From Rhodobacter sp. NTK016B (lineage in GTDB: Bacteria; Pseudomonadota; Alphaproteobacteria; Rhodobacterales; Rhodobacteraceae): a stretch of DNA of 64,000 nucleotides. The first letter of the stretch is position 1; each line of letters begins with the position of its first letter. The notes beneath the pieces are model-generated. The model ran no database searches, was not told the origin of the DNA, and saw nothing but the letters and a program-made list of their open reading frames with translations. Made by a program: the position numbers and the translations under genes. The DNA is taken from contig NZ_JAFKOK010000006.1 of the NCBI RefSeq assembly GCF_017303295.1, forward strand, positions 62,001-126,000, read 5' to 3'. Shown here in pieces: positions 1 through 64,000 of the stretch.

Positions 1-575
1 AGCATCCGGGCGGTCGCGCCCCAGATGTAATAAGGACCCCACGGCACGGTAAAATAGCTGCGCCACTGGCCCAGCCATTGGCGGCGCTGGACGGAATAAG
101 CGCCTTCGTCCAGCAGATGCGTCAGCGGCACGAAGAACGTCTCGGCGACCTCGCCCTCTTCGCAAACGGGGCTGAATTCGCCGTCGACCACGGCAACGAA
201 GGGGATGACGGTAAAGCCGGTGACGGTCTCGTGCGGCGGCATCGCGCCCAGAACGGTCACCTGCGCCGGGTCCAGCCCGACCTCTTCGCGCGCCTCGCGC
301 AGGGCGGCAGCTTGGGGACCGGCATCGCCGGGATCGACCTTGCCACCGGGAAAAGCGATCTGACCGGGATGATGCTTCAGCGTCGAGGCGCGCATCGTCA
401 GGATCACGCACCAGCCTTCAGGCCGCTCGACCAGCGCGATCAGCACCGCAGCGGGGCGCAGTTTCACACCCTTGGGGCGAAACTGCGGATTCAGGTCGAA
501 ATCGCTCGATTGCGGGCCGTCGCCATTCAGCGCGGCCCGCAACCTGCGGATCAGCTCATTGCGCGTCACCATCAT
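1..575 (-). CDS. Nudix hydrolase, CoA pyrophosphatase type (3' end outside window)
   Basis: Predicted to hydrolyse the pyrophosphate of CoA or related nucleotides in the cytoplasm. The translation carries the CoA-pyrophosphatase signature (HHPGQIAFPGGK) followed by the Nudix helix with AREAREEVGL, which supply the metal-binding glutamates. About 191 residues are visible and the reading frame runs off the left edge. The start is ATG at 575 or the adjacent ATG at 572, so the 5' end overlaps the 3' end of hslO by 17-20 nt, implying translational coupling. In related genomes a CCA-adding enzyme often follows (family knowledge, not visible here). The family call is firm; the substrate is inferred from the motif. 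Confidence 0.85.
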   Translation of the reverse strand, partial: MMVTRNELIRRLRAALNGDGPQSSDFDLNPQFRPKGVKLRPAAVLIALVERPEGWCVILTMRASTLKHHPGQIAFPGGKVDPGDAGPQAAALREAREEVGLDPAQVTVLGAMPPHETVTGFTVIPFVAVVDGEFSPVCEEGEVAETFFVPLTHLLDEGAYSVQRRQWLGQWRSYFTVPWGPYYIWGATARM

Positions 576-1605
576 CGGTCCCGGACTTTTCCGCCTCGAA
601 ACCCACGGTCTTCGGGTCCAGAACGTAATGCGCGCCGCAGAACTGGCAATCGGCAGTGACCTCGCCATCATCCGTGGTCATCGTGGCAATGTCGCGGGCC
701 GAGTAGATCGACAGCGACTGGCGCACCTTGTCCTCGGAACACGAGCATCCGAACTCGATCCGCTGCGGATCGTAGACGCGCGGGTCTTCCTCGTTGAAGA
801 GACGCAGCAGCAGGTCGGTCGGATGCACCGAGGGGCCGATCAGTTCAAGCTCTTCCACCGTGTCCAACAGCACATTGGCGCGGTTCCAGTTTTCGGCGTC
901 GTCGCCTTCGACCAGATCGCGGGCATGCAGCAGACCGTCATCGCCGGTGGCGCCGCCCTGCGCATGCGGGCTTGCCTTGGGCATGTGCTGCAGCATCACG
1001 CCCCCCGCGCGCCAGCGCTCTTCCTGCCCGGCCAGAATCGACCGCCCGAACGCGGTCGAGAACCGCGTCGGCAGCTGCTCGGACTGGGCGAAATAGGCTT
1101 CGGCGCAATCCGACAGCGACTTGCCGGCGATGGGGGTGATGCCCTGATAGGGCTGCATCCCTTCACCCTGGTCGATGATGATCGCCAGATAGCCTTCGCC
1201 GATCTGACCGAACCCTTCCTGATCCAGCTCGAGCCGCTCGGCATCATAGCTGGCCCAGGCACGGATCCGCGCGGGCGCGCCCTCTTCGGCGGGGGCATAA
1301 TAATCGGTCGCGACCAGCCGCGCGGCACCCTTGCCACGGACCTGCAGCGACAGCCGCCAGCGCAGTTTCAGCGTCTGGCCGATCATCGCGGTCAGCAGCG
1401 CGGCTTCGGCCACCAGATCTTCGATCGGGGCCGGGTAATTGTGCTGCGACAGCACCGTATCGAGAACGCCATCGACGCGCGCGACCCGCCCGCGAACATC
1501 GGCCTTGTCCAGCTGAAAGGGCAGGATCGTATCGTCCCAGGCGATTTGCGCACCGAGGGTCATGTTGAAACCTTCACGTAAGGGGCTTGGTTTTGAGGCC
1601 GTCAT
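556..1605 (-). CDS. hslO: Hsp33 redox-regulated chaperone
   Basis: Hsp33 is a cytoplasmic holdase that is activated when oxidation releases its zinc. The four zinc-binding cysteines are present near the C terminus as CxC (residues 287 and 289) and CxxC (320 and 323), after a typical N-terminal domain opening with IAWDDTILPFQLD. From ATG 1605, which has AAGGA upstream, the protein is 349 aa. An in-frame ATG at 1563 with GAAGG upstream would give 335 aa and is equally close to the usual length, so the start is uncertain by 14 residues. It is transcribed away from the Nudix gene at 1678 and overlaps the CoA-pyrophosphatase gene downstream. Confidence 0.93.
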   Translation of the reverse strand: MTASKPSPLREGFNMTLGAQIAWDDTILPFQLDKADVRGRVARVDGVLDTVLSQHNYPAPIEDLVAEAALLTAMIGQTLKLRWRLSLQVRGKGAARLVATDYYAPAEEGAPARIRAWASYDAERLELDQEGFGQIGEGYLAIIIDQGEGMQPYQGITPIAGKSLSDCAEAYFAQSEQLPTRFSTAFGRSILAGQEERWRAGGVMLQHMPKASPHAQGGATGDDGLLHARDLVEGDDAENWNRANVLLDTVEELELIGPSVHPTDLLLRLFNEEDPRVYDPQRIEFGCSCSEDKVRQSLSIYSARDIATMTTDDGEVTADCQFCGAHYVLDPKTVGFEAEKSGTDDGDAQ

Positions 1606-1677
1606 ATAGGAATCCTTGGCGCAGGGCCAAGGGGCAATGCTGATTCGCCTCTTGCGAGCAACGAACAGGAGACGGGT

Positions 1678-2124
1678 ATGAACCCGCGATTTGGACCGGG
1701 GCCCGAAGCCGGGCGCCGCTATACCCGCCGTGCGGGCGCCTATGGCGTGCTGTGGCGCGGCGGGCAGGTACTTCTGACGCATCAGCTTGAACCATGGCCG
1801 GAATTCCAGCTTCCGGGCGGCGGGATCGATCCCGGCGAAAGCCCGGTTCAGGCCCTGCACCGCGAGGTGTACGAGGAAACCGGCTGGCGCATCGCCGCGC
1901 CGCGTCGCATGGGCACCTTTCGCCGCTTCACCTACATGCCCGAATACGATCTGTGGGCCGAAAAGGTCTGCATGATCTATCTGGCCTTTCCGGTGCGACC
2001 GCTGGGCCCGCCGACGGAACCGGGTCATTCCGCGCATTGGGCCGATCCCTACGAGGCCGCCGAGATCGTCGGCAATGACGGCGATGCCGAGTTCGTGGCC
2101 CGTGCGATCCGGTGGCTGGCGTGA
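1678..2124 (+). CDS. Nudix hydrolase of unknown substrate
   Basis: A 148-aa single-domain Nudix protein. The Nudix box runs from GGGIDPGES to HREVYEETGW (about residues 46-70) and keeps the glycine and glutamates needed for metal-dependent pyrophosphate hydrolysis. An arginine- and proline-rich start and a C-terminal segment (AHWADPYEAAEIV) give no clear substrate clue. ATG 1678 has AGGAGA 7 nt upstream. The TGA stop shares bases with the GTG start of the L,D-transpeptidase gene, so the two are probably co-translated. The combination is unusual in function and may only reflect operon packing. Confidence 0.85.
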   Translation: MNPRFGPGPEAGRRYTRRAGAYGVLWRGGQVLLTHQLEPWPEFQLPGGGIDPGESPVQALHREVYEETGWRIAAPRRMGTFRRFTYMPEYDLWAEKVCMIYLAFPVRPLGPPTEPGHSAHWADPYEAAEIVGNDGDAEFVARAIRWLA

Positions 2125-2630
2125 TCGCCCGCCGCAACCTGCTGCTGAGCGCCGCCGCCCTGCCGCTCGCCGCCTGCGCGGGCGGATCGCGTTTTCGCAG
2201 CTATGACGGCCCGCCGGTGACCGAGATCCGGGTGCACAAATCCGACCGCCGGATGGAGCTGTGGTCCGCCGCCACAAGGCTCGAAAGCTACGATATCGCG
2301 CTGGGTGCTAACCCATTGGGCCACAAGCAGCACGAAGGTGACATGCGCACGCCCGAAGGCGTCTACACCATCGACCGCCGCAACCCCGAAAGCGCGTTTC
2401 ACCTGTCGCTCGGTCTCGATTATCCCAATGCCGAGGACCGCGCGCGGGCCGAGGCCGCCGGTCAGGACCCGGGCGGCGACATCTTCATCCATGGCACCGG
2501 CACGCGATCGCGCTTCAGTCGCCATCGGCGCGGGGACTGGACGAATGGCTGCATCGCCGTCACCAACCGCGAGATCGAAGAGATCTACGCCATGGTCGAG
2601 AACGGCACGCGCATTATCCTGACGGCATAG
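2121..2630 (+). CDS. L,D-transpeptidase (YkuD family) lipoprotein
   Basis: Likely cross-links peptidoglycan or attaches proteins to it in the periplasm. The N terminus has a lipoprotein signal with lipobox LAAC about 15 residues in. The YkuD catalytic motif is present: His124 in IHGTGT and the nucleophile Cys144 in TNGCIAVTN. The canonical SHGC is TNGC here, which the family tolerates. I chose GTG 2121 because it overlaps the upstream stop (GTGA); GTG 2112 is an in-frame alternative three codons upstream. The 169-aa length suits a minimal YkuD enzyme. A second, unrelated-looking L,D-transpeptidase lies 0.8 kb downstream. Confidence 0.87.
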   Translation: MIARRNLLLSAAALPLAACAGGSRFRSYDGPPVTEIRVHKSDRRMELWSAATRLESYDIALGANPLGHKQHEGDMRTPEGVYTIDRRNPESAFHLSLGLDYPNAEDRARAEAAGQDPGGDIFIHGTGTRSRFSRHRRGDWTNGCIAVTNREIEEIYAMVENGTRIILTA

Positions 2631-2634
2631 AGGC

Positions 2635-3225
2635 TTAGCGGTTGGGCCGGGTATCGGCGATCGGCGCCTGCTGTTCGATCGTTTGCGCCGCGCCCGCCGG
2701 AACGGTGCGCGCGCCCAGCCCGATCACCCACCACAGCTTGCCGTTCGGGTCCTGATGCCACGCGAAACCCAGATCGGTTGCGCGCGGGTCCAGCAGGATC
2801 TCGCGCGTGTCTTCCTGCGACAGCCAGGCGGTCAGCGTCTCGATCTCGGTCTCATAGGTTTCCGACACGGCCTCGCCGATGAAATAGCCGCCATAGCCCA
2901 GCCTGCGCACCCGGTCGATCGGCGACGAACCGTCCGAGCCGAAATGCCATGCCCGCGCCTGAACCGACATGTCGCGTGCATGGGTCGCCGCAGCCGAGGT
3001 CAGGTTGACGTCGAACTCGACCGGCATCCGGCCCTGCTGCTGGCGGACGGTGTTCAGCGCGTCGCGCAGGCGCGCCTGAATCTCGGGGATATCGGCAGAG
3101 CCGATGGCGTAGATCGTCTGCACCGGGCGCCCGTCCGGGCCAAGCGTGGCGGCGGGGGGCGGCGGCGCGCCACAGGCGGCGAGCGCCAGAAGGGCGACAA
3201 CAGCGAGAAGGGCGCGTCCGGTCAT
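2635..3225 (-). CDS. CAP-domain (SCP-like) lipoprotein
   Basis: A 196-aa putative lipoprotein: the signal from ATG 3225 (TGRALLAVVALLALAAC) ends in a lipobox LAAC. The mature part resembles the CAP/SCP superfamily: an early helix (RLRDALNTVRQQQGR), then SAAATHARDMSVQARAWHF containing the conserved His of the CAP pocket, and a late WLSQEDTREILLDPRATDLGF segment typical of bacterial CAP proteins. Function is unknown; bacterial CAP proteins are secreted or envelope-bound. It ends 4 nt from the end of the convergent L,D-transpeptidase gene. The frame is open upstream to 3303, but the lipoprotein signal fixes the likely start. Confidence 0.75.
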   Translation of the reverse strand: MTGRALLAVVALLALAACGAPPPPAATLGPDGRPVQTIYAIGSADIPEIQARLRDALNTVRQQQGRMPVEFDVNLTSAAATHARDMSVQARAWHFGSDGSSPIDRVRRLGYGGYFIGEAVSETYETEIETLTAWLSQEDTREILLDPRATDLGFAWHQDPNGKLWWVIGLGARTVPAGAAQTIEQQAPIADTRPNR

Positions 3226-3338
3226 CGGGGTCCTGCCATAATGCGAGCCGGTCTTGGCATAGCCAATTCCCCCTGCGAACTCAAACCCCAAGGCGATCAA
3301 CACCCCGCGCGTTTACGGTCAGAGCCCTGCCGAGAACG

Positions 3339-3367
3339 TTGCGATCAAGGCCGATTCGCTGTATATA
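3339..3367 (+). promoter_or_regulatory. Candidate sigma-70 promoter for the Tat-type L,D-transpeptidase
   Basis: TTGCGA (3339-3344) and TATATA (3362-3367) are separated by exactly 17 nt, and an A/T-rich stretch follows, unusual in this G+C-rich DNA. The ATG lies at 3402, which leaves a 5' leader of about 28 nt. Read by eye only. Confidence 0.5.
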
Positions 3368-3401
3368 TTCAAAAAAATATAAGAGCAGTCGAGGCCTTCC
3401 C

Positions 3402-4013
3402 ATGTCAGAAAATCCCCTCGCGCGGGTTTCCCGTCGCGGTCTTCTTCTGGGTTCCGCCATGCTGGGGGCCGGTTTCGGCGCATCCCGTGCCGATGCCCAG
3501 AGCGCGCTGGACAATTCCACCGAGATGGAATCGGACATCCGGCAGGAAACCCCGCGCAACATCTCCAGCTTCCGCACGCTTGAATGGCGCGACCATTTCT
3601 CGTCGCTGCGAGGGGGCGCGATCCTGGCCGATACGATCAGCCGCTGCGTGCATTTCTGGTCCGAGGATGGCGGCACCTACCGTATTTATCCGTCCTCCGT
3701 GCCAATGACCGACGAACTGACGCGCCGGGGCCGGACCGAGGTCGTGCGCAAGGTTCTGGGCCCCGACTGGCGACCCACGCCGTCGATGCTGGAACGCTAT
3801 CCCGAATGGCCGCCCTATGTGCCGCCCGGGCCGGATAACCCGCTGGGCACGCATGCGCTCTATCTTGGCTGGCAGTTCTATCGCATCCATGGCACTCACG
3901 ACACGCGCAAGATCGGTCGCCGCTCGTCAAGCGGCTGTATCGGCCTTTACAACGAGCATATTGCAGAGCTTTATTCTTTCGCACGGGTCGGAACACAGGT
4001 GTTGCTAATTTGA
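3402..4013 (+). CDS. L,D-transpeptidase (ErfK/YbiS type) with Tat signal
   Basis: A 203-aa periplasmic transpeptidase. The N terminus has a twin-arginine motif (VSRRGLLLGSAML) and a cleavage-like site after ASRADA, suggesting Tat export. The catalytic core HGTHDTRKIGRRSSSGC contains His163 and the nucleophile Cys179, the classic YkuD pattern; GTHALYLGWQFYRIHG just before it is typical of the ErfK branch. It probably makes 3-3 cross-links or anchors proteins to peptidoglycan. The start at ATG 3402 places the RR motif about 10 residues in; upstream codons in frame would disrupt the signal. It has its own candidate promoter. Confidence 0.9.
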   Translation: MSENPLARVSRRGLLLGSAMLGAGFGASRADAQSALDNSTEMESDIRQETPRNISSFRTLEWRDHFSSLRGGAILADTISRCVHFWSEDGGTYRIYPSSVPMTDELTRRGRTEVVRKVLGPDWRPTPSMLERYPEWPPYVPPGPDNPLGTHALYLGWQFYRIHGTHDTRKIGRRSSSGCIGLYNEHIAELYSFARVGTQVLLI

Positions 4014-4162
4014 CGACATCGCCGCGAACCACGCGAAAAGCCTCACGTCCCCCGTTGCAATTGAGCGCGCAAACTGCTTTCAGATCGGGTACGAGGTATC
4101 GTCTTGGGTGCATGTTCCTGTCCTCAAACAAAAACAGGGGCATGCGAATACTGGAGGTTAAC

Positions 4163-4345
4163 ATGAAGAAACTCGCTCTCGCTGGCCTGATGGCCGTCGC
4201 CGGCACCGCTGCTATGGCCACCGGCTACGTTGAGCCGGCGCCCTACGTCGAGCCGGAAGTTGTTGTGGCCCACTCGTCGTCGTCGGTTGGCGGCATCGTG
4301 GTCCCGCTGCTGCTGCTGATCGTCGTCGCCGCTCTGGCGAGCTGA
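4163..4345 (+). CDS. Small 60-aa membrane protein
   Basis: I recognise this only as a type of short protein seen beside ferrochelatase in related bacteria. It starts MKKLALAGLMAVAGTAAMA, a signal-peptide-like segment, then a short acidic, proline-rich linker with a repeated YVEP motif, and ends in a hydrophobic stretch (about residues 43-59) that should span the membrane. ATG 4163 is preceded by a strong GGAGG at 7 nt. Two terminator-like hairpins follow, consistent with a separate, well-expressed transcript. No function can be assigned. Confidence 0.72.
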   Translation: MKKLALAGLMAVAGTAAMATGYVEPAPYVEPEVVVAHSSSSVGGIVVPLLLLIVVAALAS

Positions 4346-4366
4346 TCCGCTCACGCGATCCAAACC

Positions 4367-4400
4367 AAAGGGGTCGGGCTTGCCTGACCCCTTTCGGTTT
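4367..4400 (+). terminator. Terminator after the 60-aa membrane protein gene
   Basis: AAAGGGGTC at 4367-4375 pairs with GACCCCTTT at 4386-4394, with further inner pairing, followed by CGGTTTT. It is 21 nt past the stop codon of the small gene. Confidence 0.75.
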
Positions 4401-4443
4401 TCCGGGGCGCCGCAATGGTGGTTCCGGACACAGAACTTGCGTC

Positions 4444-4482
4444 AGGCCCGGCGGGTAATCCCCAGCCGGGCCTCGCTTTTTT
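4444..4482 (+). terminator. Second plus-strand terminator hairpin
   Basis: AGGCCCGGC (4444-4452) and GCCGGGCCT (4465-4473) form a perfect 9-bp stem with a 12-nt loop, followed by CGC and six T residues. It lies between the first terminator and the 3' end of convergent hemH, so it protects hemH from read-through. A 15-nt perfect palindrome (4490-4504) follows it. Confidence 0.75.
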
Positions 4483-4507
4483 CTGCACTGCAGAATAATT
4501 CTGCGCC

Positions 4508-5578
4508 TCAGCCAGTCCAGCCCGACAGGTTCTCGGCCGCCAGATGCGCCAGCACATCCATGTGCAGCGGATCGTCGTTCAGGCAGGGAATATAGGTGAA
4601 GCTTTCACCGCCCGCATGTTCGAACGCCTCGCGGATTTCGCCCTCGACCTCTTCCAGCGTCTCGATGCAATCGGCGCTGAAAGCGGGCGCCACCACGGCG
4701 ATGCGCTTCACGCCGGACTTCGCCAGTTCGGCCACATGCTCGACCGTGTAGGGCTTGAGCCATTCCTCGCGCCCGAACACCGACTGGAACGTCGTGTGGA
4801 TCGAATCAGCGTCCCAGCCCAGCCGTTCGCGCAAAAGGCGAGTCGTTTTCTGGCACTGGCAGTGATAGGGGTCGCCTTCCATCAGGTAGCGCTTGGGCAT
4901 CCCGTGATAGCTGGCGAGCAGCAATTCGGGGCGCTCTTCGGCGGCCTCATAGGCGCGCTCGATGGATTGCGCCAGCGCCTCGATATAGTGCGGGCTGTCG
5001 AAATAGGCGGGCACCGTGCGCGCGGCGGGCTGGCGCTTCTGCCCCATCAGCGCGCGGAAGAACTCATCATTCGCGGTGGCGGTCGTCGCGCCCGCATATT
5101 GCGGGTAAAGCGGGAAGAACAGGATCTTCTCGCAGCCAGCCTTCACCATCCGGTCGACCACGCTCTCGGTCGACGGATTGCCGTAGCGCATGCAGAAATC
5201 GACCATCACCTGATCGCCAAACATCCCCTCCATCCGCTGCGCCAGCGCCTCGGTCTGGGCTTTGGTGATCGTCATCAGCGGGCTTTCGCCCTTGTCGTGA
5301 TTCCAGATCGACTTGTAATTCTTGCCCGAGGTGAAGGGCCGCTTGGTCAGAATGATCAGCTGCAACAGCGGCTGCCATTTCCAGTTGGGGATATCGATCA
5401 CCCGCTTGTCGGACAGGAATTCCCCCAGATAGCGCCGCATCGACCAGTAATCATAATTGTCGGGGGTCCCCAGATTGGCGATCAGCACACCGATTTTCGG
5501 CGCCGGTACGGGCGGATGATCGGCGGGCGCATGCGCAGGGCGGATGCCCATCGGGGTGGAGCCTTGGCTATCGGTCAT
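4508..5578 (-). CDS. hemH: Ferrochelatase
   Basis: Inserts Fe2+ into protoporphyrin IX, the last step of haem synthesis. The 356-aa protein contains the family landmarks: GVLIANLGTPD near the start, FFPLYPQYAGATTA, the catalytic-His segment LLASYHGMPKRYL, and the acidic stretch CIETLEEVEGE. CQCQKTTRLL is the usual cysteine-containing motif of this branch. ATG 5578 is chosen because the upstream frame extension to 5632 lies outside the conserved region. The N terminus is longer than usual by a proline- and alanine-rich tail of about 25 residues. It is monocistronic, with the methyltransferase gene ending upstream on the same strand. Confidence 0.96.
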   Translation of the reverse strand: MTDSQGSTPMGIRPAHAPADHPPVPAPKIGVLIANLGTPDNYDYWSMRRYLGEFLSDKRVIDIPNWKWQPLLQLIILTKRPFTSGKNYKSIWNHDKGESPLMTITKAQTEALAQRMEGMFGDQVMVDFCMRYGNPSTESVVDRMVKAGCEKILFFPLYPQYAGATTATANDEFFRALMGQKRQPAARTVPAYFDSPHYIEALAQSIERAYEAAEERPELLLASYHGMPKRYLMEGDPYHCQCQKTTRLLRERLGWDADSIHTTFQSVFGREEWLKPYTVEHVAELAKSGVKRIAVVAPAFSADCIETLEEVEGEIREAFEHAGGESFTYIPCLNDDPLHMDVLAHLAAENLSGWTG

Positions 5579-5638
5579 GCGGAATCCTCTGGCGGTGCGC
5601 CCCTGACCTAGCGGGAACGAGACGCGGGTCAATGGCGG

Positions 5639-6499
5639 TTAGTCGTCTGAAGGCCGGGGTGCGGCAATGGGCGCAGGCTCCAGCCCTGTCTCTTGCGTGC
5701 CCAACGCCTCGGCCAACCTCTGCGCGGCCGAGCCGGGGCGCAAGGGCTGCTGCTGGCCCTCGGCGGGTTTCCACCCCGTCAGCACCAGCGTCTCGACCGT
5801 CGCGGGCAGCCGCCCGTCGGCATCGGCGAAACCCTCGTGATAAAGCTGCGCCGCACGCGCGAGCATGGCGCGCGGCATCGTGCGCCGGTGACGGCCCGCC
5901 ATTGCGTTGACCTCGCCCATCGCGCGCAAATCGCACACCAGATGCAGAAGGTCGCGATACAGCACCTGCCGGGTGAAGCTGTCGGCCACCGGCAGCGCCA
6001 GCCCCGCGCGCTGCAGCAGCGCACCCAGATCGCGGATCTCGCCCATCGGCAGCACGCGTGGTGACAGCCCGCCGGTGACCTCGCTTTCGGCCTGCGCCAT
6101 CACCGCGCGCAATTCGTGCAGCGACTGGCCACCGAACAGCGCGCCGATGAACAGCCCGTCGGGCTTCAGCGCATGGGCGCTCTGGATGATCTGGCCCAGC
6201 GGGTCGTCGGCCCAGTGCAGCGCCAGCGCGTGGATCACCACGTCATGCGCGCCGGGTTCCAGCGCCAGGACAGCTGCGTCGGGCACGATCACCGCGCCGG
6301 GCAGACGGTCCTGCCAGAGCGCGGGAAAGGGCGTCACCACGGCGGGCGCTGTAAACGTCCTGTTAACCTCGGCGAGTCTTTCCTGAATTTCGTCCGCGAT
6401 ATCCTCGTGCAGGAACAGCGCGGGGTCGCGGCGGGCCCGGGCGCGAAAACGCTCGAGCGCCGGGCGGTCGGTCAAGGCAGGGGGGGCGGTGGTCGTCAT
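5639..6499 (-). CDS. BioC/NDUFAF5-like methyltransferase-fold protein
   Basis: A 286-aa class I methyltransferase-fold protein. The pattern of a truncated glycine-rich motif I, then HDVVIHALALHWADDPLGQI and LKPDGLFIGALFGGQSLHELR, resembles the BioC / NDUFAF5 group, found in alphaproteobacteria and linked in mitochondria to complex I assembly. The motif I GxGxG is not obvious, so SAM binding is uncertain. No Shine-Dalgarno sequence is clear before ATG 6499, and this ATG shares two bases with the ATG of divergent comF (see findings). A TTG at 6535 would extend it by 12 residues. The exact role is inferred. Confidence 0.72.
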   Translation of the reverse strand: MTTTAPPALTDRPALERFRARARRDPALFLHEDIADEIQERLAEVNRTFTAPAVVTPFPALWQDRLPGAVIVPDAAVLALEPGAHDVVIHALALHWADDPLGQIIQSAHALKPDGLFIGALFGGQSLHELRAVMAQAESEVTGGLSPRVLPMGEIRDLGALLQRAGLALPVADSFTRQVLYRDLLHLVCDLRAMGEVNAMAGRHRRTMPRAMLARAAQLYHEGFADADGRLPATVETLVLTGWKPAEGQQQPLRPGSAAQRLAEALGTQETGLEPAPIAAPRPSDD

Positions 6500-7277
6500 G
6501 TCGGATGTGTTTGGCGCCCGGGGCGGCGAAGTCAAGCGTGCCGTGCGGGCGCTTCTCGACGTGCTCTACCCGCCACGCTGCCTCACCTGTGACGCGGCGG
6601 TGACCGAACCCGGTACGCTTTGCCCCGCCTGCTGGGCCGGGACGCCCTTCATCACCGGGCTGGCCTGCGACCGCTGCGCCGTGCCGCTGCCGGGCTCGGT
6701 CGCCGATGCGCCGGTCCTGTGCGACGATTGCGGACATATCGCCCGACCGTGGAGTCACGCGCGCGCGCCGCTGGTCTACGGCGCGGTGGCGCGCAAGCTG
6801 GTGCTGGCGCTGAAATACGGCGACCGGCACGATATCGCCCGCCCCGCCGGGCACTGGATGGCCCGTGCCGCCGCGCCGCTGATCCGGCCCGATACGCTGG
6901 TCGCCCCGGTGCCGCTGCATTACCGCCGCCTGTTCCACCGCCGCTACAACCAGTCCGCGCTGCTGGCCGCGCGGCTTGCCCGCGTGCTGGACCGACCGCA
7001 TTGCCCCGATCTGCTGATCCGCACGCGTGCCACCGCGATTCAGGACGGACGCACCCGTGCCGCCCGGTTCGACAATCTGCGCCAAGCCATCGCCGCCCGC
7101 CCGGCGCGCGCCACACGTATCACCGGCCGCCATATTCTGCTGGTCGATGACGTGATGACCTCGGGCGCGACACTCGCCGCAGCCGCCGAGGCCTGTTTCG
7201 CGGCGGGCGCGGACGATGTCGATGTGGTCGTTCTGGCCCGCGTTCTGCGCGAGGATGGCCTCAATACGGCGACCTGA
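6498..7277 (+). CDS. comF: ComF family phosphoribosyltransferase-like protein
   Basis: Homologue of the competence protein ComF. Four CxxC pairs near the N terminus (CLTC, CPAC, CDRC, CDDC) form the zinc ribbon, and the C-terminal part carries the phosphoribosyltransferase loop ILLVDDVMTSGATL. The family is implicated in uptake or processing of incoming single-stranded DNA, but its enzyme substrate is unproven. ATG 6498 gives 259 aa; GTG 6489, with AGGGGGGGC just upstream, would add three residues and has the better ribosome binding site. It leads a likely operon with glutaredoxin, an amidase and a MarR regulator. Confidence 0.88.
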   Translation: MSDVFGARGGEVKRAVRALLDVLYPPRCLTCDAAVTEPGTLCPACWAGTPFITGLACDRCAVPLPGSVADAPVLCDDCGHIARPWSHARAPLVYGAVARKLVLALKYGDRHDIARPAGHWMARAAAPLIRPDTLVAPVPLHYRRLFHRRYNQSALLAARLARVLDRPHCPDLLIRTRATAIQDGRTRAARFDNLRQAIAARPARATRITGRHILLVDDVMTSGATLAAAAEACFAAGADDVDVVVLARVLREDGLNTAT

Positions 7278-7343
7278 GCGCCTTCGCGGTTCACAACACC
7301 CCCCCGGCGCATTACATCCGTTGCAAATGAGAAAGGATGCGTC

Positions 7344-7601
7344 ATGGCCAAGGTCGAAATCTATACCTCGCCTTTCTGCGGTTTCTGCCACTCGGCGAAG
7401 CGGCTGTTGAACAATAAAGGCGTCGACTTCACCGAGTACGACGTGATGAGCGACCCCACGATCAAACCCGCGATGATCGAGCGCGCCAAGGGCAGCCGCA
7501 CGGTGCCGCAGATCTTCATCGACGACCGCCATATCGGCGGCAGCGACGAGTTGCATGCGCTCGACCGGCAGGGCGGGCTCGATCCGCTTCTGGCGGGTTG
7601 A
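7344..7601 (+). CDS. grxC: Glutaredoxin 3
   Basis: An 85-aa glutathione-dependent disulfide reductase. The active site is CGFC (Cys12, Cys15), instead of the classical CPYC, followed by the glutathione-binding TVP motif (SRTVPQIFID) and GGSDEL. The protein is a single thioredoxin-fold domain of normal length. ATG 7344 follows GAAAGGA. The next gene starts 4 nt after its stop. Confidence 0.94.
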   Translation: MAKVEIYTSPFCGFCHSAKRLLNNKGVDFTEYDVMSDPTIKPAMIERAKGSRTVPQIFIDDRHIGGSDELHALDRQGGLDPLLAG

Positions 7602-7605
7602 TCCG

Positions 7606-8451
7606 GTGCGCGCGGGTCTGTTGCAACTGAGCGTCGGCGATCTGCCCGCCGACAACGTGGCCCCGGTGCGTGAGGCCGTGCGCGCGGCGGTGACGGGCGG
7701 CGCGGGCTTCGTGCTGACGCCGGAATGCACGAATTGCATCTCGGCCGACCGCAAGCACCAGCAACAGGTCCTGCGCCCCGAGGGTGAGGACCCGGTCCTT
7801 GCCATGCTGCGCGACGAGGCGGCACGCGCCGGGATCTGGCTGCTGGCGGGGTCGGTCATCGTCAAGACCGGCGACGACAGCGACCCGCGCTTTGCCAACC
7901 GCTCGGTCCTGATCGGCCCCGATGGCGCCGTTACCGCGCGCTACGACAAGATCCACCTGTTCGACGTGCAGGTCTCGGAAACCGAAACCTACCGCGAATC
8001 GAACGGGATCCGCCCCGGCGACCGGGCCGTGACCGCGCGCACCGACTTCGCCACGCTGGGCCTGAGTGTTTGTTACGACATCCGCTTCCCGCATCTCTAC
8101 CGCGCGCTGGCCAAGGCCGGGGCGCAGGTCCTGACCGTGCCTGCCGCCTTCAGCCCGGTGACGGGCGAGGCGCATTGGGAAACGCTGCTGCGCGCCCGCG
8201 CCATCGAAACCGGCTGCTATGTTCTGGCCCCCGCCCAGACCGGCCAGCATCCGCAAACCACGGGCCGCAAGCGCGCTACCTATGGCCATGCGCTGGCCGT
8301 GGCGCCCTGGGGCGAGGTTCTGGCCGATGCGGGCACGGCGCCGGGTGTGATCTTTGCCGATCTCGACATGAACGAGGTCGAGAAAGCCCGGGCCCGCGTG
8401 CCGGCGCTGACCCATGACCGGCCCTACGACCCGCCGGAGACAATCGCGTGA
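7606..8451 (+). CDS. Carbon-nitrogen hydrolase (Nit1/deaminated glutathione amidase-like)
   Basis: A 281-aa nitrilase-superfamily enzyme with the full Glu-Lys-Cys triad: Glu40 (LTPECTN), Lys115 (YDKIHLFD) and Cys156 (SVCYDIRFP). The motif spacing and the YDKIHLFDV context match the Nit branch that repairs deaminated glutathione. Its position right after glutaredoxin fits glutathione maintenance, though the substrate is inferred. The start is taken as GTG 7606, because upstream codons overlap grxC and the family begins close to RAGLLQLSV. The stop overlaps the GTG start of the MarR gene (GTGA). Confidence 0.87.
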   Translation: MRAGLLQLSVGDLPADNVAPVREAVRAAVTGGAGFVLTPECTNCISADRKHQQQVLRPEGEDPVLAMLRDEAARAGIWLLAGSVIVKTGDDSDPRFANRSVLIGPDGAVTARYDKIHLFDVQVSETETYRESNGIRPGDRAVTARTDFATLGLSVCYDIRFPHLYRALAKAGAQVLTVPAAFSPVTGEAHWETLLRARAIETGCYVLAPAQTGQHPQTTGRKRATYGHALAVAPWGEVLADAGTAPGVIFADLDMNEVEKARARVPALTHDRPYDPPETIA

Positions 8452-8888
8452 AGCCCGCCGACGACCTTGCGGTCCCGCTTTTCGCGGAACTCTTCATGAC
8501 CGACCAGCTGGCGCGCGCGCGGCTGTCCAAGGTGCTGCCCAAGGGCATGGAACTGTCGCATTTCAGCGTGCTCAACCATCTCGCCCGCAAACAGGGCGAA
8601 CGGACCCCCGCTCAGCTTGCCAAGTCGTTCCACGTCACGCGCGGGGCGATGACCAACACGCTTTCCAAGCTGGAAGCCGCCGGGCATATCCATATCCGCC
8701 CCGACTGGGACGATGCGCGGCGCAAATTCGTGTCGATCTCGCCCTCGGGCCGACAGGCGCGCGACGCGGCTTTGCAGGCGATCGCGCCGGTGATCGGCAA
8801 GCTGGCCAACAAGATCGGCATCGAAAAGGTCCGCGCCACGCTGCCGGTGCTGCGCGATCTGCGGGTCGAGTTGGAACGCGACGACTGA
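8448..8888 (+). CDS. MarR family transcriptional regulator
   Basis: A 146-aa winged-helix regulator. The DNA-binding region reads RTPAQLAKSFHVTRGAMTNTLSKLEAAGHI followed by the wing with DDARRKFVSISPSG, the typical MarR DxRxxxV/I-x-LT-like segment. The GTG start overlaps the amidase stop, so it is co-translated with the grxC-amidase pair and may control it or sense oxidants or phenolics; the ligand cannot be read. It ends 7 nt before the convergent GT2 gene, with no terminator between them. Confidence 0.87.
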   Translation: MKPADDLAVPLFAELFMTDQLARARLSKVLPKGMELSHFSVLNHLARKQGERTPAQLAKSFHVTRGAMTNTLSKLEAAGHIHIRPDWDDARRKFVSISPSGRQARDAALQAIAPVIGKLANKIGIEKVRATLPVLRDLRVELERDD

Positions 8889-8895
8889 AGCGGCG

Positions 8896-9861
8896 CTACT
8901 TGTATTCGATCAGCTTCGCCTGACCGCCGCGCCAGCGCCGGTAATAGAACCGCAACGCGCCCAAAGCCTCGGGGAATTTTCCCAGCACATTGAACAGCGC
9001 CCCCGCCCAGCCCAGCCGCCGCTGCAGCCGCACCACCTGCAGCGGATAGACCAGCGCCAGCAGCAAAGCGGCGGGATGGATCAGCGCGCCCACGACGATC
9101 ACGGCGGGCAGCCACAGGCCCCAGATCCAGATGCGCCGCACCTCGGCCTGCCAATGCGGTTGCTGGCGGGTCGAGAACCGCGCCGCGCCCTCGGCAAAGG
9201 CATGGCCCGCGCGCTCGGTCCGCTTCCACCACTGGCGGAAGCGGGTGATATCGGCATCGTGCCACGTCATCTCGGCATCGATACGCCAGATCGTCCAGCC
9301 CCGCGCGCGCAGCCGCAGGCACAGCTCGGGCTCTTCGCCCGCGATCAGGTCGTCGCGATAGCCTCCCACCGCGCTGACCGCCTGATACCGCATCATCGCG
9401 TCGCCGCCACAGGCCAGCGCCTGCCCGACCGGGGTGTTCCATTCCGCGTCGATCAGCTGGTTGTAGACGCTCGCCTCGGGCTTTTGTTCGCGCCGCCGCC
9501 CGCAGACCACCGCCGCGCGCAGGTTCTCGGACAGGAAGCTCACCGCCCGCTCGATCCAGCCGTCGCGCAGGATGCAATCGCCGTCGAGAAACTGCACGTA
9601 ATCGGGCGGGTCCGCCGCCAGCCGTTTCAGCCCCGCGTTGCGCGCCCGCGCGGCGGTAAAGGGTTTCGACAGGTCCAGCTCGACCAGTTCGGCACCGCGC
9701 TCGGTCGCCCGCTCGCGTGAGCCATCGGTCGACCCGGAATCGACATAGACCACCCGCCGGACATGGCCCGCAAGCGAGTCGAGACAGGCGACAAGCCGCG
9801 CGCCTTCGTTCCGGCCGATGACCACGGCGTCGATCTTGGGCAAAGCTCTGGCGCGTTTCAT
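8896..9861 (-). CDS. Family 2 glycosyltransferase
   Basis: A 321-aa GT-A fold glycosyltransferase. It has the nucleotide-sugar binding start VVIGRNEGARLVACLDSL, the acidic pair at VYVDSGSTDGS, the DxD-like FLDGDC, and an acceptor-site GEEPELCLRLR (ED-type base). Two hydrophobic segments near the C terminus (IWGLWLPAVIVVGALIHPAALLLALVYP in outline) suggest membrane attachment. It probably acts in surface glycan synthesis; it stands alone here, 5.6 kb from the exopolysaccharide locus. ATG 9861 was chosen; the frame stays open upstream but without homology-like content. Confidence 0.82.
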   Translation of the reverse strand: MKRARALPKIDAVVIGRNEGARLVACLDSLAGHVRRVVYVDSGSTDGSRERATERGAELVELDLSKPFTAARARNAGLKRLAADPPDYVQFLDGDCILRDGWIERAVSFLSENLRAAVVCGRRREQKPEASVYNQLIDAEWNTPVGQALACGGDAMMRYQAVSAVGGYRDDLIAGEEPELCLRLRARGWTIWRIDAEMTWHDADITRFRQWWKRTERAGHAFAEGAARFSTRQQPHWQAEVRRIWIWGLWLPAVIVVGALIHPAALLLALVYPLQVVRLQRRLGWAGALFNVLGKFPEALGALRFYYRRWRGGQAKLIEYK

Positions 9862-9926
9862 CGGGGGCCCCTCGTTCCCTATGGGATTACGAAAGCGCAG
9901 GGTTGGGTGTCCAGTGCGCAAGATTA

Positions 9927-9947
9927 TTGCACGTTCCCTCTGTGCAA
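9927..9947. promoter_or_regulatory. Inverted repeat, candidate operator of the thiolase operon
   Basis: TTGCAC (9927-9932) and GTGCAA (9942-9947) form a perfect inverted repeat with a 9-nt spacer, 49 nt before the thiolase start. A related GTGCGCAA lies at 9914-9921. TetR- or MarR-type regulators bind such sites; which one acts here is unknown. Confidence 0.4.
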
Positions 9948-9995
9948 GGCGCCGTGGATGTGTTGCATTCTTGCCGAGGAAGAGGAGGATCCCCC

Positions 9996-11165
9996 ATGCC
10001 CCGCGCACAGATCGTCGGCTGGAGCCACAGCCAGTTCGGCAAGGCCGACGCCCCCGATACCGAAAGCCTGATCGCCGGTATCCTTGCCCCCGCACTGGAG
10101 CACGCGGGCGTCGAGGCCAGCGCCGTGGACGGCATCTTTGTGGGCGTCTTCAACGGCGGCTTTTCGCGGCAGGATTTTCAGGGCGCCTTGGTCGCGCTGG
10201 CCGATGAGGCGCTGCGCTACACCCCGGCGATCCGCTACGAGAATGCCTGCGCCACAGGCTCGGCCGCGCTTTACGGCGCGATGGATTTCATCGAATCCGG
10301 CCGGGGCCGCATCGCGCTGGTGGTCGGCGCGGAAAAGATGACCGCCACCCCCACCGCGCAGGTGGGCGACATCCTCTTGGGCGCGTCCTATGTCAAGGAA
10401 GAGGCCGATGTCCCCGCCGGTTTCGCCGGTCTCTTCGGCCAGATCGCCCAGAGCTATTTCCAACGCTACGGCGATCAGTCCGACGCGCTGGCGATGATCG
10501 CGGCCAAGAACCACAAGAACGGCATGGCCAATCCTTACGCGCACATGCGCAAGGATTTCGGCTTCGAGTTCTGCAACACGCCGTCCGACAAGAACCCCCA
10601 TGTCGCGGGCCCGCTGCGCCGCACCGATTGCTCGCTGGTCTCGGATGGGGCCGCGATCCTCGTTCTGGCGGATGACGAAACGGCGAAGGACCTCAAACGC
10701 GCCATCGCCTTCCGGGGCCGGGTACAGGCCAATGATTACCTGCCGATGTCAAAGCGCGACGTGCTGGAATTCGCGGGCGCCCGCAAGGCGTGGGCGGGCG
10801 CACTGGATCAGGCCGGGCTGACACTGGACGACCTGTCGCTGGTGGAAACGCATGACTGTTTCACCGTGGCCGAGATGCTGGAATACGAGGCGATGGGCCT
10901 TGCGGAACGCGGGCAGGGCCACCGCGTAATCCGCGACGGCGTCACCGCCAAGGACGGCAAACTGCCCGTGAACCCCTCGGGCGGGCTGAAATCCAAGGGC
11001 CACCCGATCGGCGCGACCGGCGTGTCGATGCATGTCATGGCGGCGATGCAACTTTCGGGCGAAGCTGGCGACATGGCCGTACCCGGCGCCAGCGTGGCGG
11101 GCGTGTTCAACATGGGCGGCGTCGCGGTCGCGAATTATTGCTCGATCCTGGAGCGCGTCAGGTGA
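9996..11165 (+). CDS. Thiolase family protein (acetyl-CoA acetyltransferase / SCP-x type)
   Basis: A 389-aa thiolase-fold enzyme of the SCP-x-like group, which cleaves or forms 3-ketoacyl-CoA. The nucleophile is Cys85 in YENACATGSAAL, and the C-terminal GGLKSKGHPIGATG carries the catalytic His; ETHDCFTVAEMLEYE replaces the usual NEAFA, as in SCP-x thiolases. ATG 9996 has a strong AGAGGAGG. The stop overlaps the GTG of the acyl-CoA synthetase gene, and the third operon gene follows by ATGA, so the three are tightly co-translated. The likely role is breakdown of an unusual acyl-CoA. Confidence 0.88.
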   Translation: MPRAQIVGWSHSQFGKADAPDTESLIAGILAPALEHAGVEASAVDGIFVGVFNGGFSRQDFQGALVALADEALRYTPAIRYENACATGSAALYGAMDFIESGRGRIALVVGAEKMTATPTAQVGDILLGASYVKEEADVPAGFAGLFGQIAQSYFQRYGDQSDALAMIAAKNHKNGMANPYAHMRKDFGFEFCNTPSDKNPHVAGPLRRTDCSLVSDGAAILVLADDETAKDLKRAIAFRGRVQANDYLPMSKRDVLEFAGARKAWAGALDQAGLTLDDLSLVETHDCFTVAEMLEYEAMGLAERGQGHRVIRDGVTAKDGKLPVNPSGGLKSKGHPIGATGVSMHVMAAMQLSGEAGDMAVPGASVAGVFNMGGVAVANYCSILERVR

Positions 11166-12760
11166 GGCTGGACCTGTCCCAAGGCATCACCCCGGTCTCG
11201 ACCCGGGTGATGAACCTGTCGCATTTCCTGACCGATGTGGCCCGCCGTCATCCCGACAAGCCGGGCTTCATCTGGGGCGAGCAAAGCTGGACATGGGCGC
11301 AGATGGAACAGCGCGCGGCGGCCTTTGCCGAGGCGCTGATCGACCGCTTCGGCGTGCAAAAGGGCGACCGCATCCTCGTCCAGTCGGCCAACAACAACCA
11401 GATGTTCGAGGCGATGTTCGGCTGCTGGCGCGCGGGTTGCGTCTGGGTGCCCGCCAATTTCCGCCAGACACCCGAGGATGTCGCCTTCCTCGCACAGTCC
11501 TCGCAGGCGCGCGGCATGCTGGTCGGCGCGGAATTCGCCGCCCATGCCCGGGCCTGCGCCCCGCATCTCGATTTCACCATCGCCATCGGCGAAAGCGATT
11601 TCGCCGGGGATTACGAAACGCTGATCGCCCCTTTCCTCGGCTCGGCGCGCCCCGCCGCCGCCGTGCAGCGCGACGATCCCTGCTGGTTCTTCTTCACCTC
11701 GGGCACCACCGGGCGCCCCAAGGCCGCCGTGCTGACGCATGGCCAGATGGGATTTGTCGTAACGAACCACCTGTGCGACCTGATGCCCGGAACCGGACCC
11801 GACTGGGGCACCGAGGATGCGTCGCTGGTCGTGGCGCCGCTGAGCCACGGCGCGGGTATCCACCAGCTGGCGCAGGTCGCGCATGGCGTGCCCTCGATCT
11901 TGCCCACGGGCGCGAAGCTGGACCCGGCGGAAATCTGGGCGCTGGTGGAAAAGCACCGCGTCACCAACATGTTCACCGTGCCCACGATCGTGAAACTGCT
12001 GGTCGAACACCCGGCGGTGGATCAGCACGACCATTCCAGCCTGCGCTACGTGATCTACGCAGGCGCTCCGATGTACCGCGCCGATCAGATCACCGCGCTC
12101 GACAAGCTGGGACCGGTTCTGGTGCAGTATTTCGGGCTGGGCGAGGTGACCGGCAACATCACCGTCCTGCCCCCGGTGCATCACTCGACGGGCGAGATGA
12201 AGCTGGGCACCTGCGGTTTCGCGCGCACGGGGATGCAGGTCACGATCCGGCGCGACGACGGGAGCGAATGCGCGCCCTTCGAGACCGGCGAGATCTGCGC
12301 CACCGGCCCCGCCGTCTTCGCCGGCTATTTCAACAACCCCGACGCCAATGCCAAAAGCTTCAAGGACGGTTGGTTCCTGACCGGCGATCTGGGCCACATG
12401 GATGACGAGGGCTTCGTTTACCTGACCGGACGGGCTTCGGACATGTATATCTCGGGCGGCTCGAACATCTATCCGCGCGAGATCGAAGAGAAAATCCTGC
12501 TGCACCCGGCCATCTCCGAAGTCGCCGTACTGGGCGTCCCGCACCGCAAATGGGGCGAGGTCGGCATGGCCGTCTGTGTGTGCAGCGAACCCGTTGAGGC
12601 CGCCGAGCTGCTGTCATGGCTGGGCGACAAGCTCGCGCGATACAAGCTGCCGCAACATGTGGTCTTCTGGGAGGAAATGCCCAAATCCGCCTACGGCAAG
12701 ATCACCAAGAAGATGATCCGCGAAACGCTTGACGCGCGCGGCGAGATCCCGCCCGCATGA
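11162..12760 (+). CDS. Acyl-CoA synthetase (AMP-forming)
   Basis: A 532-aa member of the ANL superfamily that activates a carboxylic acid to its CoA thioester via an acyl-adenylate. The P-loop-like motif is FFTSGTTGRPKAA, the adenylate-binding motif is YFGLGEVTG, the hinge region holds GWFLTGDLGHMDDEGF, and the C-terminal catalytic Lys lies in KSAYGKITKK. GTG 11162 overlaps the thiolase stop; ATG 11210 (MNLSHFLTDVARR) is a second candidate giving 516 aa. The substrate, perhaps an aromatic or branched acid, cannot be read from the sequence. Confidence 0.9.
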   Translation: MRLDLSQGITPVSTRVMNLSHFLTDVARRHPDKPGFIWGEQSWTWAQMEQRAAAFAEALIDRFGVQKGDRILVQSANNNQMFEAMFGCWRAGCVWVPANFRQTPEDVAFLAQSSQARGMLVGAEFAAHARACAPHLDFTIAIGESDFAGDYETLIAPFLGSARPAAAVQRDDPCWFFFTSGTTGRPKAAVLTHGQMGFVVTNHLCDLMPGTGPDWGTEDASLVVAPLSHGAGIHQLAQVAHGVPSILPTGAKLDPAEIWALVEKHRVTNMFTVPTIVKLLVEHPAVDQHDHSSLRYVIYAGAPMYRADQITALDKLGPVLVQYFGLGEVTGNITVLPPVHHSTGEMKLGTCGFARTGMQVTIRRDDGSECAPFETGEICATGPAVFAGYFNNPDANAKSFKDGWFLTGDLGHMDDEGFVYLTGRASDMYISGGSNIYPREIEEKILLHPAISEVAVLGVPHRKWGEVGMAVCVCSEPVEAAELLSWLGDKLARYKLPQHVVFWEEMPKSAYGKITKKMIRETLDARGEIPPA

Positions 12761-13584
12761 TCAGAACCCTCGCCCATCCCGGCGCCGCCACTCCCGACCG
12801 CTTCGCCCTCGCCCCCTGCCACGCCGAGCCGGTCACCGTGACGCTGCCACCCGCCGATACCCTCGCGCAATCGGCCGCGCTGGCGCTGGCGGATTACGAT
12901 GGCGGCTGGCTGGTGATCGAAGACGCGCCGCTTGCCAATCTCGACATCGTCATCCCGGGCGAGGACCCGACCGGCGCCCATGCCGCGTGGTATGCCGGCC
13001 CCTACCAGATGGGCGCAGGGACCATCCGCCAACTGGGCATGCATGTCGGGCGCAAGGGCGGCGCGCCGTGGATCCACGGCCATGGCAGCGTTGCCGCGCC
13101 CGACTGGAAGGGCCCCGATTTCGGCCATGTTATGCCACTGGAAAGCCGCCTGTCCCGGCCCGTTACGGCAAAAGGCTGGGCGATACGCGGGGCCCGGCTC
13201 GAGGTTATGCCCGACCCGGAAACCGCCTTCCCGCTGTTCCAACCCCGCGCGGTCGGGCCCCGTCCACCGACCAACGCGGCGCTCCTGACGCTCAGACCCA
13301 ATCAGGACCTGCTTACGGCCATCGAAACCGCCGCCGCCTCTGCGGGCATGACGGAAGCCCGCATCCTCGGTCTTGGCTCCGTGGTGCACCCCAAGCTTCA
13401 GGGCCAGCCACGCATCGACAGCTTCGCAACCGAATTGCTGGTGACGGAAGGGCGTCTTGCCGGCGGCGTGGCGGATCTGGATATCGACCTCATCACCCTC
13501 GGATCCACGCGCCACAACGGTCGCCTCGAACGTGGAGCCAACGGGATCTGCATCACCGCTGAATTACTGCTTGTGGCACGTTGA
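12757..13584 (+). CDS. PPC/DUF296-domain-like protein (tandem)
   Basis: A 275-aa protein resembling two tandem PPC (DUF296) domains. The first half contains GAPWIHGHGSV, FGHVMPLES and PDPETAFPLFQP; the second half repeats the layout from RPNQDLLTAIETAA through ARILGLGSVVHP to the closing LERGANGICITAELLL. PPC domains form trimers in bacteria; their biochemical role is mostly unknown. The ATGA overlap with the acyl-CoA synthetase gene places it in the same metabolic unit. I infer an accessory or catalytic role in that acyl-CoA pathway. An intergenic repeat copy begins 6 nt after its stop. Confidence 0.65.
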   Translation: MIRTLAHPGAATPDRFALAPCHAEPVTVTLPPADTLAQSAALALADYDGGWLVIEDAPLANLDIVIPGEDPTGAHAAWYAGPYQMGAGTIRQLGMHVGRKGGAPWIHGHGSVAAPDWKGPDFGHVMPLESRLSRPVTAKGWAIRGARLEVMPDPETAFPLFQPRAVGPRPPTNAALLTLRPNQDLLTAIETAAASAGMTEARILGLGSVVHPKLQGQPRIDSFATELLVTEGRLAGGVADLDIDLITLGSTRHNGRLERGANGICITAELLLVAR

Positions 13585-13590
13585 GCCCGA

Positions 13591-13643
13591 AGGGCGGGGG
13601 CGCTGCCCCCGGACCCCCGGGATATTTCTGGACTAAAGATGGG
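13591..13643 (+). repeat. Intergenic 3'-end repeat, copy A (short form)
   Basis: A hairpin GGGGGC-GCT-GCCCCC, then a C-rich run, then the conserved non-palindromic tail GGGATATTTCTGGA and TAAAGATGGG. It reads in the same direction as the gene it follows. It lacks the roughly 16-nt middle block with a second hairpin (GGCC-TGC-GGCC) that copies B and C have. Confidence 0.8.
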
Positions 13644-13758
13644 CAAAACGGCGCGACCCTGATCCGGATCGCGCCGCCATCTTCGTTCACGGCCATCGGC
13701 GTCACCGCTTGTGCCCGCTGACCCGCTTGGCGTGTTAACCTTGATAAGGGGTGAAGGC

Positions 13759-13826
13759 GCGCATCTTTAATCCAAAAATATCCTGGGGGGTGAGGCCGCA
13801 GGCCGAGGGGGGCAAAGCCCCCCTTC
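13759..13826 (-). repeat. Intergenic 3'-end repeat, copy B (full form)
   Basis: Minus-strand copy just downstream of idi. Read on the minus strand it holds GGGGGGC-TTT-GCCCCCC, the block CTCGGCCTGCGGCCTCA, a C run, and AGGATATTTTTGGATTAAAGATG. It matches copy C (45884-45949) almost base for base apart from the loop and two or three positions. Copies A and B face each other across 13644-13758; that spacer holds no gene I can support. Confidence 0.85.
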
Positions 13827-13836
13827 TGCACGGCTC

Positions 13837-14358
13837 TCAAAGTCCGGCGAGGGCGAGGTCGGCATGCTCGCTCAGATAGACCCGCAGCCACGGCGTGAAG
13901 CGTTCTGGGAAATCTGCAATCTCGGCGCGCAGATCGGCGGGCGCGATCCAGCGTGTTGCTTTCACTTCGGTTGGGTCGGGATCCAATGCGGGGGGCGTGT
14001 CGCAATGGCCGAGGAACAGGTCGACCACCTCGTGTTCGATCATGCCGTTGCCCACTGCCGCGCGATATTCGACGACGCCGCGATGTTCGAGCGCGATGCC
14101 TTCCAGCCCGAGTTCCTGATCCAGCCGTCGCGTGGCGCAATCGGCGGGGGATTCGCCCCAGAACGGATGCGTGCAGCAGGTATTCGCCCACAGCCCCGGC
14201 GTATGGTATTTCTCGAGCGCGCGCTGCTGGATCAGCAGCTTGCCATCAGCCACCACGAAAACCGAAACCGCCGGGTGTTTCAGCCCGCGGCGGTGGACGT
14301 CGAGCTTGTCCATCGGTTGCAGTTGCGCGTCGATCCAGACGGGAATGTCCTGCGCCAT
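13837..14358 (-). CDS. idi: Isopentenyl-diphosphate delta-isomerase (type I)
   Basis: Interconverts IPP and DMAPP for isoprenoid synthesis. The 173-aa Nudix-fold protein has the active-site Cys in WANTCCTHP, the KLDVHRRGLKHPAVSVFV start, RRLDQELGLEG, and EVVDLFLGHC with the conserved Glu. ATG 14358 has GGAAGGA upstream. It stands alone between the PPC gene and the polysaccharide locus; ispA and dxs are 10 kb to the right. Isomerase is not strictly required when IPP and DMAPP both come from IspH, so it probably balances flux to quinones or carotenoids. Confidence 0.93.
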   Translation of the reverse strand: MAQDIPVWIDAQLQPMDKLDVHRRGLKHPAVSVFVVADGKLLIQQRALEKYHTPGLWANTCCTHPFWGESPADCATRRLDQELGLEGIALEHRGVVEYRAAVGNGMIEHEVVDLFLGHCDTPPALDPDPTEVKATRWIAPADLRAEIADFPERFTPWLRVYLSEHADLALAGL

Positions 14359-14467
14359 CGTGATCCTTCCAAGGCCCAGAGCGCTTCTAGCGCCAAGCGG
14401 GGGCCTTGGGAAAGGGGGTGCGGGCGGCGCTTGCGACGGCTGGATCAGGAACACGGGCCCGAATGGC

Positions 14468-15772
14468 TCAGATCGCGCCGGTTAGCGTCAGCGCCATGCC
14501 CAGACCGGCGAGGATCAGCACCAGCGTGCCGAAGCCCCAGATCATCTGCCGTCGACGCCTCTCGCGCACCGGCATCGAATAGGGGATCGACACGACCGGG
14601 CGCAGCTGCAAATCGCGCTCCATCCGTTGGGCGGTGCGCATCACCGGCTGCATCCATTCCATCGCATAGGCCAGCATCACGCCCAGACCGATCCCGGCAA
14701 CGAGGCCCAGCGCCGCGATCATCTTGCGGCTGCGCGAGACCGGGAATTCCGGCACCAGCGCGCGTTCAAGCAGTTCGAAACGTTCGGCCTGTTGATCATC
14801 CTCGATCCGCGAGCTGAGTTCGGCTTCGCGGCGACGATCCGAGGCGGCGATCAATTGCGCCTGAAGCTGTTCCATCCGGCGGTTCATCGCCGTAACTTGC
14901 TGTTCGTAGACCGGGGCGCGGGTCAGGATGTCCTGAATCTCGGCGATCCGCGAGCGCATCTCGGCTTCCTGCTGTTCCAGTTGCTCGATCTCGATCTGCA
15001 GGGCCTCGACTTGCCGTTGCACAACGATCCGCGTCGAATCCACATCGAGCGAGTCGAGCTCGCTGCGGCGGGCGCTGAGATCGGCCTGCAAATCGCGCAG
15101 GGCGCTGGTCAGGCTGCTGCGCTCGGTCCGGCGCAGGGCCACGGAATCGGCGAGAAAGGCTTCGTTCTCCGAGCGGTAATCGGCGATGTCGTCTTCCAGA
15201 GCCGAGATCGCCTCTTCCAGGCGGGCTTCTTCGGCCTCGAAGAACACCAGCGCCTGCTGGGCGTTGGATTGCCGCGCGCTGACCGATTGCTCGACCAGCT
15301 GATCGGCGAGTTCATTGGCGATCGCGGCGGCGGTTTCCGGGTTGGCGTCCGAAGCCGAGACGATCAGGGCCGACAGCGATCCGTCGCGCGCGAAGCCCTG
15401 CTGGGCGGCCGCGATCGAGGTGATCGAGAAGCTCTGGCGCATCAGCGCGACCTGCTCGACCGGGCTCAGCGGGGCGCCGTCGAACAGGTTGTAGCGTTGC
15501 GCAAGGTCGAGAAGCGCCTCGCGCGACATCAGCCGCTGTTCGATCATCTGCACCCGGCGGGTGACATCGGGCGTCGCGGCGGTGTCGTCTTCGCTGCTGG
15601 CGACGATCACCGGGTTGATCACCTGAATGACGGCGCTGGCGGAATAGATCCGCTGGGATTGCAGCGCCATGATGATGCCGCCCAGCGCGCCGATCACCGT
15701 CAGCAGCACCATGATGCGCCAGCGGCGGCGCAGCCAGCTTGTGAATTCGTGAAGATTCTGGATCGGTCCCAT
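14468..15772 (-). CDS. Wzz-like polysaccharide chain-length / co-polymerase protein
   Basis: A 434-aa inner-membrane polysaccharide co-polymerase. It has an N-terminal membrane segment (about residues 19-37) and a periplasmic Wzz start (IYSASAVIQVINPV). A long coiled-coil region, rich in Glu, Arg and Leu, runs from about 190 to 330, and two C-terminal membrane segments follow (about 350-370 and 413-432). Two C-terminal segments differ from the usual single one. The partner ATPase gene lies 15 nt upstream on the same strand, so together they form a split ExoP/Wzc system controlling chain length and export. ATG 15772 is the first in frame. Confidence 0.82.
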   Translation of the reverse strand: MGPIQNLHEFTSWLRRRWRIMVLLTVIGALGGIIMALQSQRIYSASAVIQVINPVIVASSEDDTAATPDVTRRVQMIEQRLMSREALLDLAQRYNLFDGAPLSPVEQVALMRQSFSITSIAAAQQGFARDGSLSALIVSASDANPETAAAIANELADQLVEQSVSARQSNAQQALVFFEAEEARLEEAISALEDDIADYRSENEAFLADSVALRRTERSSLTSALRDLQADLSARRSELDSLDVDSTRIVVQRQVEALQIEIEQLEQQEAEMRSRIAEIQDILTRAPVYEQQVTAMNRRMEQLQAQLIAASDRRREAELSSRIEDDQQAERFELLERALVPEFPVSRSRKMIAALGLVAGIGLGVMLAYAMEWMQPVMRTAQRMERDLQLRPVVSIPYSMPVRERRRRQMIWGFGTLVLILAGLGMALTLTGAI

Positions 15773-15787
15773 CCGGCGGCCCCCCTG

Positions 15788-16696
15788 TCAGTGGCGGCCG
15801 CGCGCACGGCGCGGATCGCGGTCTTCGGACTTGTTCAGCACGATCCCCAGAAGCGGCACCTGCCCTTCCAGCACGCGCTCGCATTCCAGCACGTCCTGCG
15901 CGGTCGAGCGTTTGCCATCCGACACCAGAAGCACGGCGTCGAGTTGGGACAGCAGGGACGGGGCGACCGGATCGTTCAGAAGCGGCGGCAGGTCGTGGAT
16001 CACCACGTCCGGGGCCACGCAATCGATCATCGCCCGCAGCGCAAGGATGGCTTCGGGCGTCATCATCCGTTCGGCGGCCTGAACCACCGGCGCGGCGTTC
16101 AGCGCCAGCGCCAGCCCGCCGTGATCGTCGCCGCCGACGCGGCGCAGCTGTTCTTCGGGGGCGACCTGTTCGGAAAGTACCGCTTCCAGCGGGCCGGGCG
16201 GGTCCAGATCCAGCAGGTCGGCAAGGCCCGGATATTCCAGATCGGAATCGACCAGAACCACCCGCATCGCATCAAGCCGGGCGATGCTGGCGGCCAGACC
16301 GGCCGCGACAAAGCTGCGCCCGGCGCCCCGCGCGGGTGAGGTGATGCCGATCCGGCGCAGGCCCTTGTCGTCGATCACCCGCAGGATCTGCGTACGCAGC
16401 TGATCCATCGCCACCGCCGCCGCCGAGCCCCGCGCGATCGAGGGCGCATGGCCCCGGGCGGCGAGCCGGTCCAGATCGTCGAGAATCACGGGGATCGAGG
16501 CCCAGGCCTCTTCAGCCTCGCTCTTGCGGTTCAGGCGGCTGGGGCCGACGCGGCGCCCGCGTCCGCGCGTGGCGCTGTCGACCCGGCCTTGCAACATCGG
16601 CTGATGCCCGATGGCGCGGCTTGGCGGTGTCGGCGCCTCGCCGTCCTCGGTGGTGCGCCAGCCAAGGCGTTCTTCCAGAATACGCGTGTTGACCAT
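15788..16696 (-). CDS. CpsD/BY-kinase-like ATPase with degenerate P-loop
   Basis: A 302-aa ParA/MinD-fold ATPase of the polysaccharide co-polymerase type, separate from its membrane partner. MDQLRTQILRV matches the helix preceding the nucleotide site in BY-kinases. The P-loop reads SPARGAGRSF (120-129): Arg127 replaces the invariant Lys. Walker A' (VVLVDSDLEYPGL) and a Walker-B-like VVIHDLPPLL are recognisable. There is no C-terminal tyrosine cluster; the tail is Arg-rich. It may therefore be a regulatory pseudo-kinase. An approximately 85-residue basic linker precedes the core. It is the first gene of the two-gene unit. Confidence 0.78.
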   Translation of the reverse strand: MVNTRILEERLGWRTTEDGEAPTPPSRAIGHQPMLQGRVDSATRGRGRRVGPSRLNRKSEAEEAWASIPVILDDLDRLAARGHAPSIARGSAAAVAMDQLRTQILRVIDDKGLRRIGITSPARGAGRSFVAAGLAASIARLDAMRVVLVDSDLEYPGLADLLDLDPPGPLEAVLSEQVAPEEQLRRVGGDDHGGLALALNAAPVVQAAERMMTPEAILALRAMIDCVAPDVVIHDLPPLLNDPVAPSLLSQLDAVLLVSDGKRSTAQDVLECERVLEGQVPLLGIVLNKSEDRDPRRARGRH

Positions 16697-16838
16697 ACCT
16701 GACCCTCTGGCGCGCAGGCGCTCGCAAACGGCGCTGCGCGCTCTCTATACCATTTCCAGGAAAAAGGTGACCGGGAAGCCTGTCACAAATTGGGCAGAAG
16801 CAAGGTGATTGTCGCCGCCAAGACAGGGCTGGGCGCGA

Positions 16839-18206
16839 TCAGCCGGCGAAAATCGCCGCCAGCCGCTCGCCATGCACCATCAGCATCACCGTCAGCAGCA
16901 GCGCCGCGGCACTGGCCATGATGACATCGTGCAGCGGGTCCCATGCGCCGTACTTGCGCGCCAGCCGGACCTGCAGCGGGTAGCTGATCAGCGCGGTCGC
17001 CGCCATCGAGATCGGCGCGCCGGGAATACCCAGCATCGGCACGAGCACCAGAAGCAGCACCACCAGCACCACGGCGCGGGTTGCGTTCAGCGTGAAGAAG
17101 CCGCGCGAATCGCCCGAGGCAAGCGTCACCTGATCATAGGTCAGGCCCAGCATCTGCGGCAGCAGCGCCATCGAGACCAGCATCGTCACTGCGCCGGATT
17201 CGACATAGCGCGCGTCGTAGAGCAGATCGACGATATACACCCCGCCCAGCGCCAGCGGCGCCACGCCAAGGAACAGCATCACCGACAGCATGAAGCGGAT
17301 GCGGCGCAGATGCAGGAAATTCTCGCGCGATTCCGACGGCGGAGACGAGCGATAGATCGGGATCATCAGCCGCTGCACCAGAAGCTGGCCCAGCATCAGC
17401 GGAAACCCGGCCAGAAAGAAGCCGATATTGTAGAGGCCCAGCTCTTCCATCGACAGGAAGCGACCAAGAATCAGCTTGTCCGATTGCAGAACCAGAAAGC
17501 CCGCCATGGTCGAGAAAAAGATCCAGCGGCCGAAATGCACAAGCTCATGCGCGGCCTCTTTCTCGATCCGCGGGCGGTTCACGATCCCCGGCAGAATCAC
17601 CCAGGCCAGCGCCGCGCGGGCGCCTGCATTCACGAGGTTGCCCACGACCAGCGCCCAGATCGATTGTGTCCACCATGCCAGAAGCAGCATCGCCGCGATC
17701 GAGATCACCTGCGCCGAGATTTCCAGAAGGGTCACCCGCCCCAGCAGCATGTGGCGCGAGGCGGTCTCGGCCCGCGTCGGCTCGAGCGACAGCAAAAGCA
17801 TGCTGATCGCGGCGACCGGGATCAGTTGCAGCAGCATCGGTTCGTCGTAGAACCACGCCATCGGCCAGGCCAGCGCGCAGGCAGCGGCGAACAGCACCAC
17901 CGCGCGGATCATGTTCAAGGTCCAGGCGGTATTGAGAAAATCGGGCTCGTCGCCGCGCTTGGACGATTGAATCGCGGGCTGGATGCCCAGATCCGACAGC
18001 ATGGTCAGACCGACCAGCAGCACCGTCACCAGTGCCATCGTCCCGAAGGCTTCGGGAAACAGCAGCCGCGCAAGGATCAGGTTCGAGCCGAAGCGGATCG
18101 CCTGCTGAAAGCCGAACCCCGCGATGGTGAACATCGAGGACCGCATGATGCGTCCGGTCAGGCTGGCTTTTTCGGGCTCGCTGGTCATCGTGGCGGCATG
18201 GGACAC
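16839..18206 (-). CDS. Wzx-like oligosaccharide-lipid flippase
   Basis: A 455-aa polytopic protein with about 12 hydrophobic segments, of the MATE/MOP superfamily (polysaccharide transporter, WzxC-like). Typical features are the N-terminal FGFQQAIRFGSNLILARLLFPEAFG, in which a substrate-binding amphipathic helix precedes the first membrane spans, and SDLGIQPAIQSSK. It should flip undecaprenyl-linked repeat units across the inner membrane. The start is ATG 18206, or ATG 18188 (MTSEPEK). It is divergent from the GT4 gene across a 189-bp region and is separated from the CpsD-like gene by 142 bp. Confidence 0.85.
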   Translation of the reverse strand: MSHAATMTSEPEKASLTGRIMRSSMFTIAGFGFQQAIRFGSNLILARLLFPEAFGTMALVTVLLVGLTMLSDLGIQPAIQSSKRGDEPDFLNTAWTLNMIRAVVLFAAACALAWPMAWFYDEPMLLQLIPVAAISMLLLSLEPTRAETASRHMLLGRVTLLEISAQVISIAAMLLLAWWTQSIWALVVGNLVNAGARAALAWVILPGIVNRPRIEKEAAHELVHFGRWIFFSTMAGFLVLQSDKLILGRFLSMEELGLYNIGFFLAGFPLMLGQLLVQRLMIPIYRSSPPSESRENFLHLRRIRFMLSVMLFLGVAPLALGGVYIVDLLYDARYVESGAVTMLVSMALLPQMLGLTYDQVTLASGDSRGFFTLNATRAVVLVVLLLVLVPMLGIPGAPISMAATALISYPLQVRLARKYGAWDPLHDVIMASAAALLLTVMLMVHGERLAAIFAG

Positions 18207-18234
18207 GTCGGCGTACTCCGCTAAATAGTTAAAG

Positions 18235-18258
18235 CACCCTGCACCGAAAGACAGGGTG
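18235..18258. repeat. Short inverted repeat between wzx-like and GT4 genes
   Basis: CACCCTG and CAGGGTG form a perfect 7-bp stem around a 10-nt loop, 29 nt before the flippase start in the divergent intergenic region 18207-18395. It could be an operator or a leader hairpin; nothing decides between them. The rest of the region is A/T-richer than its surroundings, as expected for divergent promoters, but I could not fix convincing -35/-10 boxes. Confidence 0.3.
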
Positions 18259-18395
18259 ATGACGGCACACCATCTACCTGAAGGTTAATTGAGGCGCCAA
18301 TATGACCTGTTCGGCGCCGCTTCATTACCCTCAGGCTTTCTTGAATTTGCCTTGTTTCCCCCCTAGCCCCTGATCAACCACAGATAGGTGCCGGT

Positions 18396-19616
18396 GTGAA
18401 AGTAGCCTATATCCTCAATACCTACCCGTCGCCGTCGCAAAGCTTCATCCGCCGCGAGATGCGCGCGCTTGAACGGCGCGGCGTGACGGTCAAACGCTTC
18501 GCGATGCGCGCCTTTGACGGCGATCTGCCCGACCCTTCGGACCGCGAGGAAAAGCGCGCGACCGAATACGTTCTGTCGAAGGGCGTGGCGTCAATGATCA
18601 TGGCCATCTTCATCATCGGCCTGCGCGGCCCTGTCCGGATCTACAAGGCGCTGTTCCTTGCGATTCAGGCCAGCCGCGGGTCTGAAGCCGGGCTGTTCAA
18701 GCACCTGATCTATTTCTTCGAGGCCGCCTATGTCGCGCGCCGCATCGAGGAATTGCGGATCGACCGAATGCACGCGCATTTCGGCACCAACTCGGCCACC
18801 GTGGCGATGCTGGTCGCGGAAATCAGCGGCAAGCCTTTTTCCTTCACCGTGCACGGCCCCGAGGAATTCGACAAACCGGCCGCCATCGCGCTGCCCCTGA
18901 AGCTGCGCAAGGCGGATTTCACTGTGGCGATTTCGTCCTTCGGGCGCTCTCAGCTGTGCCGTCTGGTCGAATATCGCCACTGGCCGCGTATCAAGGTCGT
19001 GCATTGCGGGATCGAGCCGCATCACTACGAATCCGCCCGTCCGATGCCGTCCTCGCGCCCGATCCAGATGGTGAATATCGGCCGCTTCGTCGAGCAGAAG
19101 GGCCAGCTTATCCTGATCGAAGCGATGGCGCTGGTTACCAAGCGCGGCGTCGATGCGCGGCTGGTTCTGGTCGGCGACGGCCCGATGCGCCTGCCGATCG
19201 AGCGTACGATCGCGCGTTCCGGACTTGGCGACCGCGTCACCCTGACCGGCTGGCTGGACGAAGCGGGTGTGCGGCGCGAAATCGAAGCCTCGCACGCGCT
19301 TGCCCTGCCTTCCTTCGCCGAGGGCCTGCCAATGGTCGTGATGGAGGCCATGGTCACCGGGCGTCCTGCCATCGCCACCTGGGTCGCGGGCGTGCCCGAA
19401 CTGGTGCAGGACGGGCGCACCGGCTGGCTTGTCCCCGCCGGCGATGCCGAGGAACTGGCCGAGGCCATCACCCAGCTTGCCACCTGTGCCGACGACAAGC
19501 TCAGGCGGATGGGATCGACCGCGCGTGCCCGCGTGCTGATGCGCCACAATATCGATATCGAGGCCGGCAAGCTGGCCGAGCATTTCGCTCAGCGCCCGCG
19601 CACCCAGCCGTCCTGA
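18396..19616 (+). CDS. Family 4 glycosyltransferase (exopolysaccharide)
   Basis: A 406-aa GT-B fold enzyme similar to WcaL/AmsK-type transferases. The N-terminal half opens with ILNTYPSPSQSFIRREMRALERRG, and RMHAHFGTNSATVAMLVA contains the acceptor-side His. The C-terminal half has NIGRFVEQKGQ, LVGDGPMRLPIE and SHALALPSFAEGLPMVVMEAM with the EGLPMVVMEA donor site (E-x7-E). It should add a sugar to the lipid-linked repeat. The start is GTG 18396. Its last 28 nt overlap, convergently, the end of the GT2 gene. Confidence 0.88.
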   Translation: MKVAYILNTYPSPSQSFIRREMRALERRGVTVKRFAMRAFDGDLPDPSDREEKRATEYVLSKGVASMIMAIFIIGLRGPVRIYKALFLAIQASRGSEAGLFKHLIYFFEAAYVARRIEELRIDRMHAHFGTNSATVAMLVAEISGKPFSFTVHGPEEFDKPAAIALPLKLRKADFTVAISSFGRSQLCRLVEYRHWPRIKVVHCGIEPHHYESARPMPSSRPIQMVNIGRFVEQKGQLILIEAMALVTKRGVDARLVLVGDGPMRLPIERTIARSGLGDRVTLTGWLDEAGVRREIEASHALALPSFAEGLPMVVMEAMVTGRPAIATWVAGVPELVQDGRTGWLVPAGDAEELAEAITQLATCADDKLRRMGSTARARVLMRHNIDIEAGKLAEHFAQRPRTQPS

Positions 19617-20419
19617 CGCGCCCAGCCCAGCCGGACCGCCAGCTTGACCGCCGCGTAAACCACGAACGCCATCGGATCGGCCAGCGCGCGCTGCATCAGC
19701 CAGCCGCGCGGCGGCGTGTCCTTGGCTTCGTTCGCCATCTTGTCGGGAATCAGGCGTTCCAGCTCGGCCACGCCCTGATCCTGCCGCCGCCGCACCCGCA
19801 CCAGCGTCTCGAATCCCTCAACCAGCGGCCAGTCATAGCTGGCGGCCACCTTGATCCGCTCATCGGGCGCGAAATGGACGCGCACATAGGTGTCGTCCGA
19901 GATGATCTCGGGGAATTTGTCCCAGCGCCCGCGCCCGGCACCGTTGACCGCGAACAGCCCGAAACCCGGCACGCCGTTGGCAACGAAGGGCACCTGCACC
20001 CAGAACCGCGCGAAAGCCCGCGACAGCCATCCCTGCGCGGTGACATGCGGTTGCCCCGAGACATAGAGCGCGCGGTCGTCATCCAGCGCCTCGCCTAACT
20101 GCGCCAGCAGCGGCGGCGAGACCACGACATCGGCATCCAGATACACCCGCGCCGGATAGGCCGCGGCCTGATCGCCGGCATTCAGCGCGCCCATCTTGCC
20201 CAGTCCGGGCAAATCCAGCACTTCCAGCCGCCAGCCGCGCGCCGCGAAGGCCGCGCCGCGCGCCATCGACAGCGAAACGGTCTGATCGGTGCAGCCATTC
20301 GCCACGACGATCACCTGCAGCGTCCCGGGCCCCTCGCTGGCGAGAAGCGCCGACAGACAGGCATGGATATACCGTTCTTCGTTATTGGCAGGGATAATGA
20401 CGCTCAGATTGGCGGTCAC
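19589..20419 (-). CDS. Family 2 glycosyltransferase (exopolysaccharide)
   Basis: A 276-aa GT-A glycosyltransferase: SVIIPANNEERYIHACLSALL at the start, ANGCTDQT, YLDADVVVSPPLL with the DxD metal site, and SDDTYVRVHF further on. It has no clear membrane anchor apart from a weak hydrophobic segment near the end (PMAFVVYAAVKLAVRLG). The GTG start (20419) overlaps the TGA of the glycosidase-like gene upstream, so the two are translated together, which ties the glycosidase to polysaccharide synthesis. Its 3' end overlaps the GT4 gene. Confidence 0.85.
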   Translation of the reverse strand: MTANLSVIIPANNEERYIHACLSALLASEGPGTLQVIVVANGCTDQTVSLSMARGAAFAARGWRLEVLDLPGLGKMGALNAGDQAAAYPARVYLDADVVVSPPLLAQLGEALDDDRALYVSGQPHVTAQGWLSRAFARFWVQVPFVANGVPGFGLFAVNGAGRGRWDKFPEIISDDTYVRVHFAPDERIKVAASYDWPLVEGFETLVRVRRRQDQGVAELERLIPDKMANEAKDTPPRGWLMQRALADPMAFVVYAAVKLAVRLGWARQDGWVRGR

Positions 20420-22125
20420 GGTGCGGTTGCTTCCATCAAGGCGCGCCAGCGGGACGTATCATCGTCCAGATGGCGCAAATGTCCCCAGCTTCCCCAGATC
20501 GAGGGCTGGCCGATATCCATATACGCCACGAAGGGCGACGGCGTCAGGCGCTGCCAGCCCTCCAGCAGCACACCATAGACAACGCCCATCGCCTCGGAAT
20601 AGTTCAGTGCCTCGAAGAATTCGACGAGGTCTTCATTCGAATGCTCGGACGGCGACACCACCACATGCGTGCCGCCCTCGTACATCACCAGCGCCATGCC
20701 GTATTCCTCGGCCACCTGCGCGTGATGGGTCAGCGTGCGGTCGATCAGGTCGCGTACCGAATGTTCGGCATCGCCCGAGACCGAACCATCCGTCAGTTCC
20801 TGCGCCGCCAGGTCGATCGCCCGGTCGAAGCGATGCGCGGCGACGTAATCGTCGAACGCGCCGCCCGAAAGCCCCTGTGCGCGGGCGGCGGCTTCGGCCT
20901 CGGCCCGGCTTTCGCGCAGCCAGTCGCGGATCAGCGGCGCCTTGTCCTCGGAATGCAGCTCGGCGCTGAAATAGCCGGTGACCGCCAGCGCGTCGAAAGC
21001 TTCGTGCGGGGGACGATGCGCGGGATCCTCGGCGATGTAATCGGGCGCTTCGAGCATGTCATGCTCAAGCCCCAGCCACGCGGTGAACAGGCCCAGCACG
21101 CGCACGCGCCGATCCTCGTCACCCGCATAGACCGTGTCGATCACACGCATCACCTCGGCCGCGCGCACTGCGCCGAACTGCACCCAAGCCCAGTCGCGAT
21201 TCCAACGTGCGCGGGCGTTCTGCTCGGCCCAGTCGGCCTGCGTGAAACCCCAGTTCCAGATTTCGTTGGAAAATTCGTACCATGCGCGCAAATCGGGGTT
21301 CAGCCCGTCCTTTACCATCTGCGCGAACTGGCGGACGTAATCGTCATCGGCCAGATGCGGCAGGGTAAACCACGGCTCGGCCCCGGTCTGATTGGCCAGC
21401 GCCAGCATGATCTCGACCGGCACCCCGTGACGCGCATAGGTGTAATCGCCGACCTGCGGACGGTCGCGCCAATGCGACAGCGTGGAATTGTTGGTCAGCA
21501 TCCAGTCCATGAAGCGCAAGATCTCCATGTCCGCCACCCGCGCGAGCCAGTCGGGGTTGAAGATCTCGCCCGCCGCGTGACGCTCGAGATTGCGCTCATG
21601 CACGATCGACAGGTTGCGCAGACTACCCCGGTTGAACTCGATCAGCACCGAGCCCTGACCGGGCGTGAATTCGAAGGTCGCCGAATTGTCGCCGTAGCGC
21701 ACATTGCGCGCCGCGCCGGTGAAGCCGAGATACGCCGTGCCCTCCCACGTCGCGTGCCACGTTCCGGCAGCCGAGGTCATTTCTGCAGGCAGGTCCACCA
21801 GCACGAAGGTCGACAGCCGCCGTACGGAATGCGGGAATTCCGGCACCCAGCCATCGGCATCCAGCGCGCCCGAGGCCTCCAGCGCGTCCGCGTCCATCCC
21901 GCCCCAGCCGCTGCCAGTATGCCCGGTCCAGCGCGCGGCGCTGTGCATCACGTCGATGAACGGCAGCTCGGTCGACCAGCCGACCACTTCGGCCAGGTTC
22001 ATGCCCAGCGCGCGCCGGCCCTCGCGGGCGGCGGTGTCGATCTGCGCGCCGGCCGTGCCGGCAACGGCCAGAACGATCAGTGTAACAAGCGCCCGGAGCG
22101 CTGCGGAAAGAGGCTTGAAGGGCAT
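20416..22125 (-). CDS. Secreted clan GH-A-like glycosidase of the exopolysaccharide locus
   Basis: A 569-aa protein with a signal peptide (LVTLIVLAVAGTAGAQ, cleavage near residue 27). An N-terminal beta-rich part (about 30-180) precedes a TIM-barrel-like region. The acid/base candidate is Glu288 in WYEFSNEIWNWG, and the nucleophile candidate is Glu483 in MYEGGTHV; the N-E pair and the later E fit clan GH-A. I know this pattern only from poorly described hydrolases, so the substrate is unknown; the locus suggests the polymer made here. It shares a GTGA overlap with the following GT2 gene. The chosen ATG 22125 places the signal peptide at the N terminus. Confidence 0.6.
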   Translation of the reverse strand: MPFKPLSAALRALVTLIVLAVAGTAGAQIDTAAREGRRALGMNLAEVVGWSTELPFIDVMHSAARWTGHTGSGWGGMDADALEASGALDADGWVPEFPHSVRRLSTFVLVDLPAEMTSAAGTWHATWEGTAYLGFTGAARNVRYGDNSATFEFTPGQGSVLIEFNRGSLRNLSIVHERNLERHAAGEIFNPDWLARVADMEILRFMDWMLTNNSTLSHWRDRPQVGDYTYARHGVPVEIMLALANQTGAEPWFTLPHLADDDYVRQFAQMVKDGLNPDLRAWYEFSNEIWNWGFTQADWAEQNARARWNRDWAWVQFGAVRAAEVMRVIDTVYAGDEDRRVRVLGLFTAWLGLEHDMLEAPDYIAEDPAHRPPHEAFDALAVTGYFSAELHSEDKAPLIRDWLRESRAEAEAAARAQGLSGGAFDDYVAAHRFDRAIDLAAQELTDGSVSGDAEHSVRDLIDRTLTHHAQVAEEYGMALVMYEGGTHVVVSPSEHSNEDLVEFFEALNYSEAMGVVYGVLLEGWQRLTPSPFVAYMDIGQPSIWGSWGHLRHLDDDTSRWRALMEATAP

Positions 22126-22231
22126 GGTGCCGGGTCTCCTGTGCTGCGCCGGGTGCAATTTAGGATGGACTTTTCCTGACTTTCCAGCGTTTTCTGCGTG
22201 CGTACAGGTAGCCAAGGGTTTTATCGGCAGT

Positions 22232-23404
22232 ATGGCCTCCCTCGTCATGCTCTCCCCCGCTCCGATGATCGAATTGCCGGGCGGAGAAGTCATCCTCGAC
22301 GTGAAATTCGTCGAGGGGATGAAACTGCATTGCCAATTGTGGCCCGGCGCCGTGCGCTGCGTGATGCGGCGCGGAGCCACCCATATCGACACCCCGATGC
22401 GCTACTCGGTGGCGCAGCTCGGGTTCGAGCTGCTGGTGCTCGATCCCGACGCGCCGGTGCCCGAAACCCTGCTGGACGAGGCCGCGATGCTCTATGTCGC
22501 CGCCGATGACATGCAGTATCTCGATCTGCCCAAGGCCATGCAGAAACGGGTCGGCAAGCTGGTCTACACCGTCGAGGACGCGCTGGGCGGGCGCATCCGC
22601 CATGCCATTGCCGCGACACCCTCGATCCGCCGCCGGATGGGCGCGACATTGTGGAACCTGCGCCATGAACGGGCGCTCAGACGGGCGCTGGCGGCGGCGG
22701 ACGGCGTGCATTTCGACGGCTATCCCGCCGAAACCGCCTATCGCCGTATCGCCGCGCGCTCGCTTCGCTACCACGACAACCGGATGCGGGTACCGATGAC
22801 CGCGCGTCCCGGCGAACAATCGGACCGCGCGACCCGGCTGCATCTGGGTGAGCCGCTGAAACTGGCATGGTTCGGCCATGTCGAGCCGATGTCGGGCGCC
22901 GCCGATCTGTTGCAGGTGGCGTTTCTTCTGCGCCAGCATGGCGTCGATTTCCGGCTTGAGATGTTCGGCACCGGCCCCCTGAGCGGGCGCATCCATGACG
23001 GTATCGCGGCGCTGGGATTGCAGGACGTGATGTCGCTGAAGGAACCCGGCCCCTTTGACCCGGTTCTGGTGCCCCATCTGCGCAAGCAGGCGGACCTGTT
23101 CCTCGCGCCGCGCCGCCTGTCGTCGCCGCAAAGCTTTTATATCGAGGCGCTGGGCTGCGGCCTGCCGATCGTGGGCTATGGCAACCGGACATGGAAACGG
23201 ATGCACCGGGAATCGCAGGCGGGCTGGGTCTGCCGTCACGGGCGGCCCGGCGCGCTGGCCGCGCGCATCGCCGAGCTTGACCGCGACCGGGTGCAGATCA
23301 TCGAAGCCAGCCGCCGCGCCGTCGATTTCGCCCGCGCCAATTCCTTCGAGCATGTGTTCTCGCGCCGGATGACCGATCTGCGCGATATTGCCGGGCTGGA
23401 CTGA
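22232..23404 (+). CDS. Glycosyltransferase, GT4-like
   Basis: A 390-aa GT-B fold protein. The C-terminal half holds the readable features: LKLAWFGHVEPMSGAADLLQVA, FRLEMFGTGPLSGRIHDGI, and QSFYIEALGCGLPIVGYGN, which resembles the E-x7-G donor site of GT4 enzymes. The N-terminal acceptor half is divergent. Several starts are possible (ATG 22232, 22247 or 22265), none with a strong ribosome binding site. It is divergent from the glycosidase-like gene across 106 bp and closes the polysaccharide locus. Its sugar specificity is unknown. Confidence 0.72.
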   Translation: MASLVMLSPAPMIELPGGEVILDVKFVEGMKLHCQLWPGAVRCVMRRGATHIDTPMRYSVAQLGFELLVLDPDAPVPETLLDEAAMLYVAADDMQYLDLPKAMQKRVGKLVYTVEDALGGRIRHAIAATPSIRRRMGATLWNLRHERALRRALAAADGVHFDGYPAETAYRRIAARSLRYHDNRMRVPMTARPGEQSDRATRLHLGEPLKLAWFGHVEPMSGAADLLQVAFLLRQHGVDFRLEMFGTGPLSGRIHDGIAALGLQDVMSLKEPGPFDPVLVPHLRKQADLFLAPRRLSSPQSFYIEALGCGLPIVGYGNRTWKRMHRESQAGWVCRHGRPGALAARIAELDRDRVQIIEASRRAVDFARANSFEHVFSRRMTDLRDIAGLD

Positions 23405-23447
23405 GCGCCGCTTGCCGTGACCGGGGTCGGGCGCTAGCGTCTTTCCC

Positions 23448-24374
23448 ATGAGCACCGCGTTTTTCACCGATCCCGCCTGCCTGACCCATGTCACCCCCGA
23501 TGGCCACCCCGAGCGCGTGGCGCGGCTGAAGGCCGTGCTCGACGCGCTGGCACCGCTTGAGCTTGACCGCCGCGACAGCCAGCCCGCACCCGAAGCCGAG
23601 CTTCTGCGCTGTCACCCGCAGGAATACGTCGACCGGATCCGCGCGGCGATCCCCGAGAGCGGACAAGCCCAGCTTGACGCCGATACCTGGCTTTCGCCCG
23701 GCAGTTGGGACGCGGCTTTGGGCGGGCTGGGTGCGCTGCTTGCCGCGCTGGATACCGTGATGGCGGGCGAGGCGCACAACGCGTTTGCCGCAATCCGCCC
23801 GCCCGGCCACCATGCCGAAACCGCCACGCCGATGGGCTTCTGCCTGTTCGGCAATGTCGCCATCGCCGCGAAACGTGCGCTCGACCATCACGGGCTGAAA
23901 CGCGTCGCGGTGCTGGATTTCGATGTCCATCACGGCAACGGCACGCAGGACCTGCTGCAATCCGATCCGCGCGTGCTGTTCGTCTCGTCGCACCAGTTCC
24001 CGCTATGGCCCGGGACCGGCAGGGCCGAGGAAACCGGCCCCCACGGCACGCTTGTGAACCTGCCCCTGCCGCCGGGCACGCGGGGCGACGATTTCCGCCA
24101 CGCCTGGGACAGCATGGTCTTCCCTCGCCTCGAGGATTTCCGACCCGAGCTGATCTTGGTCTCGGCCGGGTTCGACGCCCATATCGACGACCCGCTGGCC
24201 CAGCTTGCCCTGACCGAGGACGATTTCGTCTGGATCACGCGGCGGATCTGCGAGATGGCAAAGCAGCATTGCGCAGGCCGGGTGGTCAGCGCGCTGGAAG
24301 GCGGATATAACCTCGACGCGCTCGCCGCCTCGGCGCTGGCGCATGTCCGGGTACTGATGGAGCAGGGCGCATGA
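23448..24374 (+). CDS. Histone deacetylase family hydrolase
   Basis: A 308-aa zinc-dependent amidohydrolase of the class II HDAC / acetoin-utilisation family. The signatures are TPDGHPERVARL, AAIRPPGHHAETATPMGFCLFGNVA with the catalytic His pair, VLDFDVHHGNGTQDL with zinc ligands, and LVSAGFDAHIDDPLAQL with the third ligand. The substrate in bacteria is probably an acetylated small molecule such as a polyamine, or acetyl-lysine. It overlaps xseB by ATGA and so leads the xseB-ispA-dxs isoprenoid operon; this neighbourhood is common in the family of this organism. Confidence 0.92.
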   Translation: MSTAFFTDPACLTHVTPDGHPERVARLKAVLDALAPLELDRRDSQPAPEAELLRCHPQEYVDRIRAAIPESGQAQLDADTWLSPGSWDAALGGLGALLAALDTVMAGEAHNAFAAIRPPGHHAETATPMGFCLFGNVAIAAKRALDHHGLKRVAVLDFDVHHGNGTQDLLQSDPRVLFVSSHQFPLWPGTGRAEETGPHGTLVNLPLPPGTRGDDFRHAWDSMVFPRLEDFRPELILVSAGFDAHIDDPLAQLALTEDDFVWITRRICEMAKQHCAGRVVSALEGGYNLDALAASALAHVRVLMEQGA

Positions 24375-24607
24375 AAGACGTGGCCGAGATGTCGTTCGAA
24401 GAGGCTCTGCGCGAGCTTGAGCAGGTCGTCGGACAGCTCGAAAGCGGCAATGTCGATCTTGAGAAATCCATCGCCTTTTACGAACGCGGCGCGCTGTTGA
24501 AGAAGCATTGCGAAAGCAAGCTGGCGCAGGCGCAGGCGCGGATCGAACAGATCACGCTGGCGGAAAACGGCCAGCCCGACGGCACCGCCCCTTTCGACGC
24601 GAAATGA
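24371..24607 (+). CDS. xseB: Exodeoxyribonuclease VII small subunit
   Basis: A 78-aa helical protein that binds the XseA large subunit for single-strand DNA degradation. SFEEALRELEQVVGQLESGNVDLEKSIAFYERG is the family signature. Its overlaps with the HDAC-like gene (ATGA at 24371) and with ispA (ATGA at 24604) show tight coupling. The xseB-ispA-dxs order is classic in proteobacteria. xseA is not in the window. Confidence 0.94.
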   Translation: MKDVAEMSFEEALRELEQVVGQLESGNVDLEKSIAFYERGALLKKHCESKLAQAQARIEQITLAENGQPDGTAPFDAK

Positions 24608-25455
24608 GCTTTCCCGACGATCTGAGCGCGGCCACCATCGCCGTCGCTGGCCGCCTCGCCACCGCGCTGGAAGCGCTGCCGCCCAGCCGGGTGCGCGATG
24701 CCATGGGCCACGCGCTGCATGGCGGCAAGGGGCTGCGCGGCTACCTTGTGCTGGAAAGCTGCGCGCTGCACGACGTGGACCGCAGCAAGGCGCTTGCCGC
24801 CGCCGCCGCGATCGAGGCGATGCATGCCTATTCGCTGGTCCATGACGACCTGCCGGCGATGGATGACGACGACATGCGCCGCGGTCGCCCCACCGTGCAT
24901 ATCGCCTATGACGAGGCGACCGCGATCCTTGCGGGCGACGCGCTGCAGACGCTGGCGTTCGAGCTGTGCGCGCTGACCGGCGACGCAGCGCTGACCGGCG
25001 CGCTGGCCCGCGCCGCCGGGGCGCAGGGCATGGTGCTGGGACAGGCGCTGGATATCGAGGCCGAAACCGCCGCCACGCCGTTGACGCTGGACCAGATCGT
25101 CCACCTGCAGCAGGGCAAGACCGGCGCGCTGTTTGGGTGGTCCTGCATCGCCGGACCGATGCTGGCAGGCGCCGATACCGCGCCGCTTTCTGCCTATGCA
25201 AAGGCTCTGGGGCTTGCTTTTCAGATTGCCGACGACATCATTGATACCGAGGGCGACGCCGCGACCGCCGGCAAGCGCCTGCAAAAGGATGCCGAGGCGG
25301 GCAAGGCCACCTTCGTTTCGCTTCTGGGCCTTCAGGCCGCCAAGGACCGCGCCTCGGGGCTGATCTCACAGGCCTGTGACGCTTTGGCGCCTTATGGCGC
25401 GCGGGCGGATTCCTTGCGGCAGGCGGCCCGTTTCGTTATCAGCCGCGACAGATAA
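24604..25455 (+). CDS. ispA: Polyprenyl diphosphate synthase (farnesyl/geranylgeranyl type)
   Basis: A 283-aa trans-prenyltransferase that condenses IPP with allylic diphosphates. The first aspartate-rich motif is [14 protein letters not shown] (about residue 82), the second is [11 protein letters not shown], and [13 protein letters not shown] carries the conserved GKxxR. The small residues before the first DDxxD motif fit chain lengths of C15-C20; the exact product is inferred. ATG 24604 overlaps the xseB stop. Transcription continues into dxs 14 nt later. Confidence 0.93.
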
Positions 25456-25469
25456 GTTCCGGAGCGTAC

Positions 25470-27398
25470 ATGACCAGCCGACCCGCCACTCCGCTCCTCG
25501 ACACCGTGCACAGTCCTGCCGACCTGAAACGGCTGAGCGATTCCCAGCTCAGACAGGTTGCGGACGAGTTGCGGGCCGAGACGATCAGCGCCGTCAGCGA
25601 AACCGGCGGACATCTGGGTGCGGGTCTTGGCGTGGTCGAACTGACCGTGGCGATCCACGCGATCTTCGACACGCCGCGCGACCGGCTGATCTGGGACGTG
25701 TCGCACCAATCCTATCCGCACAAGATCCTGACCGGGCGCCGCGACCGCATCCGCACGCTGCGCATGAAGGACGGGCTGTCGGGCTTCACCAAGCGCACCG
25801 AAAGCCCCTATGACCCGTTCGGCGCCGCGCATAGCTCGACCTCGATCTCGGCGGCGTTGGGCTTCAAGGTCGCGCATGATCTGGGCGGCACGCCCGACCC
25901 GGCGCTGGGCGACGCCATCGCGGTGATCGGCGACGGCTCGATGTCGGCGGGCATGGCGTTCGAGGCGATGAACAATGCGGGCCATATGGGCAAGCGGCTG
26001 TTCGTCATCCTCAACGATAACGAGATGTCCATCGCGCCCCCCACCGGCGCGCTGTCGTCTTATCTGTCGCGGCTCTATGCCGAGAAACCGCTGCAGGATT
26101 TGAAAGCCGTCGCCAAGGGCGCGCTGGGTTTCTTCCCGCCGCCGTTCCAGGATGCCGCGCATCGCGCCAAGGACATGCTCAAGCACATGACCGTCGGCGG
26201 CACGATGTTCGAAGAGCTGGGCTTCAATTATATCGGCCCGGTAGACGGCCACGACATGGACAGCCTGCTGGCGGTTCTGCGCACCGTGCATGACCGTGCC
26301 TCGGGGCCGACGCTGATCCATGTGCTGACCAAGAAGGGCAAAGGCTATCGTCCCGCCGAGCTGGCCGACGACAAGGGCCACGCAACCGCCAAGTTCGACG
26401 TCATCAGCGGCAAGCAGCACAAGGCGCCCTCGAACGCGCCGAGCTACACCAAAGTCTTCGCGCAATCGCTCATCAAGGAAGCGCAGGCCGATACCAAGGT
26501 CGTCGCGATCACCGCCGCCATGCCGACCGGCACCGGGCTGGATCTGTTCGCCGAGCATTTCCCCGAACGCTGCTTCGACGTGGGCATTGCCGAACAGCAC
26601 GGCGTGACCTTCTGCGCGGCGCTTGCGGCGGGGGGGCTCAAGCCCTTCTGCACGATGTATTCGACCTTCCTGCAACGCGGTTACGATCAGGTCGTCCACG
26701 ACGTCGCGCTGCAGAACCTGCCCGTGCGCTTCGCCATCGATCGCGCCGGCCTCGTGGGGGCGGACGGCGCCACCCATGCCGGCAGCTTCGACGTGGCCTA
26801 TCTGGCCAATCTGCCCAACATGGTGGTCATGGCCGCCGCAGACGAGGCCGAACTGGTCCACATGGTCGCCACCGCCACCGCGCATGAAACAGGTCCCATC
26901 GCCTTCCGCTTCCCGCGCGGCGAGGGTGAGGGCGTCGAGATGCCCGAACGTGGCGTGCCGCTGGAAATCGGCAAGGGCCGCATGATCCGCGAGGGCAAGC
27001 GCGTCGCCATCCTGTCCTTCGGCACCCGCCTGTCCGAGGTGATGAAGGCGACCGAGGCGCTGTCGGCCCGCGGCATCGAACCCAGCGTCGCCGATGCCCG
27101 CTTCGCCAAGCCGCTCGACCGCGATCTGATCCTGACGCTGGCCCGCGACCACGAAGCGCTGATCACCATCGAGGAAGGCGCTGTCGGCGGTTTCGGCAGC
27201 CATGTCGCGCAGCTTCTGGCCGAGGAGGGCGTGTTCGATACCGGCCTCAAGTACCGCTCGATGGTTCTGCCCGACATCTTCATCGACCAGGCCTCGCCCG
27301 CGCAGATGTACGAGGCGGCGGGCCTGACGGCGGCGGATATCGAAGCGAAGGTGCTCGACGTGCTGGGGGTTGCCCGGATCGGCGCGAAGCGGGCGTAA
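25470..27398 (+). CDS. dxs: 1-deoxy-D-xylulose-5-phosphate synthase
   Basis: First and rate-setting step of the MEP pathway: pyruvate plus glyceraldehyde 3-phosphate to DXP, using thiamine diphosphate. The 642-aa protein has [21 protein letters not shown] at the start, the ThDP motif [30 protein letters not shown], and the pyrimidine-domain stretch [20 protein letters not shown]. With ispA next door and idi 11 kb away, this gives the cell a MEP-driven isoprenoid supply. A hairpin terminator follows 22 nt after the stop. Confidence 0.97.
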
Positions 27399-27419
27399 CC
27401 TTTGCCGCTTTGAACGCAA

Positions 27420-27445
27420 ACGGCCGTGCCCGAAGGTGCGGCCGT
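27420..27445. terminator. Bidirectional hairpin terminator after dxs
   Basis: ACGGCCG and CGGCCGT close a long stem with inner GCC/GGT pairing and a CGAA loop. CCTTCTGTCTG follows on the plus strand and TTTGCGTTC on the minus strand, so it could serve dxs and any minus-strand transcript through the remnant at 27468-27673. Confidence 0.65.
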
Positions 27446-27467
27446 CCTTCTGTCTGATGCTCTGATC

Positions 27468-27673
27468 TCAGAACCGGAAACCCACGCGCAGCGTCGCGGT
27501 GTCGATGCGGGCGCCCAGCCCGCTTGTCTGGTCCAGCCCCGCTCTGCGCTGATCGAAGCGGCGAGGGAGACGCGCTCGGATATCGTTACCGGGCCCGTAG
27601 CCAACGCCGACCCGGCGGCAAGCGACATGGCCGAAGCGGAAACGGTCAGGGAAAGATGAAACTTGCCGGACAC
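27468..27673 (-). pseudogene. Possible frameshifted remnant of an outer-membrane beta-barrel gene
   Basis: On the minus strand one frame ends LGARIDTATLRVGFRF-stop, a typical C-terminal beta-strand with final Phe. The alternating-polarity upstream part (GPVTISERVSLAASIS) is in another frame, and the two would join with a single frameshift near 27545. A TGA closes the upstream frame near 27690, so at most about 70 codons survive. Barrel C termini of this kind belong to outer-membrane proteins, but so short a match could be chance. Codon bias was not measured. Confidence 0.25.
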
Positions 27674-27863
27674 CGTACCCCGGCCTCATGGCTAAAGCGT
27701 TGTTTACCCTGCTCCTTGAGGCTTCAAGCAGGACGACACCATGGCGCGTTCCGGGTGCTTTTCGGCTGCCGCCACGATTTTGCGATGCGTCTTCACTGAA
27801 CCGGTCCGTCGCGCCGGACGACCGATGACAAGATCACGGCAATATCCGACAATACGACCCGAC

Positions 27864-28316
27864 ATGACCCATTCGCCCGACACTATCTGGTTCTACGCCC
27901 AGACCGATCCCTATGCCGAATTCTCGAACTTCGCCCCCTATGGGGTGGCAATGGCGGGCGTCTACTGGCCGACGGTCGAGCATTACTTTCAGGCGCAGAA
28001 ATTCCACGACGCGCGCTACCGCGAGAAGATACGCCGCGCGTCGACGCCGAAACAGGCCAAGGGGCTGGGCATGACCCGCGACCTGCCGCTGCGCGACGAC
28101 TGGGACGCGGTGAAGGACGCGATCATGCTGGACGCGCTGCGGGTGAAATTCGCCACGCATCCGGTTCCGCGCGACCTGCTTTTGTCGACCGGCCAGCGCC
28201 CGATCGTCGAGAACGCGCCCGGCGACGGCTACTGGGGCTGCGGCGCGGAGGGAACGGGGCTCAACCGGCTGGGACAGCTGCTGATGCAGGTGCGGGCGGA
28301 ACTGCGCGCAGCCTGA
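27864..28316 (+). CDS. NADAR (YbiA-like) family protein
   Basis: A 150-aa NADAR-domain protein, a fold that cleaves N-glycosidic bonds. YbiA acts on early riboflavin intermediates, and other NADAR proteins remove ADP-ribose from guanine bases. Motifs: FSNFAPYG, WPTVEHYFQAQKF, ASTPKQAKGLG, and the C-terminal GYWGCGAEGTGLNRLGQLLM. The start ATG 27864 gives the normal length; ATG 27825 would add 13 residues without family resemblance. AMP nucleosidase, another N-glycosidic hydrolase, follows 189 bp downstream. Which NADAR activity applies cannot be told from the sequence. Confidence 0.88.
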   Translation: MTHSPDTIWFYAQTDPYAEFSNFAPYGVAMAGVYWPTVEHYFQAQKFHDARYREKIRRASTPKQAKGLGMTRDLPLRDDWDAVKDAIMLDALRVKFATHPVPRDLLLSTGQRPIVENAPGDGYWGCGAEGTGLNRLGQLLMQVRAELRAA

Positions 28317-28505
28317 CGGCGTCCAGCGCGGATAAGCCCGGCGCCGTGCCGCACAGCGCTGCGTCAGGTTTCCCGATACCCCTTGCCGAACACGGCTTTC
28401 ACCGCCATCTTGGAGCATGGAACCACTTTTCCCCTCAGCCTTGTGTCATAGGCCCGCCGCAACCCTGCGGCAGGGAGGGGACACTTATAAGAAACGAGAT
28501 GATGC

Positions 28506-29981
28506 ATGAAACCGACCCGCTCTTTGCCGATCCAGACGGCACCCGATGCCGAGCCGCAATCCTTTACCGACGCGCAAGAGGCCGTGGCGCATCTGCGGAT
28601 GCTCTATGACCGCGCGACCGATTTTCTGGCCGCCCAGTTCCGCGAAGCCGTGTCCGACGGGATGCCCAAGGCCCGTTCGCGCGCCTATTATCCGGAAATT
28701 CGCCTGACCACGACGACGTTCGACCTGCCCGACAGCCGCCTTGCCTTCGGCTATGTGCCCGAACCCGGCACCTATGCCACCAGCGTGACACGGCCCGATT
28801 TGTTCCGGCATTATCTGGAACAGCAGATCGACCTTTTGCTGAAGAACCACGGCCAGCCGGTGGTCATCGGTTATTCCGACACGCCGATCCCGCTGCATTT
28901 CGCCATGGCCGGGCGCGACGATGTGGCGATGGCGGGCGAGCTGGCCTTTACCCTGCGCGACGTGTTCGACGTGCCGGACCTGTCGATTACCAATGACGAC
29001 ATCGTCAACGGCGAAGGCGTGCGCAACGCCGACGGGTCGATCCCGCTGGCGCCGTTTACCGCGCAGCGCGTGGATTACTCGCTGGCGCGGCTCGCGCATT
29101 ACACCGCGACCGACCCCGAGCATTTCCAGAACCACGTCCTGTTTACCAATTACCAGTTCTACGTGGACGAATTCGAAGCCTATGCGCGGCTTCAACTGGC
29201 CGATCCCGACAGCGGCTATACCGCCTTCGTCTCGCCGGGCAATCACGTGATCGACAGCGAAGACGGCAAGATACCGATGCTGACGCGCCTGCCGCAGATG
29301 CCGACCTATCACCTCAAGCGCAAGGACGGTCAGGGCGTGACGCTGGTCAATATCGGCGTCGGCCCGTCGAACGCGAAGACCGCGACCGACCACATCGCCG
29401 TGCTGCGCCCGCATGCCTGGCTGATGGTGGGCCATTGCGCGGGGCTGCGGAACTCGCAGTCGCTGGGCGATTTCGTGCTGGCTCATGCGTACCTGCGCGA
29501 GGACAAGGTGCTGGACGAGGATCTGCCGATCTGGGTGCCGATCCCCGCGCTGGCCGAGATCCAGATCGCCCTGCAGGAAGCGGTGGCCGAGATGACGCAG
29601 CTCAAGGATTACGAGCTTAAGCGCATCATGCGGACCGGCACCGTCGCCACTGTCGACAACCGCAACTGGGAGCTGCGCGACCATTCCGGCCCCGTGCAAC
29701 GGCTCAGCCAGTCGCGGGCCATCGCGCTCGACATGGAAAGCGCAACGATCGCGGCCAATGGTTTCCGCTTCCGCGTGCCCTATGGGACCCTGCTATGCGT
29801 GTCGGACAAGCCGCTGCATGGCGAGCTGAAATTGCCCGGCATGGCCTCGGCTTTCTACAAGACGCAGGTTGCGCGCCACCTTCTGATCGGTGTACGGGCG
29901 ATGGAACGTCTGCGCGAGATGCCTCTGGATCGCATCCATTCTCGCAAACTGCGCAGCTTCGAGGAAACGGCCTTTCTGTAA
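28506..29981 (+). CDS. amn: AMP nucleosidase
   Basis: Hydrolyses AMP to adenine and ribose 5-phosphate, adjusting adenylate levels. At 491 aa it has the usual two-part layout: an N-terminal regulatory domain (to about 180) and a C-terminal nucleoside-phosphorylase-fold catalytic domain with VNIGVGPSNAKT, LMVGHCAGLR and ALDMESATIAANGFRF. The Shine-Dalgarno is weak (GAG ahead of ATG 28506). The 189-bp leader carries a small GCCGCA/TGCGGC hairpin at 28456-28471. The gene is followed by an HU-like gene. Confidence 0.95.
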   Translation: MKPTRSLPIQTAPDAEPQSFTDAQEAVAHLRMLYDRATDFLAAQFREAVSDGMPKARSRAYYPEIRLTTTTFDLPDSRLAFGYVPEPGTYATSVTRPDLFRHYLEQQIDLLLKNHGQPVVIGYSDTPIPLHFAMAGRDDVAMAGELAFTLRDVFDVPDLSITNDDIVNGEGVRNADGSIPLAPFTAQRVDYSLARLAHYTATDPEHFQNHVLFTNYQFYVDEFEAYARLQLADPDSGYTAFVSPGNHVIDSEDGKIPMLTRLPQMPTYHLKRKDGQGVTLVNIGVGPSNAKTATDHIAVLRPHAWLMVGHCAGLRNSQSLGDFVLAHAYLREDKVLDEDLPIWVPIPALAEIQIALQEAVAEMTQLKDYELKRIMRTGTVATVDNRNWELRDHSGPVQRLSQSRAIALDMESATIAANGFRFRVPYGTLLCVSDKPLHGELKLPGMASAFYKTQVARHLLIGVRAMERLREMPLDRIHSRKLRSFEETAFL

Positions 29982-30141
29982 GGCCGGATTTCCAAGCGAA
30001 ACGCCGTGTTTTCGGTGTAATTTCGCCTGTACCAGTGCCTTTGCGATTGCCTGATCCGCGCGCAGAAGATAGACGCGCTGCACCACATCAGCGGGACCTC
30101 AGAACCCCGCCACCGTCGCTTGACATACGGAGAGCAAGAGA

Positions 30142-30429
30142 ATGACCACCAAGCCGATGACCAAGACCCAGCTCGTCGCGACCCTCGCCGAACAGATGGG
30201 CGCCGACAAGAAGACCGCCGCCTCGGCGCTCGATACCCTGGCCTCGATCGTCGCCAGCGAAGTCGCCGCCGGCGGCGCCGTCACCCTGCCGGGCATCGGC
30301 AAAGTTGCCTGCCGCGCTCGCCCCGAGCGCGAAGTGCGCAACCCCGCCACCGGCGAGACGCTGACGAAGCCCGCCGACCGCGCGGTGAAGGTCACCGTCG
30401 CCAAGGCGCTTAAGGATGCCGTGGCCTGA
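30142..30429 (+). CDS. HU/IHF-family DNA-binding protein
   Basis: A 95-aa nucleoid protein. The dimerisation helices are followed by the beta-arm segment LPGIGKVACRARPEREVRNPATGETL; the RNPATGE at the arm tip is conserved, although GFGTF is replaced by GIGKV and the arm is Cys- and Arg-rich. It is more alanine-rich than a standard HU, so it may be a variant paralogue instead of the main HU. ATG 30142 follows GGAG at 9 nt; ATG 30157 would remove 5 residues. A strong terminator follows the stop. Confidence 0.88.
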   Translation: MTTKPMTKTQLVATLAEQMGADKKTAASALDTLASIVASEVAAGGAVTLPGIGKVACRARPEREVRNPATGETLTKPADRAVKVTVAKALKDAVA

Positions 30430-30456
30430 TCTCAGGACCGCGTCAGACATCTGACC

Positions 30457-30485
30457 AAAGGGCCACCCGACGGGGTGGCCCTTTT
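30457..30485 (+). terminator. Intrinsic terminator of the HU-like gene
   Basis: AAAGGGCCACCC (30457-30468), loop GACG, then GGGTGGCCCTTTT: a 12-bp stem running into four T residues, 27 nt after the stop codon. Beyond it, 30486-30688 is C+G-rich with no gene I can support. Confidence 0.85.
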
Positions 30486-30688
30486 GCGTTGCGCCATCCC
30501 GCTGCCGTCAGGCCTTTCCTGCGGGCGGGGCGGGGGGTCTTGGTGTTTCGCGAACCGCCACGCCCGCCCTCCCGCCCGGCCCCTTGCCTGACGGGTTGAG
30601 AGACGGCGCGCGATTGGGTATCGACCGGGAAACGGCCCCGCGCCGCCCCTCAACGCGAGTCCCCCCCTCGCGCTTCCCGGAGACGATC

Positions 30689-31288
30689 ATGAAGCAGCCG
30701 CGTGCCTGGCAACGGATGCTGTCGGGCCGCAGGCTCGATCTGCTGGACCCGACGCCGATGGATATCGAGCTTGAGGACATCGCGCATGGGCTGGCCTTCG
30801 TCGCGCGCTGGAACGGGCAGACGACCGGCGACTGGCCCTATTCGGTGGCCGAGCATTCGCTGCTGGTGGAAACGCTGGTCGAGCGGCTCAATCCCGGCTG
30901 GCCCGCACGCTGGCGTCTGGCGGCGCTGCTGCACGACGCCCCGGAATACGTGATCGGCGACATGATCTCGCCCGTGAAGGCGGCGGTGGGGCCCAGCTAT
31001 GGCCTGCTGGACGCGCGGCTGACGACGGCAATCCATCTGCGCTTCGGCCTGCCCTCGGCGCTGCCGAAAACGGTCAAGGCCCGGATCAAGCGCGCCGACA
31101 CGCTCAGCGCCTGGCTGGAAGCGACACAGATCGCGGGCTTTTCCGAAGGCGAGGCCAACCGGATTTTCGGCCGCCCCAACGACGCGGTCGCTGGCATCAC
31201 GATCAAGCCCCGCCCGCCGGCCGAAGTGCGCGCCGACTACATCGCCCGTCACGCCCGGCTGATGGCCGAGATCGACAGCAAAGGCTGA
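30689..31288 (+). CDS. HD-domain phosphohydrolase (YfbR-like)
   Basis: A 199-aa metal-dependent phosphohydrolase. The HD motif set is readable: an early His in YSVAEHSLLVETL, the His-Asp pair in LLHDAPEYVIGDM, and a late Asp in KRADTLSAWLEA. The order and the EH/HDAPEY context resemble the 5'-deoxynucleotidase YfbR group, so hydrolysis of deoxynucleoside monophosphates is a reasonable guess. ATG 30689 has CCCGGAG upstream. It is convergent with regA, ending 13 nt before it. Confidence 0.8.
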   Translation: MKQPRAWQRMLSGRRLDLLDPTPMDIELEDIAHGLAFVARWNGQTTGDWPYSVAEHSLLVETLVERLNPGWPARWRLAALLHDAPEYVIGDMISPVKAAVGPSYGLLDARLTTAIHLRFGLPSALPKTVKARIKRADTLSAWLEATQIAGFSEGEANRIFGRPNDAVAGITIKPRPPAEVRADYIARHARLMAEIDSKG

Positions 31289-31301
31289 AAGAGCGCCCGG
31301 C

Positions 31302-31859
31302 TCAGCGCGGCGAGCGCTTGGCGAGGATGCGTTGCAGCGTGCGGCGGTGCATCGACAGACGGCGCGCGGTCTCGCTGACATTGCGGTCGCATTGCTCGTA
31401 GACGCGCTGGATATGCTCCCAGCGGACACGGTCGGCGGACATCGGGTTTTCCGGCGGCTCGGGCAGAACGTCGCCTTCGCGCTGCAGCAGGGCGTTGACC
31501 ACTTCCCCGGCATCGGCGGGCTTCGACAGATAGTCCGTCGCGCCGATCTTGACCGCCGCGACGGCGGTGGCAATGGCGCCATAACCAGTCAGCACGACGA
31601 TCCGGGCATCGGGACGTTTGGCGCGCAGCGCTTCGACCACGTCGAGCCCGTTGCCGTCTTCCAGCCGCAGGTCGATCACCGCATAGGCGGGCGGGCGCGA
31701 GACGGCGAGCGCTTTGCCCGCAGCGACGGACCCGGCGGTATCGACCACGAAGCCGCGCCGCTCCATCGCGCGGGCGAGGCGCTTGAGGAACACCTCATCA
31801 TCATCGACCAACAGAAGGGACGGGTCGTCCCCAAGATCGAGCAGGATGTCGTCGCTCAT
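31302..31859 (-). CDS. regA: Redox response regulator RegA/PrrA/ActR
   Basis: Response regulator of the RegB/RegA global redox system, which controls respiration, nitrogen and carbon metabolism. The 185-aa protein has the receiver site LLLVDDDEV, phospho-acceptor Asp63 in VIDLRLEDG, Thr in VLTGYG and Lys in LSKPAD. It ends with the Fis-type helix-turn-helix NVSETARRLSMHRRTLQRIL, nearly invariant in the family. ATG 31859 is the standard start; the upstream ATG frame is not conserved. It has its own candidate promoter downstream of a hairpin that separates it from senC. Confidence 0.97.
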   Translation of the reverse strand: MSDDILLDLGDDPSLLLVDDDEVFLKRLARAMERRGFVVDTAGSVAAGKALAVSRPPAYAVIDLRLEDGNGLDVVEALRAKRPDARIVVLTGYGAIATAVAAVKIGATDYLSKPADAGEVVNALLQREGDVLPEPPENPMSADRVRWEHIQRVYEQCDRNVSETARRLSMHRRTLQRILAKRSPR

Positions 31860-31885
31860 GCGCAGGTCCTCGCGTTTCTTCAAAC

Positions 31886-31914
31886 GATCTAGTCAGCTTA
31901 CGCGCGAAAATCAA
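31886..31914 (-). promoter_or_regulatory. Candidate promoter of regA
   Basis: On the minus strand TTGATT (31914-31909) and TAGATC (31891-31886) are separated by exactly 17 nt, with the regA ATG 27 nt downstream of the -10 box. It lies directly after the senC terminator hairpin. Confidence 0.5.
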
Positions 31915-31940
31915 ATCCGGATGCGTTTTGCGGCATCCGG
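31907..31940 (-). terminator. Hairpin terminator between senC and regA
   Basis: Read on the minus strand, CCGGATGC and GCATCCGG form a perfect 8-bp stem (31940-31917) around an 8-nt loop, followed by ATTTGATTTT. It should end most senC transcripts before regA, 40 nt after the senC stop. Confidence 0.65.
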
Positions 31941-31980
31941 CCCCTCGCGCCGCGGCGGCCCGTCAGGAACCGGACCCGTT

Positions 31981-32649
31981 TCAGGCGCGCGACAGGAAGC
32001 ACTGCGTCTTTTCGGCGACCGCTTCGGCGCTTTCGTCGTGGCGGAAGATTTCGACCGTTCCGTGACCCGGCAGCACCAGATAGCTGAAGGTCGAATGGTC
32101 CACGAGGTAGAACTCGTCCGAGCCTTCGCCGTCATTGCGGTTGAAATAGGTCCGGTAAGCGCGCGACGCGGCGCGGACCTGTTCGTCGCTTCCGGTCAGG
32201 CCGACCATGCGCGGATGAAAGATCGAAGCGAATTCACCCACCACTTCCGGCGTGTCGCGCGCGGGATCGACCGAAATGAAGACCGGCTGCACGATCTCGC
32301 CCTCGGCTTCGAGAATCTCGGTCGCCAGCGCGTTACGGGCACTGTCGAGCGGACAGACATCGGGGCAGAAGGTATAGCCGAAATACAGGATCGACGGCTC
32401 GGTGATCACATCGGCATCGGTGACCGTCTCGCCCTGAGCGTTGATCAGCTCGAACGGGCCGCCGATCTGGTCGAGCCCGCCCATCGCCACCGAGGTCCGG
32501 CAGGGCGCGAAGGGATCGTCGGACATGCCCAGAAGCTGGCGCATCCATGGCGGCTGCAGAAAGGCCAGCACCGCCAGCGTCACAAGCATCAGCGTTACAA
32601 AGGCGGCGGCCCCGATGGCATAGCTGCGTGTCATTCCGGCATTCCTCAT
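31981..32649 (-). CDS. senC: SCO1/SenC copper chaperone
   Basis: Membrane-anchored copper chaperone for cytochrome c oxidase assembly, which also modulates RegB signalling in Rhodobacter. The 222-aa protein has an N-terminal membrane helix (about 11-31), then a thioredoxin fold with the copper site FGYTFCPDVCP (Cys95, Cys99) and His185 in VDHSTFSY. ATG 32649 or ATG 32634 can start it. It is divergent from regB, and regA follows downstream: the classic regB / senC-regA layout. Confidence 0.95.
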   Translation of the reverse strand: MRNAGMTRSYAIGAAAFVTLMLVTLAVLAFLQPPWMRQLLGMSDDPFAPCRTSVAMGGLDQIGGPFELINAQGETVTDADVITEPSILYFGYTFCPDVCPLDSARNALATEILEAEGEIVQPVFISVDPARDTPEVVGEFASIFHPRMVGLTGSDEQVRAASRAYRTYFNRNDGEGSDEFYLVDHSTFSYLVLPGHGTVEIFRHDESAEAVAEKTQCFLSRA

Positions 32650-32664
32650 GTCGCTTTCCCGCGC

Positions 32665-32693
32665 TTGATGCCTCAGGCCAGCGAGCGTAACAA
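32665..32693 (+). promoter_or_regulatory. Candidate promoter of regB
   Basis: TTGATG (32665-32670), 17-nt spacer, TAACAA (32688-32693), then 34 nt to the regB ATG. It lies within the 78-bp divergent region shared with senC. Modest match, perfect spacing. Confidence 0.4.
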
Positions 32694-32727
32694 GGCGCAA
32701 ATCCCTCTCCGCGACAACAGGACGCCG

Positions 32728-34104
32728 ATGGACAGACAAGCCCAGGGATTGATGAACCGCGATGTTCAGGGCCAGTGGGTACGCCTGCAGACCCTGACTC
32801 GCGTGCGCTGGCTGGCGGCAAGCGGGCAGGTTTTCGCGCTGCTGATCGCGCATTACGTGTTCGATCTGTATTTCGCGCTCAGCCTGTGTCTGGCCGTCGT
32901 TGCGGTGTCGGCGGCGTCCAACCTGCTGTCGACCGTGGTTTTTCCGCGTTCGCGCCGGCTGTCGGAATCTGAAGCGCTGCTGACGCTGGTCTTTGACACG
33001 ACGCAGCTTGCGCTGCTGTTGTTCCTGACCGGAGGCATGAACAACCCGTTCGGCCTGCTGCTGATTGCGCCCGTGACCATCGCCGCGACCGCGCTGACCC
33101 TGCGCTCGGTGCTGATCCTCGGCGGGCTGGCGGTGGCGCTGGCCTCGCTGCTGGCCTTCTCGTTCGAGCCTTTGCGCACGGTGAACGGCGATATTCTGGT
33201 GCTGCCGGACCTGTTTCGCTTCGGGTTCTGGATCGCGCTGGTGATCGGCATCGCCTTTATCGGGCTCTATTCTCGCTCGGTCGCGGCCGAGAAGCATGCG
33301 CTGACCGAGGCGCTTCTGGCGACCTCGCTGGCATTGGCGCGTGAACAGAAGCTGACCGATCTGGGCGGCGTGGTCGCCGCCGCCGCGCATGAGCTGGGCA
33401 CACCCCTGGCGACCATCAAGCTGGTCTCGTCGGAACTGATCGACGCGCTCGACGATCCCGACCTGAAGGACGACGCGCGGCTTCTGCGCGAACAGGCCGA
33501 CCGCTGCCGTGCGATCCTGCGCTCAATGGGTCAGGCAGGAAAGACCGACCTGCATGTCCATCACGCGCCCATTGAGACCGTGCTAGAGGAAGCCGCCGCG
33601 CCGCATGCCGACCGAGGCAAGGCGCTGATTGTCGATATTGCGGGCGCCGAAGCGCGGCTGACAGAGATCCAGCGCCGCCCCGAGATCATCCACGGCCTGC
33701 GCAACCTGATCCAGAACGCGGTCGATTTCGCCCAGTCCAGCGTCTGGGTCGAGGCCGATCTTACACCCGATTCCCTGTCCGTCCGGGTGATCGATGACGG
33801 CCCGGGCTTTCCGCCGCATCTGCTGACCCGGATCGGCGACCCCTATCTGCGCGACCGCCATGGCGCCACCCCGCGTGACCAGACGCGGCCCGAATACGAA
33901 GGGATGGGGCTGGGGCTGTTCATCGCCAAGACGCTGCTGGCTCGGACCGGGGCCGAGGTGCGGTTTCGCAATTGCGCGGGCAACGGACATCCTCGCATGG
34001 CGCCGGGCGTGCGGTGCGGCGCGTTGGCCGAGGTCCGCTGGCCGCTATCGGCGATTCAGGCCGATCCGCGCCGTGCCTTGGGCGATAACGCGCCTATCCA
34101 TTGA
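32728..34104 (+). CDS. regB: Redox sensor histidine kinase RegB/PrrB/ActS
   Basis: Membrane sensor kinase that phosphorylates RegA under reducing conditions. The 458-aa protein has six membrane segments in the first 185 residues, with the quinone-binding GGMNNPF (102-108) in the second periplasmic region. The H-box AAAAHELGTPLATI holds His221, and the redox-active Cys260 lies in REQADRCRAIL. The kinase domain has N (LIQNAVDFA), G1 (DDGPGFP) and G2 (GMGLGLFIAK) boxes. ATG 32728 is the usual start; ATG 32752 is an alternative. All residues needed for redox sensing are present. Confidence 0.96.
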   Translation: MDRQAQGLMNRDVQGQWVRLQTLTRVRWLAASGQVFALLIAHYVFDLYFALSLCLAVVAVSAASNLLSTVVFPRSRRLSESEALLTLVFDTTQLALLLFLTGGMNNPFGLLLIAPVTIAATALTLRSVLILGGLAVALASLLAFSFEPLRTVNGDILVLPDLFRFGFWIALVIGIAFIGLYSRSVAAEKHALTEALLATSLALAREQKLTDLGGVVAAAAHELGTPLATIKLVSSELIDALDDPDLKDDARLLREQADRCRAILRSMGQAGKTDLHVHHAPIETVLEEAAAPHADRGKALIVDIAGAEARLTEIQRRPEIIHGLRNLIQNAVDFAQSSVWVEADLTPDSLSVRVIDDGPGFPPHLLTRIGDPYLRDRHGATPRDQTRPEYEGMGLGLFIAKTLLARTGAEVRFRNCAGNGHPRMAPGVRCGALAEVRWPLSAIQADPRRALGDNAPIH

Positions 34105-34239
34105 TGGCAGGCGGATTCTTGCCGATGTTTACCCCGACTTAACCATTCTGACGAAATCTGGGTTCCTCCCGGGAATCGGCTCTTCGTCAAGCGAAAGCGA
34201 CTGCGCCGCGTCTCCTGGTCCGCGAATTTGGGGGAATTC

Positions 34240-35805
34240 ATGCCCGCGTCACTAACCTTCGCGCTCGTTCTTACAGGCACTTCGGCGCTGACGGTGCTGG
34301 GTATTTTGTTGCTGGTCGGCGCGCTTCGCGGGCCGCGGGGCTCGGCAATTCAGCCACTCGGTCCCGGCGGCGATGCCGCCTTTCTGATCGATTCCGGCGC
34401 GCTGATCGATGTCAATCCGCGGGGCGCGTCCCTGCTGGATTCCCTGCGGCACAGTGACAAGGGCGCGGGCGAGGACTGGACGCGATTGTCGCGCTTCCTG
34501 ATGACCGAATTCCCCGATTTTCAGGACCGGCTCGACGGGTTGCCCGTCTCTCAGCAGGCTCGGGTTCCGGGCCGCGACGACAACGGGCTGGAATTGACGC
34601 TGGAATGGGTCGCCGGCGCGGTCCGGGTGGTGGTGATCGACACCCGCGCCGAAGATGCCAGTGTTGTGCTGGACCGGCTAAGCTATCGCGCGCTGCAAGA
34701 CGAACTGACCTTGCTGCGTGAGGTGACGGAACAAGCCCCGCTTCTTTTGTGGCGCGAAGACAGCGAGTCGCGCATCACCTGGGCCAATGCCGCCTATCTG
34801 AAATGCCTGACCGACGCGCGGCCGGGCGAAGCCCTGCGGTGGCCGATGCCGGTTCTGTTCAACAGCGTGAACGAACCCGGCAGCCCGCCGGCCCGCGCCA
34901 CCCATATCGGCGCGCGCAAGTCGTGGTTCGATATCTCGCGGGTCGAACATCCCTCGGGCACGCTGAATTTCGCCGTGCCCGCCGACGCCGCCCACCGGGC
35001 CGAACGCGCGAAGCATGAATTCGTGCAGACGCTGACCAAGACCTTCGCCACGTTGCCGATCGGGCTGGCAGTTTTCGACCGCTCGCGCCGGCTGCAGATG
35101 TTCAATCCGGCGTTGACGGATCTGACCGGGCTGGAACCCGAATTCCTGCTGTCGAAGCCGGGGATCGAAGGGTTCCTCAACCGGATGCGCGACAAGCACG
35201 TCCTGCCCGAGCCGCGTGATTATCGCAGCTGGGCCAAGCGCTTGCTGGATATCGAGATGAGCGCGCCCACCGGCGGTTTCGAAGAAACATGGAGCCTGTC
35301 TTCGGGCCAGACGTTCCGCGTCAGCGCCAATCCCCATCCCGACGGCGCGCTGGCCTTCCTGATCGAGGACATCACCTCGGAAACGCATCTGACGCGCAAT
35401 GTCCGCGCCGAAATGGAAACGAGCCAGTCGGTGCTGAACCAGCTCGACGATGCGATCGCGGTCTTTGCGCCGAATGGCGAATTGCTGCTGACCAATACCG
35501 CTTTTTCCGAACTCTGGACGCTTGACGGGGAAGAGACCCTGACCGCCGTCACCCTGCCCGAGGCGCTGGAAAACTGGCGCGAGGCCGGGGACGACCCCGA
35601 ATTGTGGAACAAGGTCGCGGCCCTGACCCGCGCCCCGCGCTCGGAAGCGACGGCGATCCGCGGGCTGATGCGGCTGCCGGATGGCGAGACGCTGCAGGTC
35701 GATGCGCGGCGTACCTCGACCGGGGCGGTCATGATCACTTTCGCCCCGCGCGAACGACCGGCACCGGAAAGCAGCCGCGCGCAGGTTCTGCGCGCCAGCG
35801 CCTGA
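34240..35805 (+). CDS. Membrane-anchored PAS protein without kinase domain
   Basis: A 521-aa protein: one N-terminal membrane segment (FALVLTGTSALTVLGILLLVGAL), then at least three PAS-like repeats. The clearest are LLLWREDSESRITWANAAYLKCL, AVFDRSRRLQMFNPALTDLTGL and DDAIAVFAPNGELLLTNTAFSELW. No H-box or ATPase domain follows; it ends with a short Arg- and Pro-rich tail. Related genes in this family often continue into a DivL-like kinase, so this one is either a truncated or a signalling-adaptor form. ATG 34240 has GGGGGAA upstream. Confidence 0.75.
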   Translation: MPASLTFALVLTGTSALTVLGILLLVGALRGPRGSAIQPLGPGGDAAFLIDSGALIDVNPRGASLLDSLRHSDKGAGEDWTRLSRFLMTEFPDFQDRLDGLPVSQQARVPGRDDNGLELTLEWVAGAVRVVVIDTRAEDASVVLDRLSYRALQDELTLLREVTEQAPLLLWREDSESRITWANAAYLKCLTDARPGEALRWPMPVLFNSVNEPGSPPARATHIGARKSWFDISRVEHPSGTLNFAVPADAAHRAERAKHEFVQTLTKTFATLPIGLAVFDRSRRLQMFNPALTDLTGLEPEFLLSKPGIEGFLNRMRDKHVLPEPRDYRSWAKRLLDIEMSAPTGGFEETWSLSSGQTFRVSANPHPDGALAFLIEDITSETHLTRNVRAEMETSQSVLNQLDDAIAVFAPNGELLLTNTAFSELWTLDGEETLTAVTLPEALENWREAGDDPELWNKVAALTRAPRSEATAIRGLMRLPDGETLQVDARRTSTGAVMITFAPRERPAPESSRAQVLRASA

Positions 35806-35848
35806 CGGAGCGGGTCACGACCGGCGGACATGCGCCCCCTTAAAACGA

Positions 35849-35878
35849 GAAACGCCGGGTCCTCCGACCCGGCGTTTC
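35849..35878. terminator. Bidirectional terminator between the PAS gene and trxA
   Basis: GAAACGCCGGGTC (35849-35861) and GACCCGGCGTTTC (35866-35878) form a perfect 13-bp stem with a CTCC loop, A/T-rich at its base on both sides, located between two convergent genes. Confidence 0.85.
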
Positions 35879-35900
35879 CCTGCCAACTTGGGTGAAGGGC

Positions 35901-36221
35901 TCAGATCGAGCCTTCAATCCAGCTTTGCAGCGCAGCCTTGGGCGCCGCGCCGACCTTGTTGGCGACAATCTGGCCGTCCTTGACGAGGAACAGCGCCGGG
36001 ATGCCACGGATTCCCATGGCGGCGGTCACCTGCGGGTTCTCATCGACATTGACCTTGGCGATCTTGACGCGGCCTTCGAACTGTTCCGACAGCTCTTCCA
36101 GCGCCGGGCCGATCTGCTTGCACGGGCCGCACCATTCGGCCCAGAAATCGATGACGACGGGCAGGTCGCTGTTGCGCACTTCCTCGTCAAAAGTGGCGTC
36201 GGTCACGGGAAAAGTAGCCAT
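35901..36221 (-). CDS. trxA: Thioredoxin 1
   Basis: A 106-aa cytoplasmic dithiol reductase with the canonical active site WCGPC (Cys31, Cys34), the [10 protein letters not shown] context, and the cis-Pro loop [18 protein letters not shown] 36221 is preceded by CAGGAG. It sits 60 nt downstream of addA on the same strand and is followed by a strong hairpin terminator, so it may be transcribed both with addA and from its own promoter. Confidence 0.97.
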
Positions 36222-36281
36222 GTCGGAATCTCCTGACGGAATCGGGTGCTGTGGGGGGCTTAACTTCGGGTCTGCTTCTAA

Positions 36282-39200
36282 CTAGGAACCCCCCGGATCG
36301 GGGTCAAGGGCGGCCCGTTCGAGCGCCGCCACGACCACCTCGGCCGAAAGCGGCATCAGCGTCGCGGTCGCGGTCCACAAAAGCGCGCAATCGACCCGGC
36401 GATCAGGATAAACCCCGCACAGCAGATGCGCATAGGCGCCCATTTGCCGCAACAGCCCCTCGGGCACCGCATCGGCACTGGCAGGAACCTGTCGGTTGGA
36501 TTTGAAATCGACCGCAAGTACCCGGTCGGGCGTGACGATCAGCCGGTCGATCACGCCCCAGATCGGCTGATCGTTCCACGTGCCCGACAGCGCCACCTCG
36601 ACCAGCGCGTCGGGGCCCATGACGGACGCAAGCGCGGGCGCGTCCAGAACGGCCAGCGCTTGCGCCAATGCCTCGGGACCGCCTTGATGCCCGGCGATCA
36701 GGATCTCACCCCGCTCGGCGCGCAGATCGGGCGGCAGGGGCGCCAGATGTTCCAGCAGAACGTGGATCAGCGTGCCGCGCGCCATCGCCTGCTCGCTATC
36801 CTCGGGCGGGCCGCCATCGAGCAGCGGCAACGCCTTGGCCCCGCCCAGCGCGGACGGCGTCAGCACGGGCGCGCGATGCGGCAGGACGGGCACGGGCGGC
36901 AGGTCGATAAACGGCGCGGCCTCGGTCGTCTGGCGCGCGGAACCGGGCTGCGCTTCGGGCCAGTCGCCATGGACATGCCGCTGCCCCGGTCCGGTGGGTG
37001 ATTCCAGCGGCACAGTGCCCAGCGCAGGCAGAGCATTGGCGACGCTCTGATACCAGCAGGGCTTGTCGACCTCGCCCGCGCCGCAAACGATGAGCCAGCT
37101 TTCCGCCCGCGTCAGCGCGACATAGAGCAGGCGGTCGCCCTCTTCGCTGCGCAGATCCAGATCGTGCTGATCGGCCTCGCGCTGCAGATCGGTCGCGTTG
37201 TCCTTCGTCGCGCGCAGGATCGGCACACCCGCAGCCACGGTCACGGCACCGCCGCGCGGGTCCTGCCGATAGGCGGTGTCAGGCAGGATGACGATGGGCG
37301 ATTCCAGCCCTTTCGAGCCATGTACCGTCATCACCCGGATGCAGCGCCCCTTGCCTTCGGCTTGTCGCTGAACCTCGGCATCCGAGGCATCGAGCCAACC
37401 AAGGAACCCGTCGAGCGAGGGGACATGCCCCTGCTCGTAAGCCATGGCCAGATCGACGAAGGCTTCCAGCGCATCCTCGGCCTCGGCGCCGAAACGAGCG
37501 CGGATGCGGCGGCGACCATCGTGCCGGGTGAGCACGCGCTCGATCAGTTCGTAGGGACGCAGGAAATCGACCTGATCGCGCAGGTCGTTCAGCACGCTCA
37601 GGATCGCCTCATGACCGGCGGGGTCCTTGCGCATCTTTTCCCACAGATAGCCCGGCCGCCCCTGCGCCAGACGGAACAGCGCGTCTTCGTCCAGCCCGAA
37701 CAGCGGCGACCGCAGCACCGTGGCCAGCGACAGGTCGTCTTCGGGCAAGGCAAGGAAGCGCAACAGCGCGATCAGATCCTTGACCGCCAGAACCTCGCCC
37801 AGCGCCAGCCGGTCGGCCCCGGCGATTTCCAGGCCCTCGGCCTTGCAGGCGCGGATGATGGCGTGAAACAGCAGCCGACGGCGGCGAACAAGGATCAGCA
37901 CGTCGCCTTCGTGGATCGGGCGCGGGCCGTCACCGGTCTGGATCTGCTCGCCCCGGTCCAGCATGGCGCGGATCTCGGCGGCAAGACGGCGGGCCAGTTC
38001 GGCCTCGGCATTGTCGGGGGACGGCCGGTCGATCGGATCTTCCCAGTCGGTTTCCTCGGCCTTGTCGGGCTTGGGGATCGCGGGCCACAGATCGACGCGG
38101 CCCGGCATCGCGGGATGAAACGCCAGATGCTCGGGCGTGCCCCCAAGGCCGCCGGCATCCTGCGCGAAACACTGATCGACAAGCCGCAACACCGCGTCCG
38201 ACGAGCGGAACGAGTGCTTCAGCTCCATCCGGTTGAGATGCTGCTGCGACGCGGCCATACGCGCGTCGAAACGGTCGCGCGTGGTCTCGAACCCCTGCAG
38301 GTCGGCGCCCTGAAACGAATAGATCGACTGCTTGCGGTCGCCGACGACGAAGATCGTGCGCTCGGTCTCGCGCGCGCCCTCACCCCCGGTGAATTCCTGC
38401 GTCAGAAGGTCGATCACCTGCCACTGTCCGGGCGAGGTATCCTGCGCCTCGTCGACAAGGATATGGTCGATTCCGCCATCGAGCTTGAACAGAACCCATT
38501 GTGCGACTTCGCTTTTCGACAGCAGATCGCGCGCAAGGCGGATCAGGTCGTCGAAATCCAGCCAGCCGCGCGCGGCCTTCGCGGCATCGAGCGCAGGCAG
38601 CCATGCGCGCGCGAAGGCATGCAAAGCGGCGGTGGCATCGCGCGAGGCAAGCGAAAGGCGCAGCAGGCGCGCGGCCTCGACGCGTTCACCAAGCTGATCG
38701 AGCGCATCCAGATCGTCGGGGCCGATCAGCTTTTGCGTGGGCTTTGTCGCGTGTTTGCCGGTCTTGGCGGTGAAGGGCTCTTTCGCCCCGGCCCCGGTCA
38801 GCAGCTTTTCTTCCAGCACTGGCAGCGCTTCGAGCCCCGGCACCAGCCCGAACAGCGCATCCGCCAGCTTGTTGTCGTTGGCCCCGCCCTGCCGCAGCTT
38901 GGGGATCAGACGCGCGAAGAGATCCCCCTCGTCCCCGTCGAAAACGCTGGCCAGCATCCCGTCCAGGGTCGCGCCTTTGGGCACGTCGAACAGCCGGTCC
39001 AGATCGGGCGCATCGCCGGTAAAGGCGTCGCGGTGGCGGCCAAGATCCGCGAGCAGCTTGGCGAACGCCTCTTCCCCCAGCAGGGTCAGGACGGCTCGCA
39101 GGATGGTCGCATCGGGGCCGCTGGCCAGCCGATCCAGCAGATCCATGCGCAATTGCTGCAGGCTGCGTTCCTCGATCTCGGTGAAATCGGGCGAAACCGC

Positions 39201-39605
39201 CGCTTCCAGCGGAAACCGGCGCAGCAGAGCCGAACAAAAGGCGTGAATCGTCTGGATTTTCAGCCCGCCCGGCGTTTCGATCGCGCGGGCGAACAAGCGC
39301 CGGGCGCGGGGCAGGATGTCGGGGTCGAGATGCGCTTCGCCCATCTCGCGCAGCTGCGCGATCAGCGCCGCGTCGTCCAGCATCGCCCAGCCGCCCAGCC
39401 GCGCGAACAGCCGGTTCTGCATCTCGCTGGCGGCGGCCTTGGTATAGGTCAGGCACAGGATGCGCTGCGGGGGAGTGCCGTTCAGCAAGAGCCGCGCCAC
39501 CCGGTCGATCAGCACCTTGGTCTTGCCCGAACCGGCATTGGCCGACAGCCATGTCGAGGCCCGCGGATCGGCCGCGCGGATCTGGTTCAGCGAGGCTTCA
39601 TTCAT
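36282..39605 (-). CDS. addA: ATP-dependent helicase/nuclease AddA
   Basis: Large subunit of AddAB, the double-strand-break resection enzyme of alphaproteobacteria. The 1107-aa protein has the UvrD-family Walker A ANAGSGKT near residue 25, the Walker B segment HILVDEAQDTSPGQW, the later helicase motif VMTVHGSKGLESPIVIL, and the C-terminal RecB-like nuclease site AVDFKSNRQVP. ATG 39605 overlaps the end of addB by 8 nt. The addA-addB-tsaE order on one strand, with trxA after it, is a standard arrangement in this family. Confidence 0.96.
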   Translation of the reverse strand: MNEASLNQIRAADPRASTWLSANAGSGKTKVLIDRVARLLLNGTPPQRILCLTYTKAAASEMQNRLFARLGGWAMLDDAALIAQLREMGEAHLDPDILPRARRLFARAIETPGGLKIQTIHAFCSALLRRFPLEAAVSPDFTEIEERSLQQLRMDLLDRLASGPDATILRAVLTLLGEEAFAKLLADLGRHRDAFTGDAPDLDRLFDVPKGATLDGMLASVFDGDEGDLFARLIPKLRQGGANDNKLADALFGLVPGLEALPVLEEKLLTGAGAKEPFTAKTGKHATKPTQKLIGPDDLDALDQLGERVEAARLLRLSLASRDATAALHAFARAWLPALDAAKAARGWLDFDDLIRLARDLLSKSEVAQWVLFKLDGGIDHILVDEAQDTSPGQWQVIDLLTQEFTGGEGARETERTIFVVGDRKQSIYSFQGADLQGFETTRDRFDARMAASQQHLNRMELKHSFRSSDAVLRLVDQCFAQDAGGLGGTPEHLAFHPAMPGRVDLWPAIPKPDKAEETDWEDPIDRPSPDNAEAELARRLAAEIRAMLDRGEQIQTGDGPRPIHEGDVLILVRRRRLLFHAIIRACKAEGLEIAGADRLALGEVLAVKDLIALLRFLALPEDDLSLATVLRSPLFGLDEDALFRLAQGRPGYLWEKMRKDPAGHEAILSVLNDLRDQVDFLRPYELIERVLTRHDGRRRIRARFGAEAEDALEAFVDLAMAYEQGHVPSLDGFLGWLDASDAEVQRQAEGKGRCIRVMTVHGSKGLESPIVILPDTAYRQDPRGGAVTVAAGVPILRATKDNATDLQREADQHDLDLRSEEGDRLLYVALTRAESWLIVCGAGEVDKPCWYQSVANALPALGTVPLESPTGPGQRHVHGDWPEAQPGSARQTTEAAPFIDLPPVPVLPHRAPVLTPSALGGAKALPLLDGGPPEDSEQAMARGTLIHVLLEHLAPLPPDLRAERGEILIAGHQGGPEALAQALAVLDAPALASVMGPDALVEVALSGTWNDQPIWGVIDRLIVTPDRVLAVDFKSNRQVPASADAVPEGLLRQMGAYAHLLCGVYPDRRVDCALLWTATATLMPLSAEVVVAALERAALDPDPGGS

Positions 39606-42519
39606 CGTGGTCTCCGACGCGCAGGGTTTCGGGCCGGTCGGTGATCTCCCATTCGCCGCGCCGTGACAGCGCATCGTAATCGCCTGCGCGGTCTTCGAAT
39701 TTCGGCGCGCGAAGGGCGGTGAAACCCTGATCCGGCTTGCGGTAGGTGGCGATAAAACGCAACAGCCGCGCGCGGGTATCGGCGACGCTGTCGGGGTCGG
39801 CCTCGCCGTCGCGCCGCGCAAATTTCGAACCGAGCGAGACGAATTCAGCCAGAGCCACGTCGCCCGCGCCGATGCCGAACGCGTCCTGCATCGCCATCAG
39901 CGCCAGCAGTTTGAGCTGGATGTTGAAATGCACCACCTCCTTCGCGCCGGGCAGCGCGCCGGTCTTGTAATCGTAGATCTGCAGCCGCCCGTCGGGCAGT
40001 CGGTCGATGCGGTCGGGTTTCCCGGTCAGCGTGAAGGGCGGCTCGGCCAGTGTCATCGCGCCTTTCTGTTCGCTCAGCACCGGGGTGCCGGGAAGCGCCG
40101 CGTTCCAGGTGACGAAATCCTGCGCCACCGGATCGAGCCGCGCGCGCCAGTGCTGGCGGGTCGCGGGCCAGGGGCAATACGCGTCCAGCACCTGTTCCGC
40201 GATCCGCAGAAAGGCCTCGCGGTCGGGCGGCGTGCCGGGCGGATGGGATTTGAGATATTCCTCGGGCACCCGGTGCAGCACCGTGCCGCGCAGTCGCGCA
40301 TCGGCCTGCGGAGACAGCGGGTCCAGCCGCGAAAGCTTGAGAATCCGCTCGGCATAGATGTGGTAAGGGTCGCGGATCAGCATCTCGACCCGCGTCACCG
40401 GCAGCCCGCTCAGCCGCGCCTTTGCAGGCGGCGCGGGCGCAGGGCGCGGGTTGCGGCGCGCGCTGGCCTCCGGCACCGCGCGCAGATCGGCGTCGAGGAT
40501 CTGTGCCTGCTGCAGCCAGTGGCGCCCCCGTTCGCGCATCGCCGCCAGCGCGGCATCGCCCCCCTGCCCCGGCAGCCCCGCAATCAGGTTGGTCAGCCGG
40601 TTGAGCCAGCGCGACGGCACGGTCTGCGCCTCGGCATTGCGCGCGGCGCGCGACAGCACCACGTTGGGCGCCCCGGCGGCCTGTTGGAAATCATGCGCGG
40701 ACAGACCGATCTGGCGCTCTGGCAGCAACAGCCCGGCATCGCGCCGCATCTGCCGGTTGAACCACGGGTCCGGGCTGGGGGCCGAGGGCCATGTCCCCTC
40801 GGTTAGCCCGCCAAGGATCACCAGATCCGCCCCCTGCGCGCGGGCTTCCAGCGTACCCCAGATCATCACCTCAGGGTGGCTTTGGGTGATCTCGCGCACC
40901 TCTTTGCCGACGAACAGAGCGTCCAGAATGGCCAGATAATCGCGCCCGGTGACGGCGCCGCCATGCGGGGCGTGAAGCGTCAGCTCGTCGAACAGCGCGC
41001 GGGCGGCGCGGCCTGCCTCTTTCAGCCACAGCTCGCCCGTGCCCTCCTCGGTGCCGCCGGCAAGAAGCGTGGCGAATGCCTCGTGCGCCGCGACCCAGTC
41101 TTCCAGCGGGCGCTCACCCTCCTCGGGCCTTGTCTCCAGCGCCCCGGACAGCCACGCGGCCCAGTCACCGCGCTCGGGCCCCCTGGCGGCGAAATCGGCC
41201 AACGCGTCGGCGTCGGGGAAAGGCACGGCGAAGCGGCGCAGATAAAGCTCCAGATCGCGCAGATGGCGCAGGTGATCGCCCCGCCCGCCCGCGCTATGGG
41301 CGAGCGGATGCTTGAGCAGCGCGATCAGCGCCTCGGCGGTCACGGTGCCGGTGAGCAACTCGGCCGTCTGGCGCAGGAAGCGGCCCGGCGCAGACAGGCC
41401 CAGCGGCCGCCCGGCGCTATCATCGGGTGTCAGGTGCCAGCGGTCGAGCGCAGCGGTAACCCGGCGCGCAAGCGTCCGGTCGGGGGTGATCAGCGCAGCA
41501 CGCTTGCCGCACACGGCGGCGTCGCGCAGACACAGCGCAATCGCCTGTGCCTCGGCGCGGGGGCTGGGGGCCTCGATCAGCGACAGATGCGCGGTGGCCT
41601 TGTGCAGATCGCCCAGCGCAGGCCCGTCGCGCAGCCATTGATCGGTCACAGGTGCGGGCCGAAGCGCCAGCGAAATCAGCGTGTTGCGCGCGGCATCGGG
41701 CGCCGGGGCCTCAGACCAGCCCTGAACCGCCCGTGGCGGCAGGTCGAGCGCGGCCATCAGATGTGCATAGCGGAATTGCGGATGGTCTTCGGATTCCAGC
41801 GGCTCATCAAGCTGCCGCCACACCGCGTCCGGCAGGTCGAAATCGAAACCCGGCAGGACCAGCGCGCCCTGCGGCAGACGGCTGACCGCGTGCATCAGCA
41901 TCGCATTCGGCCCGCGCGAACCGGTGGAACCGGCGACGATGATCGGGTGCGCGGGCGGCGCGTCCTGCCAGTCGGCGACAAGCTGCGTCACGGCGGCGCG
42001 CAGCCGGGCCTGCCCGCCTGAGGCCGGGCCCAGAAACCGCGCGATCAGCCGGATGAAGCGCAGCGAGCGATCCCAGTGCAGCGAATGCTGCGACACGTCG
42101 AGATCGTCGAGGATCTCCATCGACACGCCCTCGCCCTGCATCTCGTCGAGCAGGCCGAACAGGCTTTCGGCCAGCGAGAAGGCCGCCGAAGTCGGGCCCA
42201 GATCGGGTTCGGCCTGCAACAACTGGCGGATCAGCTGGGACAGTTCGAACCGGGTGCGCAGGGGCGGATCGACCTCGCCGCCCGCGATCTCGGTCAGCAA
42301 CCGGATCCGGGGCAGAAAGCCCGGACCTTGGGTCATCAGCGCTTCCCTCAGCCGGGTCTGCATTCGCGCGGTGTTCACCAGCACGTCGCAGCGCGCCAGC
42401 GCCTCGGGCGGCTGACCGGCAAACCGCGCCCGCAAACCGCGCGCCAGCTCGGCGGGGAAATCCGCGCCGGGGGCCACGCCAAAGACGCGGGGCGCGCCGT
42501 TGGGTTCAAAGATCTGCAA
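39598..42519 (-). CDS. addB: Double-strand break repair protein AddB
   Basis: AddB subunit, 973 aa, with a divergent UvrD-like N-terminal part and a C-terminal RecB nuclease domain (GKPDRIDRLPDGRLQIYDYKTG, the YDYKTG catalytic motif). I take the start as TTG 42519 because GGGAGG lies 6 nt upstream and the translation then begins close to the conserved FEPNGAPRVFGVAPGADFP. This start overlaps the end of tsaE by 14 nt. The frame is open for another 50 codons upstream, but those lie within tsaE. The classical N-terminal Walker A is not evident, as is common in AddB. Confidence 0.93.
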   Translation of the reverse strand: MQIFEPNGAPRVFGVAPGADFPAELARGLRARFAGQPPEALARCDVLVNTARMQTRLREALMTQGPGFLPRIRLLTEIAGGEVDPPLRTRFELSQLIRQLLQAEPDLGPTSAAFSLAESLFGLLDEMQGEGVSMEILDDLDVSQHSLHWDRSLRFIRLIARFLGPASGGQARLRAAVTQLVADWQDAPPAHPIIVAGSTGSRGPNAMLMHAVSRLPQGALVLPGFDFDLPDAVWRQLDEPLESEDHPQFRYAHLMAALDLPPRAVQGWSEAPAPDAARNTLISLALRPAPVTDQWLRDGPALGDLHKATAHLSLIEAPSPRAEAQAIALCLRDAAVCGKRAALITPDRTLARRVTAALDRWHLTPDDSAGRPLGLSAPGRFLRQTAELLTGTVTAEALIALLKHPLAHSAGGRGDHLRHLRDLELYLRRFAVPFPDADALADFAARGPERGDWAAWLSGALETRPEEGERPLEDWVAAHEAFATLLAGGTEEGTGELWLKEAGRAARALFDELTLHAPHGGAVTGRDYLAILDALFVGKEVREITQSHPEVMIWGTLEARAQGADLVILGGLTEGTWPSAPSPDPWFNRQMRRDAGLLLPERQIGLSAHDFQQAAGAPNVVLSRAARNAEAQTVPSRWLNRLTNLIAGLPGQGGDAALAAMRERGRHWLQQAQILDADLRAVPEASARRNPRPAPAPPAKARLSGLPVTRVEMLIRDPYHIYAERILKLSRLDPLSPQADARLRGTVLHRVPEEYLKSHPPGTPPDREAFLRIAEQVLDAYCPWPATRQHWRARLDPVAQDFVTWNAALPGTPVLSEQKGAMTLAEPPFTLTGKPDRIDRLPDGRLQIYDYKTGALPGAKEVVHFNIQLKLLALMAMQDAFGIGAGDVALAEFVSLGSKFARRDGEADPDSVADTRARLLRFIATYRKPDQGFTALRAPKFEDRAGDYDALSRRGEWEITDRPETLRVGDHDE

Positions 42520-42964
42520 GCCGCGCCTCCCATGCCGGATCATCGGACAGGAACGCGACCGCCCGACCGTCCCCTTCCAGCGTGAACCGCAGCTCCAGCG
42601 CGCCCTTGGGCCGCTCGGGCCCCAGCTTGGCGGGCCATTCGACAAGGCAAAGCGCGGTTTCGAACGCATCCGAGAGGCCCAGCTCGATCACCTCGTCCGG
42701 ATCGCCCAGCCGATAGAGATCGGCGTGCCAGATCTCGGTCGTCGCCGCGTCATAGACCTGCACCAGCGTGAACGTGGGCGACGGCACATCCTCGGCCACG
42801 CCCAGTGCACGGATCAGGGCGCGCGCCAGATGCGTCTTGCCCGCGCCGATCTGCCCGTCGAGCAGCAGCACGTCGCCCGCCCCCACGCAGGCGGCCAGCC
42901 GCGCCGCCAGCGCGTCGGTGGCCTCGGGGTCGGGCAGGAAAACGGGGGGGTGCACCATGGTCAT
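42506..42964 (-). CDS. tsaE: tRNA threonylcarbamoyladenosine ATPase TsaE
   Basis: P-loop ATPase that supports the TsaB-TsaD complex in forming t6A37 in tRNAs that read ANN codons. The 152-aa protein has Walker A DGQIGAGKTHLAR, the switch SPTFTLVQVYD, the DLYRLGDPDEVIELGL signature and a late conserved Trp (VEWPAKL). The start is ATG 42964 or ATG 42958. It is the first gene of the minus-strand unit ending in trxA. Confidence 0.93.
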   Translation of the reverse strand: MTMVHPPVFLPDPEATDALAARLAACVGAGDVLLLDGQIGAGKTHLARALIRALGVAEDVPSPTFTLVQVYDAATTEIWHADLYRLGDPDEVIELGLSDAFETALCLVEWPAKLGPERPKGALELRFTLEGDGRAVAFLSDDPAWEARLADL

Positions 42965-43067
42965 GCACGCAGACTAGCCGCGCTGCGCGGGCGCTGCCAG
43001 AGGGGCCGTGCCTTGCGACAGCGCGACCCCGAAGCCATATAGGGCCGGAACAGGAAAGGGATGCGTA

Positions 43068-43631
43068 ATGGCAGACGACAAGTTTCCCGGCTGGCACGGC
43101 ACGACGATTCTGGCGGTTCGCCGGGGCGGACAGGTCGTGGTTGCGGGCGATGGGCAGGTGAGCCTTGGCCAGACCGTGATCAAGGGCACCGCTCGCAAGG
43201 TGCGCCGCGTGGGCGCCCCGGGGCGCGAAATCGTCGTGGGGTTCGCGGGCTCGACCGCCGACGCCTTCACGCTGCTCGAGCGGCTGGAAAACAAGCTGGA
43301 AGCGACGCCGGGCCAGTTGGCGCGCGCCTGTGTCGAGCTGGCCAAGGACTGGCGCACCGACAAGTATCTGCGCAATCTCGAAGCGATGCTGATCGTCACC
43401 GACGGGGCCGAGCTGTTCGTGCTGACCGGCGCGGGCGACGTGCTGGAACCCGAATATGACATCGCCGCGATCGGGTCGGGCGGGAACTTTGCCGCCTCGG
43501 CCGCGCGGGGCCTGATGGAGACCGACTGGGACGGCGAAAAGATCGCCCGCAAGGCGATGGAAATCGCCGCCTCGATCTGCGTCTACACCAATGGCAACCT
43601 GACGGTCGAAACGATCCGCAAGGAACCCTGA
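43068..43631 (+). CDS. hslV: HslV peptidase subunit of the HslUV protease
   Basis: Proteasome-like threonine peptidase, 187 aa. The N-terminal nucleophile Thr12 ([12 protein letters not shown]) is exposed after removal of an 11-residue propeptide, as in other alphaproteobacteria. [22 protein letters not shown] is the conserved second block, and [14 protein letters not shown] the third. ATG 43068 follows GGAAAGGG. hslU is 0.9 kb downstream, separated by an unrelated hydrolase gene. Confidence 0.96.
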
Positions 43632-43642
43632 CCCGGGCCTGC

Positions 43643-43677
43643 CGGTTTTCTGTCTGACAATGAACAGGAGAAAACCG
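43643..43677 (+). promoter_or_regulatory. Hairpin enclosing the ribosome binding site of the hydrolase gene
   Basis: CGGTTTT (43643-43649) pairs with AAAACCG (43671-43677) and CTGT (43650-43653) with ACAG (43664-43667). GAG (43668-43670), the core of AGGAG, is left bulged. The ATG follows at 43679. The fold would partly mask ribosome access, so translation of the hydrolase may be tuned. Confidence 0.35.
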
Positions 43678-43678
43678 C

Positions 43679-44476
43679 ATGCCCCTTTATTATCAGGATA
43701 CCGGCGGGACGGGTCGTCCCGTCGTCCTCATCCATGGCTGGCCGCTGTCCTCGGCCGCGTGGTCCAAGCAGATCCCCGCCCTGAGCGAGGCCGGTTACCG
43801 CGTCATCGCCTATGACAGGCGCGGTTTCGGTCGGTCCGACAAGCCTGCGACCGGATATGATTACGACACGCTGACGCAGGATCTGGACCGGCTGATGACC
43901 GATCTGGACCTGCGCGATGCGACGCTGGTCGGGTTTTCCATGGGCGGTGGTGAGGTCGCGCGCTATGTCGCCACGCATGGCGCGGAAAGGCTGCATAGCG
44001 TGGTCTTCGCCTCGGCCGTGCCGCCCTATCTGAAACAGAGCGACGACAATCCCGAAGGCCCGCTGGACGATGCGACGGCCAACGAATTCGAGACAAATCT
44101 GACCGCCGACCGGCAGGCGTTTTTCGAGCAATTCACCAAGGATTTCTTCACCACAGGCGACACGCTGAAGGTGACCGAGGACGAGCGCAAGGAAGCGCTC
44201 GATCTCTGCCTGCAAAGCTCGCCTGAAGCAGCTCTGGGATGCATGCAGGCCTGGGCCACGACCGATTTCCGCGACGACCTGATCAAGATCGAAATCCCCG
44301 CACTGGTGCTGCACGGGCTGGCCGACGGGATCGTCCCGTTCGAAGGGTCGGGCCAGCGCACGCACCGGATGGTGACCCATGCCGAACTGGTGACGATCCC
44401 CGACGCGCCGCATGGCTGCAACACCAGCCATCCCGACGCATTCAACGCAGCCCTTCTGGACTTTCTGAAGGACTGA
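43679..44476 (+). CDS. Alpha/beta hydrolase (non-haem chloroperoxidase-like)
   Basis: A 265-aa single-domain alpha/beta hydrolase. The oxyanion loop VLIHGWPLSSAAW, the nucleophile elbow GFSMGGGE (Ser), an acidic residue in LHGLADGIVPF and the final His in DAPHGCNTSHPD form the catalytic set. The closest type is the cofactor-free chloroperoxidase/esterase group; the true substrate is unknown. It lies between hslV and hslU, each separated from it by a hairpin, and nothing else links it to proteolysis. Confidence 0.87.
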   Translation: MPLYYQDTGGTGRPVVLIHGWPLSSAAWSKQIPALSEAGYRVIAYDRRGFGRSDKPATGYDYDTLTQDLDRLMTDLDLRDATLVGFSMGGGEVARYVATHGAERLHSVVFASAVPPYLKQSDDNPEGPLDDATANEFETNLTADRQAFFEQFTKDFFTTGDTLKVTEDERKEALDLCLQSSPEAALGCMQAWATTDFRDDLIKIEIPALVLHGLADGIVPFEGSGQRTHRMVTHAELVTIPDAPHGCNTSHPDAFNAALLDFLKD

Positions 44477-44497
44477 ACGCGCCTGCTTGCGGGCCGG

Positions 44498-44521
44498 GGC
44501 GGGGCGGGAAACCGCCCTGCC
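44498..44521. terminator. GAAA-loop hairpin between the hydrolase and hslU
   Basis: GGCGGGGCGG and CCGCCCTGCC pair over 10 bp (one G-T) with a GAAA tetraloop. No T run follows, so it may be a weak terminator, attenuator or RNA-stability element 53 nt before hslU. Confidence 0.35.
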
Positions 44522-44574
44522 TCTTGCCATCCGGGCGGTGAGCGCCCAAGTGGGAGACGCACGAAGGAGTTCCC

Positions 44575-45873
44575 ATGACCGACCTGACCCCCCGCGAAAT
44601 CGTCAGCGAGCTGGATCGCTTCATCATCGGCCAGGCCGACGCCAAACGCGCCGTAGCCGTGGCCCTGCGCAATCGCTGGCGGCGCAAGCAGCTGGGCGCG
44701 GATCTGCGCGACGAGGTCTATCCCAAGAACATCCTGATGATCGGCCCGACCGGCGTCGGCAAGACCGAGATCAGCCGCCGTCTGGCAAAGCTGGCCAAGG
44801 CGCCGTTCCTGAAGGTCGAGGCGACGAAATTCACCGAAGTCGGCTATGTCGGGCGCGACGTGGAGCAGATCATCCGCGATCTGGTCGACAGCGCGATGGT
44901 GATGACCCGCGAAGCGATGCGGGGCGAAGTGGCCTCGCGCGCTCAACAGAACGCCGAGGAACGCGTGCTGGACGCGATCGCCGGCAAAGAGGCGCGCTCG
45001 GGCACGCGGGACCTGTTTCGCAAAAAGCTGCGCGCAGGCGAGCTGGACGATACGGTGATTGAGCTGGAAGTCTCGGACGCGCCGCCCGCGATGCCGATGC
45101 TGGAGCTTCCGGGCATGCAGGCGCAAGGGATGAATCTAGGCGATATCTTCGGCAAGGCCTTTGGCCAGCGCACGGTCAAGAAGCGCATGACGGTCGAGGA
45201 AAGCCACGAGATCCTACTGAGCGAAGAAGCCGACAAACTGCTGGACGAGGAAACCGTGAAAGCCGCCGCGCTGGAAGCGGTCGAGCAGAACGGCATCGTC
45301 TTCCTCGACGAGATCGACAAGGTCTGCGCCCGCGCCGAAACGCGCGGCGCCGATGTCAGCCGCGAGGGCGTGCAACGCGACCTGCTGCCGCTGATCGAGG
45401 GCACGACGGTTTCGACCAAGCACGGCGCCGTCAAGACCGACCATATCCTGTTCATCGCCTCGGGCGCGTTCCACGTCGCCAAGCCTTCGGATCTGCTGCC
45501 CGAACTTCAGGGCCGCCTGCCGATCCGGGTCGAACTGCGCGCGTTGAGCGAAGACGATTTCGTCCGCATCCTGACCGAGACCGACAATGCCCTCACCCGC
45601 CAGTACACGGCCCTGATGCAGACCGAGGCCGTAGGGATCGAGTTCACCGAGGACGGCATCCGCGCGCTGGCGAAGATCGCCGCCGAGGTCAATCAGAGTG
45701 TCGAGAATATCGGCGCGCGCCGACTCTACACGGTGATGGAACGGGTCTTCGAAGAGCTGAGCTTCCTTGCCCCCGACAAGGGCGGCGAAACGGTCACGGT
45801 AGACGCCGATTATGTCGAGGCGAATATCGGCGAATTGTCGCGCTCGGCAGATCTGAGCCGCTACGTGCTTTGA
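44575..45873 (+). CDS. hslU: HslU ATPase subunit of the HslUV protease
   Basis: AAA+ unfoldase that feeds substrates to HslV. The 432-aa protein has the N-terminal [21 protein letters not shown], Walker [16 protein letters not shown], pore motif GYVGRDVE, Walker [11 protein letters not shown] and sensor-2 region [14 protein letters not shown]. It ends in ...SADLSRYVL, the C-terminal tail that docks into HslV. ATG 44575 follows GAAGGAG. A copy of the intergenic repeat follows the stop by 10 nt. Confidence 0.97.
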
Positions 45874-45883
45874 TCCCGGCAGC

Positions 45884-45949
45884 AGGGGGGCGCTGCCCCC
45901 CTCGGCCTGCGGCCTCACCCCCCGGGATATTTCTGGATTAAAGATGGGG
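45884..45949 (+). repeat. Intergenic 3'-end repeat, copy C (full form)
   Basis: Hairpin GGGGGGC-GCT-GCCCCCC (a 7-bp stem), then CTCGGCCTGCGGCCTCA with a GGCC-TGC-GGCC hairpin, a C run, and GGGATATTTCTGGATTAAAGATGGGG. It reads in the direction of hslU, as copies A and B do relative to their upstream genes. Confidence 0.85.
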
Positions 45950-45973
45950 CGGCCGGCGAGGCGGCCCCTTTTG

Positions 45974-46414
45974 TCAATCCGCGATCAGGTGCGGGGTCAG
46001 GCGCGTGCGCACGGCCTCGGGCATGGGGGCGGATTTTCGCGTCTTGGGGTCGAAAAAAACTTCGGTCAGGTCATAGGTCGCGTGCAACGCGCCGGTTTCG
46101 GCATGGATCATCCGCAGGTGGAAGGTCATCGACTTGCCGCCCAGCCGGCGCGCGGCGCCGTCGATGATGAAACTGTCACCCGCCTTGAGTTCCTGAATGA
46201 AATTGGTTTCGGCCTTGGCCGAGACGATATGCACGCCGTGTTCCTCCATCATCCACGAGATCGGGATGTTCAGCGTGGTGTAGAGGAAGAACGAGGCGTC
46301 GTCGAAGAACGGCGCGTAGTGGCGCACATTCATGTGGCCGAAAATGTCGTGGTGCCACGGATGAACGACCCCGCGCAGAAGTTCGGGGCGTCCGGATTGG
46401 CGCAGGTCAGGCAT
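45974..46414 (-). CDS. 4-hydroxybenzoyl-CoA thioesterase-like acyl-CoA thioesterase
   Basis: A 146-aa hot-dog-fold thioesterase. The active-site helix context HPWHHDIFGHMNVRHYAPFFDDA contains the catalytic Asp and the GHMN pattern of the 4HBT family; KAGDSFIIDGAARRLGGKSMTFHLRM forms the long strands. It probably hydrolyses acyl-CoA; the chain length is unknown. It overlaps the upstream membrane-protein gene by 8 nt, so the two are coupled. Confidence 0.85.
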   Translation of the reverse strand: MPDLRQSGRPELLRGVVHPWHHDIFGHMNVRHYAPFFDDASFFLYTTLNIPISWMMEEHGVHIVSAKAETNFIQELKAGDSFIIDGAARRLGGKSMTFHLRMIHAETGALHATYDLTEVFFDPKTRKSAPMPEAVRTRLTPHLIAD

Positions 46415-47171
46415 TCAGGTCTCGCTTCTCGATGTAATGGCCGTAGAGGGTGGTCATGATACTGACCCCGACGAGCATCACCAGCCATTGCACCACAGCC
46501 ATGCATAACAGGCCGAGCGGCACGCTGATCTGGCCAAGGAGCGTGCCCGGAACCTGAACCAGCCAGCTGGCCAGTACCGAAATCAGGGTCAGCCCGAAGA
46601 TTGCGCCGCCGCCGGTCGATGTCTGGAACCATGCCTCGCGCAGGGTGAGGCGGTTGCCGATGGCCGCCGCGGGCAGGATCGGGGCAAGCCGGTAGAAGAC
46701 GTAACCCGCAGGCAGGAAGACCACGAGGAACCCGATCAGCACCACCAGCATTCCCGGCGAGGCCGATGTCGCGCCCATCATCGGCGCCAGGATCAGGCCG
46801 CTGACCGCCATGAAGGGTATGAACACCGCAGCCAGAACAAGCCCGAGAATGACCCCGGCCTTCACGTAGCGCCAGATCGCCGCGCCGTGCCATGGCGGCA
46901 GGAAGGCACCGGGCGTTTCCTCGATCAGGATGTAGCGATGCCATGCGACCGCGACCCAAAGGCCGGTGACGAACCGTGCGAGCGACAGAAACAGCGTCGC
47001 GGGCGAGGGCATCATCTGTTGTCCCGGAACGGAGGACAGGATCATTTCGCGTCCGACGCTGACGTTGAGCGCAACCATGACCACCAGCGCCACCGCGCCA
47101 AGGCGCAGCGCAGCGCCGGCATTGCCCAGCACCATTCGCAGTGCGTGAGTGAAGATCGCAATGGCTTTCAT
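46407..47171 (-). CDS. Polytopic inner-membrane protein of unknown function
   Basis: I do not recognise a named family. The 254-aa protein has about six hydrophobic segments, the first being LRLGAVALVVMVALNVSV and later ones AGVILGLVLAAVFIPFMAV, MLVVLIGFLVVFLPAGYVFY and LGLLCMAVVQWLVMLVGVSIM. Short loops carry RYILIEETPG and IGNRLTLREAWFQTS, which recall uncharacterised YciC/DUF-type membrane proteins. It is the first gene of a unit with the thioesterase and is divergent from argG. ATG 47171 is chosen. Confidence 0.7.
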   Translation of the reverse strand: MKAIAIFTHALRMVLGNAGAALRLGAVALVVMVALNVSVGREMILSSVPGQQMMPSPATLFLSLARFVTGLWVAVAWHRYILIEETPGAFLPPWHGAAIWRYVKAGVILGLVLAAVFIPFMAVSGLILAPMMGATSASPGMLVVLIGFLVVFLPAGYVFYRLAPILPAAAIGNRLTLREAWFQTSTGGGAIFGLTLISVLASWLVQVPGTLLGQISVPLGLLCMAVVQWLVMLVGVSIMTTLYGHYIEKRDLNA

Positions 47172-47305
47172 CGGGTCCTGCCTGACGCATGGGTGTCTCG
47201 GTACGAGTGTTTCGCTGCCGCCGCCCTCTGTCAATCGCGGCGAGGTGTTGCGCAGCAAGGGTAAAGGGGATAGTCGAAGCCCGTTCCACTCCATGGGAGA
47301 TGCTC

Positions 47306-48538
47306 ATGTCCGCGCCCAAGAAAGTCGTGCTGGCCTATTCCGGCGGTCTCGATACCTCGATCATCCTGAAATGGCTGCAGACCGAATACGGCTGCGAAGT
47401 GATCACCTATACGGCCGATCTGGGCCAGGGTGAGGAACTGGAGCCCGCGCGTGCCAAGGCGCTGATGCTGGGCATCAAGGAAGAGAACATTCACATCCTC
47501 GACGTGCGCGAGGAATTCGTGAAGGATTTCGTCTTCCCGATGTTCCGTGCCAACGCGCTGTATGAGGGGCTCTATCTGCTGGGCACCTCGATCGCGCGAC
47601 CGCTGATCTCGAAACATCTGGTGGAAATCGCCCACAAACACGGCGCCGATGCCATCGCCCATGGGGCGACCGGCAAAGGCAACGATCAGGTGCGGTTCGA
47701 ATTGTCGGCGCTGGCGCTAGACCCGTCGATCCGGGTGATCGCGCCGTGGCGGGAATGGGACCTGACCTCGCGGACCCGTCTGCTGGAATTCGCCGAACAG
47801 AACCAGATCCCGATTGCCAAGAACAAGCGCGGCGAAGCGCCGTTCTCGGTCGATGCGAACCTGCTGCATACCTCGTCCGAGGGCACGGTTCTGGAAGATC
47901 CGGGTGTCGAGGCGCCCGATTACGTGGCGCAGCGCATCGTTCAGGTCGAGGACGCGCCGGATCAGCCGGAATTCATCGAGGTCGCTTTCGAGCAGGGCGA
48001 CGCGGTGGCGATCAATGGCGAGGCCATGTCGCCCGCCACGATCCTGACCAAGCTGAACGAATACGGTGCCAAGCATGGTATCGGCATGCTGGACTTCGTG
48101 GAAAACCGCTTCGTCGGCATGAAATCGCGCGGCGTTTACGAAACGCCGGGTGGTACGATCCTGCTGGAAGCGCATCGCGGTATCGAGCAGATCACGCTCG
48201 ATTCGGGCGCTGGCCACCTGAAGGATTCGATCATGCCGCGCTATGCCGAGCTGATCTATAACGGCTTCTGGTTCTCGCCCGAGCGCGAGGCGCTGCAGGC
48301 GCTGATCGACAAGACGCAGGAATACGTCACCGGCACGGTCAAGCTGAAGCTCTACAAGGGCGTGGCGCGGACCGTGGCGCGCTGGTCGGATTACTCGCTG
48401 TATTCCGAGAAGCACGTGACATTCGAAGAAGATGCGGGCGCCTACGACCAGAAGGACGCCGCCGGCTTCATCCACCTGAACGCGCTGCGCCTGAAACTGA
48501 TCGCGACGCGGAATGCGCGGGTTGCTGAAAAGGGCTAA
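47306..48538 (+). CDS. argG: Argininosuccinate synthase
   Basis: Joins citrulline and aspartate with ATP in arginine synthesis. At 410 aa it has the N-type ATP pyrophosphatase loop [35 protein letters not shown] for citrulline and aspartate binding, and [16 protein letters not shown]. The start is ATG 47306, with GGGAGA upstream. It is monocistronic: divergent from the membrane-protein gene and closed by a strong hairpin. The 134-bp leader holds no clear arginine-type operator that I can see. Confidence 0.97.
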
Positions 48539-48561
48539 GCCTCTATAAAGATTGCTTTAAT

Positions 48562-48589
48562 CGGGCCGTCCTGTTGGGCGGCCCGTTTT
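48562..48589 (+). terminator. argG terminator
   Basis: CGGGCCGTCC, loop TGTT, GGGCGGCCCG (one G-T pair), then TTTTG: a 10-bp stem ending in a T run 23 nt past the stop. Confidence 0.8.
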
Positions 48590-48625
48590 GCTTTCCCGGA
48601 TTTGGATTGCATCGCTGCATAAACG

Positions 48626-48654
48626 AAACGGGCCGCGAAGATCGCGGCCCGTTT
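48626..48654 (-). terminator. Terminator for the 45-aa membrane protein gene
   Basis: AAACGGGCCGCGA and TCGCGGCCCGTTT form a perfect 13-bp stem with a 3-nt loop. On the minus strand the tail is CGTTTATG. It lies 65 nt downstream of the small gene, facing the argG terminator. Confidence 0.7.
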
Positions 48655-48719
48655 GCGTTCGGACGCATTGTCCGGTGTCGCATCGCCTGGGGGAGGAGCT
48701 GCGCGACGGGTCAGAGCAT

Positions 48720-48857
48720 TCAGAGGAAAAGCGCGAAGATACCCACCCACATCGCCCCGCCAAGAACCATGGCCAGTGCGATACCGGCACCGGCAGGGAG
48801 CGAGGCACCCGGCTTCGTGGCTGCCACATGAAGCGCGGTATTGGTCTGAGCGGTCAT
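48720..48857 (-). CDS. Small 45-aa single-span membrane protein
   Basis: A short gene starting at ATG 48857 behind a good GGAAGG at 6 nt. The product has a polar, Ala/Thr-rich N-terminal half (MTAQTNTALHVAATKPG) and one hydrophobic stretch (about residues 24-45, AGIALAMVLGGAMWVGIFAL). It has its own downstream terminator and a 97-bp upstream gap, so it is probably a real, separately expressed gene. No function is known to me. It resembles in size the 60-aa protein at 4163-4345 but not in sequence. Confidence 0.65.
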   Translation of the reverse strand: MTAQTNTALHVAATKPGASLPAGAGIALAMVLGGAMWVGIFALFL

Positions 48858-48954
48858 GATCACCTTCCGGCTGAATGGGAACAGGTTGAACTCGACTCCT
48901 AAACCAACCCTTAACAAAGGCGAAAAAAAGGCAGGGATGCGGTGATTGTATGTG

Positions 48955-49826
48955 TCAGGCCCTGTCGATCAAGGCCTGAACCTCGGATTTCAGGGGCATC
49001 GCCGGGGCTGCGCCGGGGCGTGTGACCTGCAACGCTGCAGCAGCAGAGGCATAGCGCAGGGCGTCAGGGGCACTCGCCCCCTGGTCGAGCGCAGCGGCGA
49101 GAGAGCCTGCGAAACAATCGCCCGCGCCGGTTGTATCGACGGGCGTGACCTTGAAAGCCGGGATGAAAAGCGGCTCGGCGCCCTGGCTCACCCATTCCGC
49201 GCCCTTGGCGCCATGGGTGACGATAACCGCCTCGACCGGCTGGGCATCGAGCGGAATACCCGTGGCCTCGGTCAGGGCGCGCGCCTCGCCTGCATTGACC
49301 AGCAAATGCGTGACATGGGGCAAAACGGCGCTGAGCGGCTCCAACGCGAAGGGAGCGGCGGAATAGAACACCTTCATCCCGCGCGCCCGGGCGGCTTTCG
49401 CGGCCTCGACCTGATGCGAGGTTTCGTTCTGCAACAGCAGGATGTCGCCCGGCTGCGCCGCCGTGAGCGTCGCGTCGATCAACGCCGGATCCTGCGCGAG
49501 ATTGGCGCCGGAATAGATGATGATCTGGTTCTCGCCCGCGTCATCGACCGCAACGATCGCGTGGCCGGTGGGCTGGGCGACAGTGGCGATGCAATCCATC
49601 GCCACGCCATGCTCCACCAGCGCCCCGGCGATCCAGGCATCCCCCTGCCCCACCGCACCGATATGCACGACCTTCGCCCCAGCCCTGAGCGCCGCGATGC
49701 TCTGGTTCACGCCCTTGCCGCCCAGCCCCGGCTGATAGCCGGTGGCCGACAGCGTCTCACCCGCCAACGGTAGGGCCTTCAGGCGATAGACGTGGTCGAT
49801 ATTGATCGAGCCGAGGCAATAGACAC

Positions 49827-49830
<4 letters not shown>
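48955..49830 (-). CDS. PfkB-family sugar kinase (ribokinase type)
   Basis: A 291-aa cytoplasmic carbohydrate kinase. The N-terminal signature LGSINIDHVYRLKALPLAGET and GGKGVNQSIAALRAGA match the first PfkB pattern; PVDTTGAGDCFAGSLAAAL is the second, with the catalytic Asp in GAGD. The substrate is most likely ribose or a nucleoside, as in RbsK. The start ATG 49830 overlaps the stop of the malic enzyme gene by ATGA, an unusual partnership that binds its expression to maeB. Confidence 0.87.
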
Positions 49831-52097
<2,267 letters not shown>

Positions 52098-52265
52098 GGG
52101 GCCTCCTCCGGGGAACTGTTTTTCCTTAGCGCCCAAGCGCGCGTGGAACAACGCGGGATTTGGCCGGCGAACGCCCTGCCGATGCCCCGGCGCGGCACGG
52201 GGATCGCCCTTTCGCCCGGAATCCGGCTGCATTACAGTCGCGTACGGATGCAAACCGGGGGCGGA

Positions 52266-54920
52266 ATGAGCCAGCAAGTCACGCCGATGATGGCGCAGTT
52301 CCTTGAGATCAAGGAGCAAAATCCAGATGCGCTGTTGTTCTATCGCATGGGCGATTTCTACGAGATGTTCTTCGACGACGCGGTCGCGGCGGCGGCGGCG
52401 CTGGATATCTCGCTGACCAAGCGCGGCCAGCATCTGGGCGAAGATATCCCGATGTGCGGCGTGCCGGTCCATGCGGCCGAAGGCTATCTGCTGACGCTGA
52501 TCCGCAAGGGCTTCCGCGTGGCCATCGCCGAACAGATGGAAGACCCGGCCGAGGCCAAGAAGCGCGGCTCGAAATCGGTGGTCAAGCGCGACGTGGTGCG
52601 GCTGGTCACGCCCGGCACGCTGACCGAAGACGCGCTGCTGGAGCCCCGGCGGCACAATTACCTTGCCGCGTGGGGCGACATTCGCGGCGAGGCGGCGCTG
52701 GCCTGGGCGGATATTTCCACCGGCGAGTTGCGGGTGATGCCCTGCCCGCGCGTGCGGCTGGCGCCCGAACTGGCGCGGCTGGGCGCGCGGGAACTGATCG
52801 TGGCCGAGGATCACGCCGCAAGCCTGCGCGAACTGGCCGACGACATGGCCCTGACGCTGGCCGAACGCGGGCGCGCGTCCTTCGACAGCGCCGCCGGTAC
52901 GAAGCGGCTTTGTGCGCTGTTCGGGGTGCAGACGCTGGACGGGTTTGGCACCTTCACGCGCGAAGAGGTTTCGGCGCTCGGGGCGTTGGTCGATTACCTC
53001 GACCTGACGCAAAAAGGCCGGATGCCGCTGATGCGCCCGCCGGTAAAGGAAAGCGCGGGCGCGGCGATGCAGATCGACGGGCCGACGCGGCGGAACCTTG
53101 AACTGACATCGTCGCTTCAGGGCGGGCGTGACGGGTCGCTTCTGAGCGCGATCGATACCAGCGTCACGGCGGGCGGTGCGCGCCTGCTCGAGCGGCGCAT
53201 TTCCGCGCCGTCCTGCGATCTGGGCGTAATCCGGGCGCGGCTGGCGGCGGTGGATTTGCTGGTCGGCGACGACCTGTTACGCGGCGATCTGCGCGCCTGT
53301 CTGAAGGCGGTGCCCGATATCGACCGCGCGCTGTCGCGGCTGGCGCTGGAACGCGGCGGGCCGCGCGATCTGGCGATGATCCGCGGCGGGCTGGCACAGG
53401 CGGGCGCTCTGGCCGCCATGCTGCCTCAGGACGGCCCTGACGTGCTCTCGGCGGCCCGGGATGCCCTGTCCGGACATGAGGCGCTGGCGGGGCTGCTGGA
53501 GCGCTCTCTGGTGGCGGAGCCGCCGCTTCTGGCCCGCGATGGGGGCTTCATCGCCTCGGGCGTGGACGAAGAGCTGGACGCGGCGCGCGAGCTGCGCGAC
53601 GAAGGGCGCGGCGTGATTGCCCGGATGCAGGCCGAGTACATCAAGGAAACCGGCATCAACTCGCTGAAGATCAAGCACAACAACGTGCTTGGCTACTTCA
53701 TCGAGACGACCGCGACCCATGCCGAGAAGATGCTGTCCGCCCCTTTGAACGAGGTGTTCAAGCATCGGCAGACCACGGCCAATCAGGTCCGGTTCACCAC
53801 CGTGCCGCTGTCCGAGATGGAAACCAAGATCCTGAACGCGGGCGCGCGGGCGCTGGATATCGAGCGGCGGATCTTCGAAGAGCTGCGCGCGGCGATCCTC
53901 GAGCGCGCCGCCGACGTGCATGGCGCCGCCCGCGCGCTGGCCGAGATCGATGTCACGGCGGGCTTCGCCGAGCTGGCGCGGCTGCGCGACTGGACGCGGC
54001 CGCAGGTCGATGACAGCCGCGATTTCGAGGTCGAGGCCGGGCGGCACCCGGTGGTCGAGGCGGCGTTGGCAAAGAATGGCCAGCCCTTTGTCGCCAACGA
54101 TCTTGCGCTGGACCCCAAGGAGAGCGACGCGGCGGCGATTTGGCTGGTTACGGGGCCGAACATGGCCGGTAAATCGACCTTCCTGCGCCAGAACGCACTG
54201 ATCGCTATCCTCGCGCAGGCGGGCGGCTATGTGCCGGCGCGCTCGGCGCGGATCGGACTGGTCGATCAGGTCTTCAGCCGCGTCGGCGCCTCAGATGATC
54301 TGGCGCGCGGGCGCTCGACCTTCATGGTCGAGATGGTCGAGACGGCGGCGATCGTCAATCAGGCGGGCAAGCGCGCCTTCGTGATCCTTGACGAGATCGG
54401 GCGCGGCACCGCGACTTATGACGGCCTGTCCATCGCCTGGGCAGTGCTGGAACATCTGCACGCGGTCAATGGCTGCCGCGCGCTGTTTGCCACGCATTAC
54501 CACGAGATGGTGGCGATGGCCGAGCGGTTGGACGGGATCGAGAATGCCACCGTCAGCGTCCGCGAATGGGAGGGCGAGGTCGTTTTCCTGCACGAGGTGA
54601 TCAAGGGCGCAGCGGACCGGTCCTATGGCGTGCAGGTGGCGCGGCTGGCGGGTCTGCCGGACGCGGTGATCGTGCGGGCGCGCGAAGTTCTGGAAATGCT
54701 GGAAGCGGGCGATCAGGGGCAGAAAGGCGCGAAGGCGCTGATCGACGAGCTGCCGCTCTTTGCCGCAGCGTCGCCCCCGGCCCCTGTCCGGGCCGCCAAG
54801 CCCAAAGCATCTGTGGTGGAGGAAAAGCTGCGCAGCGTTCATCCGGATTCGATGACGCCGCGCGAGGCCCTGACGATGCTGTACGAGCTGCGGGACCTGC
54901 TGGGCGACGACAAGGGCTAA
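52266..54920 (+). CDS. mutS: DNA mismatch repair ATPase MutS
   Basis: Recognises mismatched base pairs, 884 aa. The Phe-x-Glu mismatch wedge is present as [15 protein letters not shown] near residue 30. The ATPase domain has Walker [15 protein letters not shown], Walker [17 protein letters not shown] and LFATHYHEM. The C-terminal region after 780 ends with the dimerisation helices ([18 protein letters not shown]). ATG 52266 has GGGGGCGG upstream. It is divergent from maeB and convergent with grpE. Confidence 0.97.
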
Positions 54921-54956
54921 GGCGCGCTACGGTGCCTTGCCGCCCTTGCCGGGAGC

Positions 54957-54977
54957 GGTGCGTGCAAAGCACGCACC
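54957..54977. repeat. GGTGCGTGC inverted repeat between mutS and grpE
   Basis: GGTGCGTGC-AAA-GCACGCACC is a perfect 9-bp inverted repeat followed by CTAC. It resembles a hairpin motif scattered in intergenic regions of many bacteria. It occurs once here, between convergent genes, and could act as a terminator in both directions. Confidence 0.6.
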
Positions 54978-54994
54978 CTACAGCCTCGCGCGTC

Positions 54995-55555
54995 TTAGCC
55001 CGGGGTCGAGGACACGCCGACCTGGGCCGGGCGCAGCAAGTGATCGTTCAGCCGGAAGCCTTCCGACACGACCTGGATGATCTGGCCCGCCTTGGTGCCG
55101 GGCACCGGGGCTTCGAACATCGCTTCGTGGAAATGCGGATCGAAGGTCTCGCCGACTTCGGGCGCGACGCGCTCGATCCCGTGGCGGGCATAGATGTTCA
55201 TCAGGTCACGCAGCGTCAGGTCCAGCCCTTCGGCCAGCCCTTTCTGCTGCTCGCGCAGGCTGTCATCCATCAGGGACAGCGCCCGGTTCAGGTTGTCGAA
55301 AACCGACAGCATGTCGCGCGCCAGTTTCTGACCGCCATAGATCGCCGCCTCGCGCCGGTCCTTCTCGGCCCGCTTGCGGGTGTTTTCCAGATCCGCCAGC
55401 GCGCGCATCAGCCGGTCGCGCATCTCGTTGCGCTCGGCCTCCATCTTCGCCTGCGCCGCTTCCAGCGCGGCGACGGGATCGAGCTGTTCCTCGGGGGTCG
55501 CGAGGTCTTCGGTTTCGACGGGTTCTTCAGCCGGGTTCTGCTGCGGGTCAGCCAT
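54995..55555 (-). CDS. grpE: Nucleotide exchange factor GrpE
   Basis: DnaK co-chaperone, 186 aa. An acidic N-terminal tail (about 1-30) precedes a long coiled coil (EAAQAKMEAERNEMRDRLMRALADLENTRKRAEKD in outline) and the C-terminal beta-domain with the signature FDPHFHEAMFEAPVPGTKAG and DHLLRPAQVGVS. ATG 55555 starts it, 12 nt after the hrcA stop, so hrcA-grpE is a heat-shock operon. Confidence 0.96.
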   Translation of the reverse strand: MADPQQNPAEEPVETEDLATPEEQLDPVAALEAAQAKMEAERNEMRDRLMRALADLENTRKRAEKDRREAAIYGGQKLARDMLSVFDNLNRALSLMDDSLREQQKGLAEGLDLTLRDLMNIYARHGIERVAPEVGETFDPHFHEAMFEAPVPGTKAGQIIQVVSEGFRLNDHLLRPAQVGVSSTPG

Positions 55556-55567
55556 TGGGTCCTCGTG

Positions 55568-56635
55568 TCAATCGGAACCCAGCTCGGTCAGCATCTTGCC
55601 GACGAGCTGAGCGGTATAATCCACGATCGGGACGATGCGGCCATAGTTGAGCCGGGTCGGGCCGATGACCCCGACCGCACCGACGATCTTGCTGTCGGCG
55701 TTCATATATGGAGAAACCACCAAAGTGGAACCCGTCAGCGAAAAGAGTTTGTTCTCGGCACCGATGAAAATGCGCACACCGTCGCCTTGTTCGGTATGTT
55801 CGAGCACTTCGGCGATGTCGCGTTTACGCTCGAGGTCGTCGAACAGCTCGCGGATGCGCTGAAGGCTGTCGGTATCGGTTTGTTCCAGCAGGTTGGCGCG
55901 GCCGCTGACGATGAGACGCTCATGGCGCTCGCCCTCGTTTTCCCAAAGCGCCATGCCACGTTCGATCAGGTCTGAGGCGAGCGAGTCGATTTCCTGCCGC
56001 CGTGCCCGGATCTCGGTCCGCATGCGACCGCGCAGCTCGCTGAGGGTCAGGCCCGAGGCGAGCGCATTGATGAAATTCACCGCCTCGCGGATTGCCGACG
56101 GGACAAGGCCCGGCGGCGTGGCGAAAACGCGGTTTTCGACATGGCCGTCATCGAAAACCAGCACCACCAGCGCGCGGTCATTCGAGATCGGCACGAATTC
56201 GATATGCTTGATCGGCGCCTCGTGCTTGGGGGCCAGAACCAGCGAAGCCCCGCGCGTGACGCCCGACAGCGCCCGTCCCACCCTGTCCAAAAGCGCGGTC
56301 ACGTCACGTTCGTTGGAATGCCGTGTGGCTTCGAGCCGTTCGCGATCGGCGCTGGTGACGGGGTCGATTTCGAGCAGCGCATCCACGAAAAGGCGCAGCC
56401 CCTGTTGCGTGGGCACGCGCCCGGCCGAAACATGCGGGCTTTCCAGAAGCCCCATATATTCGAGATCCTGCATCACGTTGCGGATCGTGGCGGGCGAGAG
56501 CTTCTCGCTGAAATCGCGGGTCAGCGTGCGCGAGCCGACCGGCGCACCGGTCTGCAGGTAGCTGTCGACGACGCGGCGAAAGACCTCGCGGGCGCGGTCA
56601 TTCATGTCGTGAAAGGCCTTGTTCTCTGCGCTCAT
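55568..56635 (-). CDS. hrcA: Heat-inducible transcription repressor HrcA
   Basis: Represses chaperone operons by binding CIRCE elements. The 355-aa protein has the N-terminal winged helix ([49 protein letters not shown] in outline) and a C-terminal GAF-like dimer domain ending [24 protein letters not shown] 56635 is the start. I did not see a CIRCE sequence in the 95-bp region shared with rph, so this operon may not be self-regulated through it. Confidence 0.95.
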
Positions 56636-56730
56636 CGCTCCTCGGGCCGTGGCTGCGCACGGCGTCATTCAGGTTGCAACCCCGGGCGCGCGGGATGTAT
56701 CTGGAGTCACATCGACAAGAGGATCCGGAC

Positions 56731-57441
56731 ATGCGCCCTTCGGGAAGAAATCTAGATGAAATGCGAGTGGTTTCAATCGAAACCGGAGTGATGCGGCATG
56801 CGGAAGGGTCTTGTCTGATCAAGATGGGCAATACCCATGTCCTGTGCACGGCCTCGGTCGAAGATCGCACGCCGCCTTTCCTGAAGAATACCGGGTTGGG
56901 CTGGGTCACCGCCGAATACGGTATGCTGCCGCGCGCCACCAACAAGCGCAACCGGCGCGAAGCCGCGACCGGCAAGCAAGGCGGGCGCACGATCGAGATC
57001 CAGCGCCTGATCGGGCGGTCGCTGCGCGCGGGCATTGACCGCTCGGCGATGGGTGAGCGGCAGATCACCGTCGATTGCGACGTGATCCAGGCCGATGGCG
57101 GGACGCGTTGCGCCTCGATCACCGGCGGCTGGGTGGCGCTGGAAATGGCGATCCGCACCCTGATGAAGACGGGGGCCATCGCGACCAATCCGATCATCGG
57201 CAATGTCGCAGCAGTATCCTGCGGGCTTTATGCCGGGCAGCCGGTTCTGGATCTCGATTACGACGAAGACAGCGCGGCCGGCGTTGACGGAAACTTCATC
57301 CTTCTGGATGACGGTCGTATGATCGAAGTACAGATGTCGGGCGAAGGCACGGTCTTCTCGCGGGACGATATGGACAACATGTTGGCGCTGGCGTCGAAAG
57401 GCGTGGGTGAGCTGGTCGCGGCGCAAAAGGCCGCATTGTGA
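56731..57441 (+). CDS. rph: Ribonuclease PH
   Basis: Phosphorolytic 3'-5' exoribonuclease that trims tRNA 3' ends, 236 aa. Signatures: [12 protein letters not shown] at the start, [37 protein letters not shown] in outline (phosphate and RNA binding), and [15 protein letters not shown] at the end. ATG 56731 follows GAGGATCCGGAC. The stop overlaps the GTG start of rdgB. It leads the rph-rdgB-hemW operon. Confidence 0.96.
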
Positions 57442-58034
57442 CCCTGCGCGGCGAAACCCTGCTATTCGCGACCCACAATGCGGGCAAAGTCGAAGAGCTG
57501 CGGCAATTGCTGGCGCCGCATGGCGTGTCGATCATCTCTGCAGCCGAGAAGGGCCTGCCTGAACCGGAAGAAACCGAGACGACCTTTGTCGGTAATGCCC
57601 GGATCAAGGCGCATGCAGCGGCAAAGGCCACTGGGTTGCCGGCATTGGCCGACGATTCCGGGCTGTGTGTCGACGCTCTCGATGGTGCGCCTGGCGTCTA
57701 TACGGCGGATTGGGCGGAAGGGCCCGGCGGGCGCGATTTCATGCGAGCGATGACGCGGACCCACACGGAATTGCAGGGCAAGGACACGCCGTGGCACGCC
57801 GAATTTCGCTGCACGCTGGTGATGGCGTGGCCCGATGGGCGCGACGAGGTATTCGAAGGGTCGGTGCCCGGGCATCTGGTCTGGCCAGTTCGGGGGGCTC
57901 TGGGCCATGGATATGACCCTATGTTCGTGCCGGAAGGTCACGAACGGACCTTTGCCGAGATGACGGCGACAGAAAAGAACACGCTGTCGCATCGGGCCCG
58001 CGCGCTGTCTGCGTTTCTCGAGCGTTTCACGTGA
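57438..58034 (+). CDS. rdgB: dITP/XTP pyrophosphatase (Ham1)
   Basis: Clears non-canonical purine triphosphates, 198 aa. Motifs: [17 protein letters not shown] for nucleotide binding, [25 protein letters not shown], and [20 protein letters not shown] near the C terminus. It starts at GTG 57438, overlapping rph's stop, and its final codons and stop lie within a parS palindrome that also contains the start of hemW. Confidence 0.95.
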
Positions 58035-58038
58035 AACA
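58023..58038. promoter_or_regulatory. parS centromere-like site 1 (rdgB/hemW junction)
   Basis: CGTTTCACGTGAAACA matches the 16-bp alphaproteobacterial parS TGTTTCACGTGAAACA at 15 of 16 positions. The central GTG is the start codon of hemW and the TGA overlapping it ends rdgB. It is a likely ParB nucleation site. Confidence 0.9.
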
Positions 58039-59194
58039 CTCCATCGCCGAAGATTGGCGGAACGGCGGGTTCGCATTGTATGTGCACTGGCCGTTCTGCA
58101 CGGCGAAATGCCCCTATTGCGACTTCAACAGCCACGTCGTTTCGCGCATCTCGCACGCAGATTGGCGCGAGGCCTATCTGCGCGAAATTGACCGCTGGGC
58201 GGAGATAACAAGCGGTCGGGTGCTGACATCGATCTTTTTCGGCGGCGGCACGCCGTCATTGATGCAACCAGAAACGGTCGCTGCGGTCATCAATGCAGCG
58301 AAATCCAGCTGGCACGCGTCGAACAACCTTGAAGTGACGTTGGAAGCGAATCCGACATCGGTCGATTTTGAGCGTTTTCAGGGATTTTCCGATGCCGGGG
58401 TGAACCGGCTATCCTTGGGCGTACAGGCGTTGAACGACGCCGATCTGGCGAAGCTGGGCCGATTGCACAGCGTCGAAGAGGCGATGAAGGCCTGGGAGAT
58501 CGCCAATTCCGTTTTCTCGCGCACGAGTCTTGACCTGATCTATGCCCGCCAGCATCAAACGGCAGAGGATTGGGACCGTGAACTGGCCACCGCTCTGGCG
58601 CTTAAACCCAGCCATATGTCGCTGTACCAGCTAACCATCGAGCCCGGGACCGCCTTTGGAGACCGTCACGCGCGCGGGCGGCTAGGCGGGCTGCCATCCG
58701 AAGATTTGGGCGCGGACCTGTGGCAAATCACACAGGATCAATGCAACGCGGCGGGATTGACGGCCTACGAAGTGTCAAACCACGCTTTCAAGGGTCTGGA
58801 ATCACAGCATAATTTGGTCTATTGGCGTTACGGTGACTATGTCGGTATCGGCCCGGGCGCGCATGGTCGGGTTACGACGCAGCAGGGTCGGATCGCATCC
58901 GTTGCCGCGCGTCAGCCCGGTGACTGGCTTTCCAAAGTCAATAGGCAGGTCAGCGCGGATGAAATCAGCGTTCTGACAATCGACGAGCAGGCCGATGAAC
59001 TGCTCTTAATGGGATTGCGGCTTTCCGAAGGTATCGACCTGGAGCGCTATACAGCACTGAGAGGCTCCACCCTGCGCGCGCAAACCTTGTCGGAATTGTC
59101 TGATATGGGCCTGATCTGGCGCGATGGAACGCGAATGGGCGCCACAGAGACCGGGCGCCCCTTGCTGAATTCACTGCTCAGAGAGCTTTTGTAG
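58031..59194 (+). CDS. hemW: Radical SAM haem chaperone HemW (HemN-like)
   Basis: A 387-aa radical-SAM protein. The [4Fe-4S]/SAM motif is CTAKCPYCDF, preceded by the YVHWPFC that HemW uses for haem. It has FFGGGTPSL and VTLEANPTSVDFERF and ends with a HemN-type C-terminal domain. It lacks features needed for true coproporphyrinogen III dehydrogenase, so the older name hemN is unsafe. The start is GTG 58031, overlapping the rdgB stop and lying inside parS. It ends 6 nt before the convergent parB gene. Confidence 0.93.
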   Translation: MKHSIAEDWRNGGFALYVHWPFCTAKCPYCDFNSHVVSRISHADWREAYLREIDRWAEITSGRVLTSIFFGGGTPSLMQPETVAAVINAAKSSWHASNNLEVTLEANPTSVDFERFQGFSDAGVNRLSLGVQALNDADLAKLGRLHSVEEAMKAWEIANSVFSRTSLDLIYARQHQTAEDWDRELATALALKPSHMSLYQLTIEPGTAFGDRHARGRLGGLPSEDLGADLWQITQDQCNAAGLTAYEVSNHAFKGLESQHNLVYWRYGDYVGIGPGAHGRVTTQQGRIASVAARQPGDWLSKVNRQVSADEISVLTIDEQADELLLMGLRLSEGIDLERYTALRGSTLRAQTLSELSDMGLIWRDGTRMGATETGRPLLNSLLRELL

Positions 59195-59200
59195 CCCGCC

Positions 59201-60106
59201 TCAGCGCACCGATGACAGCAATTGGCAAAGCTGATCAAGCTGCTCAAGCGTCTTGTAGCGAATGGTTACCTGCCCTTCGCCGCCAGCGCGATGGTCAATC
59301 GCGACACCCATGCCCAGATTTGCCGACAAATCCTCTTCCAGCGCACGGGTATCGGTATCTTTCTGCGGATTGCGACGCACCGATGGGTTGACCGGCGGCA
59401 CAGACATGCGGCGCGCGAGATCTTCGGTTTCACGCACCGAAAGCCCCTCCCCCGCCGCTCGCATGGCAAGCTTCACCGGATCCTCGGCCGTCACCAAAGC
59501 ACGCGCATGCCCCGCCGAGATGGTTCCCACAACCACCATATTCTGAACTTCGGCCGGAAGATTCAGAAGTCTCAGCAGGTTTGCGATATGGCTTCGGCTC
59601 TTGCCGAGCGCTTCGGCAATCTTCTCCTGCGTATGGCCGAATTTGTCGATCAGCTGACGATAGCCGGTCGCTTCCTCGATCGCGTTGAGCCCTTCGCGCT
59701 GGATGTTCTCGATAATTGCAACTTCGAGGACTTCCTGATCATCGAATTGCCGCACCACCACAGGCAGGGTCGATAGTTGCGCAAGCTGCGCCGCACGCCA
59801 ACGGCGTTCACCAGCAACGATTTCGTAATGGTCCGCTTGCCGCGGCGAGGGGCGCACAACGAGAGGCTGAACGATGCCCTTCGACTTGATCGATTCGCTA
59901 AGCTCACCCAGTGCGCGCTCGTCGAACTTTCGACGCGGCTGATCCGGGTTTGCTTCGATCAACTCGATCGGCAGTTGCTCGACACGCGCACCAGAGGTCG
60001 GTTGCACTGCCTCAGGGTTTGTCTCTTTGGCGTCAATTCCGACATCCGCCATCAGCGCCGACAAACCGCGCCCCAAACCCCGACGTGACTGCTTTCGCTC
60101 TGTCAT
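59201..60106 (-). CDS. parB: Chromosome partitioning protein ParB
   Basis: CTP-dependent DNA clamp that loads at parS, 301 aa. It has an N-terminal ParA-stimulating basic segment (KQSRRGLGRGLSALM), the LPIELIEANPDQPRRKFDE and GERRWRAAQLA CTP-binding motifs, the helix-turn-helix region FGHTQEKIAEALGKSRSHIANLLRL and a C-terminal dimer domain (VTIRYKTLEQLDQLCQLL). It starts at ATG 60106, sharing one base with the parA stop (TGATG). Three parS sites lie within 3.3 kb. Confidence 0.96.
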   Translation of the reverse strand: MTERKQSRRGLGRGLSALMADVGIDAKETNPEAVQPTSGARVEQLPIELIEANPDQPRRKFDERALGELSESIKSKGIVQPLVVRPSPRQADHYEIVAGERRWRAAQLAQLSTLPVVVRQFDDQEVLEVAIIENIQREGLNAIEEATGYRQLIDKFGHTQEKIAEALGKSRSHIANLLRLLNLPAEVQNMVVVGTISAGHARALVTAEDPVKLAMRAAGEGLSVRETEDLARRMSVPPVNPSVRRNPQKDTDTRALEEDLSANLGMGVAIDHRAGGEGQVTIRYKTLEQLDQLCQLLSSVR

Positions 60107-60894
60107 CAGGATTCTCCTCGCATATCGTTGTTATTCTTCAAGAATTCCTCCGCAAAAGTACGATAGGCCTGCGCCCCTTTCGAGCTGGGATCGTAGGTGA
60201 TCGCCGGAACGGAGAATGACGGAGCCTCGCTCAATCGTACATTGCGCGGGATAACGGTCTGGTAAACGAGATCGCCCAGAGTGTCACGCGCGTCCCGCTC
60301 GACCTGCTGTGAGAGGTTGTTCCGCTGGTCATGCATGGTCAGCAGAATGCCCTCGACACGCAGCGCATTGTTGGCCGTCTGGCGTATCTCTCGGATGGTG
60401 AGCATCAATTGTGAAAGCCCTTCAAGCGCGAAGAACTCACTTTGCAGAGGGATAAGCACGGAATGCGCAGCAACCAGCGCATTGACGGTCAGAAGGTTCA
60501 GCGACGGGGGGCAGTCGATCAACACATAGTCGAAATTCATCGTAGCAAGCGCCGGGCTTGCCAAGGAATCCTTCAACAAGTAGCTGCGCTTGTTGACGTT
60601 ATAGAGCTGTACATCGGACGACGACAGCTCGGTCGTCGAAGGGATCAGGCTGACGCCCGGTGTTTCAGTCTCGACAATTGCGGACTCCGGTGATGCTTCG
60701 GCCAACAGAAGATCGTAAATGGTCTCCTGCCGTTGATCGAGGAGGATGCCTAGCCCGGTAGAGGCGTTGCCTTGAGGGTCCATATCCACCACCAGAACCT
60801 TGCGCCCCTTTTCGGCAAGGCTGGCTGCGAGATTGATGGCCGTGGTTGTTTTGGCGACTCCGCCCTTTTGGTTCGCGATCGCAATGATTTTCAT
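60106..60894 (-). CDS. parA: Chromosome partitioning ATPase ParA
   Basis: A 262-aa deviant Walker A ATPase that moves ParB-parS complexes. The P-loop is [17 protein letters not shown], with Walker A' [17 protein letters not shown] and Walker [17 protein letters not shown]. It starts at ATG 60894, overlapping the rsmG stop (ATGA), and is translated together with parB. Confidence 0.97.
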
Positions 60895-61535
60895 GTGAAG
60901 CTGTCCAACCGGCGAAGTTTTTTTACAGTGAGAATGACGCTGTCAGGGTCGACGCGACTATCCTGAATATCATACTCGAAGTGCCATGATTGACGCGCCT
61001 CTTCAAGCTCTTGGCGCCACTGACGTCCCTTTGAAAGAATGCCCGATCCATCCGACGTCAGATGCCGCGAGCAATAGTGCAGCAGGGCCGGTAGTGGAGC
61101 CAGCGCTCTTGCGGACACGATCTCGGCGCCAATCGACGGTGCAGCTTCGATCCGCTCCGTGATCACACGTGTGTTTAGTCCCAACTGATCCGAAATTATT
61201 TTCATAAACGCCGATTTCCTCTTATCCGATTCGATCAACGTAATGATTGAGGACGGTGAGGTTTCACGGGCAATGATGCTCACTACGATGCCCGGCAGCC
61301 CCCCACCGGATCCGATATCGCACCAAGAGCGCGGGAACACCGCAGGTGCGGATTTAATCACCTGAAGGGAATCGACGATGTGTCGGGACCAGATATCGCT
61401 GTGTGTCGTGGGCGCGATCAGGTTGATTTTTCTTGACCACGTCAGCAAGGCCTGCGCATAGACATCAAGGCGATCAACTGTTTCACGTGAAACATCGAAT
61501 CCCAACGCATCCGCCGCTTCTTCACTGTGTGACAC
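60891..61535 (-). CDS. rsmG: 16S rRNA (guanine527-N7)-methyltransferase RsmG (GidB)
   Basis: Methylates G527 of 16S rRNA, 214 aa. The SAM loop is [15 protein letters not shown] and [11 protein letters not shown] is the conserved upstream motif. It starts at GTG 61535, overlapping the mnmG stop by 14 nt. Codons 14-19 (DVSRET) are spelled by a perfect parS palindrome, as in other bacteria where parS lies in this gene. Confidence 0.95.
61479..61494. promoter_or_regulatory. parS site 2 (within rsmG)
   Basis: TGTTTCACGTGAAACA, a perfect 16-bp palindrome, lies within the coding sequence of rsmG near its start. It matches the parS consensus at all 16 positions. Confidence 0.93.
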
Positions 61536-63390
61536 GGCGCTTCTTGCCCTGAAGATGGATATGCGCCAACAGAGCTGAAACTGCTGCGGGTGTCATTCCC
61601 TCGATTCTTTCGACGTCGGCAATCGTCTCGGGAGCAACGCGAGAGAGCTTTGATCTCAGTTCGTTTGAAAGCGACGATATAGCCATGTAGTCGATTGTTG
61701 CGGGTATCACCACCGCGCTTTCGCGCTTCAGTTTTTCCACTTCACGCTTTTGACGATCAAGGTAGGGTTCATAGAACGTGTCCCGCGCAATCTGCTCAAT
61801 ATCGGCAATCTCCGCATCGCCGAAATAGGTTCCCATCACTGAAACGGGTCGCTTCTCTGAGACAAGTTGGGCGCTGAGGTCCCGCCAGTTCCGCTTACGC
61901 CCGCTTCTGACAGTCGAAATATCGAGTTCTTCCATGACCTCTGCGGGAACGGTGCTGCCTTCCATCTCGGCTCTAAGGGAAGACATGCGCAACATCTTGT
62001 GTTCAAACACGTCGCGTCGCCGATCCGTCACCAATCCATAGTCAAAACCAAGCTGGGTCAGCCGTTGGTCTGCGTTGTCTGCACGGATACTCAACCGATA
62101 CTCAGCGCGAGAGGTGAACATACGATAAGGTTCGCTGACACCACGGTGGATAAGGTCATCGACCATCACACCGATGTAACTGTCGAAGCGAGAGAGTGTC
62201 AGCGGCGCCTCATTCAAGGCACACGCAGCAGCATTCGCCCCGGCGAGCAAGCCCTGCGCCCCGGCTTCTTCATAGCCAGTTGTGCCGTTGATCTGGCCCG
62301 CCAGGAACAAACCTTCGATTTCGCGGTGCTCCAAGTTGCTATGCAGACCACGTGGATCGAGATAGTCGTATTCGATAGCATATCCGAAATGGCGAACTTC
62401 AACATTCTTCAACCCTTTGATAGATTGAAGAAATTTCAACTGAACGCCCTGGGGTAGCGACGTGGAAATGCCGTTGGGGTAAACCAAATCACTGGTTAGC
62501 CCTTCCGGCTCGAGAAATACGTTGTGCTCTGCTTTGTCGACAAAACGTACAACCTTATCTTCGATAGAGGGGCAGTAGCGAGGCCCAACGCCAGAAATAT
62601 TGCCCACATGCATAGCCGACAGGTGCAGGTTGGCCGAAATGATCTCATGCGTATGCGGATTGGTTTCCGTCACGCCACACGGGACCTGCCGTTCTTGAAT
62701 CGCCTTGGTCTCAAATGACAAGAACTCAGGTTCTTCATCGCCAGGCTGCTGGCCAACCAAATCCCAGTTGATACTCGACGCAACCAGACGCGCCGGTGTC
62801 CCCGTCTTCAAGCGACCTACGCCGTGAGCAGCCTCGCGCAACCGGTCTCCGAAACGTTCGGCTGCTGGCGATCCGCGGCGACCGGCTTTGATCCGTTCTG
62901 TCCCGATATGGATCTCTCCCCGAAGAAAGGTCCCCGTGGCGAGAACAACCGCGCGCGCTTGAATTTCGCTTCTGTCGGCCAAAATAACGGCCTGCACGCC
63001 GCCTGCCTCCACACGCAGATCAACCACTTCAGCTTCGATAACGTCGAGACCTTGTTGCGCACTGACATAGCGCTGAACGAATTCTGCATAACGATCGCGA
63101 TCGGCCTGCACGCGCGGCCCCTGTACTGCCGGACCGCGCGATCTGTTAAGTAACCGATATTGAATCGCCGCGTAGTCACCCGCGTGAGCCATCATCCCGT
63201 CAAGCGCGTCAATCTCGCGCACCAGATGACCTTTGCCGATCCCACCGATCGCCGGATTACACGACATGATTCCCAGATCGCTCTTGCGAAAGGTAACCAG
63301 AGCCGTACGCGCTTTCCGGCGCGCCGCTGCCAAAGCGGCTTCGACACCGGCGTGGCCGGCTCCGACGACGATGACGTCATATTGTTTCAC
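61522..63390 (-). CDS. mnmG: tRNA uridine-5-carboxymethylaminomethyl modification enzyme MnmG (GidA)
   Basis: FAD-dependent partner of MnmE in wobble uridine (cmnm5U34) modification, 622 aa. The FAD motif is VVVGAGHAGVEAALAAARR, with the conserved CNPAIGGIGKGHLVREIDALDG and AGQINGTTGYEEAGAQGL. The start codon is GTG 63390, embedded in parS site 3 (GTG AAA CAA). The gene lies 12 nt downstream of mnmE on the same strand. Confidence 0.97.
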   Translation of the reverse strand: MKQYDVIVVGAGHAGVEAALAAARRKARTALVTFRKSDLGIMSCNPAIGGIGKGHLVREIDALDGMMAHAGDYAAIQYRLLNRSRGPAVQGPRVQADRDRYAEFVQRYVSAQQGLDVIEAEVVDLRVEAGGVQAVILADRSEIQARAVVLATGTFLRGEIHIGTERIKAGRRGSPAAERFGDRLREAAHGVGRLKTGTPARLVASSINWDLVGQQPGDEEPEFLSFETKAIQERQVPCGVTETNPHTHEIISANLHLSAMHVGNISGVGPRYCPSIEDKVVRFVDKAEHNVFLEPEGLTSDLVYPNGISTSLPQGVQLKFLQSIKGLKNVEVRHFGYAIEYDYLDPRGLHSNLEHREIEGLFLAGQINGTTGYEEAGAQGLLAGANAAACALNEAPLTLSRFDSYIGVMVDDLIHRGVSEPYRMFTSRAEYRLSIRADNADQRLTQLGFDYGLVTDRRRDVFEHKMLRMSSLRAEMEGSTVPAEVMEELDISTVRSGRKRNWRDLSAQLVSEKRPVSVMGTYFGDAEIADIEQIARDTFYEPYLDRQKREVEKLKRESAVVIPATIDYMAISSLSNELRSKLSRVAPETIADVERIEGMTPAAVSALLAHIHLQGKKRRVTQ

Positions 63391-63398
63391 GTGAAACA
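63383..63398. promoter_or_regulatory. parS site 3 (mnmG start)
   Basis: TGTTTCACGTGAAACA, perfect over 16 bp, covers the mnmG start codon: the GTG at the palindrome centre is translated. It lies 4 nt from the mnmE stop codon. Confidence 0.93.
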
Positions 63399-63402
63399 GT
63401 CC

Positions 63403-64000
63403 CTACTTGCCGATGCAGAACGACGCAAAGATCCGCCCAAGCACGTCTTCTACATCGACACGCCCGATAATGCCATCCAAAGCCCGGATCCCGGCCTTCA
63501 CATCTTCCGACACAAGGTCCCAGTCAACACCCCGTCCCAGAGCGTCGAGCGCCGCATCAATCCTCTCCTGAGCCCGCGTCAATTTGTCGAAATGCCGCTC
63601 GCGGGTGAACACCGAACTGTCCTGCGCTCGGTCGCGAAGTTCATCTGTAATTCGCCCGACAAGATCGGATATACCCTGCCCGTTCTGCGCCGAAAGCCCC
63701 TCAATTCCCCAAAGATCCGCCTTCGACAGCGCGACGATATCGCCGTCCACCACGTTTACAGGCTCTTCATCAGGGGAACTTTGCAGAAATACCCGAAGAT
63801 CGGCGCGGGCCGCACGGGACTGACCGCGCTCTATCCCCGTCTGCTCGATCTCATCATCGGACTCGCGGAGACCAGCCGTATCGATCAGCGTGACGGCTAG
63901 TCCATCGAGCTCCATCCGTACCTCGATCACGTCCCGCGTGGTACCTGCACGCGATGAGGTAATCGCGGCATCCCTGCCTGCTAATGCATTGAGAAGCGTA
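63403..64000 (-). CDS. mnmE: tRNA modification GTPase MnmE (5' part outside window)
   Basis: C-terminal part of MnmE, which works with MnmG. Visible are the G-domain G2 segment GTTRDVIEV, G3 DTAGLRESDDEIEQTGIERG, a G4-like SKADL, and the C-terminal FCIGK with the cysteine-ended motif needed for catalysis. About 199 codons are present and the frame runs off the right edge. An internal in-frame GTG at 63930 is not the true start. It is the first visible gene of the minus-strand origin-proximal operon. Confidence 0.95.
   Translation of the reverse strand, partial: TLLNALAGRDAAITSSRAGTTRDVIEVRMELDGLAVTLIDTAGLRESDDEIEQTGIERGQSRAARADLRVFLQSSPDEEPVNVVDGDIVALSKADLWGIEGLSAQNGQGISDLVGRITDELRDRAQDSSVFTRERHFDKLTRAQERIDAALDALGRGVDWDLVSEDVKAGIRALDGIIGRVDVEDVLGRIFASFCIGK

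Follow-up and report, generated by a model that had tools for sequence, protein, structure and literature searches.

In nearly all of the Rhodobacteraceae we examined, parS, the expected binding site of the partition protein ParB, appears to double as the reading start of a neighboring gene and, at other loci, as a stop. The DNA studied was a 64,000-nt stretch of Rhodobacter sp. NTK016B (contig NZ_JAFKOK010000006.1, positions 62,001–126,000, forward strand; hereafter the window, whose own numbering we use). We consider it likely, with a probability of about 0.8, that the parS sites are ordinary centromere sites, conserved at the DNA level, which dictate start codons, stop codons, and residues to the genes in which they lie. 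If so, two unrelated constraints act on one DNA sequence throughout a bacterial family, and natural reversions separate them.

We scanned the window for TGTTTCACGTGAAACA, allowing up to three mismatches, and obtained exactly three matches, at 58023–58038 (CGTTTCACGTGAAACA, one mismatch), 61479–61494, and 63383–63398 (both 16/16). Shuffled windows contained a mean of 0.11 such matches and a maximum of two, never three. In the whole genome (4,842,026 bases, 86 contigs), there was no further site with zero or one mismatch; the contig of the window carried one parS-like site with two mismatches (C65:154103), ~28 kb past the window, and other contigs carried three with three mismatches. The three 16-bp palindromes are thus few and clustered, at most 5.4 kb apart, and they flank parA (ParA-type ATPase, 60106–60894, minus strand) and parB (59201–60106, minus strand), whose product has N-terminal, HTH, and C-terminal domains (ParB_N, HTH_ParB, and ParB_C). 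Most likely, they form a chromosomal parS cluster onto which the ParB encoded between them would load for chromosome segregation. The window and whole-genome scans confirm the first-pass annotation, which had proposed three parS palindromes beside parAB.

Chromosomal parS sites of the Alphaproteobacteria Caulobacter and Hyphomonas have the same 16-mer and are likewise clustered near parAB. According to the accessible portions of the reports, purified Hyphomonas ParB binds TGTTTCACGTGAAACA in vitro (PMC6650430), a 20-mer carrying the same core was used in a Caulobacter ParB-parS crystal (PMC7383237), and some Caulobacter parS sites lie in essential or costly genes (PMC5815017). Those portions do not describe the Caulobacter or Hyphomonas sites as start or stop codons. 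For the repABC replicons of Rhodobacterales, it has been proposed that parS is positively selected even in coding sequence (PMC9040568, accessible portion). As far as the available accounts go, repABC systems differ in that they partition plasmids or chromids, use their own RepB, and have parS downstream of repC rather than as a start or stop signal. In the literature we searched, which was short on subscription papers, no title, opening of an abstract, or accessible passage gave parS the role of a start or stop codon; an earlier mention is possible.

Coding DNA can accommodate parS in three frames, V-S-R-E-T, F-H-[GTG]-K-(H/Q), and (C/R)-F-T-stop, and all three appear to be used in the window, where the GTG of the second can be a start codon. 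The site at 61479–61494 lies within rsmG (gidB, 16S rRNA methyltransferase, 60891–61535, minus strand) and, as the first-pass annotation had it, is read in the codons D-V-S-R-E-T. On the minus strand, the right half of the site at 63383–63398 is GTG-AAA-CA, the putative start of mnmG (gidA, 61522–63390, minus strand; GTG at 63390–63388). Just upstream of this parS is a Shine-Dalgarno-like AGGGA (63400–63404, minus strand), and the 3′ part of mnmE, which is cut by the window end, occupies 63403–63999 on the same strand with its TAG stop at 63405–63403. The site at 58023–58038 contains the putative GTG start of hemW (radical SAM heme chaperone, 58031–59194, plus strand). It also contains the TGA stop (58032–58034) of rdgB (XTP/dITP diphosphatase, Ham1 family, 57438–58034, plus strand), which ends R-F-T-stop within parS; the presence of this stop in the site had been overlooked. 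Gene identity searches assigned rdgB, hemW, parB, parA, rsmG, mnmG, and mnmE. Since the TGA is inside the hemW-start parS, positions 58031–58034 form a GTGA stop/start overlap on the plus strand. The original description of two palindromes as centered on the hemW and mnmG GTG start codons is accurate to within one base, because GTG occupies bases 9–11 of the 16-mer, directly right of the dyad.

To place these sites in their family, we drew 150 Rhodobacteraceae genomes, of which 147 had an RsmG match (the exceptions were G026, G063, and G120). Regions were fetched from 140 of the 146 RsmG-positive genomes other than that of the window; G012, G051, G093, G105, G106, and G118 were left out for reasons that included a split match or matches near a contig start. 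L147, whose contig ends within mnmG, was excluded from the mnmG counts. All locus and genome counts come from related genomes that are not independent of one another. In 140 of the 142 family loci, the center of parS offered a candidate start codon in frame with mnmG (137 GTG and 3 ATG), which fell 9–16 codons before the MnmG GxGHAG motif; in L175, parS was out of frame with mnmG. Bases 2–16 of the site were identical in 137–140 of the 140 loci, which supports the earlier suggestion that the sequence is constrained both as parS and as a start plus lysine codon. An AGGAG consensus usually abutted parS in these loci, so that the leader would read AGGAG, then TGTTTCAC (8 bases), then GTG-AAA-CA. 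In the window, predicted pairing with the 16S tail was −4.2 kcal/mol at the GTG versus −1.1 kcal/mol at a CTG on the parS edge. The candidate mnmG start is thus in frame, with a ribosome-binding site at a workable spacing, and is probably the codon that ribosomes use.

Outside the family, parS is placed differently. Of 131 other-family genomes with any match, a few of them weak paralogue matches, we read 87. Most of the loci in these same-class genomes (66 of 87) had parS up to 420 bases upstream of mnmG, and only five had it in frame close to the mnmG start. An ATG fell within the mnmG start range, which we set by a rough rule at codons 7–20 before the GxGHAG motif, in 79 of 87 loci outside the family versus 37 of 142 inside. 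A FastTree phylogeny of MnmG alone had several weakly supported nodes. Probably, the mnmE-mnmG gap narrowed in the family ancestor to the point where a preexisting parS upstream came to serve as both ribosome-binding spacer and start codon of mnmG. Because ParB would need the sequence, parS would be kept and mnmG held at GTG, and the less usual start codon would be a centromere imprint rather than a matter of protein function. In the single case of loss, the family member G054, the genome yielded no match to ParB, mnmG was without parS, and the start was ATG-AAA-CAC. However, parS-like matches are scattered over five other contigs of G054, two of them forward at one mismatch to the degenerate pattern, so its ParB may merely be too divergent for detection. 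A single scan of the genome_contigs set gave just two loci. In wider searches for parS with an AGG ahead of it at a distance suited to ribosome binding, matches came from 15 of 385 genomes of the class and 32 of 398 of the phylum (in the latter, by hand count, 17 of 27 family members versus 15 of 371 others); these matches are not readable in context, and we claim no further start-codon cases from them. One further match tally was 323 of 395, with details only among the matches listed.

The hemW site, which the first-pass annotation had named alongside the mnmG site, proved different in spread: the start-in-parS arrangement is family-wide at mnmG and confined to a few loci at hemW, where the site is equally an rdgB stop. 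Genes at the rdgB junctions were labeled by simple text patterns, with a Pfam check on one RidA-like protein. In all 11 loci with parS at the rdgB end, the site was centered on the stop. Of 133 loci, only those of two Pararhodobacter genomes, a single further genome, and the window had a hemW GTG start within parS. In the window, hemW is in frame with the parS GTG and its ribosome-binding site is weak (−2.2 kcal/mol). The proposal that GTG is retained only where parS is present held for mnmG and for the RidA-like gene, which started with GTG in 5 of 6 loci with parS and 0 of 9 without. It held less well for hemW, which had GTG in all 4 loci in which it begins at the parS center but also in 2 of 9 rdgB-overlap candidates that lack parS. 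New parS sites may arise at the rdgB 3′ end, where the Cys-Phe-x-stop/Met-Lys overlap resembles parS; a site there would give rdgB its stop and the following gene (hemW in the window, the RidA-like gene in others) its start. Four-base ATGA or GTGA stop/start overlaps are found in translationally coupled genes, and rdgB junctions without parS often have ATGA. The GTGA of rdgB-hemW is of this type, but, unlike those overlaps, it would be fixed by the palindrome of a ParB site.

Among the alternatives, it is unlikely that mnmG truly starts three codons farther upstream, at an NTG on the left parS edge (M-F-H-V-K-...), which would make the central GTG an internal valine codon. With its first two bases, parS completes an in-frame NTG in 136 of 140 loci (ATG in 32), one locus from another family (L231) has ATG at the parS edge directly past the end of mnmE, and 11 of the 140 loci pair better with the 16S tail at the edge. 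However, 125 of the 140 pair better at the center (by >0.5 kcal/mol, as for the 11), the edge NTG is absent from four loci and is CTG in four, including the window, and the ribosome-binding site lies directly against the edge triplet or overlaps it. At proper spacing, the mean pairing for the 88 GTG-edge loci is −2.7 at the edge versus −6.5 at the center, and for ATG-edge loci −2.75 versus −4.3. In individual loci, the edge or a later codon may still serve; the candidate start nearest the motif was ATG or TTG rather than GTG in 9 of 142. As parS holds two in-frame NTG triplets, annotated mnmG starts in the family may be off by three codons. Equally improbable is a regulatory role, in which bound ParB, or the palindrome folded as an RNA hairpin, would exert negative feedback on the mnmG-rsmG-parA-parB operon. 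The site does head a gene run ending in parA and parB, a hairpin is predicted at a probability >0.5 in 116 of 140 leaders, and predicted folding is stronger on average in mnmG leaders than at 102 parA/parB starts (−12.1 versus −9.8 kcal/mol). In Pseudomonas, excess ParB represses promoters near parS (PMC5521831, accessible portion), but a review notes, in the part available, that ParB loss often leaves genes beside parS unaltered (PMC7022226). We rejected an inhibitory hairpin: although one is predicted, the start codon is no more closed than at controls (mean unpaired 0.63 versus 0.54). Moreover, conservation is as strong at the rsmG copy, where no start is controlled, as at the mnmG copy.

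Very improbable, and largely contradicted, is the idea that conservation serves the proteins, with parS a by-product of the M-K-H N terminus of MnmG and VSRET of RsmG. These residues are common throughout the family, and G054, whose mnmG carries no parS, retains M-K-H. However, conservation extends to synonymous positions and the 7–8 bases upstream of the mnmG start, the rsmG site is present in 136 of 143 loci with all seven exceptions also lacking VSRET, and variant rsmG sites bring residue changes (VSCET, VSHET, and VPRGT). Under the centromere reading, VSRET of RsmG and the C-F-T or R-F-T ends of RdgB would be imprints of parS. The center of the mnmG site was changed from CACGTG to CACATG, creating ATG, in 6 of 246 genomes, and the mirror change, CATGTG, in none of the 246. 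These could be decayed sites that ParB no longer uses, the start having returned to ATG because parS was lost there; we consider this plausible, if probably incorrect. Consistent with decay, the mnmG copy in G078 is altered while the rsmG copy remains CACGTG, and ParB of G104 has no unusual residue. Against it, both copies in G025 and G104 share the variant (TGTTTCACATGAAACA) with the remaining bases intact. By a rarity rule, we found no clear link to ParB residue changes; the G025 and G078 proteins have several unusual residues, including two shared by both that also occur at other loci. Another possibility, also probably incorrect, is that translation and segregation compete for one base, with selection for ATG at mnmG repeatedly breaking parS symmetry and, in some lineages, the other copy following. 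The conserved RsmG arginine would then be sacrificed (VSCET in G025, VSHET in G104), and a start codon would drive centromere evolution. If the main reading is right, natural variants would make limits on centromere sequence evolution testable.

With the window, L147, and L174 omitted, a further parS lay within the fetched region of 5 of the 6 loci that had lost the rsmG site, compared with 21 of 134 loci retaining it (p = 0.0008, uncorrected for kinship).

A pattern search of the window recovered the three palindromes that the first-pass annotation had described as parS sites, at 58023-58038 (one mismatch), 61479-61494 and 63383-63398 (both perfect). Shuffled windows averaged 0.11 matches with up to three mismatches, and none held three. 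Only three of the eight CACGTG hexamers in the window lie within TTTCACGTGAAA, and these are the parS sites; between the outer two are the genes for ParA and ParB, the latter with all three expected domains. No further site with 0-1 mismatch was found across the whole genome. One weak, parS-like site with two mismatches, CGTTTCACGTGCAACA, lies on the same contig ~28 kb past the window end (G000:C65:154103-154118, locus L004), within a 591-codon open frame.

Depending on the frame, the palindrome encodes V-S-R-E-T, F-H-V-K-(H/Q), in which the V codon is GTG, or C-F-T-stop. All three readings are used within the window. As had been proposed, GTG is the likely start of mnmG and hemW, and the rsmG copy reads VSRET. 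Absent from the annotation were the end of rdgB, which lies inside the variant site and reads R-F-T-stop in place of C-F-T-stop, and the GTGA at 58031-58034, which combines the hemW start with the rdgB stop. The presence of parS within genes has been described before (PMC5815017, PMC9040568). In the literature we searched, which did not extend to the main parS-site survey, we found no report of parS as a start or stop codon.

To follow the mnmG start across the Rhodobacteraceae, we matched RsmG in 147 of 150 genomes, one per genus, and read 143 loci (140 fetched regions, two Pararhodobacter loci and the window), of which one, cut inside mnmG (L147), was excluded from the mnmG counts. In 140 of the remaining 142, the centre codon of a parS with at most two mismatches was in the mnmG frame, 9-16 codons ahead of the GxGHAG motif of MnmG; this codon was GTG in 137 and ATG in three. 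The exceptions were L174, which lacks parS at mnmG, and L175, where parS is out of frame. Bases 2-16 of the site were identical in 137-140 of the 140 loci. A separate sample of the family showed parS or a centre variant followed by GAYRT at the mnmG distance in 323 of 395 genomes. The majority sequence directly 5′ of the site is AGGAG, so the left half of parS would form the spacer between the ribosome-binding site and the start codon. One locus (L165) has five parS-like sites within 15 kb, including a pair at the mnmE-mnmG junction that is separated by 37 bases.

Among 87 genomes from other families of the same class, parS (at most two mismatches) preceded the MnmG motif by no more than 420 bases in 66, but was in frame near the mnmG start in just five (L231, L233, L245, L269 and L280). 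An ATG lay 7-20 codons ahead of the motif in 79/87, compared to 37/142 family loci, where 32 of these ATGs were at the parS edge and three at its centre. The start codon nearest the motif was ATG in 76/87 outside genomes and GTG in 133/142 family loci. Thus the expectation that GTG accompanies parS held for mnmG, with the link weaker for hemW. The rsmG site is class-wide (70/82 outside the family). In the simplest order of events, the mnmE-mnmG gap would have shrunk until an older upstream parS became the mnmG start. Outside the family, L190 has a degenerate parS, TGTTTCACATGGAACA, whose central ATG is at the rsmG start, possibly a further nested start.

The true mnmG start could in some loci be an ATG at the parS edge, three codons upstream of the centre, as the edge triplet is ATG in 32 of the 140 family loci. 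However, predicted pairing with the 16S tail was better at the centre codon in 125/140 and at the edge NTG in 11/140; in the window it was -4.2 kcal/mol at the centre GTG versus -1.1 at the edge CTG. ParB or an RNA hairpin might regulate mnmG, but this idea found no support. The palindrome is predicted to form a hairpin in 116 of 140 mnmG leaders, and the predicted folding of these leaders is stronger than that of 102 parA/parB starts (-12.1 versus -9.8 kcal/mol), but the start codon is no more closed than in controls (unpaired 0.63 versus 0.54). The likely role of these sites is segregation, with ParB loading there. What the analysis demonstrates is that the sequence is conserved, together with the correlates of that conservation. 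Hyphomonas ParB binds the same 16-mer in vitro (PMC6650430).

parS was present at the rdgB 3′ end in 11 of 133 loci, with the TGA stop at the site centre in all 11. The centre GTG opens hemW in four (the window, L038, L039 and L157); at L170 no hemW frame begins at the centre. A RidA-like gene follows rdgB in six (one protein, checked by Pfam, matched Ribonuc_L-PSP), starting with GTG in five and ATG in one, the latter a CACATG variant. Where such overlaps lack parS, none of nine RidA-like candidates started with GTG (Fisher p = 0.002, ignoring kinship). The tie is weaker for hemW: overlap candidates without parS started with ATG (3), GTG (2), TTG (2) and CTG (2). Pairing of the window hemW start with the 16S tail is weak (-2.2 kcal/mol), which may be compatible with coupling via the GTGA overlap. 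The hemW-start state requires two gains on the MnmG tree. Of the 122 loci with no parS at this position, at least 57 have an rdgB ending in Cys-Phe-x-stop, and the junction sequences in L064 and L092 are six bases away from parS; such ends are a ready source of new sites. In Caulobacter, new parS sites are reported to be best tolerated close to the native cluster, and its parS sites to sit in essential or costly genes (PMC5815017).

The genome of L174 (G054, 97% complete), where mnmG opens with ATG-AAA-CAC, yielded no ParB match; its parS-like matches, one or two mismatches from the degenerate pattern, are scattered over five other contigs, with four matches forward versus two for the backward control. 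The CACATG variant gives mnmG an ATG in G025, G104 and G078, which do not form a group on the MnmG tree. The rsmG copies of G025 and G104 share the variant of their own mnmG, that of G025 in opposite orientation, and encode VSCET and VSHET; the G078 copy is still CACGTG. Among 246 family genomes, six had CACATG at the mnmG start (three, G051, G937 and G962, placed by pattern alone) and none had the mirror CATGTG, with which GTG would be retained. Provided that ParB does not distinguish between mirror sites, this asymmetry points to selection for ATG, although the six cases are perhaps not all independent.

The rsmG site is missing in seven of 143 loci and VSRET is missing in the same seven, indicating that VSRET tracks the DNA site, not the enzyme. 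Loss of this site was paired with another nearby parS in 5/6 loci, compared to 21/134 loci that keep it. Among the six (L107, L157, L160, L167, L173 and L177), the five with another parS in the fetched region have it at the rdgB junction or within rsmG or parA, which looks like replacement of one site by another. In L176 and L179 (genomes G020 and G053), both parS copies depart from the family form, with rsmG copies TGCTTCACGTGAAGCA and TGTTCCACGTGGAACA, respectively, and RsmG residues changed to match, possibly representing shifts of the centromere sequence. G025 also carries a parS-like TGTTTCACATGAAACA and a one-mismatch copy on contig C68 (C68:22408-24839), close to an additional ParB-like gene (C68:26835-27296); this may be a plasmid or chromid that uses the same variant as the chromosome.
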